Below are positions 1 through 64,000 of a stretch of 64,000 nt of DNA, piece after piece. Location: contig JAIMBJ010000001.1 in the NCBI GenBank assembly GCA_023511455.1, positions 189,146 to 253,145 of the forward strand, read 5' to 3'. The notes beneath the pieces are model-generated. The model was given only the letters and a program-made list of their open reading frames with translations, had not been told where the DNA came from and searched no databases. The translations under genes and the position numbers were made by a program. Position 1 is the stretch's first letter. The number at the start of each line of letters is the position of its first letter. The stretch comes from Bacillota bacterium (lineage in GTDB: Bacteria; Armatimonadota; HRBIN16).

Positions 1-98
1 GTTCCCAGAACCAGCCACGTGTTCAACCCTGAAGGTGCAGCCATCGTCAACACCTCGCCGCAAAGCAGTAGCAGGATGCTCAAACCGACCGAACGCAT
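1..98 (-). CDS. Secreted protein, N-terminal fragment (runs off left edge)
   Basis: An ATG at 98 opens a frame on the minus strand that stays open to the window edge (32 residues visible). It lies 2 nt after the stop of the DUF4838 gene, so the two are probably co-transcribed. The visible part starts MRSVGLSILLLLCG and continues with a hydrophobic run and an AA-like cleavage region, so it looks like a signal peptide. The mature start contains NTWLVLG. Secreted carbohydrate-active proteins sometimes open with a similar phrase, but function cannot be assigned from 32 residues. There is no strong ribosome binding site, so coupling to the upstream gene is likely. Confidence 0.6.
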   Translation of the reverse strand, partial: MRSVGLSILLLLCGEVLTMAAPSGLNTWLVLG

Positions 99-100
99 CG

Positions 101-2470
101 TCAATCTGCGGGCACCAGGTAGACCCGGTCCACCCACACCGCTTTGACGTTCGCCTGTTCTTCGTTCACATGCCTTTGCCCGTCAATGCCAGCGGCGGGA
201 GGCGCCACCCAGATGTACATGTCCGGGTTCATCTCCACGGTGCCGATGAGGAAGGGGCGGTACGCCTTCTCATCGGTGTCGGCGATTTTGCCGCGGATTT
301 CGCCAGCAGATGTCCACTTTGCGCTATCCCACACGCCTGCCCAGAAGGCATCTTTTTGCGGGTCCACACCAGCTTTCTTGTCCACCCGCAGCACCACGTA
401 CACCTTCCATCGCCCCGTGTGAGCACGCTTCGGCAGGTCAACCGCACGTATTTGATATGCCCACTCGCGGTGATTACCCAGCAGCTTGACTGCGAGCCCG
501 TCGGACGCCAAGGGGTCGCCGGCATACATGCCCCACGTGCCTTCGTTGATGATGTTCACTACCTCCTCCTGGGCGTCCACACAATGACGGGCGTTTGCCC
601 CCGCGATGCCGGTTGGTGGTGCGACCGCACGGGTTTTGCGAACGCGCTCCGGAACAACTGGGTCTGGCTCGTCCACCGCGAACTGCTCCACGAACTTTTG
701 CGGGGTCAAGCCGCCCTCGTTGACGTGCGTCATGGGCGACCAGCCTTTGGGCCCCGGTCCGGTGACCACTGCCAGCCACTCATCTGCCACTGCTTTGCGC
801 GAAAGAGGCAGCGGCCACTCGGCTCCCAGTACCAGGCACTCACGGCGCAAGCGCACCCAATTGTTCAAGAAGGCGTAACGCACGGGCTGATGCCCCTGCT
901 TCACCCGCCAGAGGATTTCCGGATTGTCCTTCACTGCCTGCTCTGCTCTCTGCCACAGCTTTTCCGCCTCGCTCAGGGTTTTGAAGTTGAAGAACGGGGC
1001 GTTGGAGCGGGTGAAGCAGCTCAGGTAGAAGTCTTTCGCCGCGTTGCTCATCAACTGCATGTAGCGCAGGATATAGGGCGCCGCCTTCCCGTAGTAACCC
1101 TTGAGGAACTCCTCGATCATCTTGCGGTCATCCTGATAGGGGTCCCACATCAGTTGCGCCAGCACCCACGCGCGTAGTTCCGCGAACTCGGCACCATGCG
1201 ACTGATAAGCGCCCTGCTCGAACAGCCCGCGCACGCCATGCTGGTGGAAGAAGCGCACGTTCGGTCCCAACGAGAAGTAGTTAGGATGGGGCTGCACGTA
1301 GTGGGCGAAGTCGGTGGTATAGTCCCAAACATACAGCCGCTGGCTCATTTTGGACCATCCGCGGATGTCGTCGGCAAACGCCTGATTGCTGGGGTGTTCC
1401 AGCGGCCGCGCGAAGTTGCACTCGATAGAACACAGGCGGACAATGACGCTGTCGCGAGGCTTAAGCGTTTTGGTGGGCTTTCGCGTGTAGGTGTAGGCCA
1501 GCGTGTCGAAGGCGACGTGCGGGAACTCTTTCTCCAGCCGCTCGGCGATGTAGTTCACCATGTCCAGCACCGAACCGGCTTGCGTTCCCTCGCGCTCATC
1601 GATTGCCTTGCAGGTATCGCACTGGCACGCGCCGTACCAGTCGTTTTGAGAGATGGAGACGATGCTTGCTTCGGGAGACTCTTTCAGCCACTGGCGCACG
1701 CGCTCCACCAGAAACTCGCGCAGTTCGGGGTTCGTACAGCAAAGCTGGGCGTTCTGGTAGGTGCGTTTACCGTTAATCAGGCTGTACCATTCAGGATGCT
1801 TTTCGAAGTAGTGCTCCGGCGGTACCAGCGGGTAGAAGGTATGCACGAAGCCTTTATAGATGATTTTGCCGCCGTGCTTCTCGGTGAGGCGGGCAGCGTG
1901 TCCGTTGTAATAGTTTCGCGCAGCCCAGTCGCCGTCAAAGGCGGGGTACCAGAACGGCTCGCGGTATTCAAAAGCGGGTTTCTCCTCGATGGAGAGGGCA
2001 GGCACACGCAGCGTGCTTTTCTTCGGGATGTGCGTCGCCCATGGCGCCCACCAGCGCACACCGCACACTTTGCTGAGGAAGCGGTAAACGGCGTACAGCG
2101 TGCCGCGTGGGCGTCCACCCGCCAGCAGCAGGTAGTTGCCTTTGGTGCGGATGGTAACCTGCTCGCTGCCGAACTCGCTGAGCTTCACCTCGGGAAACAC
2201 CGCTTCCGCCAGATGCCCCGGTCCCACGATGATACCGGTTTGGGGCACTTCGCCCGGGTGTATCTCGCGCACTTCGAAGCGCGCGCCGGTTATCTGTTGC
2301 AGATGGCTGGCAAGCTCCTCTGCCGCGTAGCGTTCCGTCTGCGTCGCGCCATACTGTATCAGCACAGGCAGGCGGGCTTTACCGCCGGTTGCCACGGTGA
2401 TCTGCGACTGTGCGCCGGTCGCACACAGTAAGACGATGATCGGACAGATCCCAACGGCGGGTTTCATCAC
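101..2470 (-). CDS. Secreted DUF4838 domain protein, probable glycoside-hydrolase-like
   Basis: A 789-residue protein with a signal peptide in the first ~22 residues (hydrophobic run ending in GAQS). The N-terminal part (about 30-150) looks like the small alpha/beta domain that precedes GH20- and GH67-type barrels, with the phrase RYAAEELASHLQQITG. It is followed by a barrel-like central region matching DUF4838 in style, with WWAPWATHIP, CDTCKAIDE and a C-terminal beta domain. Proteins of this family are secreted and usually sit in polysaccharide-use loci; the substrate is unknown. Either GTG at 2470 or ATG at 2467 can be the start; GAAGGAGG lies just upstream and fits both. A second secreted protein follows after 2 nt. 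Confidence 0.8.
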   Translation of the reverse strand: MMKPAVGICPIIVLLCATGAQSQITVATGGKARLPVLIQYGATQTERYAAEELASHLQQITGARFEVREIHPGEVPQTGIIVGPGHLAEAVFPEVKLSEFGSEQVTIRTKGNYLLLAGGRPRGTLYAVYRFLSKVCGVRWWAPWATHIPKKSTLRVPALSIEEKPAFEYREPFWYPAFDGDWAARNYYNGHAARLTEKHGGKIIYKGFVHTFYPLVPPEHYFEKHPEWYSLINGKRTYQNAQLCCTNPELREFLVERVRQWLKESPEASIVSISQNDWYGACQCDTCKAIDEREGTQAGSVLDMVNYIAERLEKEFPHVAFDTLAYTYTRKPTKTLKPRDSVIVRLCSIECNFARPLEHPSNQAFADDIRGWSKMSQRLYVWDYTTDFAHYVQPHPNYFSLGPNVRFFHQHGVRGLFEQGAYQSHGAEFAELRAWVLAQLMWDPYQDDRKMIEEFLKGYYGKAAPYILRYMQLMSNAAKDFYLSCFTRSNAPFFNFKTLSEAEKLWQRAEQAVKDNPEILWRVKQGHQPVRYAFLNNWVRLRRECLVLGAEWPLPLSRKAVADEWLAVVTGPGPKGWSPMTHVNEGGLTPQKFVEQFAVDEPDPVVPERVRKTRAVAPPTGIAGANARHCVDAQEEVVNIINEGTWGMYAGDPLASDGLAVKLLGNHREWAYQIRAVDLPKRAHTGRWKVYVVLRVDKKAGVDPQKDAFWAGVWDSAKWTSAGEIRGKIADTDEKAYRPFLIGTVEMNPDMYIWVAPPAAGIDGQRHVNEEQANVKAVWVDRVYLVPAD

Positions 2471-2608
2471 GTATTATCCTCCTTCTTCAGCATGTTGAAC
2501 TCTTACCTACTAATACTCAGCAGCCGGAGAAGTTCCTGCCCCGTGTGCTTACCTGCCCGTGGCATTACGAGATTTCATGCTGTCGGCGAAAAAAGTCTTA
2601 ACATCCCC

Positions 2609-2637
2609 TTGACAAAAGCGAGAAAGAGGGTTACAAT
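2609..2637 (+). promoter_or_regulatory. Sigma-70 promoter for the pilin gene
   Basis: TTGACA at 2609-2614 and TACAAT at 2632-2637 with a 17-nt spacer give a near-consensus promoter. Predicted transcription start is about 2644, leaving a leader of about 144 nt before the pilin ATG at 2788. I see nothing supportable in the rest of the gap upstream (2471-2608). Confidence 0.8.
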
Positions 2638-2643
2638 GAGAGT

Positions 2644-2787
2644 GTAACTCTTAAACGATTAAGACACATCGGGTAGGAGTTACAAAGGAGGCAACAGGCA
2701 CAGGTGTGCCTGATACCGGGCGCTGTAGGACACGAGGTACGGCGCATTATCCCATTCTTATCACACCGTACAAGGAGGGTGCAGTAA
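2644..2787 (+). promoter_or_regulatory. Structured 5' leader of the pilin mRNA
   Basis: The presumed transcript starts with GTAACTC (2644-2650), which pairs with GAGTTAC (2677-2683). A nested CTTAA/TTAAG pair lies at 2650-2654 and 2659-2663. A second hairpin, CAGGCAC-AGGT-GTGCCTG, spans 2695-2712. AAGGAGG ends about 9 nt before the ATG. I could not match it to a riboswitch class that I know; it may be a control element or only a stabilising leader. Confidence 0.4.
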
Positions 2788-3612
2788 ATGAACCGAAAAG
2801 CGTTTACGCTCATCGAGCTGCTAGTGGTGATAGCGATTATCGCCATTTTAGCGGCAATCCTGTTCCCCGTCTTCTCACAGGCACGTGAGAAGGCCCGCGG
2901 AGCCACCTGTTTGAGTAACCTCAAGCAGATTGGTCTCGGCGTGATGATGTATGTGCAGGACTACGACGAGACCTTCCCCATGTCCCAGTACGGTGGCGGA
3001 AGCACCGGCGTACCCCAGCAGGCGTGGTACAGCGTCATTTGGCCGTATGTCAAGAGCGGCGACCGCTACCGCGATGAGCAGGGTGTGGAGTACAGCTGGG
3101 GAACTCACGGTCTCTACGCCTGCCCGTCTTTCCCGGACCGCAACCAGAGCGGTAAGTACGGCTGCCATTACGACGTGTTTGCCGATTTCTGGAACTGGCC
3201 TGTCGGAGGCAACGATGCCCGCCATCGCGTGACGCCCATCTCCGCGCTGGAGACCCCTGCTGAGAAGGTCATGATTACCGAGAAGGGCGTCAACGACGCC
3301 TTCTGGGGATGGGTCTACTTCGGCACCTGGGAGTGGGACTGGGTGGACTGGATTGGTCGCCCGCCACAAAGAGATGGTGCTGAGCGTGCTCTGCAGCGTG
3401 ACTGCGACCTGGTGAACGACGGGGACGGCAACGCGACGTGGGCAGGCTGTGGCATGATGCCGCGCTATCGCCATACCGGAACTGCTAACGTGGTCTTCTT
3501 CGACGGTCACGCCAAGGCGATGGGACGCGGACAGATCCTGTGGTACCGCAACATCTACGTGCCGGTCGGCTTGCCTGCGCAGTGGGCATCGGAAGGCTGG
3601 TATCCGTACTGA
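2788..3612 (+). CDS. Type IV pilin-like protein, DUF1559-type (prepilin N-terminus)
   Basis: A 274-residue protein opening [18 protein letters not shown], a canonical class III prepilin leader: short positive start, alanine 5 before the cleavage site, phenylalanine 6, glutamate 10 at mature position +5, and a hydrophobic helix to about residue 28. After it come [11 protein letters not shown] and [11 protein letters not shown], the signature found in the very large DUF1559/H-X9-DG pilin-like families of Armatimonadota and Planctomycetota. The C-terminal part keeps [16 protein letters not shown], the H-x9-DG motif. It is exported through a prepilin peptidase and probably sits in pseudopili or on the cell surface; its exact role is unknown. 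Strong Shine-Dalgarno (AAGGAGG) and a near-consensus promoter suggest high expression. Confidence 0.92.
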
Positions 3613-3639
3613 GCCTTCGACCCAGTGAAACCGATAATA

Positions 3640-3666
3640 GGGGCGGGGCAATGCCAGCCCCGCCCC
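3640..3666 (+). terminator. Hairpin after the pilin gene
   Basis: GGGGCGGGGC (3640-3649) pairs with GCCCCGCCCC (3657-3666) over a 7-nt loop, 28 nt after the pilin stop. It is followed by TTATT rather than a run of T, so it may attenuate rather than fully stop transcription into the next gene. Confidence 0.55.
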
Positions 3667-3691
3667 TTATTGCAGGAGGAGAGAGGGACAG

Positions 3692-3946
3692 ATGGACAGC
3701 AAAAAGAAGACGATTATCGCGATTGTGCTCATCATCATCGCCGCGCTGATATTTGCCTTCCAGTATCAGCGCACGAAGGAACCACCACCGAAGAAGGTGA
3801 CTGCCGAGGATATCAAGGCGGAGATACAGCGGATTCAGAACGATCCGAGAATGCCGCCACAGGCAAAGGCGATTGCCATTAATCAACTGCTGCAGTATCA
3901 TCCCGAGGTGGCGAAGGAACTACAGCAGCAACAGCCTGGCAGATAA
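3692..3946 (+). CDS. Small membrane-anchored protein, unknown function
   Basis: 84 residues: a lysine-rich start, one hydrophobic segment (about residues 6-24, IIAIVLIIIAALIFAF), then a charged, proline- and glutamine-rich tail outside or inside the membrane. AGGAGGAGAG precedes the ATG. It follows the pilin gene in the same direction after a GC-rich hairpin, so it may share low-level read-through from the pilin promoter. I recognise no family; a pilus accessory or a short membrane anchor is possible but unproved. Confidence 0.75.
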   Translation: MDSKKKTIIAIVLIIIAALIFAFQYQRTKEPPPKKVTAEDIKAEIQRIQNDPRMPPQAKAIAINQLLQYHPEVAKELQQQQPGR

Positions 3947-3959
3947 GGTAGCAACAAAG

Positions 3960-3983
3960 CGGGGCTTGCATCGGCAAGCCCCG
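3960..3983. terminator. Bidirectional rho-independent terminator between convergent genes
   Basis: CGGGGCTTGC (3960-3969) pairs with GCAAGCCCCG (3974-3983) over a 4-nt loop. It is followed by GTGCTTTT on the plus side and preceded by AACAAAG, giving a weaker T-rich tract on the minus side. It lies between the convergent genes ending at 3946 and 4015. Confidence 0.8.
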
Positions 3984-4014
3984 TGCTTTTCGCCCATCGC
4001 GAGGAGAGTTTCTC

Positions 4015-4527
4015 TCAAAACGGCTTTCCCCAGCGGTCCCACCACCAGCCTCGTTTCGCCGTTTCGGACCATGCCCGCCACCGGCGCAGCTGCTCTGGGC
4101 TCATCGGAACGCCTTTGCCCATCTTCCCCAACCGATACGCCCGCCACATCTGCCAGCGGTGCCACCGCCATGCCCACAGCTTGCGCAGCTTCTCGCGCTG
4201 TTCGAGCGTCAGTACCGAGCCGATTTCCTGACGGGTGTTTTGGCGCAACTCCAGCAACTGCTTGCGCTTCTGCTCGCGCGTGAGCGAGGCATCGTCGCGA
4301 ATTTTCCGCGCCTGCTCGCGGGCGTTGTCCAAAATGCTTTCTATTCTCGCTTTTTGCTCGTCGGTCAGCTGCAGCCACTTCGCCATGGCGTTCCAGCGGT
4401 GCAGACGGCGCTGCGCCAGCACATCCGGTCCGGCGCCTTTACCGGTAACCTGTGCCACCGCGGGCTGGATAAACCACATCACCAGAACGCTAATCAGCGT
4501 CAACGAGAGGACTGTCATCTTTCTCAT
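4015..4527 (-). CDS. Periplasmic LTXXQ/Spy-CpxP-like protein with Trp/Arg-rich tail
   Basis: 170 residues with a signal peptide (about 1-25, cleavage after AVA). The mature part is highly helical and holds two LTXXQ-type motifs, LQLTDEQKARI and LTLEQREKL, as in Spy/CpxP-like periplasmic chaperones and heavy-metal stress sensors. The last ~60 residues are strikingly rich in tryptophan and arginine (for example WAWRWHRWQMWR and GWWWDRWGKPF), which is not typical of Spy. It is transcribed alone, convergent with the small membrane protein. A second LTXXQ-like protein is at 21533-22045 in a sigma/anti-sigma locus. Role: probably envelope stress or metal binding, inferred from the family only. Confidence 0.75.
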   Translation of the reverse strand: MRKMTVLSLTLISVLVMWFIQPAVAQVTGKGAGPDVLAQRRLHRWNAMAKWLQLTDEQKARIESILDNAREQARKIRDDASLTREQKRKQLLELRQNTRQEIGSVLTLEQREKLRKLWAWRWHRWQMWRAYRLGKMGKGVPMSPEQLRRWRAWSETAKRGWWWDRWGKPF

Positions 4528-4700
4528 CGCCTGTTGTCACCCCCTTATTCTCTGATATCCATCTTCGTAGACGTCGGAAGGACGAAAGAGTTCATTGCCT
4601 GTAGCAGCGCCCGGCTCTTTCTGCGTAGCTCTGAAGCCAGCAGTGCAGGAGCCTCCTCGCTGTAGGGAGAAGTTTGTCCTGAGAAGCTTCGGGAGGCGTT

Positions 4701-5603
4701 GTGGTGGCAACGTGGTACGTGTGGACAATGGACGATGTCGGCGCAGGCGGCAGCGATATGGTGGAAGCCATGCGCCGTGTATGCGCCTTGTTGCAGTCGC
4801 GCGGAGTGCGCATGACCCTGTTTGTGGTACCCAAACCGAGTGGACAGCCCATGAGCGAAGAATGGGTAAACGCCCTGCGTGAGGCGCACGCAGCGGGACA
4901 TGACCTGCAGTTGCACGGGCTCACCCATGAAGATTGCTTTGAATTCGGTCCCCCGAACTGGCCGGCAACGGACATCATGCCTGCTTTCATCGAGGAGTTT
5001 GAGCGTCGGCGCGGGGAACTGATGCCACGCTACACCCTGCCGAACCTGCGCGCGCGCATCGAGGAGGGGCTGGCGATTTTTCGGCAAAGGCTGGGTGTGG
5101 AACCAACCGTCTTTCGCGCGCCCTGTGGAGCCATCTCCAAACCCATGTTCGAGGCATTGCAACAGGTGGGCATTCGTTACCACTCCTGCATGTATATCAG
5201 CGGCACTGGCTATGAGCATCTGCCGCATCGCAGTGGGGTGATTGCCCAGAAATGGGTGAGCGACATCCCCCACACTCCGTTTCGCTGGTATAGCGGTGTG
5301 GTGGAGGTGCCCATTCTGAACGAGTACACGTGGCGCGGCGCATGGCAGCGGGAGCAGGAGTTTGTCGCGCTGGCGAAGGAGGACGTCAGCCGTATCGCGC
5401 AGGAGAGCAACGTTGCGGTGCTGTTGACGCACACGCACGGAGTGGGCGATAACCTGGACTACGCCTTGCGGCTGATGGATGCGGTGATAGAGCACGTGCT
5501 CACCAACGGGCTGGGCGATTTCGCCACACTGGGCGAACTGGCGGCAAACGGGCATCTGGAACAGGCGGTACGGGGGACGGGACCCGATATCCTGAGTGTA
5601 TGA
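4701..5603 (+). CDS. Polysaccharide deacetylase-like (NodB-fold) protein
   Basis: 300 residues, no signal peptide. Family motifs are visible in order: TMDDVG with Asp11/Asp12 (motif 1), HGLTHE with His72 and His76 (the metal-binding HxxxH), and FRAPCG with Arg139. A late LLTHTHG supplies the usual last histidine motif. This is the metal-dependent NodB/CE4-like or DUF2334-like fold, which removes acyl groups from sugars or cleaves related bonds; the substrate is not known. The start is GTG 4701 or GTG 4704, with GGGAGG at 4691-4696. It is followed after 12 nt by a DegT-type aminotransferase, so the pair could act on the same modified sugar (inference). Confidence 0.82.
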   Translation: MVATWYVWTMDDVGAGGSDMVEAMRRVCALLQSRGVRMTLFVVPKPSGQPMSEEWVNALREAHAAGHDLQLHGLTHEDCFEFGPPNWPATDIMPAFIEEFERRRGELMPRYTLPNLRARIEEGLAIFRQRLGVEPTVFRAPCGAISKPMFEALQQVGIRYHSCMYISGTGYEHLPHRSGVIAQKWVSDIPHTPFRWYSGVVEVPILNEYTWRGAWQREQEFVALAKEDVSRIAQESNVAVLLTHTHGVGDNLDYALRLMDAVIEHVLTNGLGDFATLGELAANGHLEQAVRGTGPDILSV

Positions 5604-5615
5604 GGAGGCGAAACC

Positions 5616-6806
5616 ATGTATCGCATTGGCAAAGAGGAAGTAGAGGAAGTACGCAAGGTGCTGTTAAGCGGACATCTATTCCGCGTGGGCGAGGGTGTGG
5701 AAGGGCATTTGCATGAAGTAGACCAGTTCGAGCGCGAGTGGGCGCAGACCATTGGCACGGACTACGCCCTGTGCATGGCAGGAGGGGGAACCGCCGCACT
5801 CATTTGCGGGCTGGTGGGTATGGGCATCGGTCCGGGTGATGAGGTGATTGTGCCCGGTTACACGTGGATGGCAACCGCCACCAGCGTACTGGCGGTCGGG
5901 GCGATACCTGTTATCGCCGAGGTAGACGAAACGCTCGCCCTGGACCCTGAAGATGTGCGCCGCAAAATCACACCCAACACCCGGGCGATGATACCGGTTC
6001 ATATGGTGGGGCGTCCTGCCAACATGCAGGCGTTTCTGGACATCGCACGCGAGCATGGGCTGATGGTGCTGGAAGACTGTTGCCAGGCGGACGGCGGTAG
6101 TTACAGAGGCAAACGTTTGGGTAGCTGGGGCAACGCGGGCGCGTTCAGCTTCAATTACTTCAAAATTATCTCGTGTGGCGAAGGCGGCGCGTTGAACACC
6201 AGCGACCGCACCCTGTACGAGCGCGCACTGGTGTTTCACGATGGCGGCGCAGCGTTCCGCCCTTACGCTAAGGACCTGGGCATTCCCATTTTCGTGGGCA
6301 TCCAGCTGCGGGCAGATGAGGTGATGGGGGCGATATTGCGGGTGCAACTGCGCCGGCTGGATGGCATCCTGAGCGACCTGCGCCGTATCCGCAAACGGTT
6401 CGAGCAGGAGCTGGCGGAAACGCCGGGCTTACGCATCGCCCCCAATAACGACCCCGAAGGAGACTGCGGGGTGGTGGTGGCTTTCCAGTTTGACTCCGAG
6501 GCGCAGGCGCGCGCGTTTGCAGGCGAGACGGGCGGCTGGCTGCCTATTGACAGCGGCAAGCATGTCTACTCCAACTGGGAGCCTCTGTTGCAAAAGCGCA
6601 TCATGCACCATCCCGACATGAATCCGTTCCACCATCCGCGCAACCAGGGGCTTCGTACCGATTACACTCCCGACATGTGTCCACGCACGCTGGATGTTCT
6701 CAGCCGAACCGTGTTCATCTCGTTACATCCCGACTGGAGCGACGAAGAGGTCTCGCGGCGTATTGAGGCGTGTCGGCAAGGGGCGAAGGAGGCGGTGGCG
6801 CTGTGA
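5616..6806 (+). CDS. DegT/DnrJ/EryC1/StrS family PLP aminotransferase
   Basis: 396 residues, the usual length for the sugar aminotransferase family. Visible features are GGGTAALICGLVGMGIGPGDEVIVPGYTW's start region (residues 56-84), Asp154 in LEDCCQADGG, and the PLP-binding lysine K183 in SFNYFKIISCGEGG. Members transfer an amino group to keto sugars, or dehydrate deoxysugars when lysine is replaced; here lysine is present, so transamination is expected. AGGAGGCGAAACC precedes the ATG. It sits 12 nt behind a polysaccharide deacetylase-like gene and overlaps the next small gene by 4 nt, suggesting one operon. The substrate cannot be read from sequence. Confidence 0.88.
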   Translation: MYRIGKEEVEEVRKVLLSGHLFRVGEGVEGHLHEVDQFEREWAQTIGTDYALCMAGGGTAALICGLVGMGIGPGDEVIVPGYTWMATATSVLAVGAIPVIAEVDETLALDPEDVRRKITPNTRAMIPVHMVGRPANMQAFLDIAREHGLMVLEDCCQADGGSYRGKRLGSWGNAGAFSFNYFKIISCGEGGALNTSDRTLYERALVFHDGGAAFRPYAKDLGIPIFVGIQLRADEVMGAILRVQLRRLDGILSDLRRIRKRFEQELAETPGLRIAPNNDPEGDCGVVVAFQFDSEAQARAFAGETGGWLPIDSGKHVYSNWEPLLQKRIMHHPDMNPFHHPRNQGLRTDYTPDMCPRTLDVLSRTVFISLHPDWSDEEVSRRIEACRQGAKEAVAL

Positions 6807-6979
6807 CTCCGGCAACATGGTGGGCGCTGGCGTTCATTGCTGCCTGCGCGGTGTTGATCGTTTGGGTTCGGGTAAAGTATCCCCTGCCCGACCCCTCCCG
6901 GTCGGGTCGTCCCGCGCGGCGACGCGCCTCCGCCCGCCGTCGCTCGTCCAAACGCTCCTCCAGTTTACGGAAACGTTAA
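6803..6979 (+). CDS. Small single-pass membrane protein, basic tail
   Basis: 58 codons from a GTG that overlaps the stop of the aminotransferase gene (GTGA), with GAAGGAGG at 6785-6792. One membrane segment (WWALAFIAACAVLIVWVRV) is followed by a strongly basic, serine- and arginine-rich C-terminus. The overlap and binding site decide this start over the upstream in-frame ATG at 6770. No family recognised. It could be a translationally coupled accessory protein of the sugar-modifying pair, or a spurious but well-placed frame. Confidence 0.55.
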   Translation: MTPATWWALAFIAACAVLIVWVRVKYPLPDPSRSGRPARRRASARRRSSKRSSSLRKR

Positions 6980-6998
6980 ACAGTAAGCCGAAGAATCA

Positions 6999-7028
6999 CT
7001 GGCACAGTCACTTCATCTATGGTATATT
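6999..7028 (+). promoter_or_regulatory. Extended -10 promoter for phosphate butyryltransferase
   Basis: CTGGCA (6999-7004) and TATATT (7023-7028) with an 18-nt spacer and a TGG just before the -10, so an extended -10 promoter. The weak -35 fits the extended -10. Transcription start would be near 7035, about 29 nt ahead of the ATG at 7064. Confidence 0.5.
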
Positions 7029-7063
7029 GTAGATAGAGTGGCTTAAGCTGTAAGGAGGAACCA

Positions 7064-7993
7064 ATGGGTTATACCAACTTTGACGAGGTTCTTAGCGATG
7101 CGGCACGGCTGAAGAACACCCGTCTGGCGGTGGCATGTGCCCATGAGCGTTCGGTCATGGAGGCGCTGTATCTCGCGCAGTGTTCGGGCTTAGCTCAGCC
7201 CGTTTTGATAGGTGATGCCGACATCATCGAGGTGATAGCGGGCGACATCGGCTACACTCTCGAACCACACATGGTCGTCGATGAGCCGGACGACGTCACG
7301 GCAGCTCGCAAAGCGGTTCAGATGGTACGCGAGGGAACGTGCCAGGTGCTGATGAAAGGGCAGATTCATACCGCGGACCTGCTGCGAGCCATCCTGGACC
7401 GTGAAGCGGGTTTGCGCACCGGGCGGCTCATCAGCCATGTGTTCATTCTGGAGATGGAAGACCGGTTGCTGATAGTCACCGATGCCGCCATGAACATCAA
7501 GCCGGACCTGTTACAGAAAGCGCAGCTTATCTGCAACGCCGTGTACGTGGCGCGCGGATTGGGCATTGAACTGCCGAAGGTGGCGGTGTTGACCGCAGTG
7601 GAGACCATTAATCCCGATGTGCCTTCCACTATTGATGCCGCCATTCTCTCCAAAATGGCAGAACGCAACCAGATTAAGGACTGCATCGTGGATGGTCCCC
7701 TCCAGATGGACAATATCATCTCGGAAGAAGCGGCACGCCTCAAGAAGTTGAGCAGTCCTGTGGCGGGAAAGGCGGACATCGTGTTGTGTCCCGATATCGA
7801 GACGGGCAACGCGCTGGTGAAGATATTTGCGCATTCCACAGGCAGGCGCGTCGCGGGCTTGCTGGTAGGGGCAGCTGCCCCGGTGGTGCTGACCAGTCGC
7901 GCCGATACTGCGGAGTCCAAGATGCTGTCCATCGCCGTTGCCACCATTCTGGCGAACAAGACGCACATCCAGCCGGGCACGGTATCGCTGTAA
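7064..7993 (+). CDS. ptb: Phosphate butyryltransferase / phosphate acyltransferase
   Basis: 309 residues, the length of Ptb and of short Pta enzymes. It transfers an acyl group between CoA and phosphate (butyryl-CoA + Pi to butyryl phosphate + CoA) in the cytoplasm. Family phrases seen are GTCQVLMKGQIHTADLLRA, SHVFILEMEDR, DAAMNIKPDLLQKAQ, DGPLQMDN and NALVKIFAHSTG. GTAAGGAGG precedes the ATG. No butyrate kinase (buk) is next to it, which is the usual partner, so the enzyme may work with a kinase elsewhere or in branched-chain keto acid metabolism. Transcribed alone from its own promoter. Substrate preference (acetyl versus butyryl or branched acyl) cannot be fixed by eye. Confidence 0.88.
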   Translation: MGYTNFDEVLSDAARLKNTRLAVACAHERSVMEALYLAQCSGLAQPVLIGDADIIEVIAGDIGYTLEPHMVVDEPDDVTAARKAVQMVREGTCQVLMKGQIHTADLLRAILDREAGLRTGRLISHVFILEMEDRLLIVTDAAMNIKPDLLQKAQLICNAVYVARGLGIELPKVAVLTAVETINPDVPSTIDAAILSKMAERNQIKDCIVDGPLQMDNIISEEAARLKKLSSPVAGKADIVLCPDIETGNALVKIFAHSTGRRVAGLLVGAAAPVVLTSRADTAESKMLSIAVATILANKTHIQPGTVSL

Positions 7994-8003
7994 GGGAAAA
8001 ACG

Positions 8004-8025
8004 GGGGCACGCTATGTCGTGCCCC
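8004..8025 (-). terminator. Rho-independent terminator of the ABC exporter gene
   Basis: GGGGCACG (8004-8011) pairs with CGTGCCCC (8018-8025) over 6 nt. On the minus strand the stem is followed within a few bases by TTTTT, so it ends the exporter transcript; the same stem also separates the convergent ptb gene. Confidence 0.75.
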
Positions 8026-8032
8026 AGTATGG

Positions 8033-10276
8033 TTACACCGCGCGTATCCTGTTAATCTCGCTCTGCAGAGTGACGAGCCGGTGATACACACCCTCTTTTG
8101 CCATCAGCTCGTCGTGGGTACCGATTTCCACCATCTGCCCCTGCTCCAGCACCACCAGCCGTTGCGCGTTGCGCAGGGTCGACAGGCGGTGGGCGATTGC
8201 CACTGTCGTGCGGTTCTGCACCAGCCGGGCGATGGCTTCCTGAATCTGACGTTCGGTCTCGGTATCCACCTGCGAGGTGGCTTCGTCCAGGATGAGGATA
8301 CGGGGATCGTGCAGGATAGCGCGAGCAATGGAGATGCGCTGTCTCTCACCACCCGATAGCCGCTGTCCGCGTTCGCCAACCTGCGTATCGTAGCCGTCGG
8401 GGAAGCGAAGGATGAAGTCATGGGCGTTTGCTGCCTTCGCCGCGGCGATGATTTCCTCCTGAGTGGCGCCCGGTTTCGCGTAGGCGATATTATCGCGGAT
8501 GGAGCCGGGGAACAGGAACGGCTCTTGCAGCACCACGCCCACGTGCTTGCGCAGGTCTTCCATGCGAATCTGGCGCACGTCCACGCCATCTATCAGGATT
8601 TGTCCTTCGTCGGGGTCATAGAAGCGCAGCAGTAGGTTAATCATGGTGGATTTGCCCGCGCCGCTGTGACCGACCAATCCCACCATCTCGCCCGCCTCAA
8701 TCTTGAGGTTGATATTCTTGAGCACGGGCTTGTGTTTATCGTAGCCGAAGGTGACGTTGCGGAACTCTACCTCGCCACGCACTTCGGGCATAGGGATGGC
8801 GTCTTCGGCATCTTTCACGTCGGGTTCGGTGTCCAGAATCTCGAACACGCGCTCGGCAGCGGTAAAGGTGCGGGTCAACCACTGGCTCACGCGGGTCAGA
8901 ATCTGCAGGGGGCCATAGAACATGCCCAGATAGCCGAGGAACGCTATCAGCGTGCCCAGCTGCACTTCACCCTTGATGACTCCATAACCACCAAACGCCC
9001 ACACCAGGAAGAAGCCGATGTTCGTGAGCAGGTTGAGCATGGGGAAGAAGGTCGCCCACATCATCTCCGCCTGCAACCCCGAGCTCATCAGGTCGCGGTT
9101 GCGTCGCTGGAAGCGTTCGATCTCATCGCTCTCTTTGGCAAAGGCTTTCACCACGCGGATGCCGGAGAGCGTGCTGTTCAGCGTAGCCGAAAGACGCGAC
9201 CATCGGTGCCAGAACTGGTGAAACACACGGCGCACGGTCTTCCAGAACCACATGGTGACCAGCACCACCAGCGGTGTGGGCAACAGGATGAGCGCCGCCA
9301 GCTGCCAGTTCATCCAGAACAGCATGCCAGTGATACCGATGAGCAACAACACGTTCACCAGAAGGGAGCTGACGCCATCCACCAGAAAGTCATGCAGTGC
9401 GCCGGTGTCCTGCGTGATGCGCGACATAATCGCGCCGGTGTGGCGCTTGTCGTAGAAGGAGAGGGAGAGCCACTGCAGGTGCTGGAACAGCTTCGCCCTG
9501 ACTTCGAACACCAGCCTTGCACCCAGCCATGCCGACAGCCTTCCACGCCATATCGATAGTCCCACTCCTGCCAGGCGTGTCAAAGCCAGTACTGCCAGAA
9601 TAACCACCAGCAGATGCACATTCTGGCGCGGCACCAGAACGGAGTCGACCAGTATTTTTGTCAGATACGGTGGAGCCAGATCGAGGGCGGTGCCGACCAG
9701 CATCAGTATTCCCGAAAGCACAATCTGCCATTTGTAGGGCTTGGCGAATGCCAGCAGCCGCCATACCACCCGACCCTTGCGCGAGCAACGTGGGCAGACC
9801 TGTGTGTCGCCGGGCAGGCGGAATCCACACACGGGGCAATGCGTGGGTTTTTGTTCAATAGGTTCAGGAGGTGGCTCCTGTTTCGCCACCGCTGAAAGAT
9901 ACCGTGCCACCTCCGCGAAGATAGCGGCTCGGGCGTTCGAGAAACGCACCAGCTCCAGCACCTTGCCGTCTCGGGTAACCACAAGCGCCCCGCAACCCAC
10001 CAGCATCTCGGTAGTGGCATCCGACATGCAGCTCAGAGGCAGGTCGATGTCGCATTGCACATCGGGCGGCTCCACCGCAAAGTCCAGCCCGTTCCCCATC
10101 ACCGGGGGTGTCCAGCCGGGCGGGGGAGAATAGACCTGCACGCAATCGTCCGTGACGACAAGCCAGCGGATGCCGAAGGTTCCGTCTGCACCGATATCGG
10201 TGTATGCGCTCAAACGTATCTTTTCTTTTCCAACCTTCTCCTGCAAAACCGCGGGAACTGGCTCACATAAAGGCAT
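8033..10276 (-). CDS. ABC exporter (fused permease-ATPase) with N-terminal zinc ribbon
   Basis: 747 residues, about 160 longer than a normal half-size exporter. Residues 1-140 form a soluble domain of unknown type. A zinc ribbon with Cys147, Cys150, Cys161 and Cys164 (CPVC and CPRC) follows. Six membrane helices lie at about 175-460 and the nucleotide-binding domain at about 500-740. The latter has Walker A GHSGAGKST, the signature LSGGERQRIS, Walker B ILILDEATS and switch histidine in IAHRLST; the D-loop reads SQVD rather than SALD. It would act as a homodimer or with a partner to export lipid, peptide or drug. It has its own promoter and terminator, so it is monocistronic. The substrate is not indicated. 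Confidence 0.93.
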   Translation of the reverse strand: MPLCEPVPAVLQEKVGKEKIRLSAYTDIGADGTFGIRWLVVTDDCVQVYSPPPGWTPPVMGNGLDFAVEPPDVQCDIDLPLSCMSDATTEMLVGCGALVVTRDGKVLELVRFSNARAAIFAEVARYLSAVAKQEPPPEPIEQKPTHCPVCGFRLPGDTQVCPRCSRKGRVVWRLLAFAKPYKWQIVLSGILMLVGTALDLAPPYLTKILVDSVLVPRQNVHLLVVILAVLALTRLAGVGLSIWRGRLSAWLGARLVFEVRAKLFQHLQWLSLSFYDKRHTGAIMSRITQDTGALHDFLVDGVSSLLVNVLLLIGITGMLFWMNWQLAALILLPTPLVVLVTMWFWKTVRRVFHQFWHRWSRLSATLNSTLSGIRVVKAFAKESDEIERFQRRNRDLMSSGLQAEMMWATFFPMLNLLTNIGFFLVWAFGGYGVIKGEVQLGTLIAFLGYLGMFYGPLQILTRVSQWLTRTFTAAERVFEILDTEPDVKDAEDAIPMPEVRGEVEFRNVTFGYDKHKPVLKNINLKIEAGEMVGLVGHSGAGKSTMINLLLRFYDPDEGQILIDGVDVRQIRMEDLRKHVGVVLQEPFLFPGSIRDNIAYAKPGATQEEIIAAAKAANAHDFILRFPDGYDTQVGERGQRLSGGERQRISIARAILHDPRILILDEATSQVDTETERQIQEAIARLVQNRTTVAIAHRLSTLRNAQRLVVLEQGQMVEIGTHDELMAKEGVYHRLVTLQSEINRIRAV

Positions 10277-10305
10277 ACGGCAGCACCTACCTCCTCACGG
10301 ATATG

Positions 10306-10334
10306 AGTATACCACTGCACTTTCGTGCTGTCAA
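10306..10334 (-). promoter_or_regulatory. Sigma-70 promoter of the ABC exporter gene
   Basis: On the minus strand TTGACA (10334-10329), a 17-nt spacer and TATACT (10311-10306), the latter preceded by TGG (extended -10). The spacer contains GCAC-GAAA-GTGC, a short palindrome placed exactly where a repressor could block RNA polymerase. Confidence 0.75.
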
Positions 10335-10429
10335 AGTTTCGGGATAGCCCCCCGTTTCATGACGCAGGTAAGCACCGGGCGGTTCGCGAAACGGTATGTG
10401 AATCCAACTTGAGCGACGAGGGAATCCTG

Positions 10430-12970
10430 ATGCGGTTTCATCTGGATGGCAATGACTGGTTACTTGCCCCGCTGTTGCCCCATGAGTTCTGGTGGCGACA
10501 GGCATGGAAAGAAGAATGGTCTCCAAGAGGTTGCCCACCGTGGGGCGAGTGGATACGCGCCTGTGTGCCCGGTGATGTGATTGCCGACACGCTGGACGCG
10601 GGGCGGATACCTCATCCCTACCGGGACCTAAACAGCCTTGCCTGTGAATGGCTTTCCGAGCGCGACTGGGTGTATCGTAAAGACTTTACTGTGCCCGATG
10701 ACTGGCAGGGAAAGCATGTGCGTTTGCGCTTTGATGGGGTGGATTACGCCTGCGAGGTGTATCTCAACGGACAGCTGCTGGGCAGGCACGAGGGTATGTT
10801 CACACCGTTTGAATTCGATGTCACGCACATCCTGCGTTTCGGGGAACCGAACTGCCTGACCGTGCTGGTAGAACACAAACCGCCGGTCGATGTGGTGCAG
10901 GGACAAATCGGCTGGACGAACCGCGCAAGGGTGTGGAAGTCGCGCTTTGCCTATGACTGGGACTGGTGTACGCGGCTCGTTCCTCTGGGCATCTGGCAGA
11001 GTGTGAGCCTGCTGGCGACGGATGGCGCGTGGATAGAGGATGTGTGGGTTCGCCCCCGTGTGGAAGGAGGAGTGGCGCGTGTCGAGGTGCGGTCGCGCCT
11101 GCGAAGCCTGCCCGGTGCGTCTGGGGAGTGGACTCTATCCTGGCGTGTAGAGGACCCTGAAGGTTGTCTCGTGGTTCAGGGGAGTGAAGCCGTGGCAGCA
11201 GGCGAGACGCAGCCGGTAGAGCAGGTGACGCCGCTGGAGATACCCAATCCCCGCCTGTGGTATCCCAACGGCATGGGTGAACAGCCGCTGTACCGGCTGT
11301 ATGTGCAGCTGGGGCGGGGCTTTCAAAACTCCGATGAACGCGAGGTAACCTTCGGTATCCGCACCCTGCGCGCCATTCCCAACGAGGGCGCGCCCCCCGA
11401 TGCCCTGCCCTACACGCTGGAGGTCAACGGGCGGCGTGTGTTCGTGAAGGGCTGGAACTGGGCACCCCACGAGCAGATGTACGGTCGCGTGCAACCCGAA
11501 CGCTATGAGCGTCTGTTGACGCTGGCGAAGCACGCCCACTGCAACCTGTTGCGCGTGTGGGGTGGGGGATTGCTGGAGCGGGAAGAGTTCTACAGTCTCT
11601 GCGACCGGGTCGGCATCATGGTATGGCAGGAGTTTCCGCATTCGTCGTCGGGCATCCAGAACGCCCCGCCGGAGGATGAAGCCTATTTGCGGTATATCGA
11701 AGAGCAGGCGCGGCAGATGATACCCCTGCGACGCAACCACCCCTCGCTGGTTATCTGGTGCGGCGGCAACGAGCTCATGGACGAACGCTATGTGCCGCTC
11801 ACCGATGCTCATCCTGCGCTGGCGAAGCTGAAATCGCTGGTGCAGGAGCTGGACCCCGACCGAATCTGGCTGCCTACCTCTGCCTCGGGACCGGTGGAAG
11901 GCGCGTCGGCGGAACTGGCAGGCACGGGAAAGATGCACGATGTGCATGGTCCCTGGGTGTATCTGGGCGCAGAGGAGCATTACCGCTTCTACAACGTCAT
12001 TGACCCGCTGTACCATTCGGAGTTTGGAGTGGAAGGAGCGGCAAACCCGCAGATTTTCGAGCGTTTTATCTCGCCGGAGTGTCGCTTTCCACCCGACGCG
12101 ACGAACCCGGTATGGTTGCATCACGGCAGCTGGTGGATTCATCGCGAGAAGCTGGAGGCTTTATTCGGACGCATCGAGGACCTGCCGACCTTTATCCGTG
12201 CCAGCCAGTGGATGCAGGCAGAGGGATTGCGCTATGCGATTGAGGCAAACCGCCGCCGCAAGTGGCGTTGCAGTGGGGTTTCGCCCTGGCAGTTCAACGA
12301 GCCCTTCCCAAACACGGCATGTACCAACGTGCTGGATTATCTGGGGCAACCCAAACCCGCCTACTGGTGGGCGCGACGAGCCTATGAGCCGGTGCATATC
12401 AGCCTGCAATACGAGAAACTGACGTGGCGACCGGGCGAGAAGTGGCAGGCTGAGGTATGGTTGCATCACTCTGGGGTGCAGCCCATCCGTGCGCACTGGT
12501 CGGTGTGCCTGTTAGCACTGGATGGCAGGGAATGCGCCCGCTTTGGAGGCGCGGTGAAGGTTGCGCCGGAAGGGGCAGTACGTGCTGGACATGCAGAGTG
12601 GATTCTCCCCGCAGAGGTGGGGGTGTGGATGGCGCTGGCATGTCTGCACGACGAACGCGGCGGGATACTTTCCTGCAATGAATACCTGTTCAGCACCGCT
12701 CAGCCGCCCATGCAGCCGTTGCTTGAAGCTCCTCGCACGACACTGCGAGTATGGCACCGTCATCAGCAGGTGGGCATCAAAAACACGGGCGAGGCAATAG
12801 CCCTTTTCGTGCGCCTGATACCTCAGGATGGGCAGTGGCTTCTCTGCGAGGATGACTACTTCTGCCTGATACCGGGCCAAACGCGCGTGCTGAGCGTTGC
12901 GGGAAAGGGCACGATTGCGGTGGAGGCATGGAACAGCGACTTGCATCACGTGCATCTAAAGCCTCTGTAG
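10430..12970 (+). CDS. Beta-mannosidase-like glycoside hydrolase family 2
   Basis: 846 residues from the ATG at 10430 (an upstream in-frame start at 10325 only adds a non-homologous stretch that overlaps promoter DNA). Domain order is the GH2 sandwich (YRDLNSLACEWLSERDWVYRKDF and VNGQLLG-type phrases), immunoglobulin-like domain, and a barrel with NLLRVWGGGLLEREEFYSLCD. The acid/base is Glu448 in CGGNELMDE and the nucleophile is Glu531 in HSEFGVEG. No signal peptide, so it should work in the cytoplasm on imported oligosaccharides. This pattern is that of mannosylglycoprotein endo-/beta-mannosidases. It overlaps the next gene by 43 nt. Confidence 0.88.
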   Translation: MRFHLDGNDWLLAPLLPHEFWWRQAWKEEWSPRGCPPWGEWIRACVPGDVIADTLDAGRIPHPYRDLNSLACEWLSERDWVYRKDFTVPDDWQGKHVRLRFDGVDYACEVYLNGQLLGRHEGMFTPFEFDVTHILRFGEPNCLTVLVEHKPPVDVVQGQIGWTNRARVWKSRFAYDWDWCTRLVPLGIWQSVSLLATDGAWIEDVWVRPRVEGGVARVEVRSRLRSLPGASGEWTLSWRVEDPEGCLVVQGSEAVAAGETQPVEQVTPLEIPNPRLWYPNGMGEQPLYRLYVQLGRGFQNSDEREVTFGIRTLRAIPNEGAPPDALPYTLEVNGRRVFVKGWNWAPHEQMYGRVQPERYERLLTLAKHAHCNLLRVWGGGLLEREEFYSLCDRVGIMVWQEFPHSSSGIQNAPPEDEAYLRYIEEQARQMIPLRRNHPSLVIWCGGNELMDERYVPLTDAHPALAKLKSLVQELDPDRIWLPTSASGPVEGASAELAGTGKMHDVHGPWVYLGAEEHYRFYNVIDPLYHSEFGVEGAANPQIFERFISPECRFPPDATNPVWLHHGSWWIHREKLEALFGRIEDLPTFIRASQWMQAEGLRYAIEANRRRKWRCSGVSPWQFNEPFPNTACTNVLDYLGQPKPAYWWARRAYEPVHISLQYEKLTWRPGEKWQAEVWLHHSGVQPIRAHWSVCLLALDGRECARFGGAVKVAPEGAVRAGHAEWILPAEVGVWMALACLHDERGGILSCNEYLFSTAQPPMQPLLEAPRTTLRVWHRHQQVGIKNTGEAIALFVRLIPQDGQWLLCEDDYFCLIPGQTRVLSVAGKGTIAVEAWNSDLHHVHLKPL

Positions 12971-14337
12971 CCACGGGCTTTCGCCCGCGCCTGTTCATAT
13001 TTTTCAGCCTGCTGGCGTGCGTTGCAGCGGGGGCAGCGTTTGCATGGTCGCCCCCTGCGGTGCTGGCGGTGCTGGGGGTAGGGGGATGGTTACTGCTTTC
13101 TCTGGTGCATCCTGCGGCTGGTGTGCTTGCGCTGCTTGCCTACACCAGCCTGCATCCCGTGCTGGTCAAAGTGGTGTATGAGGAACACCCTGTCGCGAAG
13201 GTATGGAAGGATGGGGCGGTGTTATGGCTGGCGCTGGTATGGGTTGTGTATCGCTGGGCAAACAGAGAACGACCGCTACGCTGGGGGGCTACCGAAAGTG
13301 TGTTGACGGCGTTCGCTTTGTTGACGGTGGTGCACCTGTTCAATCCCAACATCTACTCGTTTTCCGCCGCGCTGGCAGACTTACGCTGGCTGACGATGCC
13401 CCTCCTGTTCTACTTTTTCGGGAAAACGCTCTTTGGGGGCGACCGGTTGTGCATCCTGCTGATATTCATCGGCGTGCTGGCAGGGGTACACGCGGTGTAC
13501 GGGCTTGCCCAGCAGTTCATTCCCTACCACTGGCTGATGGAGCTGGGTGCCACACGCCCCAGCGCGCCATCCGGTACGATGGTGGGGGGGTATACCCGCT
13601 CGTTTTCGACGATGGACCCTTATCTGTTCGGTGCGCTGATGAGTTTCGGAGCGTCGGTTTCGCTGGGCATGGCTTCTCTGCGAGGAGAACGGAACGCGCT
13701 GAACTGGCTGCTGGTCGCGTTGCTGACCTCGGCGGGGGCGGTGTTCTCGCTCGCGCGTTATGCGTGGGTGATGTTGTGGGTGGGATATGTCTGTATTGCC
13801 GCGTGGACGCGCCATCGTCTGGCGATAGCGCTGGCGGTTGCTGCGCTGATAGCGATTCAGTTGCCGGTGGAAGGACTCTGGCGGGAGCGGGCGCAGGATG
13901 TGCTGGCTCCGTTCGCCCCCACCTCCACCGTCAGCGCCCGCATGACCTTCTGGAAGAAGGTGATTCGGGAAGTCTGGCAACACCCCTTCGGCATGGGACT
14001 GGGGACGTTAGGTATCGGCAAGTGGAGCGAGGATAGCCCACGCCTATTCGGATATACTACCGGTGCCGACAATAACTACCTCTACATTCTGGTGGAAACA
14101 GGTTGGGTGGGGCTTCTGCTGTATGTCTATGCACTGGGGAGCATTCTGGTGATGGGCTGGCGTATGATAAGAGGGATGGCTGATGGTGTGCAGCGTGTCT
14201 GTGCGGTCATCGCGTGGACGATGATTCTGCAGAGTGCAGTGGGCAACCTGGTGAACTTCTCCACCTTTCTGCCTCCGGTCTCCTGGAGTCTGTGGCTGTG
14301 TGCGGGTGCGCTGATGGCGCAGCAATCAGAGGGGTGA
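12928..14337 (+). CDS. O-antigen ligase/polymerase-like membrane protein
   Basis: 469 residues with about ten to eleven hydrophobic helices and a periplasmic loop rich in charged and aromatic residues (about 320-375) that contains RMTFWKKVIREVWQHPFGMGLG, the form found in Wzy_C/O-antigen ligase proteins. Such enzymes join a polysaccharide to a lipid or to another chain at the periplasmic side of the inner membrane. It starts inside the end of the GH2 gene (43-nt overlap, in another frame), so translation is probably coupled. The gene may serve surface glycan assembly, but no other glycan gene is adjacent. Confidence 0.82.
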   Translation: MEQRLASRASKASVATGFRPRLFIFFSLLACVAAGAAFAWSPPAVLAVLGVGGWLLLSLVHPAAGVLALLAYTSLHPVLVKVVYEEHPVAKVWKDGAVLWLALVWVVYRWANRERPLRWGATESVLTAFALLTVVHLFNPNIYSFSAALADLRWLTMPLLFYFFGKTLFGGDRLCILLIFIGVLAGVHAVYGLAQQFIPYHWLMELGATRPSAPSGTMVGGYTRSFSTMDPYLFGALMSFGASVSLGMASLRGERNALNWLLVALLTSAGAVFSLARYAWVMLWVGYVCIAAWTRHRLAIALAVAALIAIQLPVEGLWRERAQDVLAPFAPTSTVSARMTFWKKVIREVWQHPFGMGLGTLGIGKWSEDSPRLFGYTTGADNNYLYILVETGWVGLLLYVYALGSILVMGWRMIRGMADGVQRVCAVIAWTMILQSAVGNLVNFSTFLPPVSWSLWLCAGALMAQQSEG

Positions 14338-14343
14338 TGTTCG

Positions 14344-15021
14344 TTGAGCGGAGGAATAGAGTTTACTTTCCCGAGAACTGTCGCCGAAGCGGTGGATGTG
14401 CAAATTCGCCTGCGCGAGCAGGTGAGGGAAGAACCGCTGGATATCGATTCGATACATCTGGTGGCTGGAACGGACATCTCGTTTGAGCGATTTGGTTCAC
14501 GAGCCTGGGCGGGCATTGTGGTGTTGCGTATGGAGGATATGGAGATGGTCGATGAGGTGGTTGTGAGCACGTCGGTTGGCTTCCCGTATGTGCCCGGTTT
14601 GCTCTCCTTCCGCGAGACACCACCCTTACTGGAAGCGTGGGCGAGGCTGCGCACCATGCCGGACGTGGTTTTGTGCGATGCGCACGGCAGGGCGCATCCG
14701 CGACGGTTTGGCATGGCATGTCATTTCGGGCTGCTGGTGGACACACCCACCATCGGCTGCGCCAAGAGCCTGCTTTGTGGTCAGGTGGAAACCATGTCGC
14801 CCATTGGCGACTGGCTTCCGATAAATGACGGCGAAGACCTCATCGGCGCGGCACTGTACACTCAACCTCACGCGCGACCAGTGTACGTCTCTGTGGGACA
14901 CCGGGTGGACCTGCCGTCCGCCATAGTGGTGGTGCGCCGGTGCGTACGCAGATACCGCATCCCGGAACCGCTGCGCCTGGCGCACGAGCTGGTCACTCGG
15001 GCGAGGAAGCAAGCTGTCTGA
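14344..15021 (+). CDS. nfi: Endonuclease V (deoxyinosine 3'-endonuclease)
   Basis: 225 residues, the normal length. Family blocks: AGTDISFERFG with Asp44, YVPGLLSFRETP with Glu91, CDAHGRAHPRRFG with Asp112, and GCAKSLLCG. These three acidic residues match the metal-binding set of endonuclease V. It cuts DNA (and, in some members, RNA) near deoxyinosine to start repair of deaminated adenine, in the cytoplasm. The start is TTG at 14344, with GAGGGG upstream. It follows the O-antigen ligase gene after 6 nt and its 3' end overlaps the convergent gene by 29 nt. Confidence 0.92.
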   Translation: MSGGIEFTFPRTVAEAVDVQIRLREQVREEPLDIDSIHLVAGTDISFERFGSRAWAGIVVLRMEDMEMVDEVVVSTSVGFPYVPGLLSFRETPPLLEAWARLRTMPDVVLCDAHGRAHPRRFGMACHFGLLVDTPTIGCAKSLLCGQVETMSPIGDWLPINDGEDLIGAALYTQPHARPVYVSVGHRVDLPSAIVVVRRCVRRYRIPEPLRLAHELVTRARKQAV

Positions 15022-16969
15022 AAACCTGTACGATTTGCTGGCGTGCCTGTCCGTCGGAGGCGACCACCGCTAGTGCGACGTGTTCTTCCAGAGTGCGCCA
15101 CGTGAGGCGCACGTGTCCCTTTTCCAGATGCCAGGTGACCGGTTTTACGCCATCAGGCGTCACGGCAAACACATCGATCGCCTTGAGCCAGTTCGGCAAA
15201 CGCGCCACCACGGTCACGTTCTTCTGTTCGCGGAAACGGTAGCCCTTCGGGTGCATTTCGTACGCGTAGTTGGTGACGAAAACCAGAGCCGCACGCTCGC
15301 CCAGCAACGACATCACGTCTAATTTATCTGGCTCCGTTGCCATGCGTACCTGTCCCCGATAGCCCACGTCGGACCGCAACAGGAACGGACGGATAGCCTG
15401 AAGTACGCGGTTCAGGCGTGTCATCTCGTCCAGCGTTTCGCGGAACTGCTGCACCACCTGTTCTACCAGCTCATCCACCTTTGCCTGTTCCAGAGACGGC
15501 ATGGCTTTTTGCGCCAGCTCCGTGTAGTAACGGCGTACTTCATCCTCGGGCAAAGTGCGGAACCACATCACGCCCTTCGCGCCCCGGCTGAGCTGGAGCC
15601 ACAGCTGCACCCGTGCCTCTTCAGGGGTAGGAACCGCCCTGCCTAGTTCGTTGTTCACCCACACACGCTCGTCCCATGTATGCACTCCCTGCGCCCATAC
15701 CCAGAAAGGTTTGGGCAGGCTGTTGAGGCGCAGGTCGGAGGTATAATCTGCTGCCAGCTCCAGACGGTTGCCCCACACGTGCGGCGATTCGTCCGGCATG
15801 GGTGCGCCCACGCGATAGGCATCGTAGGAGGGGATGTCTGCCAGCGGCGCGAACTCACCAAAGCGCCGACTGCGTGCCAGATTGATGTAAATGGGTTGTG
15901 GTACTACGTGCTGCCTCCAGAGCTTCATCTTCTTCAAGCAGAAAAGCGGCACAGCGGGCTGGTCTATCCAGTCTGGCTCATCTTTCAGCATATAGGCGAG
16001 GATGTGCGGATTGGTCTTATTGCGCTTTAGAAATCCCTCTTTCACCTGCTCGAAGCCGGCATATACCAGCGCTTTCAATCCGGTCTGCGGGCAAACCTGC
16101 TCGAACGCCTGTTTTTCCTCCGCAGAAGGCTCGTCGTCGCCTCCTGCCCCGAAGACCGCCGTGTCGAAACCCCGCTTGAGCATCTGCGCTCGATACTCCG
16201 CATCGCGCCATATCGCGTCGTCCCACGTGCCGATGGGGAAGTGCATGGGCGTGACGCGCAGCAACCCGCCGGTAGAGATGCGCTTGCCGGCGCGGTCGGT
16301 CGCGATGACGCGGATGGGAACAGTCGTGCCGACCGGCGGCGTTCGCTCCAGAATGACCTTTGCCATCACCGTCTCACCCGGTCCCACCGTGCGCTGCAGG
16401 TACTGCACCGAGACCTTTTCCGACCCGATCAGCACATTGTCGAGCCGGAAGACGGCGTTCTCATCCCGATTGTGGATGAACACCGCGCCACTGGCGCCAT
16501 CGATGTAGGCGTAGGTGATGCGCAGCGCCTGCACCAGCGGCCGCAGCACGATGCGAAGAGCAGGTCCCTCCTCCGTATATAGCCAGGCGCGGCAAGTGCG
16601 TTCTCCTTCCACGAGACGATGCGTGCCGTTGATGGTGAGAACCGCTACCCCATCGGGCGGCAGTTCCCCGGGAACGATATCCCACCAGTGCAAGAGTTCT
16701 CCGCCCGCCAACTTGTCTGCATCTTCATCATCGATCACCAGGCGTGAGAAGTGCAGGGTTTGTTCAGAACGGTTATGCACCAGCACTAGGTACAATCCAC
16801 CGAGCGTTTCGCGTGAGGGGGAAGGCTCCCGGATCTGGTCGCTAGAGACGTGCGGTCGGTACACCACCGTGTCCACGGTGAGCGCAGGCTGTTGCGGCGG
16901 CGCTTCATGCGTCCAGGCCATGACGATACCCCCGATGAGTGTTGTGGTTATCACCAGTTCTATACTCAC
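14993..16969 (-). CDS. Large secreted/anchored protein of unknown role, barrel-like
   Basis: About 658 residues from a GTG at 16969; a longer reading from TTG 17068 and a shorter one from ATG 16921 are also possible. The N-terminus has a hydrophobic segment (ELVITTTLIGGIVMAW), probably a signal or anchor. Two beta-rich blocks follow (about 20-230), then an alpha/beta region with HILAYMLKDEPDW and LQLSRGAKGVMWF, which resemble catalytic loops of glycoside-hydrolase barrels, and a C-terminal beta domain. Similar DEP-containing barrel proteins are common in Armatimonadota and Planctomycetota. I cannot name the family or confirm catalytic residues. It is divergent from a promoter at 17118. Confidence 0.7.
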   Translation of the reverse strand: MSIELVITTTLIGGIVMAWTHEAPPQQPALTVDTVVYRPHVSSDQIREPSPSRETLGGLYLVLVHNRSEQTLHFSRLVIDDEDADKLAGGELLHWWDIVPGELPPDGVAVLTINGTHRLVEGERTCRAWLYTEEGPALRIVLRPLVQALRITYAYIDGASGAVFIHNRDENAVFRLDNVLIGSEKVSVQYLQRTVGPGETVMAKVILERTPPVGTTVPIRVIATDRAGKRISTGGLLRVTPMHFPIGTWDDAIWRDAEYRAQMLKRGFDTAVFGAGGDDEPSAEEKQAFEQVCPQTGLKALVYAGFEQVKEGFLKRNKTNPHILAYMLKDEPDWIDQPAVPLFCLKKMKLWRQHVVPQPIYINLARSRRFGEFAPLADIPSYDAYRVGAPMPDESPHVWGNRLELAADYTSDLRLNSLPKPFWVWAQGVHTWDERVWVNNELGRAVPTPEEARVQLWLQLSRGAKGVMWFRTLPEDEVRRYYTELAQKAMPSLEQAKVDELVEQVVQQFRETLDEMTRLNRVLQAIRPFLLRSDVGYRGQVRMATEPDKLDVMSLLGERAALVFVTNYAYEMHPKGYRFREQKNVTVVARLPNWLKAIDVFAVTPDGVKPVTWHLEKGHVRLTWRTLEEHVALAVVASDGQARQQIVQVFRQLASSPE

Positions 16970-17117
16970 AGGGGCTTTTTCGCGAAAAGGATGGACGATT
17001 CCTGCGAGAGTAAATCCCAATTGCCCGGAGGAGGCGATTCTACCACCTGCTAGTAATGCTATCCACAATTTTTACACAGGCGGGGTCCGGAGGAGACACC
17101 TTCTGCGCACGAGTACA

Positions 17118-17146
17118 TTGACGACTTTGTAAAGGATTCTTATAAT
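17118..17146 (+). promoter_or_regulatory. Near-consensus sigma-70 promoter
   Basis: TTGACG (17118-17123), 17-nt spacer, TATAAT (17141-17146). Expected start is about 17153. The leader carries GCCCCC-CTGAC-GGGGGC (17172-17188), a 6-bp hairpin ending just before the first possible start codon at 17190. Confidence 0.8.
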
Positions 17147-17204
17147 AGGCACCAGTATACGCTTTCTCGCTGCCCCCCTGACGGGGGCGATGGGAGCACC
17201 GACC

Positions 17205-17534
17205 ATGCCCAATAGAACTAGCTGGCATATCGTCTTGCGCGACTACTTTACACACCACGCGCTCCAGCGGGAGCAAACCGAAGAGTGCGTGACACAGGTG
17301 TTCCTGCGTTACAGCACCAAAGCGGGTGCGCCCCCTTGGGACGGGGATACGCCTTCACCCCTGTTGTGGCGATTGGCGCGTGATGTGCTGTGCGAGCACT
17401 TCCGCCAGCAAGGGAGGCAGAAACAACGGGCAGAGAAACTGCAGGGCACGCTGGCAGGTACTTTGCCGATATGCCCCGATGTGCTGGCAGCAGACAGGTC
17501 TGTTTCAGGAACGGTGCGGAGCAAGGAAAGATGA
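17205..17534 (+). CDS. Short sigma-70 region 2-like protein (no region 4)
   Basis: About 109 residues. EECVTQVFLRY followed by LLWRLARDVLCEHFRQQGRQK matches the pattern of ECF sigma factor region 2 (the DAEDLVQEVFLR helix, then the WLYRIARN..DHLR helix). Nothing after it resembles region 4, so the -35-binding half is missing: a remnant, a truncated sigma, or a small protein that binds core polymerase or an anti-sigma. ATG 17205 is preferred (GGGAG 9 nt upstream) over ATG 17190, which abuts a hairpin. A near-consensus promoter drives it. The next frame overlaps its stop (ATGA). Confidence 0.5.
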   Translation: MPNRTSWHIVLRDYFTHHALQREQTEECVTQVFLRYSTKAGAPPWDGDTPSPLLWRLARDVLCEHFRQQGRQKQRAEKLQGTLAGTLPICPDVLAADRSVSGTVRSKER

Positions 17535-17635
17535 GGCATCCCTGGTCCCTGTATACCGACATTCGCCCTATCCCCAAAGAGGTGCTGGACACTGACCCCG
17601 GCTTACGCGGAGCGGAGGTCCGGCCATGTGAGTAG
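17531..17635 (+). CDS. Tiny coupled frame after the sigma-like gene
   Basis: 34 codons starting at an ATG that overlaps the TGA of the sigma-like gene, with GCAAGGAAAG in front. The product opens MRHPWSLYTDIRPIPKEVL and resembles no family I know. The overlap makes translation coupling likely, but a frame this short could be chance or the remains of a longer gene. Confidence 0.35.
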   Translation: MRHPWSLYTDIRPIPKEVLDTDPGLRGAEVRPCE

Positions 17636-17723
17636 CGACTCATAAGGTGCTGCGCTTGTACAGGCTGTTATCATGCAGGAGAACGCTTCGGCACTTCGTG
17701 CCTCCCAACGACACGAGGCGACT

Positions 17724-17813
17724 GTCATCATGCTGAGCGTGAGCGAAGCCTCTCAGAGCAGCGATAGAACGAGGTTCTTCGCTCCGCTCAGAACGGCACA
17801 GTATGAGCATGAC
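17724..17813. repeat. Dispersed imperfect palindrome (SERSEE-type repeat)
   Basis: Begins GTCATCATGCTGAGCG with AGCGAAG and ends with CTTCGCTCCGCTCAG and GCATGAC, so the two ends can pair. A relative lies at 60638-60693. On the minus strand one frame reads SERSEEP-like residues, a peptide that appears as a false protein in many genomes because of this repeat. It fills most of the gap between 17635 and htpX and may act as the htpX 3' end. Confidence 0.65.
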
Positions 17814-17824
17814 AGGAACAACGA

Positions 17825-18694
17825 CTACCCACCCAGATACCACTCGCTGCCGCGCATTCGCTCCAGCCGGCGGATGCGCTCTTCGATAGGCGGATGGGTC
17901 ATGAACAGGCTCATCAGCGCGCCGCCCATGCCGCGCAGCGGGTTGACAATAAACAGGTGTGCGGTCGACGGCGAAGCCTCCATCGGGATCATACGGGAAG
18001 CCTGTTCCAGCTTGCGCAACGCGTTCGCCAGCCCGTCCGGACTGCCCGCCAGTCGCGCGCCGGTGGCGTCTGCCTCGTATTCACGCGCCCGCGAAATCGC
18101 CAGCTGGATGAGCATCGCCGCGATGGGCGCGACAATCATCACCAGCAGGAACACCAGTGGGTTGCCTCCCTCGCGGTCGTCACTGCGTGCGCCGCCGAAA
18201 ATCATCGCCCAGCGCGCCATGTCCGCCAGCAGCATCACCGCGCCCGCGATTGTCGCCACGACCGTCATGGTCAAGGTGTCGCGGTGCTTGATGTGAGCTA
18301 TCTCATGGGCAATGACTCCCTCTACCTCGTCGCGGTTGAGCAGGCTGAGCAGCCCTTCGGTGACCGCCACCGCCGCATGAGCGGGATTGCGCCCCGTGGC
18401 GAAAGCGTTGGGCTGAGGACCCGGTACCACGTACAGGCGCGGCATCGGGATACCCGCGCGCTCCGCCAGGCGCTCGGTCATGCGATACAGCTCCGGTGCA
18501 TCGGCAGGCGACAGAGCCCGTGCACCATACATGCTCAGCACAATCTTGTCGCTGAACCAGTAGCTGACCAGGTTCATCACCAGCGCCAGCGCGAAGGCAA
18601 TCATCGCCCCGCTTCTACCGCCAATCGCATCGCCGACGAAGATGAACAGCGCCGTCAGCGCAACCAGTAGCACGCCGACCTTCAGGGTGTTCAT
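17825..18694 (-). CDS. htpX: HtpX-type membrane zinc metalloprotease (M48)
   Basis: 289 residues. Two N-terminal membrane helices (about 8-42), the zinc motif HEIAH at 130-134, two further membrane segments (about 145-165 and 180-200), and the third ligand glutamate in [14 protein letters not shown]. Also [13 protein letters not shown], conserved in HtpX. It degrades damaged inner-membrane proteins with the active site on the cytoplasmic side. GAGGTGAGGGAGGAAC gives a strong ribosome site before the ATG. The -10-like TATAAT at minus 18789-18784 lies about 90 nt upstream but lacks a good -35. Monocistronic. Confidence 0.93.
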
Positions 18695-18801
18695 GTTCCT
18701 CCCTCACCTCCTGAGCCGAAAGCCTTACCATCATATTAGATACGCTAGAAGCGCGACGCGATGTTGCTGCGCCTTCCAACTGCATTATACCCTGTTTTCT
18801 G

Positions 18802-20667
18802 TCAGACCAGGAGCTCTAAGCAGTCACAGGGGATGATGCCCTGTGCAGGGCGAAGCACCACGCTATGAAAGCCACTGGCGAGACGCTGTTCTACCACCAC
18901 CGAGGAAGGTTCCTCCGTGCGGCTGTGCAGGTCGATGCTCAGGCAGTCTCTGCCATCAACCAGTACTTCGCACTTGCCGTACTGGGGCGCACGAGGAGCA
19001 TACAGACGGAAACCACGTCCCCGGAAGTTCCATTTCGCCCGTGCCTCCGGTGTTGCACTCACGAAGCCGGTGCCAAAGCGGAAGTGCTCGTGCTGTAGCG
19101 GCTTCCATTCCTCCGGCGCGGACGCTGCCCCAGCCAGCGCTTCGGTGGCAAGCCAGTACTCGGTGGACGGCTGAAAGTCTCCGCCGACTTCGAAGCGTGT
19201 GACCTCAAGCACTGTGCCCGGCTCCCCGAGCAGCTCCAGTCTGCCGGGTTCGGCGGACAGATTGCCTGCCCATACTCGCTGGTTGTTGATGGTCAGCTCT
19301 GCACCCGACTGTTCCTGTCGCACCTGCAGGCTGATCTCTTGACCCGGCGCAGGCCGCACCGCGCCGCGGGCGACCTCGGTACTGTCTCCAGCGGAGCCGA
19401 TGCGTACCAGCTGCCACTCGCTGTCCTTGATCCGCCACTCGAGGCGTGAACGCCTCATCAGTGGATGCAGGGTGCTACCGGCTAAGTGGTGGTTGGAGCC
19501 GAGGGGGTTCGCGCACTGCCAGCAGAATGCCCAGGCGCCATTACTGCGCACAGAAATAGATAAGTGAAAGGTGCGGTACTGCCTGCGAAGCACCGCTACC
19601 GAGGCGCCACACGGTGCCGACAGCGCGAAACCTTCCTTAAAGGGCTGGTCCCACTTGCGGCGGGCTAAGCTGATGGTGCCGACGTCGCGTTCCGTCTTGC
19701 TGGGGAAGAGCACACGTAGTGTACCGCCAGGAGCGACCTGCCCCGCAAAGGTCTGTCCCCATATTCCCTGAGCCTCCCACGGGTACGCCTCCGCGTGCCA
19801 TAGCGAGCCGTATTGTGCGATTTGCCATGCCTCCGGCAGATGTGCTTTCTCGACAGGTGCACGAAACAGCACCTGAAACGTCCTGTTCAGTGCTACAGAG
19901 GTCGCCGGCGCGTACACAGTGCCCCGGTGCACGAACGCCGGGAAGAACTCCACCAGCGGCGGATGAAACACATCGCTCTGCGGATAGATCAGGAGCTGAG
20001 GCGGCGTGTAGTCTCTGTCAGGATGTCTGGATGTCATACACGCCAGAGCCCATGTTCCGCCCGCGTTGTGTGGTGTGCTCATCATGTGAAGAATCAGCCA
20101 GTCGTTGCGCCTTCGGATGAGCGTGGCGGCATAGACGCGCACATAACGACCCAGCAGTGGTTTCTGGTAGGTATCCTCGTGGATAGGGTTGGGGGCGCGG
20201 TGGAAGGGTCCCTCCGGGCGTTCAGCCCAGGCGTAGGCAATGCCTCCCCGTTCGTTGGCGGGGTCTGCCCAGCCATAGACCATGTGATACCTGCCCGATT
20301 CGTAGACGATGGAGACATCCACCGTGCCGCCTGAACGTTTGCCGTCGCCGTCAAAGCTTTGGGCATCGCCCTGCAGGATAATGCCCACCTCTTCCCAGCC
20401 CCCATTGGCGCGCTCGCGCAGGCAAAGGGTTCCGCCGGGGGGCCAGTAGCCGCGCGGATAGAGGCTGATGTAAGCGTACCACCTGCCAGAGGGTGGGTCA
20501 CGGAACAGGAAACCGTTGACGGGCCACAGATAAGGCTCTTTGCCGATGTACACGGGGTTACCCGGCTCGCGCTGGAAACTGTCCCAGGAGGGGTCTCCCA
20601 GAATAGGGTGATGCAACCACTGGTCACGGTGGCGTGATTTCGCCAGGTCCGATGTGGAGCGATTCAT
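18802..20667 (-). CDS. Beta-propeller protein, GH43/GH32/GH130-like, plus beta-sandwich
   Basis: 621 residues, no signal peptide. The first ~330 residues look like a five-bladed propeller: NPVYIGKEPYLWPVNGFLFRDP, DAQSFDGDGKRSGGTVDVSIVY, WADPANERGGIAYAWAERPEGPF, as seen in GH43, GH32, GH68 and GH130 proteins. The rest (about 370-621) is beta-rich and may be a carbohydrate-binding sandwich similar to the GH32 C-terminal domain. Likely a glycosidase or phosphorylase on plant glycans; substrate unknown. It starts 44 nt inside the end of the alpha/beta hydrolase gene, so the two are translated together at the end of the minus-strand cluster that begins with panB. Confidence 0.72.
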   Translation of the reverse strand: MNRSTSDLAKSRHRDQWLHHPILGDPSWDSFQREPGNPVYIGKEPYLWPVNGFLFRDPPSGRWYAYISLYPRGYWPPGGTLCLRERANGGWEEVGIILQGDAQSFDGDGKRSGGTVDVSIVYESGRYHMVYGWADPANERGGIAYAWAERPEGPFHRAPNPIHEDTYQKPLLGRYVRVYAATLIRRRNDWLILHMMSTPHNAGGTWALACMTSRHPDRDYTPPQLLIYPQSDVFHPPLVEFFPAFVHRGTVYAPATSVALNRTFQVLFRAPVEKAHLPEAWQIAQYGSLWHAEAYPWEAQGIWGQTFAGQVAPGGTLRVLFPSKTERDVGTISLARRKWDQPFKEGFALSAPCGASVAVLRRQYRTFHLSISVRSNGAWAFCWQCANPLGSNHHLAGSTLHPLMRRSRLEWRIKDSEWQLVRIGSAGDSTEVARGAVRPAPGQEISLQVRQEQSGAELTINNQRVWAGNLSAEPGRLELLGEPGTVLEVTRFEVGGDFQPSTEYWLATEALAGAASAPEEWKPLQHEHFRFGTGFVSATPEARAKWNFRGRGFRLYAPRAPQYGKCEVLVDGRDCLSIDLHSRTEEPSSVVVEQRLASGFHSVVLRPAQGIIPCDCLELLV

Positions 20668-21529
20668 GGGCAGGTCGTGCCTCCAGCCATTGGTCGATAA
20701 ACTTGCTTATCTGCCCATAGTAGTTCTCCGGCTGGTCTATCCGTGCCTGCACATGTCCGCTGCCGCTGGCAATCCACAGGGTACGGGGTTCGCCTGCTGC
20801 CTGATACAGGGCGTAGGCGTGTTCGACAGGTACCAGATGGTCGCGGTCACCGTGAATGAGCAGTATCGGACGCGGGGCAATCTTGCCGATTTCGCGCACC
20901 GGCTCGGCTTGCGCAAGGGAGGTTCGGGTAAGGAGCATTGCCAGGTATTTCACCGGTCGGCACAGCTTGCCCAGCACCCTGCCGAACCCCGCTTCCCACC
21001 ATTTGTTGGCAGCGTCGGACAGCTTCGCGTACGCGCTATCGGTGACGACCGCACCCGCCCGTTCATCGCGGGCAGCAGCCATAATTGCCACTGCACCACC
21101 CATCGACGAGCCGAACAACAGGATGGGCAGGTCGAAGCGCGCCACAAAATCCAATGCGCCCAGAGCGTCCTGCACCTCCCGAATGCCGATGGTGGTGGTG
21201 CGTCCTCCGCTTTCGCCGTGTGCACGAAAGTCGAACAGCAGACAGCTGAACCCCATCTGGTGCAGTTCTATTGCCACACCCAGCACCTCACAGCGGTTTG
21301 CCACGTAGCCGTGACAGAGCACAGCGACCCCACGGGGATGCGATTGCGGCATCCACCAGCCCGACAGGGGTGTGCCGTCGCGCGAGGGAAAGAGTACCGG
21401 ATCGAAGGGAACCTGCACGTCGAAGGGGGTCAGGAACAACGGTGCGCGTGGTGGGTGCGTTGTCGCGATGGCAAGGAGCACCCACCAGAATACGAGTAGC
21501 GCAGCTGCTGTGATGGCTACCCAGAGCAT
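20624..21529 (-). CDS. Membrane-anchored alpha/beta hydrolase
   Basis: 301 residues. An N-terminal hydrophobic segment (AITAAALLVFWWVLLAIA) anchors it. The hydrolase fold shows HGY in CHGYVANR, nucleophile Ser142 in GSSMGG, Asp227 or Asp229 in HGDRDHLVP, and His258 in SGSGHVQ. This is the BAAT/dienelactone-type family of esterases or serine peptidases. The start is 3 nt after the stop of the Spy-like gene, and it overlaps the beta-propeller gene, so it belongs to the sigma-factor cluster. The substrate cannot be inferred. Confidence 0.87.
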   Translation of the reverse strand: MLWVAITAAALLVFWWVLLAIATTHPPRAPLFLTPFDVQVPFDPVLFPSRDGTPLSGWWMPQSHPRGVAVLCHGYVANRCEVLGVAIELHQMGFSCLLFDFRAHGESGGRTTTIGIREVQDALGALDFVARFDLPILLFGSSMGGAVAIMAAARDERAGAVVTDSAYAKLSDAANKWWEAGFGRVLGKLCRPVKYLAMLLTRTSLAQAEPVREIGKIAPRPILLIHGDRDHLVPVEHAYALYQAAGEPRTLWIASGSGHVQARIDQPENYYGQISKFIDQWLEARPAHESLHIGPGEITPP

Positions 21530-21532
21530 TTC

Positions 21533-22045
21533 CTATCCCGGCTTGCGATCACGCCCTCGCCGCCCCCAGTCGCCTTTGGGAGGCGGGAAGGACATACGCT
21601 CTTTCCACCACTGAGTCCACCGCTCGAACTGCTCTTTGTCCAGAATGCGTCGCAACTGCTTCTGATGGTCGTGGTGCATCTTGAGCAGTTCCGCCTGGGT
21701 CTGGTTAATGGTCTGGATGATGCGCTGAGCGGCGCGTTCGTCGAACTGATACTGTCCATATAGCTTGAGCAGCTGCATGCGCTGTTCGTGCAGCCGGGAC
21801 AATAGTTGCCGCATCTTCTCTTCGAACTCGTTCATCAGGGCGGTGAGACGGGTGCGCTGCTGGGCGGTGAGGTTCAGGTAATTGAACATCGCTTCCCGAT
21901 CAAAGGTCGGCGCGGGCGGTGGCTGCCCCCACATCCCTCGGGGAGGAGGCGGTGGAGGAGGTGCCCCCTGCGCCAACACACCCGCCGCTATCGTATCCGA
22001 TAGCAGCCAGAACAAGGTCAAAACCCATACTCGCCACAGTGCCAT
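21533..22045 (-). CDS. Periplasmic Spy/CpxP-like protein (heavy-metal sensor type)
   Basis: 170 residues from the ATG at 22045 (GGAGGGA 5-6 nt upstream decides this over the farther start at 22075). Signal peptide about 1-26, ending in VLAQG. A poly-proline stretch follows, then a long helical hairpin with LNLTAQQRTRLTALM and LDKEQFERW, LTXXQ-type motifs of Spy/CpxP proteins. It lies 17 nt after an anti-sigma gene, itself overlapping an ECF sigma gene, so it is a likely member of the regulon and may report envelope or metal stress, as CnrX/ZraP-like proteins do. That role is inferred from context. Confidence 0.75.
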   Translation of the reverse strand: MALWRVWVLTLFWLLSDTIAAGVLAQGAPPPPPPPRGMWGQPPPAPTFDREAMFNYLNLTAQQRTRLTALMNEFEEKMRQLLSRLHEQRMQLLKLYGQYQFDERAAQRIIQTINQTQAELLKMHHDHQKQLRRILDKEQFERWTQWWKERMSFPPPKGDWGRRGRDRKPG

Positions 22046-22062
22046 ATCTGTCCCTCCGATGC

Positions 22063-22533
22063 TTAGCGTGCCCACCCGCTGAGGATAATCTGAGTATTTT
22101 CATTCAGTGGGTCGTCCACCACTGACGATTGCGCGTAGGACACAGCCTGGGCGTAACCCGAGAGGGTTTCCTCCTCCTGCGATGGCGCCTGCAGGTTGGT
22201 CGGCATCCACGCCCACATGGCTAGAATAACCAGTGCGGCGGCAGCTGCCCAGCGTGTTTGGGCGAGCCATCGGCGGTTCCACCACAGCCACAGGCTGATA
22301 CGCTCGGCAGCGCGTGTCGGTTCGTGCAGGCGGGCTTGCACGCGCTCCCACGCCCATGCAGGCAGCTGGGCTGGTTCATCGTGCAGCAGCTGGAGTAGAG
22401 CGCGTTCTTCCTCAAGCACGCTCCGGCATTCCGTGCACCGGCTGAGGTGTTGCTCGATCGCTTTTGTCAGACGAGGTGCACATTTGCCCCGAAGATACTC
22501 CGTTAGATTGACCTGAACCTTGTGACATCTCAT
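22063..22533 (-). CDS. Anti-sigma factor with zinc finger (zf-HC2), one membrane helix
   Basis: 156 residues. The N-terminal zinc finger has His29-Cys33-Cys36 in QHLSRCTECRSV plus Cys3, the anti-sigma ZAS pattern. One membrane helix lies at about 93-110 (RWAAAAALVILAMWAWM) and a short outer tail follows. It would hold the adjacent ECF sigma inactive in the cytoplasm until an envelope signal arrives. Its 5' end overlaps the sigma gene by 122 nt in another frame, unusually long. It precedes the Spy-like gene by 17 nt. Confidence 0.85.
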   Translation of the reverse strand: MRCHKVQVNLTEYLRGKCAPRLTKAIEQHLSRCTECRSVLEEERALLQLLHDEPAQLPAWAWERVQARLHEPTRAAERISLWLWWNRRWLAQTRWAAAAALVILAMWAWMPTNLQAPSQEEETLSGYAQAVSYAQSSVVDDPLNENTQIILSGWAR

Positions 22534-23119
22534 GATAGGGCGCCTCAAAACCTTCTGAGATCAGGATATCTCGCAGCTTCCGCCGAGCGCGGAAAAGCCT
22601 CGATTTAGCCACGCTGCGTGGGATACCGGTGATGCGCTCGATCTCCTCCAGCGAGTGCTCTTGAAAATGGTAGAGCTCCACCAGCATCCGGTCGGTGGGG
22701 TGGAGCTGGGCGATGCTCTTTCGTAGCATCTCGCGCCGCTCGCGCCCCAGCGTTTCGCGCAGGGGGTCCACACCCGCGGGGTCTGCCTCTTGCCCCAGCG
22801 CGTCCAACGACTCGGCAGCAATGGGCTCCCGCACTTTGCGTCGGCGCAGGGCGTCGCGTGCCAGGTTCGCCGCGATGGTGTATATCCAGTTGCGCACCAG
22901 TCCTTTGTGCCCGAAATGTGCGGCGTGTTGCCACACCTTCAGGAACACTTCGGTCAGGAGCTCTTCAGCCTCACTGCGATTGCCCACTATGCGCTCGATG
23001 AAGCGCAATACGCCTCCACCGTGCCTCTCCATCAGCAACCGCAGAAAATCCGGTTCGCCTCTGGCACAGCCCTGCAGCCAGACCTCATCTTCCACATCTC
23101 GCTCGGAGAGATTTGCCAC
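22412..23119 (-). CDS. ECF-type RNA polymerase sigma factor
   Basis: 235 residues. Region 2 (about 28-95): RFIERIVGNRSEAEELLTEV and WIYTIAANLARDALR. Region 4 (about 130-185): LHPTDRMLVELYHFQEHSLE, ERITGIPRSVAKSRLFRARRKL, a helix-turn-helix for the -35 element. It would bring RNA polymerase to stress promoters, released by the adjacent zinc-finger anti-sigma. The last ~40 residues lie beyond region 4, look disordered and are encoded by the same DNA as the anti-sigma start. GTG at 23119, GGGAGAACACCG before it. A weak hairpin (GACGC/GCGTC) sits in the 68-nt gap after mntP. Confidence 0.88.
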   Translation of the reverse strand: MANLSERDVEDEVWLQGCARGEPDFLRLLMERHGGGVLRFIERIVGNRSEAEELLTEVFLKVWQHAAHFGHKGLVRNWIYTIAANLARDALRRRKVREPIAAESLDALGQEADPAGVDPLRETLGRERREMLRKSIAQLHPTDRMLVELYHFQEHSLEEIERITGIPRSVAKSRLFRARRKLRDILISEGFEAPYHEMSQGSGQSNGVSSGQMCTSSDKSDRATPQPVHGMPERA

Positions 23120-23187
23120 CGGTGTTCTCCCTCAGGTTTTCCCAATAATGAAAGACGCAATTCCAGCGTCATGGTTGCATGTGCTGG

Positions 23188-23739
23188 CTACAGAAGGTGC
23201 TCCACCAGGATTTTGACCCCGATGGCGATAAGCACCAGACCTCCGAACATCTCTGCCCTGTTTTCGCAATAACGACCGATGCGGTCGCCCGCAAACACGC
23301 CCAGAAACGACAGCGTGAACGTGATTGCGCCGATGAGTATCGCCGCGTGCAAAATGGGCACTCTCAGGAACGACAGTCCCAATCCCACTGCCAGCGCATC
23401 CACGCTGGTTGCGATCGCGAGTAATAGCAGGCGAGGCGGGTGTAGCGGGTCCATGCACCTCTCCACCTTTTCCTGATGCCGGGCTTCCCACAGCATACGT
23501 CCACCCACGATCGTCAGCAAGCCGAAAGCCACCCAGTGATCGAAGTGTGCGATGGCGTCGCCCATACCATAGCCTGCAGACCAGCCAACGATGGGCATGA
23601 CCGCCTGCGCCAGTCCAAAAGCAGTTGCGATGCGCAGCGCGCAAGATATTGTCAATCCTTTGAGGTTCAACCCGCTGGAGATAGAGACGGCAACCGCATC
23701 CATCGCCAGCCCAACCGCAATGAAAAGAGTTGTCAGCAT
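23188..23739 (-). CDS. mntP: MntP manganese efflux pump
   Basis: 183 residues, six hydrophobic helices arranged as two repeats. Each repeat has an aspartate in a transmembrane motif: GLAMDAVAVSISSG near the start and ATSVDALAVGLGLSFL in the second half, the hallmark of MntP/YebN. It exports Mn2+ through the inner membrane. No yybP-ykoY riboswitch pattern is obvious in the short upstream gap. It follows panC by 27 nt and precedes the ECF sigma gene. If the sigma responds to metals, co-location would make sense, though this is only a guess. Confidence 0.92.
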   Translation of the reverse strand: MLTTLFIAVGLAMDAVAVSISSGLNLKGLTISCALRIATAFGLAQAVMPIVGWSAGYGMGDAIAHFDHWVAFGLLTIVGGRMLWEARHQEKVERCMDPLHPPRLLLLAIATSVDALAVGLGLSFLRVPILHAAILIGAITFTLSFLGVFAGDRIGRYCENRAEMFGGLVLIAIGVKILVEHLL

Positions 23740-23766
23740 TTTCCGTTCATCCAGTGGTCAGCACGA

Positions 23767-24618
23767 TCAGTCTGGAACGGTCACCGTGATGTTGTCTATC
23801 AGTCGCGCTACTCCCACGCGCGCCGCCAGAGAGATGACAACCTCGCCGCGCAGGTCGGTCAGAGGTTCCAGTGTTTCCGCATCCGCCACATCCACGTACT
23901 CGGTTGTGACCAGAGGTTCGGTGGCGATGACATGCTCCACCAGCGTCTGCACCTTCTTTGCATCACGTTCTCCGGCGAGGATAGCGTCGCGTCCTGCGCA
24001 CAGGGCGCGGTACAGCACGGTTGCCGCCTCGCGCTCGTCGGGCTTCAGGTAGACGTTGCGTGAAGACATTGCCAGTCCATCGGGTTCGCGCACGGTCTCG
24101 CAGGGCACAATCTCTATGGGGATATTCAGGTCTTTGACCATGCGCTGGATTACCTTCAGCTGCTGGTAGTCCTTCTTGCCAAAGTAGGCGCGGTCTGCCT
24201 GCACGATGTGGAACAGCTTCGTGCATACTGTTGCCACTCCGCGGAAATGCCCGGGGCGTGCTGCGCCTTCCAGACGACGGGTGACCTGCGTGACTTCCAC
24301 GTAAGTCTGGTAGCCTTCGGGATACATTTCCTCCACTTCGGGGGCGAAAAGGAGGTCAACGCCCACGCTTTCCGCCATTGCCGCGTCACGGGCAAAGTCA
24401 CGCGGATAGCGCTGAAAGTCTTCCGAGGGACCAAACTGTGTGGGGTTGACGAACAGGCTCACCACGCACAGGTCGCACTCTGCCTTCGCGCGGCGCATCA
24501 GGCTCAAATGCCCCTCATGAAAGTAACCCATGGTGGGGACGAAACCGATAGTTTTTTCCTCCGCGCGAGCGAGTTTCGTCCACGCGCGCACTTCACGAAC
24601 CGTCTTCGCTACCTGCAT
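23767..24618 (-). CDS. panC: Pantothenate synthetase
   Basis: 283 residues, standard length. It joins pantoate and beta-alanine with ATP. Visible: VPTMGYFHEGHLSLMRRA (the ATP-binding HxGH), FVNPTQFGPSEDFQRYPR, FGKKDYQQLKVIQRMV and the signature MSSRNVYL. It shares one base with panB (TGATG), so panB-panC are translated together. Beta-alanine comes from PanD, whose gene is at 50285-50632, away from this pair. Confidence 0.97.
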   Translation of the reverse strand: MQVAKTVREVRAWTKLARAEEKTIGFVPTMGYFHEGHLSLMRRAKAECDLCVVSLFVNPTQFGPSEDFQRYPRDFARDAAMAESVGVDLLFAPEVEEMYPEGYQTYVEVTQVTRRLEGAARPGHFRGVATVCTKLFHIVQADRAYFGKKDYQQLKVIQRMVKDLNIPIEIVPCETVREPDGLAMSSRNVYLKPDEREAATVLYRALCAGRDAILAGERDAKKVQTLVEHVIATEPLVTTEYVDVADAETLEPLTDLRGEVVISLAARVGVARLIDNITVTVPD

Positions 24619-25424
24619 CAGAACGCGTGCTCCTCCGTTGGAAATTGTCCCGACCGTACCTCCTCTGCGTACTGCCGAAGTGCCCGGGTGATGTCCTCAC
24701 CGACGTGGGCGTAACGCTTCGTATGCTTGAGCGGCTCGCCCGGAACCAGCCCAATGAGGTCGTGGAGTACCTGTATCTGCCCATCGCAATCTGGTCCAGC
24801 TCCAATGCCGATGGTAGGTATGTGCAGCTGTTCGGTAATCTCCTTTGCCAGAGCCGCCGGAATCAGTTCGAGGACGACAGCAAATGCGCCAGCCTGCTCC
24901 ACAATGTGGGCGTCTTCGATGAGGCGTTTCGCGGCCTCATCGGTGCGCCCCTGCACGCGGTGTCCACCAAAGGCGTGCACCGATTGGGGCGTCATGCCGA
25001 GGTGTGCCAGCACCGGTATACCGATACTCACCAGACGGTGAATGGTCTCGGCTACCGGATCGCCGCCCTCCAGTTTAACTGCCTCTGCGCCACCCTCTTG
25101 AATGAATCGCCCTGCATTGCGTACCGCGTCTTCCACCGTTACCTGATAGCTCAGGTAGGGCATATCCGCTACCAGCAGGGCGCGTGGCTTCGCGCGGGCA
25201 CACGCCTTCGTGTGATGCAGCATCTCTTCCATAGTCACCGGCAGCGTGGTGGGGTAGCCCAGCAGCACCATCCCCAACGAGTCGCCAACCAGAATCAGGT
25301 CTACGCCTGCTGCATCGGCGTAGAGGGTGGTGGGATAGTCGTAGGCGGTAACCGCTACAATTTTCTCTCCACCCTTCCTCTGCCGAATGGCGGGTGCGGT
25401 TATTTTCCTCTCCTTCCCCGGCAT
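24618..25424 (-). CDS. panB: Ketopantoate hydroxymethyltransferase
   Basis: 268 residues from the ATG at 25424 (AAAAGGAGTGG upstream; the longer frame from 25478 would overlap the promoter). It adds a hydroxymethyl group from methylene-tetrahydrofolate to ketoisovalerate, a valine-pathway intermediate, in the cytoplasm. Family phrases: VAVTAYDYPTTLYADAAGVDLILVGDSLGMV in part, EGGAEAVKLEGG, GIPVLAHLGMTPQ and GIGAGPDCDGQIQV. First gene of the minus-strand cluster panB-panC-mntP-sigma-anti-sigma-Spy-hydrolase-propeller. Confidence 0.96.
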   Translation of the reverse strand: MPGKERKITAPAIRQRKGGEKIVAVTAYDYPTTLYADAAGVDLILVGDSLGMVLLGYPTTLPVTMEEMLHHTKACARAKPRALLVADMPYLSYQVTVEDAVRNAGRFIQEGGAEAVKLEGGDPVAETIHRLVSIGIPVLAHLGMTPQSVHAFGGHRVQGRTDEAAKRLIEDAHIVEQAGAFAVVLELIPAALAKEITEQLHIPTIGIGAGPDCDGQIQVLHDLIGLVPGEPLKHTKRYAHVGEDITRALRQYAEEVRSGQFPTEEHAF

Positions 25425-25449
25425 TATCACCACTCCTTTTCCTGATGAG

Positions 25450-25478
25450 ATTGTACACTCAAAAAGGCGATAGCGCAA
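25450..25478 (-). promoter_or_regulatory. Promoter of the panB cluster
   Basis: On the minus strand TTGCGC (25478-25473), a 17-nt spacer and TACAAT (25455-25450). It places the start about 20 nt before the panB ATG at 25424, and the longer panB frame from 25478 would begin upstream of the transcript. Confidence 0.55.
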
Positions 25479-25595
25479 ACCGCGCCGGGGGATGAAGGCA
25501 ATCCAGTAGCATTCGGCGAATAAAACAACAAGTCAGCATCACGCTCGACCAACTACCTGGGCGTTCGATACCAACGTGTGGGGGTGTACAGGGTT

Positions 25596-26429
25596 ATGTC
25601 TCGGAGTGTTCTCGTACCTGCCCATTACTACCAGCAGTTCGATGCGGACTACACACTGGATGTACCCGCCGAGGGCTACGGTGGCTGGAAAACAGCGGAG
25701 ATAGAGATAGACCTCGCGCGCACCGCCGTGGTGGTGATGCACGCCTGGCATCCCCGCACTTATGACGAGTTTCCCGGCTGGTATCGTGCAGTGGAGTATC
25801 TGCCTCGTTCCGCGCAGATTTGTCGGGAGGTGTTTCCGCGATTGCTGGAAGGCGTTCGGGAAGCGCGAATGAAAGTGTTTCACGTCGTTGGCGGCGGTAA
25901 CTACTATCAGCACCTGCCCGGATACCTGCGGGCTCGCGATCTGGCAGGGGATTCGCCACCGCCGCCAGAGAGAATACAGCCCGACCCCACCACCGAGGAG
26001 CTCTGGCGGTTTCGGGAAAAGCACGTCTTTGTCGGGGAACACAATCAAGAGGATTCGCGACGCGCCTTCGAGGTGTTGGACTTCGCGCCCGAAGCAGTGC
26101 CCCACGAGGGTGAAGAGATTGCCGAAGACGGGCATCAACTCTTCGCTGTATGCAAGCACTACGGGATTAGCCACTTAATTTACATGGGCTTCGCGATTAA
26201 CTGGTGCTTGCTTCTGTCACCGGGGGGCATGGCGGACATGTCGCAGCGAGGTCTAATGTGTTCCGCGTTTCGGCAAGCGGTGACAGCGGTGGAGAATAAA
26301 GAGACCGCCCGACAGGAACTGTGCAAGCACATAGCCTTGTGGCGGGTCGCGCTGGCTTTCGGCTTTGTGTTCGATGTAGATGAGTTCCTGATATGTCTAC
26401 GCGGTCAATCAACCGCAACGGGAAAATGA
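25596..26429 (+). CDS. Isochorismatase-like cysteine hydrolase family protein
   Basis: 277 residues from ATG 25596 (GTG 25578 is an alternative; the ribosome site is weak for both). The pattern is that of the isochorismatase-like fold: a strand with RTAVVVMHAWHP where the fold has its catalytic aspartate (here replaced by histidine or tryptophan), and GISHLIYMGFAINWCLLLSPGG, with cysteine at the nucleophile site. The usual first Asp is not clear, so catalysis may differ or be absent. No close functional link to the downstream histidine kinase is evident beyond the 28-nt gap. Confidence in the fold is fair; function unknown. Confidence 0.65.
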   Translation: MSRSVLVPAHYYQQFDADYTLDVPAEGYGGWKTAEIEIDLARTAVVVMHAWHPRTYDEFPGWYRAVEYLPRSAQICREVFPRLLEGVREARMKVFHVVGGGNYYQHLPGYLRARDLAGDSPPPPERIQPDPTTEELWRFREKHVFVGEHNQEDSRRAFEVLDFAPEAVPHEGEEIAEDGHQLFAVCKHYGISHLIYMGFAINWCLLLSPGGMADMSQRGLMCSAFRQAVTAVENKETARQELCKHIALWRVALAFGFVFDVDEFLICLRGQSTATGK

Positions 26430-26457
26430 ATAACCATTCGTTGTGGGGGAGTGAGCC

Positions 26458-29235
26458 ATGTCGGATGACGAAGTCCTGCCCTGGGTTCAGTACGGTGAGC
26501 TGCTGGACCACCTGACAACAGCATTGGTGGTACTGGATAACAACGTGGTTGTCTACGCCAACGCGGCGGCAGCTCGTATCACCGGGCGGAAGTCAGCCAC
26601 CGACCTGGTGGGGCTTGAACTGTCTGCTGTTTTGGCTCCGGACGTCTATGTGCCCATTCAAAAAGCGTGCGAGACGCTGTGTCAACGAGACCTTCCGGCA
26701 GTTCACCTGACGGGCGTCGCAGGTTCGGATGGTCAAAAGAGGAGGTTTCTCGACATACACGTCGCCCGTCTGCAGGTCGGTGCCCGCTGCACGATAGTAC
26801 TGCTTCTCTACGATCAAACTCCGCTGACCTGTGCGTTATACCGTTCGCGGGAGGCGGAGAAACGGCTTGCCGACCTGATTGGCACCCTTCCGGGTGTGGT
26901 GTGGGAATATGACCGCCGCCGGAGGGCGTTCACCTTCATCAGCGATTATGCCCGGGTGTTGACGGGCTGTCAGACGGAGCTTTTTCTGAAGGACAGCTCG
27001 GTCTTTTTCCAGCAAGTTCATCCCGATGACCTCGAACGGTTTCAGGAGATATGGCAGCAGTTCAAGCAGACCCAACAACCCAGCAGCTGGCGTTTTCGCT
27101 TGCGCGTTGGGGAACCCAGCGGCGAGTGGCGCTGGCTTGAGGCGAAAATTGTACCTGTCTTTGATGATGATGGAAACCTCGTGGCGGCGCGTGGCGTGTC
27201 CTACGACATTCACCGTGAAGTGGAAACGCAGCACCTTCTGGAGCAACGCACGCAGCAGCTCGAGGCGCTCATTCAGTTTAGCAGTCGCTTTGTCGAGGTG
27301 CAGACGGAAGAAGAGGTCATTCTGGCACTGTGCGACCTGCTCAACTGCACTCTGGATTTCGAATACGTCGCCATCTACCTCCGTCGGCAGAACGGATTGG
27401 TGGAAAAGGCTGTCGTCAGGCACCGCACCGTAGGTTGGGAGGAGGTAGAGCTCAATCTGGAGGAAGGTGATTCTCGCCTGCGCGACGTGCTGGCAGGCAG
27501 GATACCCTATTTTCTGTCGCAGGACACCCTCCGGGATGTGAGCGAGCGTGAGCGTGAGGCGTGGACGCGGATACTGGGCGACCACCTCAGGGCTTTCAGC
27601 AACGCGGTGGTGCCCATCCGGGGGCGCACCCAGGTGCTGGGCGCGCTGGCAGTTGACCGCAGGGATACGGGCGAACCGATTACCGAAAGCGAACTTTCCA
27701 TGTTGTTGACCATCGGGCGGTATGTTGGACTGGCGCTGGATAATGTACGCCTCATGCACGAGCGACAGGTGGCGGAGGAACGGCTTCGCCATCTGGTGCA
27801 GAATCTGCCGGTTACCGTGTGGGAGCTGAACCTGGCAACACGCCAGCTGGACTTCGTCAGCGAGTACGTGGAGCGGTGGCTGGGATATACTCCCGAGGAG
27901 TGGCAGGCGAACCCGGCTATGTACCGGTACGTGGTACATCCCGAGGATGTAGAGACCTTCGAGCGGGTCATCAACCCCGATGTTTCCAGCCCTCCTCAGC
28001 CGGTGGAGTTGCGTCTGCGCGACAAGCAGGGCAGATGGCACTGGTGCCGCATTCTCTGGTCGTTAGAACACGAACATGGTCGTGACCCGCTGGTGCGGGG
28101 TGTGACAACGGACATCACGGAACAGAAACAAGCAGAGCAACAGCAACTGCACCTGATGCGCTTGCGTTCACTGGGCGAGATTGCCAGTGGCGTAGCGCAC
28201 AATTTCAACAATCTGCTGATGGGCATTTCAGGCAATGCGGAGCTGCTACAGGCCTCGCTGCAACATGACCGGGAGCTGCAGCGGCGGGCAGAAGTCATCG
28301 CGCAGCTGGCGCACGATGCCTCGGCGATCGTGAAGCGCATGCAGGGGTTCTACAAGCTGCAGCCACCCACGCGTCGGGAAAGGGTGCGGCTGCGTGCCCT
28401 GCTGGAGGACGTGATAGAATCGACCAGGCCTGTGTGGCATGACCTGGCAGCGCGCCGCGGCGCGAATATCGTGGTGCGTCTCATCGCGGAGGGCGACCCG
28501 GTGGTCAAAGCCAACCGGAGCGAGCTTCACGAAGTGTTTACCAACATGGTTATCAATGCCTGCGATGCCATGCCCGCCGGAGGTGCCATCACGCTGCGGC
28601 TCGGCGAACGCGAAGGGAAGGCGGTGGTGGAAGTCGCGGATACAGGTATCGGCATGTCTCCCGAAGTGAAGGAGCACTGTTTTGATGCCTTCTTCACCAC
28701 CAAAGGTGAACACGGAAGCGGATTGGGGCTGAGCGTGTCGTATCAAATCATCACCCGGCATTCAGGACAAATTACGGTGGAGAGCGAGGTCGGCAAAGGG
28801 ACGGTTTTTACGGTGTATCTACCAATCGCTGCGGAGAGCGAAACTATGGTCGGCGACCCTCATCAAACGGTGTCCTCCTCGAACCTGCGCATTCTCACTG
28901 TGGACGACGACGAAGCAGTGAGAACCGCAATCATGCACCTGCTGCAAGCGGACGGACACCATGTCACCGCGGTGTCAGATGCAGCTAGTGCGCTGGCTCA
29001 ATTCGAGCCGGGGCTTTATGATGTGGTCATTCTCGATCTGGGGATGCCCCACTTGGACGGACTGAGTTTGGCACGCCAGTTGAAGGAGATATCTCCATCT
29101 GTACCGATTATCCTGCTCACCGGTTGGGGAGACCAGCTGCGCGAGGACAAGCCGCCAGAGGTGGATATGGTGCTGGCAAAACCGGTACGCCGGGCGACAC
29201 TGCGTGCGGCGTTGTTACAGCTCGCGAAGCGATAA
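26458..29235 (+). CDS. Hybrid sensor histidine kinase (PAS-PAS-GAF-PAS-HisKA-HATPase-REC)
   Basis: 925 residues, no membrane segment, so cytoplasmic. Domain order: PAS (about 10-115), PAS (about 140-260), GAF (about 270-440), PAS (about 445-565), phosphoacceptor helix with His581 in GVAHNFNNLL, ATP-binding domain with N-box NMVINACDAM, G1 DTGIGM and G2 GSGLGL, then a receiver domain with VDDDE, phospho-Asp860 in ILDLGMP and LAKPV. The GVAHNFNN form is typical of NtrB-like kinases. Signals probably come from a soluble ligand, redox or light cue sensed by PAS or GAF. No partner regulator is adjacent; the attached receiver suggests a phosphorelay or self-contained control. GGGGGAGTGAGCC precedes the ATG. 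Confidence 0.93.
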   Translation: MSDDEVLPWVQYGELLDHLTTALVVLDNNVVVYANAAAARITGRKSATDLVGLELSAVLAPDVYVPIQKACETLCQRDLPAVHLTGVAGSDGQKRRFLDIHVARLQVGARCTIVLLLYDQTPLTCALYRSREAEKRLADLIGTLPGVVWEYDRRRRAFTFISDYARVLTGCQTELFLKDSSVFFQQVHPDDLERFQEIWQQFKQTQQPSSWRFRLRVGEPSGEWRWLEAKIVPVFDDDGNLVAARGVSYDIHREVETQHLLEQRTQQLEALIQFSSRFVEVQTEEEVILALCDLLNCTLDFEYVAIYLRRQNGLVEKAVVRHRTVGWEEVELNLEEGDSRLRDVLAGRIPYFLSQDTLRDVSEREREAWTRILGDHLRAFSNAVVPIRGRTQVLGALAVDRRDTGEPITESELSMLLTIGRYVGLALDNVRLMHERQVAEERLRHLVQNLPVTVWELNLATRQLDFVSEYVERWLGYTPEEWQANPAMYRYVVHPEDVETFERVINPDVSSPPQPVELRLRDKQGRWHWCRILWSLEHEHGRDPLVRGVTTDITEQKQAEQQQLHLMRLRSLGEIASGVAHNFNNLLMGISGNAELLQASLQHDRELQRRAEVIAQLAHDASAIVKRMQGFYKLQPPTRRERVRLRALLEDVIESTRPVWHDLAARRGANIVVRLIAEGDPVVKANRSELHEVFTNMVINACDAMPAGGAITLRLGEREGKAVVEVADTGIGMSPEVKEHCFDAFFTTKGEHGSGLGLSVSYQIITRHSGQITVESEVGKGTVFTVYLPIAAESETMVGDPHQTVSSSNLRILTVDDDEAVRTAIMHLLQADGHHVTAVSDAASALAQFEPGLYDVVILDLGMPHLDGLSLARQLKEISPSVPIILLTGWGDQLREDKPPEVDMVLAKPVRRATLRAALLQLAKR

Positions 29236-29243
29236 GGGCATCC

Positions 29244-29948
29244 ATGGGCAACTTCTGGCGAGCAGAGGTGTCTGAATCCATCGGGGTGGCTGAAAAACGA
29301 TGGGATGCCGGACTGCTTGCCCTGTGTATGGGCGTCATCGCGATGCTGTATGCTTACAACCACCAGCCTTTTGTTTTTATGGGCTGGATAGACCCCTCAG
29401 TGTCCCGAGTCTACCGGTCTCACGAGGAGTATCTGCTGGTCAACTGTCTGGCTCTCCTGTTGCCAGTGATGATTCTCGTGTCGGCAGGGGGGAAGCTGAG
29501 CCTGTACCACATGGGTGCGGGCAACCGGTGGGGATGGGCGGCGGCCGGGGTGTGCTACCTGGTGATGTTGCCCTTGCTGTGGTGGGCATCGGCGCAACCC
29601 GATTTCCAGCAGACCTATCCGCTGTATCGTCCCGCGCGTTCTGCGCTGTCCGCTCTGCTTTACCACGAGATGACCTACACGTTCTACCTGTGGTGCTGGG
29701 AACTGTTCTTTCGCGGTGTACTGACCAGCATCGGCTGGCGGTGGTTGGGGTGGTGGGGGATTGCCCTGCAGTCGCTGGCGTTTGCGGTGTTACACATCGG
29801 CAAGCCATTGCCAGAGGTTGCGGGCTCGTTTGTCGCGGGCGTGGTGCTGGGGGCCATTGCGGTGCGGACACGCTCGTTCGTGCCGGGCTTTGTCTGCCAT
29901 GCACTGGTATCGGCAACGATGGATATCTTCGTGCTGATGCGTGGGTAA
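29244..29948 (+). CDS. CPBP family intramembrane metalloprotease
   Basis: 234 residues from ATG 29244 (an in-frame start at 29124 would lie inside the kinase gene). About six to seven membrane helices. The family's motif 1 (EExxxR) appears as WELFFRG with the first glutamate replaced by tryptophan; motif 2 is LAFAVLHIGK with its histidine, and a later H occurs in GFVCHALVSATMD. Members cut prenylated or other membrane peptides, or have scaffold roles. The gene is 8 nt after the kinase gene and 28 nt before two SPFH proteins, so an envelope role is likely. Confidence 0.78.
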   Translation: MGNFWRAEVSESIGVAEKRWDAGLLALCMGVIAMLYAYNHQPFVFMGWIDPSVSRVYRSHEEYLLVNCLALLLPVMILVSAGGKLSLYHMGAGNRWGWAAAGVCYLVMLPLLWWASAQPDFQQTYPLYRPARSALSALLYHEMTYTFYLWCWELFFRGVLTSIGWRWLGWWGIALQSLAFAVLHIGKPLPEVAGSFVAGVVLGAIAVRTRSFVPGFVCHALVSATMDIFVLMRG

Positions 29949-29976
29949 CCTGCTTTCAAATGACGGAGGTGTCTCT

Positions 29977-30909
29977 ATGTTAGGCGTCATTATCGGGGTT
30001 CTGGTAGCGGTGCTGTTTCTGCTGTTAAGTCTCAAAGTGGATACCAGCGCAGAACGTCCCCGCACCGTGTTGCGTAACCCTGGGCTGTTGATACTGGGTA
30101 TCGGGGTGACCGTTTTTGCCGCCGCGTTTGCCAATCGCTGTTTCCTGACCGTGCCCGCTGCCTACGTGGCGACGGTGTACGACCCGCTGCGCGGAGGCGT
30201 TCAGCCGACCGAATTGCCGGAGGGGTTTCACTTCGTGTTGCCCTGGTGGAAGACGGAGTTGTGGCGGGTGCAAACGCAGGAGTACACCATGAGCGCGATA
30301 CGTTCCGAAGGGGCGGTCATCGGCGACGACTCCATCCACTGCCAGACGAACGAGGGTCTGGGGTTGAATCTGGACGTGACCGTGCTTTTCCACATCGACC
30401 CGAAAGATGCACACGCCCTGTGGCAGAAGGTGGGCGAGGATTACCAGCGCGTGCTGGTGCGTCCCTATGCCCGTAACGTCATCCGCATGGTGGTGGCGAA
30501 ATACTCGGTGGTGGACGTGTATGGGGCGAAGCGCCAGCAGATAGAGCAGGAGATTACCGAAGCGATGCGCCAGGCGTTTGCCGAGAAAGGCATTGCGCTG
30601 GAGAGCGTGCTGTTGCGCAACGTCGAGTTCGCCAATCCGGAGTTCGCGCAGGCAATCACTGAAAAACAGGTAGCAGAACAGCAGATTCGTACCGAGGAGC
30701 AGAACCTGCGCAGGGCGCAGATCGAGAAGCAAACCATGGTAGCACAGGCGAAAGGCGAGGCGGAAGCCATCCAGAGGCGGGGCGAAACGCTGCGACAAAA
30801 CCCCGAAGTGGTGCAGTATGAGCTGGTGCAGAAGATTGCCCCGAACGTGCGCGCGCTGTACCTGCCGCCAAACTACCTGCCCGTATCTCCCCGACCAGGA
30901 GGACGATAA
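29977..30909 (+). CDS. SPFH/Band 7 (prohibitin-like) membrane protein, first copy
   Basis: 310 residues from ATG 29977 (GGAGGTGTCTCT upstream). Two N-terminal hydrophobic segments (about 2-15 and 30-50), then the Band 7 domain (LRGGVQPTELPEGFHFVLPW to about residue 180) and a coiled-coil-like Glu/Ala/Gln-rich helix (residues ~200-285). Such proteins form oligomeric rings that organise membrane lipids and proteases such as FtsH. It is 2 nt from a second, similar gene (30912-31949), and both follow a CPBP protease. A shared hetero-oligomer is plausible, as with prohibitins or HflK/HflC. Confidence 0.88.
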   Translation: MLGVIIGVLVAVLFLLLSLKVDTSAERPRTVLRNPGLLILGIGVTVFAAAFANRCFLTVPAAYVATVYDPLRGGVQPTELPEGFHFVLPWWKTELWRVQTQEYTMSAIRSEGAVIGDDSIHCQTNEGLGLNLDVTVLFHIDPKDAHALWQKVGEDYQRVLVRPYARNVIRMVVAKYSVVDVYGAKRQQIEQEITEAMRQAFAEKGIALESVLLRNVEFANPEFAQAITEKQVAEQQIRTEEQNLRRAQIEKQTMVAQAKGEAEAIQRRGETLRQNPEVVQYELVQKIAPNVRALYLPPNYLPVSPRPGGR

Positions 30910-30911
30910 CC

Positions 30912-31949
30912 ATGCGAGAGACGATACTCTTCCTGCTATTGTGCGTGATAACCGCGCTGGTAGTCGGCTTCCGCATGGAGAAGTACCGACCTTCGCGGCT
31001 GGTTATAGGTTTTGCTGTGGGTTTGCTGGTCATCCTGCTGCTCAGCAAGATGTGGGTGGAAGTGCCGCCCGGACACGTGGGCGTGAAGTTTGACCCGTTT
31101 GGAGGCGGTATTCAGGAGCGGGAGCTGGGCGAGGGCTGGAGCCTGGTGCTGCCCTGGCAGACGGTGCAGCTGTTCAATGTACGCACCCAGCAATACACCA
31201 TGAGCAGCGTGCGCGACGAGGCAACCGGCACCGATGACGCGATGACCTGCCAGACCAGAGAAGGGCTGAGAGTCAAGGTCGACGTGACGGTGTTGTTCCG
31301 CATCAGCGGTGAAGGGGCAGACCGCCTGTGGCGCACCGTGGGACCGAACTACGTGAACACCATCGTGCGTCCGGCGACCCGCAACGTGGTAAGGCTGGTG
31401 GTGGCGCGCTACGGCATCATGGAGGTTTACAGCAACGCACCAGAAACCCTCACCGCCGCCAGCCAGCAGGGTATCGTGCCCTACGTGGGCAAACGCCAGC
31501 AGGTAGAGAACGAGATGTACGCGGAATTGAAGCCCAAGCTGGAAGAGAAAGGCATCACACTGGAGCGCGTGTTACTGCGCAACGTCGCCTACGAGTCGCC
31601 GGACTTCGAGCGGGCAATCGTCGCCAAGCAGGTGGCACAGCAGGCGGTCATCACCCAGCAGTACAAATTGCGCATCGCGGAGATTCAGGCGCAGGCACAG
31701 GTGGAGCGTGCCAAGGGAACGGCGGAAGCCATCCGCCTGCGTGGGCAGGCGTTGCGCCAGAACAGCGCAGTGGTGGGGCTGGAGTTTGTGCAGAAACTGC
31801 CGCAGGATGTGGAAGTGCGCATTCTGCCGGGCGGCACAGTGATGATCATGCCAGCGCCCGCGGGAGCACTGCCTTCTAGTACAGGTGCGGAGCTTCCCCA
31901 GCAGGAAGAGCGCGAGCGCACGCCGAGAAGGAGGGAAAGCGGACAGTAG
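30912..31949 (+). CDS. SPFH/Band 7 (prohibitin-like) membrane protein, second copy
   Basis: 345 residues. Two hydrophobic stretches (about 5-18 and 28-48), the Band 7 core with GGIQERELGEGWSLVLPWQ, then LLRNVAYESPDFERAIVAKQVA and a long coiled coil. It is a diverged paralogue of the preceding gene: the core of both reads like variants of PGGVG-type, LPWxxELxxVxTQxYTMS. The C-terminus is longer, with a Pro/Ala-rich tail and basic end. CAGGAGGACGATAACC precedes the ATG and the gap to the first copy is 2 nt. As with HflK/HflC, the two probably assemble together. Confidence 0.88.
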   Translation: MRETILFLLLCVITALVVGFRMEKYRPSRLVIGFAVGLLVILLLSKMWVEVPPGHVGVKFDPFGGGIQERELGEGWSLVLPWQTVQLFNVRTQQYTMSSVRDEATGTDDAMTCQTREGLRVKVDVTVLFRISGEGADRLWRTVGPNYVNTIVRPATRNVVRLVVARYGIMEVYSNAPETLTAASQQGIVPYVGKRQQVENEMYAELKPKLEEKGITLERVLLRNVAYESPDFERAIVAKQVAQQAVITQQYKLRIAEIQAQAQVERAKGTAEAIRLRGQALRQNSAVVGLEFVQKLPQDVEVRILPGGTVMIMPAPAGALPSSTGAELPQQEERERTPRRRESGQ

Positions 31950-31962
31950 GGAGGAGGGTTCG

Positions 31963-33468
31963 ATGAGATACATCCACTGCGCATACGGTGCATGGTCTTT
32001 TCTGGTGGAAGAAGAAACGGGTTTCGTGCGTGAGGTGCGATACGGTAGCGAACGGCTTGCGGTCGCCATCTACAGCGCGGTGCGCGCACCAGACTGGGGC
32101 ACGTACCCTGTTGCAATCTCCGACCTGCGATGGGGCGAGGCATGGTGTTCGTGGGCGTCTCAAGCAGAGGGCGCGCCGTTCCGCTGGAAGACGGAAGTGG
32201 AGGTCGGCGGCGATGGCTTCCGCATAAGCATCGATGGCACGCCGTCCGAAACCTTCCACACCTGCCGCACCGGACTGTGCCTGCTGCATCCGCTGTCGGT
32301 GTGTGGAACCGAAGTGGTGGTACGGCATGTGGACGGCAGCGAGGAGCGTTCCGCTTTTCCCGCACTGGTTGCCCCACATCAGCCTTTTATGGAGATGGCG
32401 GGACTGCGATACGCCGCTCCTTCCGGCGTGACAGTGGACATCGCGCTGGAGGGAGAGGTGTTCGAAACGGAAGACCAGCGCAACTGGTCGGATGCGTCGT
32501 TCAAAACCTACTGTCACCGTTTGGGTGACGGCAAACCCTACACGCTCCAGGCAGGTCAGCGGGTGAGGCAGGAGGTACGCATCCGCTGTGAAGGCGAGCC
32601 GCCGCTAACGGCTGCTGCGGGCGAAGTGGAGGCGACCATGCCAGCGCTGTCGGTCTGGCTGGACACCCCCACCATGGATGCCCTGCTCGCTCTCAGAGAA
32701 GCGGAGGTCTCCAGAGTAGCGACCGACGCCCCGGATGTGCTGTCACTGGCTGCAGAGGTGGGCGTGGCTGTTGACCTGCGCCTCCCGCTCGATACGTTAG
32801 CCCGTTTGAAACCGCTTGCTCCGCCTGCTGTGGGCTCTACCCTGTGGCTGGTCTCAGACAGGTGGAGGGCGGACGCGCAAGGGGCGTTTCAACGACTGCG
32901 GCAGGAATGGCAACCGCTGGGCTGGGAGCTGGGCTATGGCTCATCAGCGAACTTTGCAGAGTTGAACCGCTCGCGACCACCGGCGAACGCGTTCCGATGG
33001 CTGTCTGCTGCCGCCAGCCCGCAGGTGCACACCTTTGACGCCTGGTCTATCCTGCAGAATGCGGAAAGCTTTGCCGACATCGGTGCGACGATGCGCTCGT
33101 TTGCGGGCGAAGCGGGGCTTTGCCTCGGTCCGCTCAGCTTCGAATCGCGCTTTACGGGGAAGGACGCTCGTGCCGACAGTCCTCTGGCGGCGGCATATCT
33201 GCTGCTCGCTATCGCGTCCATCGCCAGTGGGGGCTTTCATCGTGTTATCGCGGGCAGGGCGTCGCAAGTGCTGAAAGAGGGTTCGCCGGTGGGCGCGTTG
33301 CTGCGCGACTGGTTGCGGGTTTCACCACAGACAGTGCGTTACGCCGTTGAAGGCGACCTGCGTGTGGTGCAGTTTATCGGGGCAAGGGGAAATCGGGTGT
33401 ATGTGGTGAACCCCTCTCCGCAGGAGGTGGAGGGGATACCACCGTTTGCCTTTCGAGAGGAGGCTTGA
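31963..33468 (+). CDS. Probable D-apionate lactonase (ApnL family)
   Basis: 501 residues from ATG 31963 (GGGAGGAGGG upstream; the frame from 31885 lies in the SPFH gene). Phrases that I associate with the ApnL lactonase family are FHTCRTGLCLLHPLSVCG, DQRNWSDASFKTYCH, and ANFAELNRSRPP with PQVHTFDAWS. ApnL hydrolyses D-apionolactone to D-apionate in the apiose pathway described by Carter and colleagues (2018). The next gene (2 nt away) looks like ApnO, the enzyme that follows ApnL, which strongly supports the call. No signal peptide: cytoplasmic. The alternative is an uncharacterised sugar-acid lactonase of the same fold. The symbol is left out because the identity is by memory, not search. 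Confidence 0.62.
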   Translation: MRYIHCAYGAWSFLVEEETGFVREVRYGSERLAVAIYSAVRAPDWGTYPVAISDLRWGEAWCSWASQAEGAPFRWKTEVEVGGDGFRISIDGTPSETFHTCRTGLCLLHPLSVCGTEVVVRHVDGSEERSAFPALVAPHQPFMEMAGLRYAAPSGVTVDIALEGEVFETEDQRNWSDASFKTYCHRLGDGKPYTLQAGQRVRQEVRIRCEGEPPLTAAAGEVEATMPALSVWLDTPTMDALLALREAEVSRVATDAPDVLSLAAEVGVAVDLRLPLDTLARLKPLAPPAVGSTLWLVSDRWRADAQGAFQRLRQEWQPLGWELGYGSSANFAELNRSRPPANAFRWLSAAASPQVHTFDAWSILQNAESFADIGATMRSFAGEAGLCLGPLSFESRFTGKDARADSPLAAAYLLLAIASIASGGFHRVIAGRASQVLKEGSPVGALLRDWLRVSPQTVRYAVEGDLRVVQFIGARGNRVYVVNPSPQEVEGIPPFAFREEA

Positions 33469-33470
33469 CA

Positions 33471-34310
33471 ATGGCACAGATTGCGCTGTTTGGTGCGGGC
33501 GGCAAGATGGGCTGCCGCATCACCGATAACCTTCGCAAGACCGAGCATACCGTGTACTACGTCGAAACCGGCGAACGTGGGTTGGCAAACCTGCGACAGC
33601 GAGGTATCCAGCCGACCCCGGCGGACGACGCGCTGGCGCACGCGGAAGTGGTGGTTCTGGCGATCCCCGATATGCTGCTGGAGAGCGTTTCGGCGGAGCT
33701 GGTACCGAGGATGCGTGCGGGCACACTGATGATAGTTCTGGACCCTGCAGCCGCATACGCCGGTGTGTTGACCACCCGCCCCGATGTGCCGTTGTTCGTG
33801 ACGCATCCCTGCCATCCGCCGCTGTGGAACGATGACCCTGACCCCGAAGCGCGGCGCGACTTCTTCGGTGGTATCAAAGCGAAGCAACCCATCGTGTGTG
33901 CGCTGTCTCATGGTACGGAGCAGGACTACCAGCTGGGGGAGCAGATTGCCCGTGCGATGTTCGCTCCGGTTTCACGGGCACACCGCATCACCGTTGAGCA
34001 AATGGCGATTCTGGAGCCTGCGATGGCGGAAACGGTAACTGCCTGTTGCTGCACGATTATCCGCGAGGCGCTGGACGAAGCCATCCGGCGCGGGGTACCC
34101 GAAGAGGCCGCGCGCGATTTCATGATGGGGCATGTGAATATCCCTCTGGCTATCGTGTTCGGCATGGTGGATGCACAGTTCAGTGACGGAGCAAAGCGCA
34201 TCATCGAATACGGACGCCAGCGACTGATTCACTCCGACTGGAAACGGCTTTTTGACCCCGATAGCGTGATGGAACAGGTATTGTATATCGTGCGAGGGCA
34301 GGAGAGATGA
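33471..34310 (+). CDS. Probable D-apionate oxidoisomerase (ApnO family)
   Basis: 279 residues from ATG 33471 (GAGAGGAGGCTTGACA upstream, 2 nt after the lactonase stop). N-terminal nucleotide site GAGGKMG in ALFGAGGKMGCR (residues ~3-16), then a mid part FVTHPCHPPLWND-DPDPEARRDFFGG and VEQMAILEPAMAETV, features of the phosphogluconate-dehydrogenase-like ApnO family that converts D-apionate to 3-oxo-isoapionate with NAD. In the same operon with an ApnL-like lactonase and a sugar isomerase/epimerase. No kinase, decarboxylase or transporter for the rest of the pathway lies in the window. Confidence 0.68.
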   Translation: MAQIALFGAGGKMGCRITDNLRKTEHTVYYVETGERGLANLRQRGIQPTPADDALAHAEVVVLAIPDMLLESVSAELVPRMRAGTLMIVLDPAAAYAGVLTTRPDVPLFVTHPCHPPLWNDDPDPEARRDFFGGIKAKQPIVCALSHGTEQDYQLGEQIARAMFAPVSRAHRITVEQMAILEPAMAETVTACCCTIIREALDEAIRRGVPEEAARDFMMGHVNIPLAIVFGMVDAQFSDGAKRIIEYGRQRLIHSDWKRLFDPDSVMEQVLYIVRGQER

Positions 34311-35152
34311 AAGTCGGTATCGGCAGCTACGCTGTTCCCTGGCACATCGGCATTGGGGAGTGGACGCCAGAACAGCCCTTACAGCACGAAGGTCTGCTGG
34401 TGCTGGCGCACGAGCTGGGCGTAGAGGTCGTGCAGTACTGCGACAACCTGCCTCTGGACATATTGCACGAGGCGAGGCTACAGAGGCTGCACGCACAGGC
34501 GCAAGAGTGGGAGATTACTCTGGAAATCGGCACGCGCGGGCTGGAGGGGGAACGACTGCAACGTTGTGCGCAGCTGGCGGTTCGGTTCGGCAGCCCTTTC
34601 GTGCGGGTGGTGGTCGATACCCCCCACTACCAGCCGTCGCCAGAGCAGCTGGTGGATGACCTGCGCCAGCTGAAGCCCTTGTTTGCTGACGCGGGGATTA
34701 AGATAGCGATAGAAAACCACGACCGCTTTCCCGTGCAGGTGTTGAGGAAAGTTATCGAGGAGGCAGGCACTGATTGGGCAGGCATCTGCTTCGACACGGC
34801 TAACTCTTTGGGCACGCTGCAGGGACCAAACGAGGCAATGGACGCGCTGTGCCCTTACGTGCTGAATCTACATGTTAAAGACGTGCGCGCGCGTCGGCAA
34901 AGCCACATGCTTGGCTTCCGTGTGGAGGGCACGCCTGTCGGCGAGGGGAGTGTGGACGTGCGTGAGGTTATCCGTCGTGTGTGTGAGGCAAATCCTGAGG
35001 CGAACGCCATCATCGAGCTGTGGACTCCCCCTCAAGAAAGTCTGCAGGCAACGATCGCTCTGGAGCGCCGCTGGCTTGAACAGAGCGTGCGTTATCTGCG
35101 CAGCTTATTTGAATCAAACCACCAAGACACCAAGACACTAGGTATGCCTTAG
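34307..35152 (+). CDS. Sugar phosphate isomerase/epimerase-like TIM-barrel protein
   Basis: 281 residues; starts inside the stop of the ApnO-like gene (ATGA). Xylose-isomerase/AP-endonuclease-2 barrel: KIAIENHDRFPVQVL (metal-binding Glu and His), GICFDTANSLGTL, LHVKDVRARRQ and an IIELWTPP end. This fold isomerises or epimerises sugars or sugar acids; the position suggests it acts on an apionate-related compound. The last ~11 residues (ESNHQDTKTLGMP region) are encoded by a dispersed palindromic repeat (35117-35183), so the true C-terminus of the ancestral protein probably ended earlier. Confidence 0.83.
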   Translation: MKVGIGSYAVPWHIGIGEWTPEQPLQHEGLLVLAHELGVEVVQYCDNLPLDILHEARLQRLHAQAQEWEITLEIGTRGLEGERLQRCAQLAVRFGSPFVRVVVDTPHYQPSPEQLVDDLRQLKPLFADAGIKIAIENHDRFPVQVLRKVIEEAGTDWAGICFDTANSLGTLQGPNEAMDALCPYVLNLHVKDVRARRQSHMLGFRVEGTPVGEGSVDVREVIRRVCEANPEANAIIELWTPPQESLQATIALERRWLEQSVRYLRSLFESNHQDTKTLGMP

Positions 35153-35183
35153 TGCCCTTTGTGTCCTGCGTGTCTTGGTGGTT
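35117..35183. repeat. Dispersed palindromic repeat (HQDTK-type) at a gene end
   Basis: AACCACCAAGACAC (35117-35130) pairs with GTGTCTTGGTGGTT (35170-35183); within it CACTA and TAGTG also pair. The repeat supplies the last codons of the isomerase gene and separates it from convergent cimA. The peptide HQDTKT recurs as an artefact in many genomes, which marks a widespread element. It probably works as a transcript 3' end. Confidence 0.65.
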
Positions 35184-35217
35184 CGTTCCAAGCAAACCAT
35201 CCGGCGTGGAAGCCGTC

Positions 35218-36795
35218 TTACTCGTTGCGAAGCATCAGCAGACCATATTCGATGCTGTCCACCAGCGCGTGCCACGAGGCTTCGATGATGTTGGTAGAAA
35301 CGCCAGTCGTACTCCACGTCTGCCCACCATCCTCTGATTCCACAATGACGCGCACTTTGGCGGCGGTGCCCTCACGCACGTTCACCACACGCACCTTGTA
35401 GTCGGTGAGGCGAATGTGCGCCAGCTCGGGGTAGAACTCCAGCAACGCCTTGCGCAGCGCACCGTCCAGCGCGTGGACGGGTCCGTTACCCTCGGCAACG
35501 GTGAGCATCTCCCGTCCATCTACCGCCACTTTGACGGTCGCTTCGGTAACGACTTCGCCTCTATCTCCTCGCTTCTCGACGATGACTCGAAAGCCTTTCA
35601 ACTCGAACAGCTTCCGGTACCTGCCCGTCTGCTGCAACAGCATCAGCTCAAAGGAAGCCTCTGCTGCCTCGAACGAGTAGCCCTCGTTCTCCATCTGCGC
35701 GACTTTCTGCAGCACCCTGCGCACCTCAGGCGTGCTTTTGTCCAGTTGCAAGCCCAGCCGCTGTGCGTGGTGGGCAACCGTTGCCCCTCCCGCCAGCTCC
35801 GAGACCAGAATGCGTCGTTCGTTACCGACAGCTGCTGGCGGGATGTGTTCGTACGTGCGCTCGTGCTTCAGCACCGCATCGACGTGTACACCCCCCTTGT
35901 GGGCAAACGCACTGCGTCCCACGTAAGGCATTCGATGGTTGTGCGGCATGTTCGCCACTTCATCAATGTATCCTGATAGCGCCGTGAGGTGACGCAGAGA
36001 ATCGGGTTTCAGGCACTCGTAGCCCATCTTCAGCACCAGCGCAGGGATGATCGAGCACAGGTTGGCGTTGCCAGTGCGCTCGCCATAGCCGTTAATAGTG
36101 CCCTGCACGTGCACCGCGCCGTGCAGCACCGCCATCAGGCTGTTCGCGACACCGCATTCGCTGTCGTTGTGCGCATGGATGCCCAGCGGCGCGTGCACAT
36201 GTGGTTTCACCTCATCCATGATTTGCGCGACTTCGTGCGGCAGGGTTCCGCCGTTGGTGTCGCACAGCACCAGCATATCGGCTCCTGCCTCTTGTGCCGC
36301 CTGAAGCGTTTTGATGGCGTACTCGGGGTTGTGTTTGTAGCCGTCGAAAAAGTGCTCCGCGTCGTAGATGACCTGCGGAACACGCTCCTTCAGGAACTTC
36401 ACCGAGTCGTAAATCATCTCCAGATTCGCCTGCAAAGACACCTTCAGCGCGTGAGTCACGTGCATATCCCAGCTCTTGCCGAAAATGGTGACGACAGGCG
36501 TCTCACAGGCGACAAGCGCCTGCAGGTTCTCGTCCTCTTCCGCTTTGAGTTTGGCGCGGCGGGTGCTGCCGAACGCTGCCAGCTTCGCATGTGAGAACTT
36601 TAACTTCCGCGCTCGCTGGAAAAACTCGGTGTCTTTCGGGTTGGAGGCGGGCCAGCCTCCCTCGATATAGTCCATGCCGAACTCGTCCAGCCTTTGCGCG
36701 ATTTTGAGTTTGTCCTCCACAGTGAAGTTGACCCCTTCGCCCTGCGAGCCATCGCGCAGGGTGGTGTCGTAGATTTCAATGCGCTGTTTTTCCAT
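35218..36795 (-). CDS. cimA: Citramalate synthase
   Basis: 525 residues. [21 protein letters not shown] near the start, then LVLCDTNGG and [15 protein letters not shown], with metal-binding Asp and HxH residues, and a C-terminal LeuA-type allosteric domain. The early motif and SRHxLIxG-like phrases ([12 protein letters not shown]) set it apart from LeuA and match CimA: condensation of pyruvate and acetyl-CoA to (R)-citramalate, the threonine-independent route to isoleucine. A separate gene codes for 2-isopropylmalate synthase (41719-43290). Not in the T-box operon, but close to it. GGAGG lies about 14 nt before the ATG. Confidence 0.92.
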
Positions 36796-36874
36796 GAATC
36801 AGACCTCCTGATAAGAAATGCCGGTTGCAGGTGATAGGATAACCTGTAGCGAAGCTTGTCACGGTGAGTGCAAG

Positions 36875-37945
36875 ATGAACACGGAAATCACTATCGACGG
36901 TAACCGCTTCCTGATTAACGGACGCCCCACCTATGCAGGCAGATCCTACAAAGGAATGCCTGTCGAAGGCTTGCTGTTCAACTCGCGCATGGTTCAGGCG
37001 ATTTTCGACGACGAGTGCGAACAGACACGCAAGCTGTGGGCATATCCCGATACCGGCGTGTGGGACCCTGACCGCAATACCGACGAGTTTTGCAAGATGC
37101 TGCCGGCTTACCGTTCGTATGGACTGCTGGCGGTCACCGTTGGGCTGCAAGGAGGGGGTTCGGTGTACACTCCGGAGGTGTACGACCGCTACATCAACTC
37201 CGCTTTCACGCCGGAGGGCAAGTTCAAACAGCCTTACTTCGATCGCCTGCTTCGCGTTTTGAAGGCTGCCGACGAGGCGGGTATGGTGGTCATTGTCAAC
37301 TACTTCTATGTCAAGCACGCCCGCCGTTTCGTTTCCGAGAAAGTCGTATATGACGTGGTGGTGCGCACGACCGAGTGGCTCCTCTCCACCGGCTACCGCA
37401 ACATTCTGGTGGACGTTGCCAACGAGTCCGCCGAGTGGTGGAACTTCCCCGTTCTGGAGCCGGGCAATATCCACCGGGTGATCGAGATGGTCAAAGGCGT
37501 GACCTATCGGGGCAGGAGGTTGCTGGTGGGAAACAGCACCGGTGGAGGTGACCAGATACCCACCGAAGCATGGCTGGAGGCGGAGGACATCACCCTGCCG
37601 CACGGCAACGGCTGTATGCCCGACGAACTGCGCCGCAAAATCCAGCGTATCCGCCAGTCCACCGCCTACCGCAAACGTCCGCGCCCCATTGTGGTCAACG
37701 AAGACAGCGTTCACCTCGATAACCTCGAAGCCGCGCTGAGTGAATACGCCTCGTGGGGCTTCTACCATCAGGGCTACGGTAGTATGTACAGAGACCGCCG
37801 TATGGACTGGACGGTGAAACCCCGCGAACGAGACTTCGCCCAGCTCAGCGGTTTCCAGACCGTTCCGGTGAATTGGTCTATTAACGACGAACATAAGCGT
37901 GCCTTTTTCCAGAAGCTCAAAGAGATAACCGGAGGCAGCTCGTGA
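36875..37945 (+). CDS. Glycoside hydrolase-like TIM-barrel protein (clan A type)
   Basis: 356 residues from ATG 36875 (the upstream start at 36818 lacks support; the ribosome site is weak for both). A beta/alpha barrel with NILVDVANESAEWWN, where E is a likely acid/base, and PIVVNEDSVHLDNLEA, where E is a likely nucleophile, as in GH5 and related families of clan A. No signal peptide. Function is not assigned; it may act on short oligosaccharides taken into the cell. It lies divergently from cimA with a ~79-nt gap, and overlaps the AEC transporter gene by 4 nt (GTGA). Confidence 0.68.
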   Translation: MNTEITIDGNRFLINGRPTYAGRSYKGMPVEGLLFNSRMVQAIFDDECEQTRKLWAYPDTGVWDPDRNTDEFCKMLPAYRSYGLLAVTVGLQGGGSVYTPEVYDRYINSAFTPEGKFKQPYFDRLLRVLKAADEAGMVVIVNYFYVKHARRFVSEKVVYDVVVRTTEWLLSTGYRNILVDVANESAEWWNFPVLEPGNIHRVIEMVKGVTYRGRRLLVGNSTGGGDQIPTEAWLEAEDITLPHGNGCMPDELRRKIQRIRQSTAYRKRPRPIVVNEDSVHLDNLEAALSEYASWGFYHQGYGSMYRDRRMDWTVKPRERDFAQLSGFQTVPVNWSINDEHKRAFFQKLKEITGGSS

Positions 37946-38844
37946 ACGCCTTCGGCATCTTCTGGCAGGTCATCTTTCCTATCTTTTTCATTATCCTTGT
38001 GGGCGCGCTGTTAGAACGCGCCCTCACACTGGATATCTCGACTCTGACGCGCATCAACTTCTATGCCTTCGTGCCTGCGCTTGTCTTCGTCAAGATGCTA
38101 CAGGCAGACCTCAGTCTGCTGACGATGGGAGACATCGCGCTGTTTGTTCTGATGCACAGTGCACTGATGTTCCTCATCGCTCTGCTGCTCTACCGGCACA
38201 GCGTGTTTCAGCCCTATCGCAAGGTGCTGTTGCTGGCCTCCATGCTAACCAACGCCGGCAACTATGGTATTCCTTTTGTGTTGCTCGCCTTTGGCGACCG
38301 CTACATGAGCGTCGCCACGGTGGTGCTGCTTGTGCAAAACCTGATGACTTTTACCTTCGGCGTGCTGCTGATGGAAAGCGGGCAGCCGCACAGAGTGCAC
38401 ATCCTCCGCGCTGTCGCCCGTTTGCCGGTCATCTACGCGCTGGCTGCCGCTCTGCTGTTCAACGCCTTTTCCATCCAGCTGCCGAAGCCTCTGGCGATAC
38501 CGCTCGACTACATGGCAGACGCTCTGGTTCCCGTCGCCCTGCTCACACTGGGCACGCAGCTGGGCAGGGGCATCGGGTGACCGTCTGTCGTGCTTGTTTC
38601 GCTGCCGGTTGCACTGCGTCTGGTGATTGCGCCCCTGCTCGCGCTGGCGATGCTACCTCTCTTCACCTTTTCCCGGGATGTCGGCGCGGTACTGGTCGCC
38701 ACTGCCGGGTTACCGATAGCGGTAAACGTCTTTATCCTCAGCGCACAGTATCGCACTCAGGAGGCTTTTGCCTCGCAAATCGTTACCGGGTCCACCTTAC
38801 TCAGCGCGGTGAGTCAATCGGTATGGCTTACCCTCTTGCGCTGA
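37942..38844 (+). pseudogene. AEC (auxin efflux carrier) family transporter, split by an in-frame TGA
   Basis: The first 212 codons (GTG at 37942) encode about seven to eight membrane helices of an AEC transporter. Then TGA at 38578-38580 ends the frame, but the very same frame continues to 38844 with the missing last helices (VSLPVALRLVIAPLLALAML and onwards) for a full length of 300 codons. No shift is needed, so the interruption is a single nonsense codon: a pseudogene, a base error, or a rare read-through. A GTG start candidate lies in the downstream part with no clear ribosome site. AEC proteins export organic acids or hormones in general; substrate unknown. Confidence 0.8.
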
Positions 38845-38848
38845 CTGC

Positions 38849-40269
<1,421 letters not shown>

Positions 40270-40623
40270 TGGGCAAACCTCCTGACGTTCTTATGTTGCG
40301 GAAGTGGTGTGGAAAGAGATAGATTCGGTCGGCGTTCTGCCTCATGGTGACGCGAAAACAGCGCGGCAGAAACCTCGCCCTCCAGCGGGCTGTCATCGCG
40401 AATCACGGAATTGGTGAGCGTTCTCTTACGCAGGGGTGGAATTATGGATGGATACATCTCCTGCCAGCGGCACGGGGTATCCAATATCAACCTCCGTGTC
40501 GGCTTCCTCGGCGGAGAGCCAGTTGCAGGGCAGAAGGAGACGCGGTCGCGTGCGCGGTATTCTCACCGGCACGAAACCGCATCTCAGACTCTGGTTTGTT
40601 TGTTTTGGCATGTCCATCTGTAA
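40270..40623. other. 354-nt gap in the operon, low coding content
   Basis: Between leuB and the NYN gene I see only a 64-codon minus-strand frame (40426-40617) that starts 6 nt after the NYN stop and lacks a ribosome site. It resembles no family I know. One plus-strand frame (40411-40623) also appears random. CTCGCCCTCCAGCGGGCT at about 40374-40391 reads SPLEGE on the other strand, a phrase seen in many genomes as a repeat artefact, so part of the gap may be a repeat. Confidence 0.4.
40426..40617 (-). CDS. Possible small protein after the NYN gene (weak)
   Basis: 63 codons beginning ATG-GAC-ATG six nt after the NYN stop. No ribosome site closer than a GGAGG 17 nt upstream and no recognisable family. 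Proline- and charge-rich composition without a clear domain. The tight spacing makes co-transcription certain if the operon reads through, but translation is unproved; it may be a chance frame. Confidence 0.25.
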   Translation of the reverse strand: MDMPKQTNQSLRCGFVPVRIPRTRPRLLLPCNWLSAEEADTEVDIGYPVPLAGDVSIHNSTPA

Positions 40624-41250
40624 TTACTGCGTTTCCTCCGGCATGTATTCGCGCGCTATTGCGACCTCATCGTATTCCGGCATCCTGTCGGTGCGTGCGA
40701 TATGCGAAGCCATCTCGCGCAGGTCGAAGTAGTTGCGCCCGACCACGTTGCGCAGTTCGCGCGCGGTCATATCGGGATGAGCAACCACCGCTATCCGCTT
40801 GCCCTTACAGCGCAACAGTTCCAGTGCGCGCTCGAAGTCGCCGTCTCCGCTCATCAGCACGCACATGTCAAACAGGTTGACGGTGTTGAACATGTCGATA
40901 ACCAGCTCGACGTCCAGATTAGCCTTCTCTACAATCTCACCGGTTGCGTCGTCAATCACCTGTTTAATGTTCTTGGTGCGCACAATGTAGCCGGAATACA
41001 TCAGATACTCATGGAACCGAATATCCCGAGCCAGGGTCGCGCTGTCCGCGCCAGTATAATAGTATGCCTCACTAATCACGTTGTTTTGTGCTGGACCGAA
41101 GAAGTGCAGCACCTTCCGAAAATCGATGAACCAGCCCAACCGTTTCTGGGCGTAATACATATTCGCCCCATCCACAAAGATGCTCACGCGAAGGGGCGGC
41201 TGACGTATCAGAATGCCCCGTTCGTACCTCCACGTGTCGCGTGAGTACAT
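40624..41250 (-). CDS. NYN-domain (LabA/DUF88-like) ribonuclease-type protein
   Basis: 208 residues from ATG 41250 (AAAGGAGG 5 nt upstream decides it over 41265). PIN-like NYN fold with acidic residues FVDGANMYYA (Asp27), KANLDVELVIDM and MSGDGDFERAL, the usual set for metal binding. Similar proteins cleave RNA or serve in gene regulation. The position inside a branched-chain amino acid operon, between a small membrane protein gene and leuB, is unusual; no direct link to the pathway is known. It could simply be a passenger. Confidence 0.82.
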   Translation of the reverse strand: MYSRDTWRYERGILIRQPPLRVSIFVDGANMYYAQKRLGWFIDFRKVLHFFGPAQNNVISEAYYYTGADSATLARDIRFHEYLMYSGYIVRTKNIKQVIDDATGEIVEKANLDVELVIDMFNTVNLFDMCVLMSGDGDFERALELLRCKGKRIAVVAHPDMTARELRNVVGRNYFDLREMASHIARTDRMPEYDEVAIAREYMPEETQ

Positions 41251-41273
41251 AGCGCCTCCTTTCAATGTGCGTT

Positions 41274-41717
41274 TTAGATTGTTTTTCCTTTATACATCGC
41301 CTCCACGTGTTCCTGCATGAACGGGCGAACTCCGGGAAAGGAGGTTCTTTTTTCGTTTTGCGGTTGCTCCAGGCTTTGCTGGATGGACTCGCGCGCGCGT
41401 TGCAGGCGTTCACGGGTGCGTCTGCGTTGTTCCTCGCGCTCAGGAAACGCCAACCCCCTCGCCATCCCGATAGTCAGCGACAACAGGGCGTAGACAAGCC
41501 AGAGATTCCCGTAGAACAGGGAACCCTCCACCCACAACGGCAAGGGGATGAGCAGGCTGAACAGGTATAGCGTGGTCATCCAGCGCGTCCATTCGGCACG
41601 CAGGGAGAACCCCAGCCGATTGGCGATGCCGTGCCCCAGCAAGCCGCCCACAAAAAACAGCCCTATGGACGGCAGGTACACCTGAAGCATTCCCAAAGCT
41701 GTTTGCCAGTGGTTCAT
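41274..41717 (-). CDS. Small membrane protein of unknown function (147 aa)
   Basis: 147 residues with three to four hydrophobic segments (LQVYLPSIGLFFVGGLLG, WMTTLYLFSLLIPLPLWV and LWLVYALLSLTIGMA) followed by a charged Arg/Gln-rich tail with coiled-coil character. Its ATG is two bases from the leuA stop (TGACATG arrangement). I do not recognise a family. The context suggests expression with leuA; perhaps a chaperone or an unrelated passenger. Confidence 0.72.
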   Translation of the reverse strand: MNHWQTALGMLQVYLPSIGLFFVGGLLGHGIANRLGFSLRAEWTRWMTTLYLFSLLIPLPLWVEGSLFYGNLWLVYALLSLTIGMARGLAFPEREEQRRRTRERLQRARESIQQSLEQPQNEKRTSFPGVRPFMQEHVEAMYKGKTI

Positions 41718-41718
41718 G

Positions 41719-43290
41719 TCACACGTGTTCCAGCTCTTCGGCCATGGCGGTGCGTCGCCCGCCCGACCGCTTGTCCAGGAGCTTATTCAATGCCTGTACG
41801 TACGCCTTCGCGCTGGCAACCACGATATCGGTGGCGGAGCCTCTGCCGGTAAACACATCGCCTTCCTGCCCCCGAACGCGCACCGTTACCTCTGCCATGG
41901 CATCGATGCCTTCTGTGACAGCCTGCATGGTGAATTCGAGCAGCTCGTTGGGTGCCTGCACGATATTATTAATCGCGCTGTAGGCAGCGTCAACGGGCCC
42001 CGTGCCAGTGGCGGTTGCGGTACGCTCTTCGCCGTTGGCGTGACGCAGCTTCACCGTAGCGGTGGGCACTATCTTGTCGCCTGCCAGTGCCTGCACGTGC
42101 ACCAGCTCATAGGTTTGCACCACCGTAGAAGCGGCGTCGGCAACCAGAGCCTCCAAATCCTCGTCGTACACCTGCTTTTTCTTGTCTGCCAGTTCGAGGA
42201 ACTTTTCGTAGATGCGCTCGAATTGCTCGTTTTCCAGACGGTAGCCGAGCTCTTCCAGCCGGTGGCGTACACCATGCCTTCCGCTTCGTGCGGTGAGGAT
42301 AATCTTGCTTTCGGTAATGCCAACCGTGCGCGGATCGATAATCTCGTAGGTGGTACGCTCCTTCAGCACGCCGTCCTGATGGATGCCTGACGAGTGCGCA
42401 AAGGCGTTCGCGCCCACGATGGCTTTGTTCGGCGGCACCAGAATGCCCGTCAGGGTGCTGACCAGGCGGCTGGTCTTGTAGATTTCGGTGGTGTTGATGC
42501 CCGTGTACATGTCTTTGAACACGTCCTTGCGGGTGTGTATCGCCATGACCACCTCTTCCAGCGAGGTATTACCCGCGCGCTCGCCGATGCCGTTGATGGT
42601 GACTTCTACCTGTCGCGCACCGTTCAGCACTCCAGCCAGCGTATTGGCGGTTGCCATGCCTAAATCGTCGTGGCAGTGTACCGAGACGATGGCTTTGTCG
42701 ATGTTGGGCACGTTGTTCATAATGCCGCGAATGAGCGCACCGAACTCCTCGGGCACGGTATAGCCTGTGGTGTCGGGCACGTTAATCACGGTGGCTCCCG
42801 CGTCGATAACGGCTTCAATCACGCGGTAGATGTATTCGGGGTCAGCACGCCCGGCGTCCTCGAGGAAGTATTCCACCTCGTCCACGAAGCGGCGGGCGAA
42901 CTTGACCGCGTCCACGCCGCGCTCCAGCGCTTCCTCACGCGACATGCGCAGCTTGTACTTGAGGTGGATATCGGAGACACCGAGACCGGTATGAATGCGC
43001 GGGCGTTTGGCGGGCTTCAGCGCCTCTGCAGCGACTTCAATGTCCTTATGCACGGCGCGGGTAAGCCCACACACCGCTGCGTTCTGCACGATTTTGCTGA
43101 CCTCGTTGACCGCGCGAAAGTCGCCGGGTGAGGAGATGGGGAACCCGGCTTCGATCACGTCCACGCCAAGACGTTCCAGCTGACGGGCTATTTCGATTTT
43201 CTCCTCCACGTTCAGCGATGCGCCCGGAGATTGTTCTCCATCGCGCAGGGTGGTGTCAAAGACGTAGATACGTACCCCATCACTGCTCAT
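41719..43290 (-). CDS. leuA: 2-isopropylmalate synthase
   Basis: 523 residues. Catalytic barrel with FDTTLRDGEQSPGASLNVEEK at the start, INVPDTTGYTVPEEF, VHCHDDLGMATANTL (metal-binding HxH) and GERAGNTSLEEVVM, then the C-terminal leucine-feedback domain (to residue 523). It condenses ketoisovalerate with acetyl-CoA, the first leucine step. It follows ilvC after 57 nt and precedes a membrane protein gene by one base. Regulation: in the T-box operon, and the enzyme keeps the leucine-binding domain. Confidence 0.96.
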   Translation of the reverse strand: MSSDGVRIYVFDTTLRDGEQSPGASLNVEEKIEIARQLERLGVDVIEAGFPISSPGDFRAVNEVSKIVQNAAVCGLTRAVHKDIEVAAEALKPAKRPRIHTGLGVSDIHLKYKLRMSREEALERGVDAVKFARRFVDEVEYFLEDAGRADPEYIYRVIEAVIDAGATVINVPDTTGYTVPEEFGALIRGIMNNVPNIDKAIVSVHCHDDLGMATANTLAGVLNGARQVEVTINGIGERAGNTSLEEVVMAIHTRKDVFKDMYTGINTTEIYKTSRLVSTLTGILVPPNKAIVGANAFAHSSGIHQDGVLKERTTYEIIDPRTVGITESKIILTARSGRHGVRHRLEELGYRLENEQFERIYEKFLELADKKKQVYDEDLEALVADAASTVVQTYELVHVQALAGDKIVPTATVKLRHANGEERTATATGTGPVDAAYSAINNIVQAPNELLEFTMQAVTEGIDAMAEVTVRVRGQEGDVFTGRGSATDIVVASAKAYVQALNKLLDKRSGGRRTAMAEELEHV

Positions 43291-43347
43291 GATTCATCAC
43301 CTGTCCTTTTGGGGCTTACAGGCTTATGCTGCACCCCGTTTGTCCCG

Positions 43348-44626
<1,279 letters not shown>

Positions 44627-44937
44627 AGGATACCTCCCTTCGTTTTGCGCGGAGCGCCGCCAGAAAACCTGCGATCGCACCCAGCACCACAAACAACGCC
44701 AGGTTCACCAGCAGGTTGCGCACTGTATCCAGCCCCAGCCGGTCGGTAATGGCATTGTAGATACGCCAGAGTATCCAGTTGGCGGTGAGGAGCAATCCCC
44801 ACAGCAAACCGGTGAGAGCGCGCCTGCTCTTTGCCCATGCGATGCCTGCCCCAAGCAAGGGACCGGCTATCGCCAGCGCAAGGAACAGCGTATCCACCTG
44901 CTTCGCTGTGATTATCTCCTGCACCGCCAGGCCTCCT

Positions 44938-45453
44938 TCATGCGGTCTTGGTGCCCCGTGCCATCGCAATGACGCCGGTACGAGCCATTTCCCGAATGCC
45001 GTACGGCGCCATCAAACGGGCAAAGGCATCGATCTTTTCCGGCCCGCCCGTCAGCTCGATAAGGAATGTCTTCTCGCTGACGTCGATGACGCGACCGCGA
45101 AACACCTCCGCCAGTTGCAGTATCTCCGAGCGGTCCTTCGGCTCGGCGTTTACTTTGATGAGCGCGAGCTCGCGTTCCACCGCCGTGTGCTCCACATAGT
45201 CTACCACCCGGATGACCTCTATCAGCTTATTGAGCTGCTTGGTAATCTGTTCGAGCACACGGTCGTCGCCTCGCGCCACGATGGTCATCCGCGAGATTTC
45301 GGGGTTCTCGGTCACCGAGACTGCCAGCGACTCGATGTTGAACCCGCGTCGCGCGAACAATCCTGCCACCCTTGCCAGCACACCCGGGTGGTTCTGCACC
45401 AGCGCGGTTATCGTATGCTGGTGTTCTCTGCCGTTATCCGTTATCCCTGCCAT
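44938..45453 (-). CDS. ilvN: Acetolactate synthase small (regulatory) subunit
   Basis: 171 residues from ATG 45453 (AAGGGGTGCAGACGC upstream). An ACT domain in the N-terminal half with NHPGVLARVAGLFARRGFNIESLAVSVTE, then a second ACT-like C-terminal domain (LALIKVNAEPKDRSEILQLAEVFRGRVIDV). It binds valine for feedback inhibition and activates the catalytic IlvB subunit. Follows ilvB by 14 nt. Confidence 0.95.
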   Translation of the reverse strand: MAGITDNGREHQHTITALVQNHPGVLARVAGLFARRGFNIESLAVSVTENPEISRMTIVARGDDRVLEQITKQLNKLIEVIRVVDYVEHTAVERELALIKVNAEPKDRSEILQLAEVFRGRVIDVSEKTFLIELTGGPEKIDAFARLMAPYGIREMARTGVIAMARGTKTA

Positions 45454-45467
45454 TGCGTCTGCACCCC

Positions 45468-47258
45468 TTATTGCCTTGCGGGCTGTTCCACGAACCGTTT
45501 CAGGATTTCCTCCTGGTCTGCAAACGACCATTGTTCGCCGTCGGTGTCCACCGTTACGCGCAGCTGCTCAAGGTCTTTGCGCAGCATCATCTGCTCGATG
45601 CTCTGCCCGGAGGGAATCATCGGGTAGACGTTTTCTTCGGTTGGCACGACGAAGTCGATGACCACCGGCTTATGTTTCTGGCTGAGCGCCTCTCGGAGGG
45701 CAGGTTCCACATCTTCCGCGCGGGTCACCTGCATGCCAATAGCCCCGTATGCCTCTGCCAGCTTCACAAAGTCGGGTGAGGCTTGCAGGTCGACATGGCT
45801 GTATCGTTCGCTCCAGAACAGTTCCTGCCACTGGCGCACCATGCCCAGCGAGCGGTTGTTGATAATCGCCACCACGATAGGCAGTTCGTACACCACGGCG
45901 GTCATCAGCTCCTGCACGGTCATCTGGAAGGAGCCATCGCCGTCGATGCACACCACCTTCTCGTTGGGTAGGGCGAGCTGTACGCCGATGGCGGCTGGCA
46001 ATCCGAAGCCCATAGTGCCCAGCCCACCAGAGGTGATAAACTGGCGCGGACGCTTGACCTTGTAGTATTGCGCTGCCCACATCTGGTGTTGCCCCACACC
46101 GGTGGTCACAATCGCATTGCCCTCCGTGACCCGCCAGATTTCGTCGATAACGTACTCCGCGTGCATCTGCCCGTCTTTGGGGTAGACGAGCGGGAACATT
46201 CGCTTCCATTCCATAATCTGGCGGTTCCATTCGGTGGCTGGGCGGGGTTCCACATATTTGAGCAGCTCCCGTAACACCGTCTTGACATCACCGACGATGG
46301 GGATGTCGCAGTGCACCACCTTGCCGATTTCCGCCGGGTCAATGTCGATGTGGATGACCTTGGCGTACTTGGCGAACTGGTCCAGCTTGCCGGTGACGCG
46401 GTCGTCGAAACGCGCTCCTACCGCAATCAGCAGGTCGCAGTTATGCACGGCGTGGTTGGCGTAGGCAGTGCCATGCATCCCCAGCATACCCAGGCTATTC
46501 GGGTGAGTTTCGTCGATGGCGCCTTTGCCCATCAGGGTGGTGGTCACCAGAATGTTGGTTCGCTCGGAAAGCTCGGTTATCTCCGCCTGTGCTCCCGATT
46601 GCACCGCACCACCGCCTACATACAGCACCGGGCGTTTCGCCTCTTTAATCGCCTGAGCGGCTTTGCGAATCTGCATTTCGTGTCCCCTGTACGTCGGGCG
46701 GTAGGAGGGAATATCCGGGTTCTTCTGATATGAAGACGGGTCCCACTCTATCTTGCCAAGGCTGACGTCCAGAGGGATGTCTACAAGCACAGGGCCGGGG
46801 CGCCCCGATCGCGCGATATAAAAGGCTTCGGCAATGACGCGCGGAATGTCTTCCGTGCGCCGCAGCAGATAGTTGTGTTTGGTAATCGGCATGGAGATGC
46901 CGATGGCATCGGTTTCCTGAAAAGCGTCTTTGCCGATGTAGGTGGTACGCACCTGCCCGGTGAGCGCGACCATGGGGATGGAATCCATTTGGGCGGTGGC
47001 GATTCCGGTGATGAGGTTGGTGGCTCCAGGACCGCTGGTGACCAGACATACGCCCACTTTGCCGGTAGCGCGCGCATAACCATCTGCCATGTGCGCTGCT
47101 CCCTGCTCATGGCGTACCAGGATGTGTTGAATGTCCCGGTAGTCGTACAGCGCGTCGTAGATGGGCAAGACCGCGCCGCCCGGGTAGCCGAAAATGTGCT
47201 CCACGCCTTCCTGTCGCAGACATTCCAGCAGGATTTGTGCTCCAGACCATTTTGCCAT
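45468..47258 (-). CDS. ilvB: Acetolactate synthase large (catalytic) subunit
   Basis: 596 residues from ATG 47258 (GGGAGGTCGTATTCAAC upstream; the frame from 47309 lies inside the T-box terminator). TPP-dependent enzyme: GYPGGAVLPIYDALYD, glutamate in HEQGAAHMADGYAR, GIATAQMDSIPMVALTGQV, and the TPP/Mg motif GDGSFQMTVQELMTAVVY. It joins two pyruvates to acetolactate or pyruvate with ketobutyrate to acetohydroxybutyrate. First gene behind the T-box leader. Confidence 0.97.
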   Translation of the reverse strand: MAKWSGAQILLECLRQEGVEHIFGYPGGAVLPIYDALYDYRDIQHILVRHEQGAAHMADGYARATGKVGVCLVTSGPGATNLITGIATAQMDSIPMVALTGQVRTTYIGKDAFQETDAIGISMPITKHNYLLRRTEDIPRVIAEAFYIARSGRPGPVLVDIPLDVSLGKIEWDPSSYQKNPDIPSYRPTYRGHEMQIRKAAQAIKEAKRPVLYVGGGAVQSGAQAEITELSERTNILVTTTLMGKGAIDETHPNSLGMLGMHGTAYANHAVHNCDLLIAVGARFDDRVTGKLDQFAKYAKVIHIDIDPAEIGKVVHCDIPIVGDVKTVLRELLKYVEPRPATEWNRQIMEWKRMFPLVYPKDGQMHAEYVIDEIWRVTEGNAIVTTGVGQHQMWAAQYYKVKRPRQFITSGGLGTMGFGLPAAIGVQLALPNEKVVCIDGDGSFQMTVQELMTAVVYELPIVVAIINNRSLGMVRQWQELFWSERYSHVDLQASPDFVKLAEAYGAIGMQVTRAEDVEPALREALSQKHKPVVIDFVVPTEENVYPMIPSGQSIEQMMLRKDLEQLRVTVDTDGEQWSFADQEEILKRFVEQPARQ

Positions 47259-47296
47259 GTTGAATACGACCTCCCTCTGTGTAGCCTTGATATTAC

Positions 47297-47328
47297 AAAA
47301 GCCTCTCATCCCTCAAGGGACGAGAGGC
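47297..47328 (-). terminator. T-box terminator hairpin
   Basis: Plus-strand stem GCCTCTCATCCC (47301-47312) with GGGACGAGAGGC (47317-47328) and a 4-nt loop; on the minus strand it is followed by TTTTGT. It stops the leader transcript before ilvB unless the antiterminator forms, when uncharged tRNA binds. Confidence 0.9.
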
Positions 47329-47611
47329 TTTATGACCTCACGCGGTACCACCCTTGTTGCTCGCGCCGGAGGGCGGGTACAGTAAACCGTTAACGGCTGC
47401 GCGAGCCACTCTTGCGCGATATCGGGCGCACCCGGAGAGACTTACTTGCAAGATGCCTCCTCTTTCAGCCTCTCTGCTCCGAGGCGAGTTTCGGCAGGGG
47501 CGTCTACTGCCTCGCACCCACCGGCAGCTCTCTGTAAGTCCGCCGTCTGCCTACTACTCCTCTTCATCGCGTTCCCGATATGAACTTGTCGATAGGATTG
47601 CTCTGATTGGT
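47297..47611 (-). promoter_or_regulatory. T-box leader (riboswitch), leucine-type, of the ilvB operon
   Basis: The T-box consensus GGGTGGTACCGCG is read on the minus strand at 47353-47341, just before a terminator. Stem I has the usual pieces: GAAGAGGAGTAG near the 5' end, AGAGAGCTGCCGG and GGTGCGAGGCAG in the distal loops. The specifier loop reads GAAACTCGCC on the minus strand, with CTC (47488-47486) as specifier, a leucine codon, followed by G. TGGT in the T-box pairs with NCCA when the discriminator base is A, as in tRNA-Leu. When uncharged tRNA-Leu accumulates, ilvB-ilvN-ilvC-leuA should be expressed. The leader is about 353 nt. Confidence 0.88.
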
Positions 47612-47617
47612 GCATAA

Positions 47618-47647
47618 TTTATACCATACATGCTGCCGGTTTGTCAA
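47618..47647 (-). promoter_or_regulatory. Promoter of the T-box operon
   Basis: On the minus strand TTGACA (47647-47642), 18-nt spacer and TATAAA (47623-47618) with TGG before it (extended -10). The start of the leader would be about 47611. Confidence 0.78.
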
Positions 47648-47791
47648 GGTTTGGCGAGGCGCGAACATGAATAGAAGTGAAAAACCTTGTTAGCATTTCG
47701 TTAAGCGTTTATCCCAGGGTATGGGCTTTGGAGGAACCGCGTAGCGATACCTGTTTACCATAGAAGGCGTTGGTGGGTTTCTGATAAAACA

Positions 47792-47819
47792 CAGCAGCCC
47801 GTCCTCGGACGGGCTGCTG
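47792..47819 (-). terminator. Terminator of the PEP-CTERM gene
   Basis: CAGCAGCCCGTCC (47792-47804) pairs with GGACGGGCTGCTG (47807-47819). On the minus strand the stem is followed by TGTTTT. It ends the PEP-CTERM transcript and separates it from the ilv operon promoter. Confidence 0.85.
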
Positions 47820-47845
47820 GAGACGGAGGCTTTGCGCTGGCGGGA

Positions 47846-48418
47846 CTAGCTGGTGCGACGCCGCCGCACCGAGTAACCCAACAGCCCTGCGATACCTGTG
47901 CCCAGAGCCAGCAATCCACCCGGCTCGGGTACGGGGACCAGGCTAATCGTGAGCAGATAGTCGATATCCTGCGGATGCGTGCCGTTGAACGGAATGCCGT
48001 CGTCGCCAAGGAACGTGGAACCGACATCGGGATAACCACTGACTGCCACTCGCCAGTTGCCGTTGCTGTTCACCAGGCCCGCAAGCACGTTGGGAGTGTA
48101 CAGGTCATATGCAACCAGGCTCCCTGCGGGGTCGAACAGACCCAGTGCGCTTGCTCCACTGGGCGAATTGGGTAGCGTTACGAGGTTTACAGCCAAAAAG
48201 TCCCCGGTCAGCAAGGGAATCTGGAAGTAGTCCACATCACCTGGCTTCACCTTCCCCAGAATGCTCACCGAGCCAGTGGGATTGAATAGCCCGCGGGCAA
48301 TCAGCTGAGCAGTGCCGAACGCATCATTGGGCTCGACCTCAGGTATGGGGGTTCCTGCGAGCACTGGCACTGTGAGTGCCACGCCTACTGCTATCAGAAC
48401 AGCCTTTATCTTACGCAT
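47846..48418 (-). CDS. PEP-CTERM sorting-signal protein, secreted
   Basis: 190 residues. Signal peptide about 1-21 (VALTVPVLAG). The mature part has EVEPNDAFGTAQLI, the pattern seen at the start of PPC-type beta-sandwich domains, and LKP-type GDVDYFQI. The C-terminus is VPEPGG followed by a hydrophobic helix (LLALGTGIAGLLGYS) and RRRR, the PEP-CTERM tripartite signal. It is thus exported and handled by an exosortase (EpsH type), with likely attachment to the cell surface or exopolysaccharide. The exosortase gene is not in the window. AAAGGAGG before the ATG and a clear sigma-54 promoter upstream. Confidence 0.9.
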   Translation of the reverse strand: MRKIKAVLIAVGVALTVPVLAGTPIPEVEPNDAFGTAQLIARGLFNPTGSVSILGKVKPGDVDYFQIPLLTGDFLAVNLVTLPNSPSGASALGLFDPAGSLVAYDLYTPNVLAGLVNSNGNWRVAVSGYPDVGSTFLGDDGIPFNGTHPQDIDYLLTISLVPVPEPGGLLALGTGIAGLLGYSVRRRRTS

Positions 48419-48457
48419 ACTCCATCCTCCTTTCTAATCATACCCATTCTTACTATA

Positions 48458-48475
48458 GTGCAAGATTCGTGCCAA
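48458..48475 (-). promoter_or_regulatory. Sigma-54 (RpoN) promoter of the PEP-CTERM gene
   Basis: On the minus strand the sequence TTGGCACGAATCTTGCAC (48475-48458) gives the -24 GG and the -12 GC with ten bases between them, matching TGGCACG-N4-TTGC. The start would be near 48448, about 30 nt before the ATG. It needs RpoN and an enhancer-binding activator; neither gene is in the window. Confidence 0.85.
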
Positions 48476-48541
48476 AACAAGGGGTAAGCCCGCCTTTTTT
48501 CGAAAAAGCCGTAAATAATACCTGATTTGTATCTTAATTTG

Positions 48542-50266
48542 CTAATCATCACTCACGGGCAAAGCGTTGAATGCAAACACGGATTGTCGTATCGTTTGCA
48601 TGGCTTCTTTCACCAGCCACATCGCCAGCAGCAAAATCACGCCTGCGATACTCAGAAGCAGCCAGTTGCCCTGATTCCAGAAGTTCCACATGCTCCAGAG
48701 CAGTGCGCTGACGGTCACCACCAGCATGAATGCCATTGGTACAGCAGTATAGGCGGAGGCGCGTCCAAGTGCACGCAAGTAAAGCGATACCACCAGCAAC
48801 GATAGCCCCGCCAGCAACTGATTGGATGTGCCGAACAGCTGCCAGAGAATAGAACCCAGCGGCTTCAGTTGACCGGTGACGGGGTCCGGCGAGCGCATCA
48901 GTGCAAACCCGCCGATGAAGCAAACAGCAACGGCGGTAGCCACCAGCGGACGTTGCAACACAGAAAGTCTCCACGCGCCGCCAAGCTCCTGAATGTTGTA
49001 GCGGATGAGGCGCGTGCCGCTGTCCAGCGTTGTTAGAGCGAAGCCCACCGCCACCGTGGCGATGAACACTTTTGCCAGGTCTAAAGGCAAGCCGCAGGAC
49101 GAGATAATGACCCCTGCACCGTGAACGAAGTTGGACAGGGCGTGAGTACCTGCGGATTTCCAGTCGGCGTAGCGGCTGGACCATTCACCAAAGGAGCCAA
49201 AGCCCGCCGATACGCTCACCAGTGCCAGCGTCGCCAGCAAGCCTTCGGTGAGCATACCCCCGTAAGCCACAGGCTGTACGTGGCTCTCCTTCGACAGCTG
49301 CTTGGAAGTGGTACCTGAAGCTACCAGTGCGTGAAAACCGGATACCGCTCCGCAGGCTACGGTGATAAACAGCATGGGAAACAGCGGTTGTAGCCCCTGT
49401 GCCGAAGCATTGACCGCAGGCGCGACCATCTGCGGACTACCCGCCACCGTTCCCACGAACAGCAGCACCATGCCCAGATAGAGCTGGAAAGAGTTCACGT
49501 AGTCCCGCGGTTGTAGCAAAAGCCATACAGGCAGGATGGAAGCCACGAAGGCATAAAGCATCAGCGCATACGTCCAACGTTGCGGATTCAGGCTGATGCC
49601 TGCCACACCGGTTACTGGGAGCCTCACACCTATCCAGATGAAAAGCAGGCTCAAGGCAACCGCCCCAACGGTCAGAGGAGCCAGCGGTAAGCGCACGCGG
49701 TAATGCAGAACACCGACCACCAGTGCAATCACAATGAGCATCGTGCTGGGCAGAACGGCTTGAGGAACGTGTCCTCCTTCTGCCGCACCTGCGCCCGGTG
49801 CAAACAGGGTCGAGATATTGACGACAAACACTCCCATTGCCAGCGAGAGGGCGAAAATGGCGAACAGCAAAAACAACGTGCGGGCACGATGCCCCATGAC
49901 ATCGGCGGTAACATCGGCGATGGAACGCGCCCGGTTTCGTATGGAGGCGACCAGACAACCAGCATCATGCACTGCGCCGATGAAGATGCTTCCTATCACA
50001 ATCCAGATGAGCGCAGGGAGCCATCCCCAAACCACAGCAATAGCCGGTCCCAGAAGAGGCCCCAGCCCGGCGATAGAAGCGAAATGGTGTCCGAACAGCA
50101 CCGGCGCAGGCGCGGGCACGTAGTCCACATCGTCTCTCAGCGTGTGGGCTGGGGTAGGGGAAGCGTCGTCAACTCCAAAAACCCGTTTGACCAGGAAAGT
50201 ACCGTACCATCGATACGCGACGAGCAACACAACCGCCACGAAGGCTATTACCCAAACCGCCGGCAA
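48542..50266 (-). CDS. cstA: Carbon starvation protein A (CstA) family transporter
   Basis: 574 residues with about 15 hydrophobic segments. FGHHFASIAGLGPLLGPAIAVVWGWLPALIWIVIG in part, FIGAVHDAGCL and SGFHALVASGTTSKQL are CstA phrases. E. coli CstA is about 700 residues; this shorter form is common outside Proteobacteria. Members import peptides or pyruvate across the inner membrane under carbon limits. It lies 18 nt after panD and is the last gene of the ccm transcript. No CsrA or cAMP site is visible in the short gap. Confidence 0.9.
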   Translation of the reverse strand: MPAVWVIAFVAVVLLVAYRWYGTFLVKRVFGVDDASPTPAHTLRDDVDYVPAPAPVLFGHHFASIAGLGPLLGPAIAVVWGWLPALIWIVIGSIFIGAVHDAGCLVASIRNRARSIADVTADVMGHRARTLFLLFAIFALSLAMGVFVVNISTLFAPGAGAAEGGHVPQAVLPSTMLIVIALVVGVLHYRVRLPLAPLTVGAVALSLLFIWIGVRLPVTGVAGISLNPQRWTYALMLYAFVASILPVWLLLQPRDYVNSFQLYLGMVLLFVGTVAGSPQMVAPAVNASAQGLQPLFPMLFITVACGAVSGFHALVASGTTSKQLSKESHVQPVAYGGMLTEGLLATLALVSVSAGFGSFGEWSSRYADWKSAGTHALSNFVHGAGVIISSCGLPLDLAKVFIATVAVGFALTTLDSGTRLIRYNIQELGGAWRLSVLQRPLVATAVAVCFIGGFALMRSPDPVTGQLKPLGSILWQLFGTSNQLLAGLSLLVVSLYLRALGRASAYTAVPMAFMLVVTVSALLWSMWNFWNQGNWLLLSIAGVILLLAMWLVKEAMQTIRQSVFAFNALPVSDD

Positions 50267-50284
50267 TACGAGTTCTCCCCCCTT

Positions 50285-50632
50285 CTACAAATATTTCACA
50301 AAGCGATTGCTGTCGTCCACGAGGATGATGCGTGGAGTGATGGGCTCGTCGGCAAGGGCGAACGCGGCGATAATCACTTTGTGCCCTGCCGACACTTTGA
50401 GCGCAGCAGCACCGTTGACGCAAATGACCCCGCTACCCGGCTCTCCGGCGATAGCGTAAGTTTCGAACCGCTCGCCATTGGTCAGATCCCACACGTGTAC
50501 GAGCTCGCCCGGCAGAAGGTCTACTCGCTCCATCAGGTCGGAGTCGATGGTAATACTGCCGATATAGTCCACGTTTGCTTCGGTGATGGTAGCACGGTGG
50601 ATTTTGCTTTTCAGCATCTGCCGAAGCACCAT
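50285..50632 (-). CDS. panD: Aspartate 1-decarboxylase
   Basis: 115 residues, standard. Self-cleaving pyruvoyl enzyme: cleavage site YIGSITID between Gly25 and Ser26, with HRATITEANVDY and NGAAALKVSAGHKVIIAAFA. It makes beta-alanine from aspartate for pantothenate. It begins 3 nt after the ccmF stop (GGAGGACATTAGCGC before the ATG), so it is in the ccm transcript, away from panB and panC. Confidence 0.97.
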   Translation of the reverse strand: MVLRQMLKSKIHRATITEANVDYIGSITIDSDLMERVDLLPGELVHVWDLTNGERFETYAIAGEPGSGVICVNGAAALKVSAGHKVIIAAFALADEPITPRIILVDDSNRFVKYL

Positions 50633-50635
50633 GCG

Positions 50636-52978
50636 CTAATGTCCTCCTGTGACCCCCGGAGCCGGCCTCGTGCGGGCTTTGGGCTGTTTACCCACCTCAA
50701 CCGGTGCTGTAACGGGTTCCTGTTGCTCCTGCTGCAGCTCGACGAACCGACGTCGCATAGCTATTCCTCCGCCGAGCATCATCAGTATCGTGCCGAGCCA
50801 CACGAGGTTGATGAGCGGTTTCATCTTGACCTCCACCGGCACGAGCACATGGTCGGGCATGGTGGTCTGCCCAGGCATCCCCGCGAAGCGCAGGACAACC
50901 ATGCGTTCGTTGGCGTTAATCTCGTCGGGATACAGCACGACCTGTCCGCCACCGGGAAGATTGACAGGCTTGGAACCCTTGCCCAACACCGCCTCGGGCA
51001 CCAGCTCCGTCTTCTTTCCCTTATATTCTACATCAAGCACTGCGCCGATGCTCATGTCGGCGTCGCCCATCGCGCCCTTTACCTGAAAGCTCTTGAAGTG
51101 GATGGTGTAATCACCCATCTTCTTGGTCTCGCCTCGACGGATAGGCAGGCTTTTACCGCGGTCTTCCACTCGTTCGATGACCCCTGCCCCGTCACTTCCG
51201 ATAGCGATGTAAAGGTCGTACAGGGGGTGCTTATGGACATATGGCTCCGCCACGCGGCGCGGCTGCATGGGGTTGTGGGTGTCGAAATAGTATACAGGGC
51301 GCGCTTCGAAGCTCTTGCCTCCCTTCAAATGTTCGAACTTCAAGCGCACGGCGTTATCCTTGCCCATCTCCTCATCGGGATGGGTCATGCCCGCGTAGCT
51401 CACTTTGTAGCCGAACATCTGAGCGGTGATGCCGTTGGTGATGACAGCCTGTCCCTTCTGCTCGTAAAACGCGCTGGCAGCAGATCCCACAAGCACCAGC
51501 CCCACACCCACATGGGTCAGGTAGCCCCCGATGCTCATCGGGCTTTGCTTTGCCAGACGCCAGACCAGTATCGCATTGGACAGGATGGTGAAAGTCGCCA
51601 GCAGCATCAGGAAGAACACTCCGAGTGCCACAGGCAACCGCATAAAGTACGACAGGAAGGCGACTACCAACCCGATCACCAGCGTGGCGTACCAGGGTGC
51701 CGAAATGCGCTCCAGAAACGCATCGGTGTTATCGACCTTTCGCCAGCTCAGGAACGGCACCAGCCCCAGCAGTAACAGCATCAGGTAGGCAAACGGTGCA
51801 TTGGCGATGTGGTAGTATCGGATTTCCACAGCGCTACTCTGTTTCGCAATGAGCAACGAAATGATGGGCATCGACGCACCGATCAGCGTTAGCCCCGCAA
51901 TGAGCACGAGCGAAATGATGCCCAGCGAGAACGCCATATCGCGCGACAGGAAGCCTTCCGCGGTCTGCTTTGCGGGAATGCTGCGCAGACGGACCAGCCA
52001 CAGTCCAAGCCCGCCCACGGTGTAGGTGAGCAGCATGGCAACTACCAGCCCGAGTGCCCCCTTCGCCAGTGCGTCAAAGGCGTGCACCGACGATTCCGCA
52101 AGCGCGCCGCTGCGTGTCATGTAGGTTCCATAGAAGAACAGGGGCGCGCCGAGCAGAGCCATCAGCAGGTTAGAGCGGTGCAGCCCACCGCGATGACGCT
52201 GCAACATCAGCCCATGAATCAGCCCGGTAATCACAATCCAGGGCACCAATGCAGAGTTTTCCACCGGGTCCCATGCCCAGAAGCCGCCCCATCCGAGCGT
52301 CACATAAGCCCAGTAGCCGCCCAGTATCAACCCTGCGCCCAGAGTCACCCAGCACAGGATGACGAATGGCATGGCGATTTGCGCCCAGCCATCCCAGTCC
52401 TTACGCAGCAGTGCCGCCACGGCAATGGAGAAGGGGATGGCAAGCGCGGCAAAACCGATGAAGATAACCGGCGGATGTATGGCCATCCAGTAGTTCTGCA
52501 GAAGCGGATTCAGCCCCATGCCCTCGGGCGGCACCTCGCTGGGCGGGTACTGCAGAAATGGCGATTGTTTGGTCAGTATCGCCATCAGGAAGGCGAGGAT
52601 ACTGCTGTACACCGCCATCGTCAGCGGTTCATAGCGTTGCAGTCGGCGTATGAGAGGCAGTCCCAGCAGGGCTGTCCAGAACGCCCACAGCAGGAAGCTG
52701 CCCTCCTGCCCCGCCCAAGCCGAAGAGAGTTTGTAGTACCAGGGCAGGTCGCTGGAGCTGAAGTTGGCGACGTACACCACGCTGAAATCGCTGCGCATAC
52801 AAAGCAGGATCAGGATGCCAAATGCTGTTACTGCACTGAAAACGGCAAGGGCATACGTCCGCCGTGCCCACACGAGCCATCCTTCCTGCCTGGCAGCGAG
52901 CGCAAACAGCACGGTTGCTGTCACCGCGCCCGCCGCGCCGAGATAGATAACAAGCCGTCCCCATTCCGCGGTGTTCAT
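50636..52978 (-). CDS. ccmF: Haem lyase component CcmF of cytochrome c maturation
   Basis: 780 residues from ATG 52978 (AGGAGAGCTCACA upstream). About 14-15 membrane helices with the tryptophan-rich motif WGGFWAWDPVENSALVPW and haem-ligand histidines such as NYWMAIHPPVIFIGF. Periplasmic, with a large soluble C-terminal region (to ~780). It joins haem from CcmE to apocytochromes c. Overlaps ccmE by 4 nt (ATGA). ccmG and ccmH do not follow; panD and cstA do. Confidence 0.96.
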   Translation of the reverse strand: MNTAEWGRLVIYLGAAGAVTATVLFALAARQEGWLVWARRTYALAVFSAVTAFGILILLCMRSDFSVVYVANFSSSDLPWYYKLSSAWAGQEGSFLLWAFWTALLGLPLIRRLQRYEPLTMAVYSSILAFLMAILTKQSPFLQYPPSEVPPEGMGLNPLLQNYWMAIHPPVIFIGFAALAIPFSIAVAALLRKDWDGWAQIAMPFVILCWVTLGAGLILGGYWAYVTLGWGGFWAWDPVENSALVPWIVITGLIHGLMLQRHRGGLHRSNLLMALLGAPLFFYGTYMTRSGALAESSVHAFDALAKGALGLVVAMLLTYTVGGLGLWLVRLRSIPAKQTAEGFLSRDMAFSLGIISLVLIAGLTLIGASMPIISLLIAKQSSAVEIRYYHIANAPFAYLMLLLLGLVPFLSWRKVDNTDAFLERISAPWYATLVIGLVVAFLSYFMRLPVALGVFFLMLLATFTILSNAILVWRLAKQSPMSIGGYLTHVGVGLVLVGSAASAFYEQKGQAVITNGITAQMFGYKVSYAGMTHPDEEMGKDNAVRLKFEHLKGGKSFEARPVYYFDTHNPMQPRRVAEPYVHKHPLYDLYIAIGSDGAGVIERVEDRGKSLPIRRGETKKMGDYTIHFKSFQVKGAMGDADMSIGAVLDVEYKGKKTELVPEAVLGKGSKPVNLPGGGQVVLYPDEINANERMVVLRFAGMPGQTTMPDHVLVPVEVKMKPLINLVWLGTILMMLGGGIAMRRRFVELQQEQQEPVTAPVEVGKQPKARTRPAPGVTGGH

Positions 52979-53367
52979 TGTGAGCTCTCCTGATATTCCT
53001 GCATCTCCTTGCCCTGATACTTCGATGGGCACTTGTACAGGATTTTTTCCGCGACGAACACGTCGCCCTTCATCTGCCCGATGGCTACCACCTCTGTGGC
53101 ATCCTGGATGTTGCCTTGAGCCAGCTTGGGATGCACCACAGGCAGGAGGTCACCTTTGGCATCCTGTATGGTGAACCGAGTCTGCAGTCGGGTATGGTCT
53201 ATCTGTACGGACCCCTGTACCAGCTGTCCTTTCACCTGCACCTTTCGGGTGCTTTCTCGCGCCTCGGCTACCGACACATAAGGCACTATGGTCTCCATCA
53301 TCGCGCGCCCTGCCAAAAATAGACCCAGCGCGATGAAACCCATGGCGAAAAGGTAAGCCTTTTTCAC
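52975..53367 (-). CDS. ccmE: Haem chaperone CcmE, variant with CxxxY motif
   Basis: 130 residues from GTG 53367. An N-terminal anchor helix (AYLFAMGFIALGLFLAG), then a beta-barrel core and the C-terminal haem segment ILYKCPSKYQGKEM. Standard CcmE has His in HxxxY; here Cys113 and Tyr117 form CxxxY. That variant is known from some archaea and Desulfovibrio, where haem binds through cysteine. Overlaps ccmD (GTGA) and ccmF (ATGA). It carries haem in the periplasm from CcmABCD to CcmF. Confidence 0.9.
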   Translation of the reverse strand: MKKAYLFAMGFIALGLFLAGRAMMETIVPYVSVAEARESTRKVQVKGQLVQGSVQIDHTRLQTRFTIQDAKGDLLPVVHPKLAQGNIQDATEVVAIGQMKGDVFVAEKILYKCPSKYQGKEMQEYQESSQ

Positions 53368-53492
53368 CGATGTCCCTCCTCTTCGAACCGTTTTTCCAGT
53401 GCCCGCAGGCGCATGTCCAGCCAGAACAGGTAGCTGAATATACCTGCCCATACCACCAACGGGATAATCATGTATGTCAGTAGTGGGTTCAT
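53364..53492 (-). CDS. ccmD: CcmD-like small membrane protein
   Basis: 42 codons, ATG at 53492, stop at 53364. MNPLLTYMIIPLVVWAGIFS leads a membrane helix with a WLDMRLRALEKRFEEE charged helix behind it, the usual CcmD design (one helix, then a basic-acidic cytoplasmic tail). It overlaps ccmC by 4 nt (ATGA) and ccmE by 3-4 nt, exactly where CcmD is expected. It stabilises CcmC and releases holo-CcmE. Confidence 0.85.
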   Translation of the reverse strand: MNPLLTYMIIPLVVWAGIFSYLFWLDMRLRALEKRFEEEGHR

Positions 53493-54193
53493 CGTATTTC
53501 TCCAGCCAGTTGGGATTCAGGTTGCGTCACGCGCTGGCTTTGCTGGCGCAGGCGAGCCTCCGCCAGTTCCACCCGCAGTCTCAGCCGAAACATCCATACG
53601 AAAATCGCCATCAGCCCCGCGAAGAAGCTCCACAGGGTAATGCGGTACTCCGTGTCCAGCCCCGAGCGAGAGAACAGCGTGTTTGTCGGGTGCAACGATT
53701 CCACGACGCGAGGCAAGATCCAGATGAGAAAGACCATTGCCGGGAAAGCCAGTAAGGCGTATGCTGCCGAGAGGCGTGCCCGTTTGCTCTTCTCTTCCAC
53801 CGCGCCACGTAACACGAAATACGCCGCGTATACCAGCATCAGCATCACAATGGAGGTCTCGCGCGGATCCCAGTTCCACGCGCTGCCCCACTGTTCCATC
53901 GCGAACAGCGAGCCGGTTACCGTTGCCAGCACCGCGAAGAGCATCCCCAGCTCCGCCGCTGCGTTGGCTTGGCTATCGGTCAGCGGGTCGCGCGAGCGCA
54001 GATATTTCCACGAGTACACCGCGTTGACGAGAAAGGCAACGAAGGTAAGGATAGCACAGGGCACATGGAAAACGACGATTCGTGCGGTTTCGGGACTGCG
54101 AAACCCCTCCGCGGGCGGCAACCAAAGGAACGCAGCAACCGTCACACCTGCAATCCAGATGCCTGTGAGTATCTGAATGGTTCTGTTCATCAT
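53489..54193 (-). CDS. ccmC: Haem exporter membrane protein CcmC
   Basis: 234 residues, six membrane helices. WGSAWNWDPRETS tryptophan motif, haem ligands in VFHVPCA and ESLHPTN. It loads haem onto CcmE at the outer face of the inner membrane. It starts directly at the ccmB stop and overlaps ccmD. The C-terminus is a charged helix (about 215-234). Confidence 0.96.
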   Translation of the reverse strand: MMNRTIQILTGIWIAGVTVAAFLWLPPAEGFRSPETARIVVFHVPCAILTFVAFLVNAVYSWKYLRSRDPLTDSQANAAAELGMLFAVLATVTGSLFAMEQWGSAWNWDPRETSIVMLMLVYAAYFVLRGAVEEKSKRARLSAAYALLAFPAMVFLIWILPRVVESLHPTNTLFSRSGLDTEYRITLWSFFAGLMAIFVWMFRLRLRVELAEARLRQQSQRVTQPESQLAGEIR

Positions 54194-54880
54194 CTACTCG
54201 CTCCAGATATGTTCAAATACCAGCACAGACGCGGGCACAATCACCAGCATAAATCCCGCCAGCACCTGCAGGTCGCCTGCTGCCACTCGCCACGCACTGT
54301 CGCTGAGCCACGCCGCCTTGGTGGCGTGGATAGCTACCAGCAAGGGCGGTAAGGCTACTGGAAACGCGAGAACGCCAAATAAGGCTCCACGCATCGTGGC
54401 TTTAGCCACTATCGCGCCCACCGCTGTCGTGGCACATGCCAGCGCAGTGCTTCCCAACGCAACGACCACCACCAGAAGGCTCACATTCCGTAACGGCGCT
54501 TCTAACAGCAGGAGATACAGCGGCACCGTTATCGCACACAACGTCCACATCAGTACCGTGTTGAATGCCAGCTTGCCCGCAAAGACTCCAGCCGGGGACA
54601 CCGCTAACCTCAGGGCGTCTGCCGTACGAGTCTCCTCTTCCACGACGAACACACGCGACAGACCCGCCACCGCCGCGAAGAAGATAACCACCCACAGCAG
54701 AGCCGCTTTGACCTCGGCGGGCACACCCGATGGCGGTGCCAGCGCGAAGCCAGACGCCACGACCGATGTGACCGCAAACAGCACCACCGCACCCAGGGCC
54801 ACTCGTGTGCGCAGCTCCAGCAGCCAGTCCTTTGCAAAGACTGCTACCGCTTCATTTGCCCAGCTGGATGAGCGGTTCAC
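54194..54880 (-). CDS. ccmB: Haem exporter membrane protein CcmB
   Basis: 228 residues from GTG 54880, inside the end of ccmA (a longer frame from ATG 54928 only adds ccmA-overlapping residues; no good ribosome site for either). Six membrane helices; FAKDWLLELRTRVALGAVVLF and EEETRTADALRLAVSP are CcmB phrases. With CcmA it forms the ABC unit that powers release of haem from CcmC and CcmE. Confidence 0.93.
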   Translation of the reverse strand: MNRSSSWANEAVAVFAKDWLLELRTRVALGAVVLFAVTSVVASGFALAPPSGVPAEVKAALLWVVIFFAAVAGLSRVFVVEEETRTADALRLAVSPAGVFAGKLAFNTVLMWTLCAITVPLYLLLLEAPLRNVSLLVVVVALGSTALACATTAVGAIVAKATMRGALFGVLAFPVALPPLLVAIHATKAAWLSDSAWRVAAGDLQVLAGFMLVIVPASVLVFEHIWSE

Positions 54881-55472
54881 CGTAGCCCAGCTCTCGGGTG
54901 TCGTTGGTAGCGATAACCACGATGCCATGTTCCGCGTGCTCTTTGACCGTTTGATAGATGAACCTGGCGCCTGCTTCGTCCAGATTGCTGCCCGGCTCGT
55001 CCAGCAACAGCAGGGGCGGACGGTGCAGCAACGCGGTAATCACCTTCAGACGCTGCACCATGCCGGTGGAGAAGGTGGCAACCGGGTCATGCGCCCGTGA
55101 GCGCAGCTGCACCCTCTCCAGCCACTCCAGCAGGTCGCTGTCCCGTAACGACAGTCCGCGCGCCCGCGCGAAAAACCGCAGGTTCTCCAGCGCGGTAAGA
55201 GGGCGATAGAGCGCCATGTCTGGAGCAACCACGCCAACTGCTTGCCTCTGCTGACGTGCTGTCAGCCGTTCTCCATTGTAAAGGTACAGCACCTCGCCTT
55301 CGGTGGGCGTCAGTAGCCCCGCAATGATGCGAAGCAGGGTGCTCTTACCGCTGCCGTTTGGTCCCGATATAATCCATGCTCCGGGGGCGGTCATAGTCGC
55401 CGATATGTCGCGCAGTACCGTGCGCTCGTCGAAAACCTTGCCCACCCGTCGAAGCACAATCTGCCATTTCAT
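54852..55472 (-). CDS. ccmA: Haem exporter ATP-binding protein CcmA
   Basis: 206 residues from ATG 55472. Walker A SGPNGSGKSTLL, signature FSTGMVQRLK in place of LSGGQ, Walker B LLLLDEPGSNLD and switch-like ATND. The FSTGM form is normal for CcmA. First gene of the ccm operon, read on the minus strand. Its end overlaps ccmB by 29 nt. Nothing else is seen in the short gap (55473-55526). Confidence 0.95.
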   Translation of the reverse strand: MKWQIVLRRVGKVFDERTVLRDISATMTAPGAWIISGPNGSGKSTLLRIIAGLLTPTEGEVLYLYNGERLTARQQRQAVGVVAPDMALYRPLTALENLRFFARARGLSLRDSDLLEWLERVQLRSRAHDPVATFSTGMVQRLKVITALLHRPPLLLLDEPGSNLDEAGARFIYQTVKEHAEHGIVVIATNDTRELGYGEPLIQLGK

Positions 55473-55526
55473 CACTTCTTCAAGCAAAGTATACCCGAAA
55501 TGTAGCCACAGAAAAAAGTCGATACT

Positions 55527-56714
55527 CTACCGAGCGATGTCTACCTTTGCCGGCGTAGCGAACGCCTCGTACAGTGCGTTCAACCTTTCTGCAGGTATTG
55601 CTCCCCTGGCGAAGATGGTGCGGTAGCGAAACGTTATCTGTCCACCTGCAGGCACGGTGATACTGCCGTCCACGTTTGGATTGTTCTGGAAGTCGTGCCA
55701 GCCGAACGGATTGGCGGCGAACAGTCCATAATCGCGCACGTGCCAGCAGGTGGGATGGTGCGGGTTGCCCGGGTGGTCAAACACCGAGATGCTGTATATC
55801 TCGCCTCCGATGTCGCCGCTGTAGGTGCACCAGACGGCACGTGTGCCCCATGCCTCCTTGTCGCGCTTGCCTTCCGCAGTGAGTATCGCTCCCTTGCCAC
55901 GACGCAGTTCCATGCTGGTGGGGATGCGGATACCGAATGTGCCCTCCTTGGTGTCGCCGAAGCGTACCGGCTGGTCGCCTGCGCGAATGGTTACGGTGAG
56001 GTCGATGATGCGCAGGTCGTCCATGTCGTACACGCACACCTCGCGCGTATCGGTGCAGAGTACCTGTCCCTGTGGGCTACGCCACTCGTTGCGTGTGGTG
56101 ATGAACGTGCCCACGCGCCCACCGGAGATGTCTGCGAACTCGCGGTGTACAATGCGTCCCTTGCCTTCGCCCTCTCCCCAGAAGTCCACGCCGTTCACGT
56201 CGCCGTGCGTGAACCAGAAAGATTTCTGGTGCGGGTGGTCGGTGGATTCGCCCTCGCGCTGTTCCATCGGGTAGGCGCGAGTCATGGGCACACCGGTTGG
56301 TGGATGGATGGGATAGAGGTAGGGTTTGGCAGCACCGGAGAACACGTATCGGGTTACCAGCTTGCCCTCACGAGTGATTTCAAGGGCATTCTCTTTCAGC
56401 CGGGCTTGCCAGAGCGTGGGGCAGGAAGGGGTTTTCGCTTCCACCACGTAATCGCGCTTACCTCCCGGATGTATCCACACCAGCTGGCGCACGCCTTTTT
56501 CCGCGAGCCGAACGTCACAGGGCACTTCCGTGCGCTGGGGCAGCAGGAGCAGGCGTACCTCGTTCGTTCTCACCGCGGAAGGCAGGCTCGCGATGACAAG
56601 AGTGGGGGCGTTTCCCTTTGTTTGCACACTCAGGCGCATTTCGGTGCCCGCCCCCCACACAGCGGTAGTGGCGATACAGAACAACACCCAACCAGCGAAC
56701 ACTGCGAGACGCAT
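55527..56714 (-). CDS. PmoA-family (DUF6807) secreted protein
   Basis: 395 residues. Signal peptide about 1-21 (CIATTAVWG). Beta-rich throughout. The conserved phrases are YPIHPPTGVPMTRAYP, DHPHQKSFWFTHGDVNG and NNPNVDGSITVPAG, as in the PmoA/DUF6807 family found in Planctomycetota and Armatimonadota. The name refers to an old annotation; no methane oxidation is implied and the reaction is unknown. Ends 54 nt after ccmA begins, same strand; the ccm promoter may lie there, or read-through from this gene may occur. Confidence 0.82.
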   Translation of the reverse strand: MRLAVFAGWVLFCIATTAVWGAGTEMRLSVQTKGNAPTLVIASLPSAVRTNEVRLLLLPQRTEVPCDVRLAEKGVRQLVWIHPGGKRDYVVEAKTPSCPTLWQARLKENALEITREGKLVTRYVFSGAAKPYLYPIHPPTGVPMTRAYPMEQREGESTDHPHQKSFWFTHGDVNGVDFWGEGEGKGRIVHREFADISGGRVGTFITTRNEWRSPQGQVLCTDTREVCVYDMDDLRIIDLTVTIRAGDQPVRFGDTKEGTFGIRIPTSMELRRGKGAILTAEGKRDKEAWGTRAVWCTYSGDIGGEIYSISVFDHPGNPHHPTCWHVRDYGLFAANPFGWHDFQNNPNVDGSITVPAGGQITFRYRTIFARGAIPAERLNALYEAFATPAKVDIAR

Positions 56715-56737
56715 GGCATCTCCTCCATCATGCAGGA

Positions 56738-57385
56738 TTAGAACTCCATGGTGTAGCCCGCGCTGAAGAACAACTGGTTGCGCAGGATGCCAGCTTGCAA
56801 GCGCAGATACTCATCGTGGCTGTAGCGCAAGCCGCCGTTAACGTTGTCCCCATCGTACTCCAGAATAACGCGCCACTTTCCGTTGATCACACCCTCTGCA
56901 CCGCCGATAATCTTCTCGCGGAACAAGCCCGTACCGTAACCGGCATGTAAGATGAGTTGCGATACGGTGTCTTCCACCTCCACCGGAACCTTTGCGCGGG
57001 TGGTCACCATGATGTAGCCTGTTCGCTCCACCGACTTGGCGATATCTATCACTCCCACGCCGATTTTCAAATTCTCAAAGCCGGTGGGAATGAACTGCAC
57101 TTTGCCGCTGGCAATGGAGCGGTTGTCTGCATCATCGCGGTCCAGATAGGCAACGCCTATCTCCACGAAGTTCGCGATGCCTGCGTTTACTGCCACCGTG
57201 CTCAGGTCGCGTCCAAAGTGCGTACCTATTTGAAACTTTCGGGCGGTCAACACATCGGCGGTTGGCACGCTGAACAAGCCCGTGGGACCAAAGATGGTGC
57301 TGCTGCGCGAGGGCAGGATGGTGCTTTGCGCCAGAACGGGCAGCGCACACACCGCGCAGATGGCAATGGCAAACACCTTCTTCAT
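56738..57385 (-). CDS. Outer-membrane beta-barrel protein, YjbH-like
   Basis: 215 residues with a signal peptide (1-19). The mature part starts GPTGLFSVPTADVL and alternates polar and hydrophobic residues in short strands ending with an aromatic (SAGYTMEF), a typical outer-membrane barrel with final phenylalanine. The start resembles YjbH-type exopolysaccharide-linked proteins. Function not known. Precedes the PmoA gene by 23 nt, so the two may be co-transcribed. GAGGAGGATAATCTACC precedes the ATG. Confidence 0.65.
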   Translation of the reverse strand: MKKVFAIAICAVCALPVLAQSTILPSRSSTIFGPTGLFSVPTADVLTARKFQIGTHFGRDLSTVAVNAGIANFVEIGVAYLDRDDADNRSIASGKVQFIPTGFENLKIGVGVIDIAKSVERTGYIMVTTRAKVPVEVEDTVSQLILHAGYGTGLFREKIIGGAEGVINGKWRVILEYDGDNVNGGLRYSHDEYLRLQAGILRNQLFFSAGYTMEF

Positions 57386-57461
57386 GGTAGATTATCCTCC
57401 TCACAAAATGTGATTGGGTCTGTAATATCTTCGTCACGGGATCTTTTATCCCCTTCTGCCC

Positions 57462-57490
57462 TTGCCGTTTCGCCCCGGCAGGGGTATCAT
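57462..57490 (+). promoter_or_regulatory. Promoter of the LPS gene cluster
   Basis: TTGCCG (57462-57467), 17-nt spacer, TATCAT (57485-57490). The -10 lies inside GGGTAT-CATA-ATACCC (57482-57497 area), a 6-bp palindrome that could serve as operator. The start would be near 57497, only a few bases before the first ATG at 57501. Confidence 0.5.
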
Positions 57491-57500
57491 AATACCCAGA

Positions 57501-58487
57501 ATGGACAAAGGAAACGGGCAACGCGCGAATTCGGCAGGGTCTGTGCAACCGCTGCAGAGGCGAGCGGGGTTACTCAAGCGCATGAGCGGCTTCGCCGGGC
57601 GGATGGCTCTGTTGGGGTTGCACTACATGGGGAAGCGTACGCCTCTACCTGTGCTGTACAGGATAGGTGAGCGGCTGGGGCGACTGGCGTATCGGCTGTC
57701 GCGGCGGTATCGTATGGTCGCCGATCGCAACCTGCAGATGGCGTATGGCGAGTCTTTGTCCGATGGGGAGCGGCGTCGGTTAGTGGAACAGGTGTTTATC
57801 CATTTCGCCAAGTCGCTGATGGAGTTTCTGGTGGGGGACGGTTTGTCGCCAGACGATTTGCGCCGCATGGTGACCCTGCTGGGCGAAGAGCATTTGCGGT
57901 GGTGTGTGCAGCAGGGTAAAGGCACGCTCATTATCACCGCTCACTACGGCAACTGGGAAATCGCCGCGCGGTACCTCACCCAGTGTAAAGGTTATGTGCT
58001 GAACGTGGTTGCGCGTGACGCCGACGATTCGGCAACCGCCGTGCTGGTCAATCGCATCCGCGAGCAGGGCGGATACCGTGTGTTCCCCAGAGGACAGGCG
58101 GTGCGCGCGGTCCTGCAGGCGTTGAAACGCAACGAGCTGGTTGCACTGCTTCCCGACCAGAACGCGGGCGACGTGTTTGTACCGTTTTTCGGCAGGCTGG
58201 CAGGCACTGTGGCGGGACCTGCCTTGCTTGCGTTGCGCAGTGGCGCGCCGATTCTGCCAGTGTTTTGCACCCGCCAGCCGGATAATACCTATCTGTTTGA
58301 GATGCTACCGCCTTTTGTGGTTCAGCCTTCTGGTGATAAGGAACGCGATGTAACCGACACGATGGCACACATTACCGCGCTTATCGAGCAACAGGTGCGA
58401 AAATACCCATCGCAATGGCTGTGGCTGCACAATCGCTGGAAAACACGCCCACCGGAGGAGGTACATGCAACGAGCACGGCAAGTTGA
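57501..58487 (+). CDS. Lysophospholipid/lipid A acyltransferase (LpxL/HtrB-like)
   Basis: About 328 residues from ATG 57501 (ATG 57582 is an alternative; the first is almost leaderless and lacks a ribosome site). N-terminal anchor region, then TLIITAHYGNWEIAARYL with the catalytic His and Glu of the HxxxxE motif, LLPDQNAGDVFVPFFGRLAGTVAGPALLALRSGAPILPVF. These match the LpxL/LpxM late acyltransferases of lipid A synthesis. It implies an outer membrane. Overlaps the next gene by 23 nt. Confidence 0.87.
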   Translation: MDKGNGQRANSAGSVQPLQRRAGLLKRMSGFAGRMALLGLHYMGKRTPLPVLYRIGERLGRLAYRLSRRYRMVADRNLQMAYGESLSDGERRRLVEQVFIHFAKSLMEFLVGDGLSPDDLRRMVTLLGEEHLRWCVQQGKGTLIITAHYGNWEIAARYLTQCKGYVLNVVARDADDSATAVLVNRIREQGGYRVFPRGQAVRAVLQALKRNELVALLPDQNAGDVFVPFFGRLAGTVAGPALLALRSGAPILPVFCTRQPDNTYLFEMLPPFVVQPSGDKERDVTDTMAHITALIEQQVRKYPSQWLWLHNRWKTRPPEEVHATSTAS

Positions 58488-59547
58488 TTTGCACAGTATC
58501 GAGCGGGTAGCGATTGTGAAGCTGAGCTCCATCGGCGATGTGGTGCACGCTTTGCCTGTGTCTGCAGCCCTCAAGCGCAGTTTCCCCCATTTGCAAATCA
58601 GCTGGATTGTGGAGGAGCGCTGCGCCGAGATGGTGACGGGAAACCCTTATTTACATGAGGTCATCGCCATCCCCGGGAAAGCATGGCGGCATGGGGCGTG
58701 GCATCACCGCGTGTGGCAGGAGATGCAGCGGATAGTGGGCGTGTTGCGCTCCCGGCACTTCCAGCTGACGATAGACCTGCAGGGCTTGCTGAAGAGCGCG
58801 GTGGTGGCGTGGCTCACGGGGGCACCGGTTCGTATCGGCTACCACTGGCAACGCGAGGGGGCATGGCTGTTCAACCGCGTGGTGCCGAAAGAGCCCACCA
58901 GCAAACACGCGGTGCAGGAGTATCTGGACGTGGCGCGCTATCTGGGCGCAGAAACGGAGCGGGTGGAGTTTCCGCTGTTTATTCCGACGGAGGCGGAGGA
59001 AAGGGTTTGCCATCTCCTGAAGGAAGCGGGCATCTCTCCGCCAGAAGGTTTCATCTCCATCAACCCGTCGGCAGGTCAGCCGTTCAAACGCTGGCGCACC
59101 GAGCGATGGGCAGACCTTATCACCGAGATAGACCGTCACTATCGTTTGCCGGTGGTGCTGGTGGGGAGCAAAGCGGACCGCCCGCTGGCGGAGGACATTC
59201 ATTCTCGAACCTCCGTATCCTTTGCCGATATGGTGGGCAGGACAAACCTGAAAGAGCTCGCTGCCATCTTGCGCAGGAGCATCGTACATCTCTGCGGAGA
59301 TACCGGCTCCGCGCACATCTCTGTCGCACTGGGTAAACCGGTCATCGGGTTGTATGGTCCCACTAACCATGTGCGCACCGCGCCCTATGGGCAAGAGCAC
59401 CGGCTAATCACCCACAAGCACGAGTGTCCGGTGTGCAATGGTCACAGGCCTCGCCGTGAACACTCCGACTGTATGGACATGATAACGGTTTCGGAAGTGA
59501 TGCGAATGGTGGAACGCACTCTGCTGGAGGTAACGACCCATGTCTGA
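58465..59547 (+). CDS. GT9 heptosyltransferase-like glycosyltransferase, first copy
   Basis: 360 residues. GT-B fold: VAIVKLSSIGDVVHALPVSAALKRSFP at the N-terminus, SINPSAGQPFKRWRTERWADL and the nucleotide-sugar part VGRTNLKELAAILRRS followed by CGDTGSAHISVALGKPVIGLYGPT. This is the WaaC/WaaF family that adds heptoses to lipid A-core. GGAGGAGGTAC precedes the ATG. Overlaps both neighbours (23 and 8 nt), so one operon. Sugar donor unproven. Confidence 0.9.
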   Translation: MQRARQVDLHSIERVAIVKLSSIGDVVHALPVSAALKRSFPHLQISWIVEERCAEMVTGNPYLHEVIAIPGKAWRHGAWHHRVWQEMQRIVGVLRSRHFQLTIDLQGLLKSAVVAWLTGAPVRIGYHWQREGAWLFNRVVPKEPTSKHAVQEYLDVARYLGAETERVEFPLFIPTEAEERVCHLLKEAGISPPEGFISINPSAGQPFKRWRTERWADLITEIDRHYRLPVVLVGSKADRPLAEDIHSRTSVSFADMVGRTNLKELAAILRRSIVHLCGDTGSAHISVALGKPVIGLYGPTNHVRTAPYGQEHRLITHKHECPVCNGHRPRREHSDCMDMITVSEVMRMVERTLLEVTTHV

Positions 59548-60571
59548 TGTCCGACGCATTTTGATGGTCACCAAGTCCCGCTATCTGGGTGATACCATTG
59601 TGGCGGTTCCTGCGATGCGCGCTCTGGCAGCACGCTATCCGCAGGCGCACATCGCGCTGTTGTCGAATCCGGCGGCGGGAGAGCTGCTGCGCGGCTGTCC
59701 GTATGTGCATGAGTATCTGGCGCGTCCGGTTGCGGCGCGTCGCCGGGTGGACATCGAGATGTGGCGCGTACTGCGCCGGAAGGGGTACGACCTGGCGGTG
59801 CTGTTCAACCGTTCGCTTAGCAGCGCGGTGCTGGCATTTATGGCAAGGATCCCCCAGCGAGTGGGCTTCGAAACCGAAGGCAGAGGCTTCCTGCTGACAC
59901 GGCGAGTGCCCTACGAGCCTCCCAAACACGAGATTCTGCACCTGCTGGACGTGGCGGAGGCGTGCGGCGCGCCAGCTCAGGGTACGCACCTGGAACTGTG
60001 GGTAACCCCAGAGGAACGCGAGGCTATACGTGAGCGGCTGACGAAGGAAGGGATAGACCTTAGCGTACCGATACTATTGGTACAACCCGGAGCAAACGAT
60101 GCATACGTCAAACGCTGGCGTACCGAAGGGTTCATCTGGGTGGCACAGCAGCTGCAGAGGGAGTACGGTTTTCAGGTTATCCTGCTGGGGGCGAATAACG
60201 AGCAGGATGTGGCGGAGCAGGTAGCGGCGTCGTTCAAAGACGGCGCATTGAACATGGTGGGGCGTACCAGCCTGCGCGAGGCGCTGGCACTGCTGGCAGA
60301 GGTAGACCTGCTTATCGGTAACGACACGGGCATGATGCATGCGGCGGTGGCTTTGGGCACGCCAACGGTGGCGATATTCGCACCGCACAAGTTCCAGCGG
60401 TGGGCGCACAACCACGACTGCCACCGTGCGCTAGCCGTGCCCTTGCCGGAAGGGGTACGCCCAACGCAGGAACTGATACATCAGCACCTGTACGCCGTGA
60501 AAGAAGAAGATGTGCTACAGGCGGCGCACGAGGTGCTGGGTGTGAAACCGCCGCGCACCAGACGTGAATAA
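59540..60571 (+). CDS. GT9 heptosyltransferase-like glycosyltransferase, second copy
   Basis: 343 residues; a diverged relative of the first. RILMVTKSRYLGDTIVAVPAMRALAARYP, LLVQPGANDAYVKRWRTEGF and GNDTGMMHAAVALGTPTVAIFAPH are GT9 phrases. It probably adds the second core sugar. Overlaps the first gene by 8 nt. The end is followed by a palindromic repeat and the phosphohexomutase gene. Confidence 0.88.
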   Translation: MSDVRRILMVTKSRYLGDTIVAVPAMRALAARYPQAHIALLSNPAAGELLRGCPYVHEYLARPVAARRRVDIEMWRVLRRKGYDLAVLFNRSLSSAVLAFMARIPQRVGFETEGRGFLLTRRVPYEPPKHEILHLLDVAEACGAPAQGTHLELWVTPEEREAIRERLTKEGIDLSVPILLVQPGANDAYVKRWRTEGFIWVAQQLQREYGFQVILLGANNEQDVAEQVAASFKDGALNMVGRTSLREALALLAEVDLLIGNDTGMMHAAVALGTPTVAIFAPHKFQRWAHNHDCHRALAVPLPEGVRPTQELIHQHLYAVKEEDVLQAAHEVLGVKPPRTRRE

Positions 60572-60637
60572 TGAAGGAAAAGGCAGGCATCGAGCACTAA
60601 CCGGTCATGCCCAGCGCTAGCGGCGCAGCTCACTGTT

Positions 60638-60693
60638 GTCACCCTGAGCGTTAGCGAAGGGTCTCCGGGATTCTTCGCTTCGCTCAGAATGAC
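60638..60693. repeat. Dispersed imperfect palindrome, second copy of the SERSEE-type repeat
   Basis: GTCACCCTGAGCG with AGCGAAGG (60638-60660) pairs with CTTCGCTTCGCTCAG and GAC near 60673-60693. It is a relative of 17724-17813. It lies in the gap between the GT9 operon and the phosphohexomutase gene and could be a terminator. The reading SERSEES on the minus strand is the usual artefact. Confidence 0.7.
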
Positions 60694-60742
60694 ATGTAGG
60701 ATGACAAGTTAAACACTGACATTGACACAGGAGGTACACATA

Positions 60743-62152
60743 TTGAACGTGTCTATCAAATTCGGCACCGATGGCTGGCGTGCCGTTATGGCGCGCGAGT
60801 TTACCTTTGACAATGTGGCTGTGGTGGCGCAAGCCATCGCCAACTATGTCAAGTCGCGCAACGGCTGGGAACGCGGCGTGGTCATCGGCTACGATGCCCG
60901 CTTACTGTCCGACCTGTTCGCCGACCTGATTGCGGACGTGCTCACCGCCAATGGCATTCCGGCACTGGTCACCGACCGCGACACGCCCACGCCAGTTACC
61001 GTGTACACCATCAGGGCTAAGGGGCTTGCGGGTGCGGTGATGCTGACCGCCTCACACAATCCGCCCCAGTATAACGGTATCAAGTTTATCCCGGAGACAT
61101 GCCATCCTGCCTTGCCGGAAACGACCGACGCCATCGAGGAGCAAATCGCCTACTGTCTCCAGAACCCCACGTCCGTGAAACGCGACGGGAAACCCTCGCT
61201 GAAGCAGACAGTAGACCCGCGCCCCGACTACTTCGCGCACCTGCATCAACTGCTGGACACCCGCGCGCTGGCAGGGTTGAAGGTGGTCTACGACCCGCTG
61301 TATGCGACCGGGCGAGGATATGTCGACGGCTTCCTGCGCGAGGTGGGTGCTCAGGTGGAAACTATTAAAGGCGAGCGGAATCCCGCTTTCGGCGGCTCGC
61401 TGCCCGACCCGAACCCTCAAAACCTGCAGTTGCTCGGCGAGCGTGTACGGGCAACCGGGGCGCATCTGGGGTTGTCCACCGACGGTGATGCTGACCGCTT
61501 CGGCGTGGTGGACGCGGACGGCGAGATGATTACCGCCAATCAGGTGATTGTATTGACGCTATGGTATCTGCTGCACAAATTAAAGCCGGGCGAGGGGCAC
61601 GTGGTGCGTACCGTAGCCACCACACACCAGATCGACGCCCTGGCTCGCAGCTACGGCAGTATCACCGTGCACGAGACGCCTGTCGGCTTCAAGTGGGTGG
61701 GCAGCACGATGGCGCGGACGGGCGCGCTGGTGGGCGGTGAGGAGAGCGGGGGACTGAGCGTCATCGGGCACATCCCCGAGAAGGACGGTATCCTCGCCGA
61801 CCTGCTGATGGCGGAGATGGTGGCGAAGGAAGGCGTAACACTCAAGCAGGCACTGGCGCAGCTGGCGCAGCAGACGGGAGAGTACCGCACGCAGCGCATC
61901 GACCTGCATGTGGATGAAGCGCGCAAGGGGGAACTGATGCGTCGTTTTCGCGAAGAGCCTCCTGCCAGCCTGAATGGACTGCACGTGGTCAGTACGAACT
62001 CGATAGACGGCGTGAAACTGCTGCTGGAGGATGATGCATGGGTGTTAGTGCGCCCATCGGGTACCGAGCCGTTGATACGGTGCTACATCGAGGCGCACGA
62101 TGAAGAGGTTCTGAACGGGCTGAAAGCGGCGATGCAAAAGCTGGTGGGGTAG
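60743..62152 (+). CDS. Phosphoglucomutase/phosphomannomutase family protein
   Basis: 469 residues from TTG 60743, chosen because GGAGGT lies 8-9 nt before it. Alpha-D-phosphohexomutase fold: KFGTDGWRAVMAREF at the start, phosphoserine Ser104 in TASHNPPQYNG, metal loop STDGDADRFGV, GGEESGGLS and RPSGTEPLIRCY. It moves phosphate between C1 and C6 of glucose, mannose or glucosamine, providing activated sugars for LPS or glycogen. Exact preference cannot be set. Follows the GT9 genes after a 171-nt gap holding the palindromic repeat. Confidence 0.93.
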   Translation: MNVSIKFGTDGWRAVMAREFTFDNVAVVAQAIANYVKSRNGWERGVVIGYDARLLSDLFADLIADVLTANGIPALVTDRDTPTPVTVYTIRAKGLAGAVMLTASHNPPQYNGIKFIPETCHPALPETTDAIEEQIAYCLQNPTSVKRDGKPSLKQTVDPRPDYFAHLHQLLDTRALAGLKVVYDPLYATGRGYVDGFLREVGAQVETIKGERNPAFGGSLPDPNPQNLQLLGERVRATGAHLGLSTDGDADRFGVVDADGEMITANQVIVLTLWYLLHKLKPGEGHVVRTVATTHQIDALARSYGSITVHETPVGFKWVGSTMARTGALVGGEESGGLSVIGHIPEKDGILADLLMAEMVAKEGVTLKQALAQLAQQTGEYRTQRIDLHVDEARKGELMRRFREEPPASLNGLHVVSTNSIDGVKLLLEDDAWVLVRPSGTEPLIRCYIEAHDEEVLNGLKAAMQKLVG

Positions 62153-62230
62153 AGGTGCGGGTGACACGAACGGCGCCCATGCCGTGCAAACCGTCTGTCT
62201 TCGCCCGATACTGGGGGCGCCGACGCTGTA

Positions 62231-63421
62231 CTACTCCAGCTCGGTTGTGGGCAGACTCTGGCGCAAAAATCGGTGCAGCTCCTCCTTCCGCGGATACGCC
62301 ACGTCAAACGCACTGATTCGTTGCCAGAGAAACCGCGTTTCCGCCTCCCACCCGAGCCGGGCGGTGGCAATACACAGCAGATGTAAGTAAGGCAAAAACC
62401 ACTCGACGCGAGACCTCTCGAGCCGGCACATGAAATTCCGACGCCGCCTGTGTTTGTGCAACCCAAAGGTAGCCGTCAGAAGCATCTGACTGACGAACAC
62501 CTGATCTTGACCTTGTGCAAGCCATAATGACCGCCAAACCGTAGAGAGAGGCGGACGACGCCTCTCCATCAGATACTCTGACCACCGAATGAACATGTGC
62601 AGGGCGTGCGCCTTAGAACCTTTTTCAGGATGTGGTAAGGGCGAGCCATCAAACCATTTGGCGATAACAACCAGGTCGGTCAACGGTTCTCGTGCTAACG
62701 AGTCGGTTGCCGCTTCGGCGAACATTCCTAACCCCAGCATATACCACACCGCCACGCGCAGAGCGGCGTCGGGGACCACATTTTGCGTTCGCAACGCATT
62801 CCACCACCTGCCCAGCCACTCCCGAGCCCTTTCGACCATTCCTGACTGCCAGAACAAAAGACAGATAGCAGGTAGTTCGGACAGGTGCCGTGTTTTTTCC
62901 CCACTGAATAACAGGTAGGGGGCGATGGAAGGATGGTCTCGGATCTGTGGAGGTGCGTTCGCAACAAGATACTGATAGCGTACGTAAGCGCGCCGCCATT
63001 CAGGAAAGGGTGTCGAGTACAACACGCTTCTCAAACTAATCTTAAACGCGCTTTCCCACACATCCGTATCGGTTTCGTAAAGGCGAATGCCTCTCCAAAC
63101 AAGCGTTTGTGCTTCGTCAACTTGCTCGTGATATGAGAGAAAGTCAGCGACATACAGCAGTGTTTCTTTGTCCTGAACGATGAGGTCCGCTACCCGACGC
63201 GCCAGTGAGCCAGCTGCATGTGCTGGCACACCGACAAATATCGTGGAGATCTCTCGGCAAGCTTGCTCTGGGGGCAGCCTGTTCAGCAAATCTGCTACCC
63301 GCTTTATCCATTCTGGCAACATCTGCTTTTGCCAACGCTCTTCACGGAATATGAAGGAAAAGAGATGCGCTTTCAGCTGCCAGCCGACACAGGTGTTTTG
63401 TAGATACTGCCGAACATTCAC
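62231..63421 (-). CDS. Protein of unknown function, helical (396 aa)
   Basis: 396 residues, mostly helical with short hydrophobic patches and no membrane segment or signal. The middle contains repeated helix pairs (LLYVADFLSYHEQVDEAQTL, AICLLFWQSGMVERAREWL), reminiscent of TPR-like repeats, but no clear consensus is visible. It starts 22 nt before the partial FG-GAP gene's stop region, both on the minus strand. Could be a tetratricopeptide-like scaffold; I do not recognise it. Ends convergent with the phosphohexomutase gene. Confidence 0.6.
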   Translation of the reverse strand: MNVRQYLQNTCVGWQLKAHLFSFIFREERWQKQMLPEWIKRVADLLNRLPPEQACREISTIFVGVPAHAAGSLARRVADLIVQDKETLLYVADFLSYHEQVDEAQTLVWRGIRLYETDTDVWESAFKISLRSVLYSTPFPEWRRAYVRYQYLVANAPPQIRDHPSIAPYLLFSGEKTRHLSELPAICLLFWQSGMVERAREWLGRWWNALRTQNVVPDAALRVAVWYMLGLGMFAEAATDSLAREPLTDLVVIAKWFDGSPLPHPEKGSKAHALHMFIRWSEYLMERRRPPLSTVWRSLWLAQGQDQVFVSQMLLTATFGLHKHRRRRNFMCRLERSRVEWFLPYLHLLCIATARLGWEAETRFLWQRISAFDVAYPRKEELHRFLRQSLPTTELE

Positions 63422-63442
63422 CGCTCATCTTCCAGTCGGTTT

Positions 63443-64000
63443 TCACCGAAACGATGCTTTTCTGCGCGAGGCTTCCGTAGGCTGATTGCTCATCAGCCAG
63501 ATATCGAGACGGGGAGTTTGCCAGTTATAGGGTTTGCACACCAGGTCCGGATAGCCGTCGCCGTCCATGTCGGTCACGCGCCCTTCGTGCCAGTCGTGCC
63601 CCCGCAAGACCTCTACCGGCGTAAATCCTCCGCTGCCGTTGTTCAAAAGCACCCAAGCGCGTGCCTGGGGGTTGTCGTCACCGGCAGTCCAGCGGCGCAT
63701 CTCGGCGCAGAAGAGGTCGGGTCTCCCATCGCGGTTGAAATCGGCGACCTCTAGTGTGTGACCATGTATCACCTCTGTTTTCAGCAGGTCCTCGCCGTGC
63801 CAGTTTTCGGAGCGCCGCGGGTCCTCCTGAAAACGGTAAAGCATCAGCCTGCCGTTCGCGTCTCCGGGTACCATCACGACCTCCACGCGCCTGTCGCCGT
63901 CGAAATCCGCCGCCACAATCCTCGGATGGCTCTGGGCGGGGTCTATCAGCGCGTGTGTCCATCTGCCTTTCTCGTAGTCGAACCATCTTCCGCCGGCGAG
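63443..64000 (-). CDS. FG-GAP/VCBS repeat protein, C-terminal part (runs off right edge)
   Basis: The frame is open from the right edge of the window to its stop at 63443, 186 residues visible, N-terminus missing. Repeats typical of FG-GAP/VCBS beta-propellers: AADFDGDRRVEVV, EVADFNRDGRPDLF and VTDMDGDGYPDLV, each with Ca-binding DxDxDG-like loops. Such proteins are secreted or surface-bound and bind or hydrolyse glycans or mediate adhesion. A start codon at 63916 can be read but upstream codons (WFDYEKGRWTHALIDPAQS part) continue the fold, so that ATG is internal. Confidence 0.85.
   Translation of the reverse strand, partial: LAGGRWFDYEKGRWTHALIDPAQSHPRIVAADFDGDRRVEVVMVPGDANGRLMLYRFQEDPRRSENWHGEDLLKTEVIHGHTLEVADFNRDGRPDLFCAEMRRWTAGDDNPQARAWVLLNNGSGGFTPVEVLRGHDWHEGRVTDMDGDGYPDLVCKPYNWQTPRLDIWLMSNQPTEASRRKASFR

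Follow-up and report, generated by a model that had tools for sequence, protein, structure and literature searches.

A consensus sigma-54 element before a PEP-CTERM gene of an Armatimonadota genome and its candidate regulon under an activator that lacks an HTH

The locus described here raises the question of whether a sigma-54 element directly upstream of a PEP-CTERM gene is a promoter in a bacterium outside the Proteobacteria and, if so, which activator would serve it. In Proteobacteria, a -24/-12 site and a PrsR box have been described, motif 1 lying at a mean distance of 63 nt from motif 2 (Haft 2006, PMC1569441), and pepA of Aquincola is RpoN-dependent with a mapped start (PMC9850573). The gene studied here lies in a 64-kb stretch of DNA, hereafter the window (C1:189146-253145), of a Chthonomonadia-related genome (G000) of 3.85 Mb and 99% completeness. 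An earlier note on this DNA had placed the host as Armatimonadota-like, and a MAG named Chthonomonadia, a group within the Armatimonadota, is indeed among its close relatives. The features of the locus are:

48492-48510, minus strand: AT-rich semi-palindrome GGCTTTTTCGAAAAAAGGC, about 20-35 nt 5' of the TGG, conserved in orthologues
48459-48474, minus strand: sigma-54 -24/-12 element TGGCACG-AATC-TTGCA, 12/12 consensus, kept in orthologues
48451-48457, minus strand: AT-rich TATAGTA just 3' of the -12 element, a putative melting region read from the sequence
48445-48449, minus strand: predicted transcription start region, about 12-15 nt past the GC, from sigma-54 geometry
48426-48433, minus strand: ribosome-binding site AAAGGAGG, read from the sequence
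47846-48418, minus strand: PEP-CTERM surface protein gene, 190 aa, with a signal peptide, a weak PPC-like middle and C-terminal VPEPGGLLALGTGIAGLLGYSVRRRRTS

The designation of the gene as PEP-CTERM is borne out by TIGR02595, which its product passes with 21.6 bits (cut-off 16); the Pfam score is slightly below its cut-off (PF07589, 20.3 against 20.7). The protein has a C-terminal PEP motif, a transmembrane segment and a basic tail, and exosortase is encoded in the genome. Between this gene and ilvB lies a T-box leader (RF00230, 127 bits; window 47313-47576, minus strand).

The element TGGCACGAATCTTGCA (48474-48459, minus strand) agrees with the sigma-54 consensus TGGCACG-N4-TTGCW at 12 of 12 positions, reading TGGCACG-AATC-TTGC over 48474-48460 with an A next at 48459, and its GG at -24 and GC at -12 are exactly ten bases apart. 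The earlier note had reported TGGCACG-N4-TTGCAC with this spacing at 48475-48458; sequence and spacing are confirmed, and the coordinates were correct to within one base. Apart from this element, the window holds no zero-mismatch match to TGGCAC-N5-TTGC; from base composition 0.15 such matches would be expected, and 0.009 for TGGCACG-N4-TTGCA. Of the 55 genes called in the window, the PEP-CTERM gene alone has a 12/12 site in the 250 nt before it. The distance from the TGG to the ATG at 48418 is 56 nt, and a +1 predicted twelve bases past the GC, at about 48448, would leave a leader of about 30 nt. On the minus strand the promoter is ordered ...GGCTTTTTCGAAAAAAGGCGGGCTTACCCCTTGTTT-TGGCACGAATCTTGCA-CTATAGTAAGAATGGGTATGATTAGAAAGGAGGATGGAGT-ATG. 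In our reading, to which we assign a probability of roughly 0.85, this element is the RpoN promoter of the PEP-CTERM gene and part of a cell-exterior regulon under one HTH-less activator that acts from solution.

The genome was scanned by pattern searches and fetched stretches; our simple ORF caller can take a site for coding when it is overlapped by a short spurious ORF, and such sites were read by eye. The pattern TGGYACGNNNNTTGC was found 22 times and its reversed control 8 times (Poisson P about 3e-5). For the longer core GGYACGAWTCTTGC the count is 14 (expected 0.11), for the most part in front of PEP-CTERM or PDAST-CTERM genes, dockerin protein genes, an exosortase operon and three candidate small RNAs. 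TGGYACG sites stand just 5' of TIGR02595 genes in 4 of 22 cases (expected 0.02), so that the enrichment upstream of PEP-CTERM genes that the earlier note had proposed to test is present. The genes after the non-coding sites are:

Window, C4:202492, C22:31667 and C9:89438: PEP-CTERM genes
C4:140887: PEP-CTERM gene with a broken reading frame
C40:11775: PEP-CTERM gene, site 291 nt before the start
C2:174722: PEP-CTERM gene, site farther off
C22:22330, 23549 and 52657: PDAST-CTERM variant genes
C5:68642 and C26:29465: two dockerin protein genes
C22:44798: pilin-like DUF1559 protein gene
C6:67847: exosortase-EpsI-Wzz/tyrosine-kinase operon, site 124 nt before the start
C62:2412: Tat metallophosphoesterase gene
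C3:220235: cold-shock gene
C5:170416: REC-PilZ gene beside the activator gene

Of the 25 TIGR02595 genes, 4-5 have a site matching at least 10 of 12 positions no more than 250 nt from the called start, a few more have one farther off, and about 18 have no close site; most PEP-CTERM genes here therefore use something else. In the gene after C4:140887 (L082) the PEP-CTERM frame breaks after about 37 codons, reflecting either a pseudogene or an assembly error. At L087, L088, L276, L292 and L296, and at L333 and L338, the C-terminal tail has PDAST or TPEL where PEP would stand, ahead of a transmembrane segment and a basic end; under the same promoters, these tails are likely to be variant sorting signals that most PEP-CTERM models miss. 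A consensus sigma-54 site precedes a cold-shock protein gene both here (L089, at C3:220235) and in a genome of another family (G029, L331).

Conservation was followed in relatives of the genus, which are MAGs such as HRbin16 and the Chthonomonadia MAG, with our genome included in all counts. The site of the window gene is kept as TGG(C/T)ACGAATCTTGC in 7/7 orthologues, at -55 to -57; a site is likewise kept in 9/9 loci before the type-1 exosortase (-119 to -133) and in 9/9 loci in the interval separating the activator gene from REC-PilZ. The type-2 exosortase provides an internal control, with a site before it in 0/9 loci. Over the ten genus genomes together, TGGYACGNNNNTTGC was found 253 times against 72 for the reversed control. 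In the relative G005, sites precede PEP/PDAST-CTERM genes, exosortase, a Wza-type export gene, a pilin-like gene and REC-PilZ. Divergent sites vary in the spacer with GG and GC unchanged; throughout the set of sites, GG, the fifth-position A and TTGC never vary.

These comparisons bear on the possibility that a housekeeping sigma factor uses an overlapping TTGTTT-N17-TATAGT and that the -24/-12 match is incidental. TATAGT is indeed present at 48457-48452 with TTGTTT 17 nt upstream, and a TATA-type sequence follows the -12 element at most sites of the genome and in the orthologues of the window gene. The -35-like hexamer, however, is lost in the orthologue L181 and at paralogous sites, where GG, the fifth-position A and TTGC do not change; the TATA position drifts by 1-3 nt between sites; and neither the 14-fold repeated core nor the exosortase site would be explained. 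We therefore consider this explanation very unlikely.

A sigma-54 promoter needs its sigma factor and an activator, since the closed complex of RpoN-polymerase at -24/-12 opens only when ATP is hydrolysed by an AAA+ activator. The earlier note had made the promoter depend on the presence of rpoN; one copy was found, and its product scores 294 bits against TIGR02395 (cut-off 277) and carries all three domains (AID, core-binding and DNA-binding) together with an RpoN-box-like TRRTISKYR. Of the exosortases that were also to be sought, two are present. Six proteins match PF00158, but only one of them is a genuine activator of the enhancer-binding kind:

C5:170465-171685 (L084:10465-11685), minus strand: sole enhancer-binding protein gene of the genome, PF00158 match

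This protein consists of a receiver, an AAA+ and a lid domain (PF00072, PF00158, lid); a search for an HTH in it gave none, and the chain stops 42 residues after its WPGN motif begins. Its GAFTGA-type loop reads NAFTGA, and N at the first position is listed among experimentally validated activators (Francke 2011, PMC3162934). A receiver and AAA+ domain, an accepted loop variant and no DNA-binding domain are the features of type Ic enhancer-binding proteins, which include FlgR of Helicobacter and CtcC of Chlamydia (Francke 2011, PMC3162934; PMC7482065). Exactly one enhancer-binding protein, never with an HTH, was found in 9 of the 10 genus genomes, the tenth being incomplete. Upstream of the activator gene lies a kinase gene (GAF-GAF-PAS-HisKA-HATPase), and downstream the REC-PilZ gene, which is preceded by the same sigma-54 site.

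The earlier note had proposed the PrsK/PrsR wiring of Proteobacteria, in which a response regulator would bind an enhancer site. An adjoining two-component pair and an AT-rich palindrome upstream of the promoters would be in keeping with it, and PrsR is the third-best NCBIfam model of the activator. Both curated cut-offs are missed, however: the sole enhancer-binding protein scores 424.4 bits against TIGR02915 (cut-off 502.6) and has no Fis-type HTH, and the kinase adjoining it, the only one scored, reaches 99.1 bits against TIGR02916 (cut-off 300) and has a GAF/PAS architecture. Moreover, about 25 nt separate the upstream element from the TGG, whereas motif 1 of Haft averages 63 nt from motif 2. 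The missing DNA-binding domain largely refutes classical PrsK/PrsR control, to which we give hardly any credence, and in this respect the wiring suggested earlier is not borne out.

We return to the RpoN promoter served by an activator in solution. RpoN-polymerase would bind the -24/-12 element of the PEP-CTERM gene at 47846-48418 and wait there closed. A GAF/PAS histidine kinase would sense a signal and phosphorylate the REC-AAA+ activator, gene order being the evidence for this pairing as well as for any role of REC-PilZ in the system. The activator would then open all promoters of the regulon, about 20 in number, belonging to PEP-CTERM, PDAST-CTERM and dockerin-bearing secreted proteins, the exosortase-EpsI-Wzz operon, the pilin-like and REC-PilZ genes and probably three small RNAs. 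Since the sole activator has no DNA-binding domain, we infer that it acts from solution, as FlgR and CtcC do, a mode of action in keeping with promoters close to the consensus and with one global regulon. The choice of promoters would rest on the near-perfect -24/-12 sequence and perhaps also on the upstream AT-rich element.

The RpoN/PrsK-PrsR systems of Proteobacteria (PMC1569441; Aquincola pepA, PMC9850573; Desulfovibrio DVUA0057, PMC3333781) resemble the present one in having a -24/-12 promoter directly 5' of single PEP-CTERM genes, a link to exosortase and exopolysaccharide and a two-component REC-AAA+ activator. Here, unlike in those systems, the activator lacks an HTH and the PrsR and PrsK cut-offs are missed, the exosortase operon itself bears a site, the site is shared by REC-PilZ, dockerin and pilin-like genes and candidate small RNAs, and the host belongs to the Armatimonadota. 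With FlgR and CtcC the system has in common a single HTH-less REC-AAA+ activator per genome, near-consensus promoters and a regulon of surface functions, but it differs in its NAFTGA loop, in the position of the activator beside a REC-PilZ gene with its own target site, in the AT-rich upstream element and in a regulon of PEP-CTERM, exosortase and EPS genes instead of flagella or infectious-form membrane proteins. The regulon fits the general theme that sigma-54 governs the exterior of bacteria (Francke 2011); that survey (PMC3162934) makes no mention of exosortase, EpsH or PEP-CTERM, a 2025 survey (PMC12316311) makes none of Armatimonadota, and our literature search found no paper describing a sigma-54/PEP-CTERM link in this phylum. 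Genomes with a single rpoN, a single activator and some 20 nearly identical promoters form a compact natural system in which to study how promoters are selected when the activator has no DNA-binding domain, and also which signal makes cells build a sorted surface coat.

Most sites in G000 and G005 carry, at -50 to -25 from the TGG, an AT-rich and partly palindromic block, typically AAAAATTTTcgAAAATTTTT. Its AT content is 0.62-0.71 compared with 0.45-0.53 farther upstream, and its best palindrome has 5.25 and 5.70 of 8 pairs in G000 and G005, respectively, compared with 4.63 and 4.78 in shuffles (largest 5.15 and 5.17). Similar blocks were seen in G029. AATC and ATTC are the usual spacers, and many leaders begin with GG(A/T)GGA. 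Spacer and block are unusually conserved for sigma-54 promoters, and our model leaves both unaccounted for. The block is unlikely to be the enhancer of the activator because the latter has no HTH; as a guess, it might be an UP-like element or an intrinsic bend.

Three sites with no ORF lead into conserved, structured sequence closing in terminator-like hairpins:

L091:4905-5114 (C5, site 181125), minus strand: candidate small RNA
L086:7637-7780 (C29, site 35611), plus strand: candidate small RNA
L133:7115-7230 (C11, site 82090), plus strand: candidate small RNA

Their fold z values are -4.9, -3.4 and -2.1, the sequences are conserved in G005, and an Rfam search at the sites matched no known family; these loci probably encode sigma-54-dependent small RNAs. 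That the repeated 45-60 bp block is instead a dispersed repeat or mobile element with a promoter-like sequence, as long flanking blocks shared by some G005 sites (CCCGTTTG...GGGTGGAAAGC) and sites with no gene nearby might suggest, is scarcely probable, given that at orthologous places the core is kept and the adjoining sequence lost, that most non-coding sites point to a gene start 35-130 nt away and that the ORF-less sites lead into the structured sequences above.

Sites in G042, G029 and further genomes of other families were fetched by pattern alone, blind to the gene behind them. Of the genes directly after a non-coding site, 7 of 23 matched TIGR02595 and 8 of 23 the PEP-CTERM model NF038129, whereas of 36 further genes in these stretches no more than 1-2 matched a PEP-CTERM model (Fisher P = 0.004 for 7/23 against 1/36); others of the 23 have variant tails by reading or are exopolysaccharide genes, for example for a polyprenyl glycosylphosphotransferase and a Wzz-type autokinase. 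PEP-CTERM-type genes follow sites in families f24, f13, f12, f22 and, with a TPEL-type tail, f7. The link is thus wider than the cis-site described by Haft 2006 in Proteobacteria only, as the earlier note had anticipated, and by its sequence signature it reaches well outside that phylum with different control parts. It is thereby carried into a distant, hardly cultured hot-spring phylum and appears able to run with a different activator. A site common to exosortases across the phylum was also considered and rejected, no convincing one being seen at 28 exosortase loci in 18 genomes of other families. In 51 other genomes of the phylum pooled, the pattern occurs 303 times against 235 for the control; because this excess is small, strong enrichment appears confined to some families.

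HTH-less activators were found in f1, f5, f7, f12, f17 and f22, and longer ones with an HTH-like end in f2, f3, f8, f18, f21, f27 and f4. We put forward tentatively, at rather less than even odds, that in much of the Armatimonadota a surface programme of PEP-CTERM, exosortase and exopolysaccharide genes, along with small RNAs, is under the command of a single activator that has no HTH and needs no enhancer, the AT-rich semi-palindrome (an UP-like or bending element) replacing the enhancer in a composite sigma-54 promoter. Two genomes of f5, G013 and G051, show a strong excess of the pattern, 22 against 7 and 26 against 5, respectively, and their activators are HTH-less.
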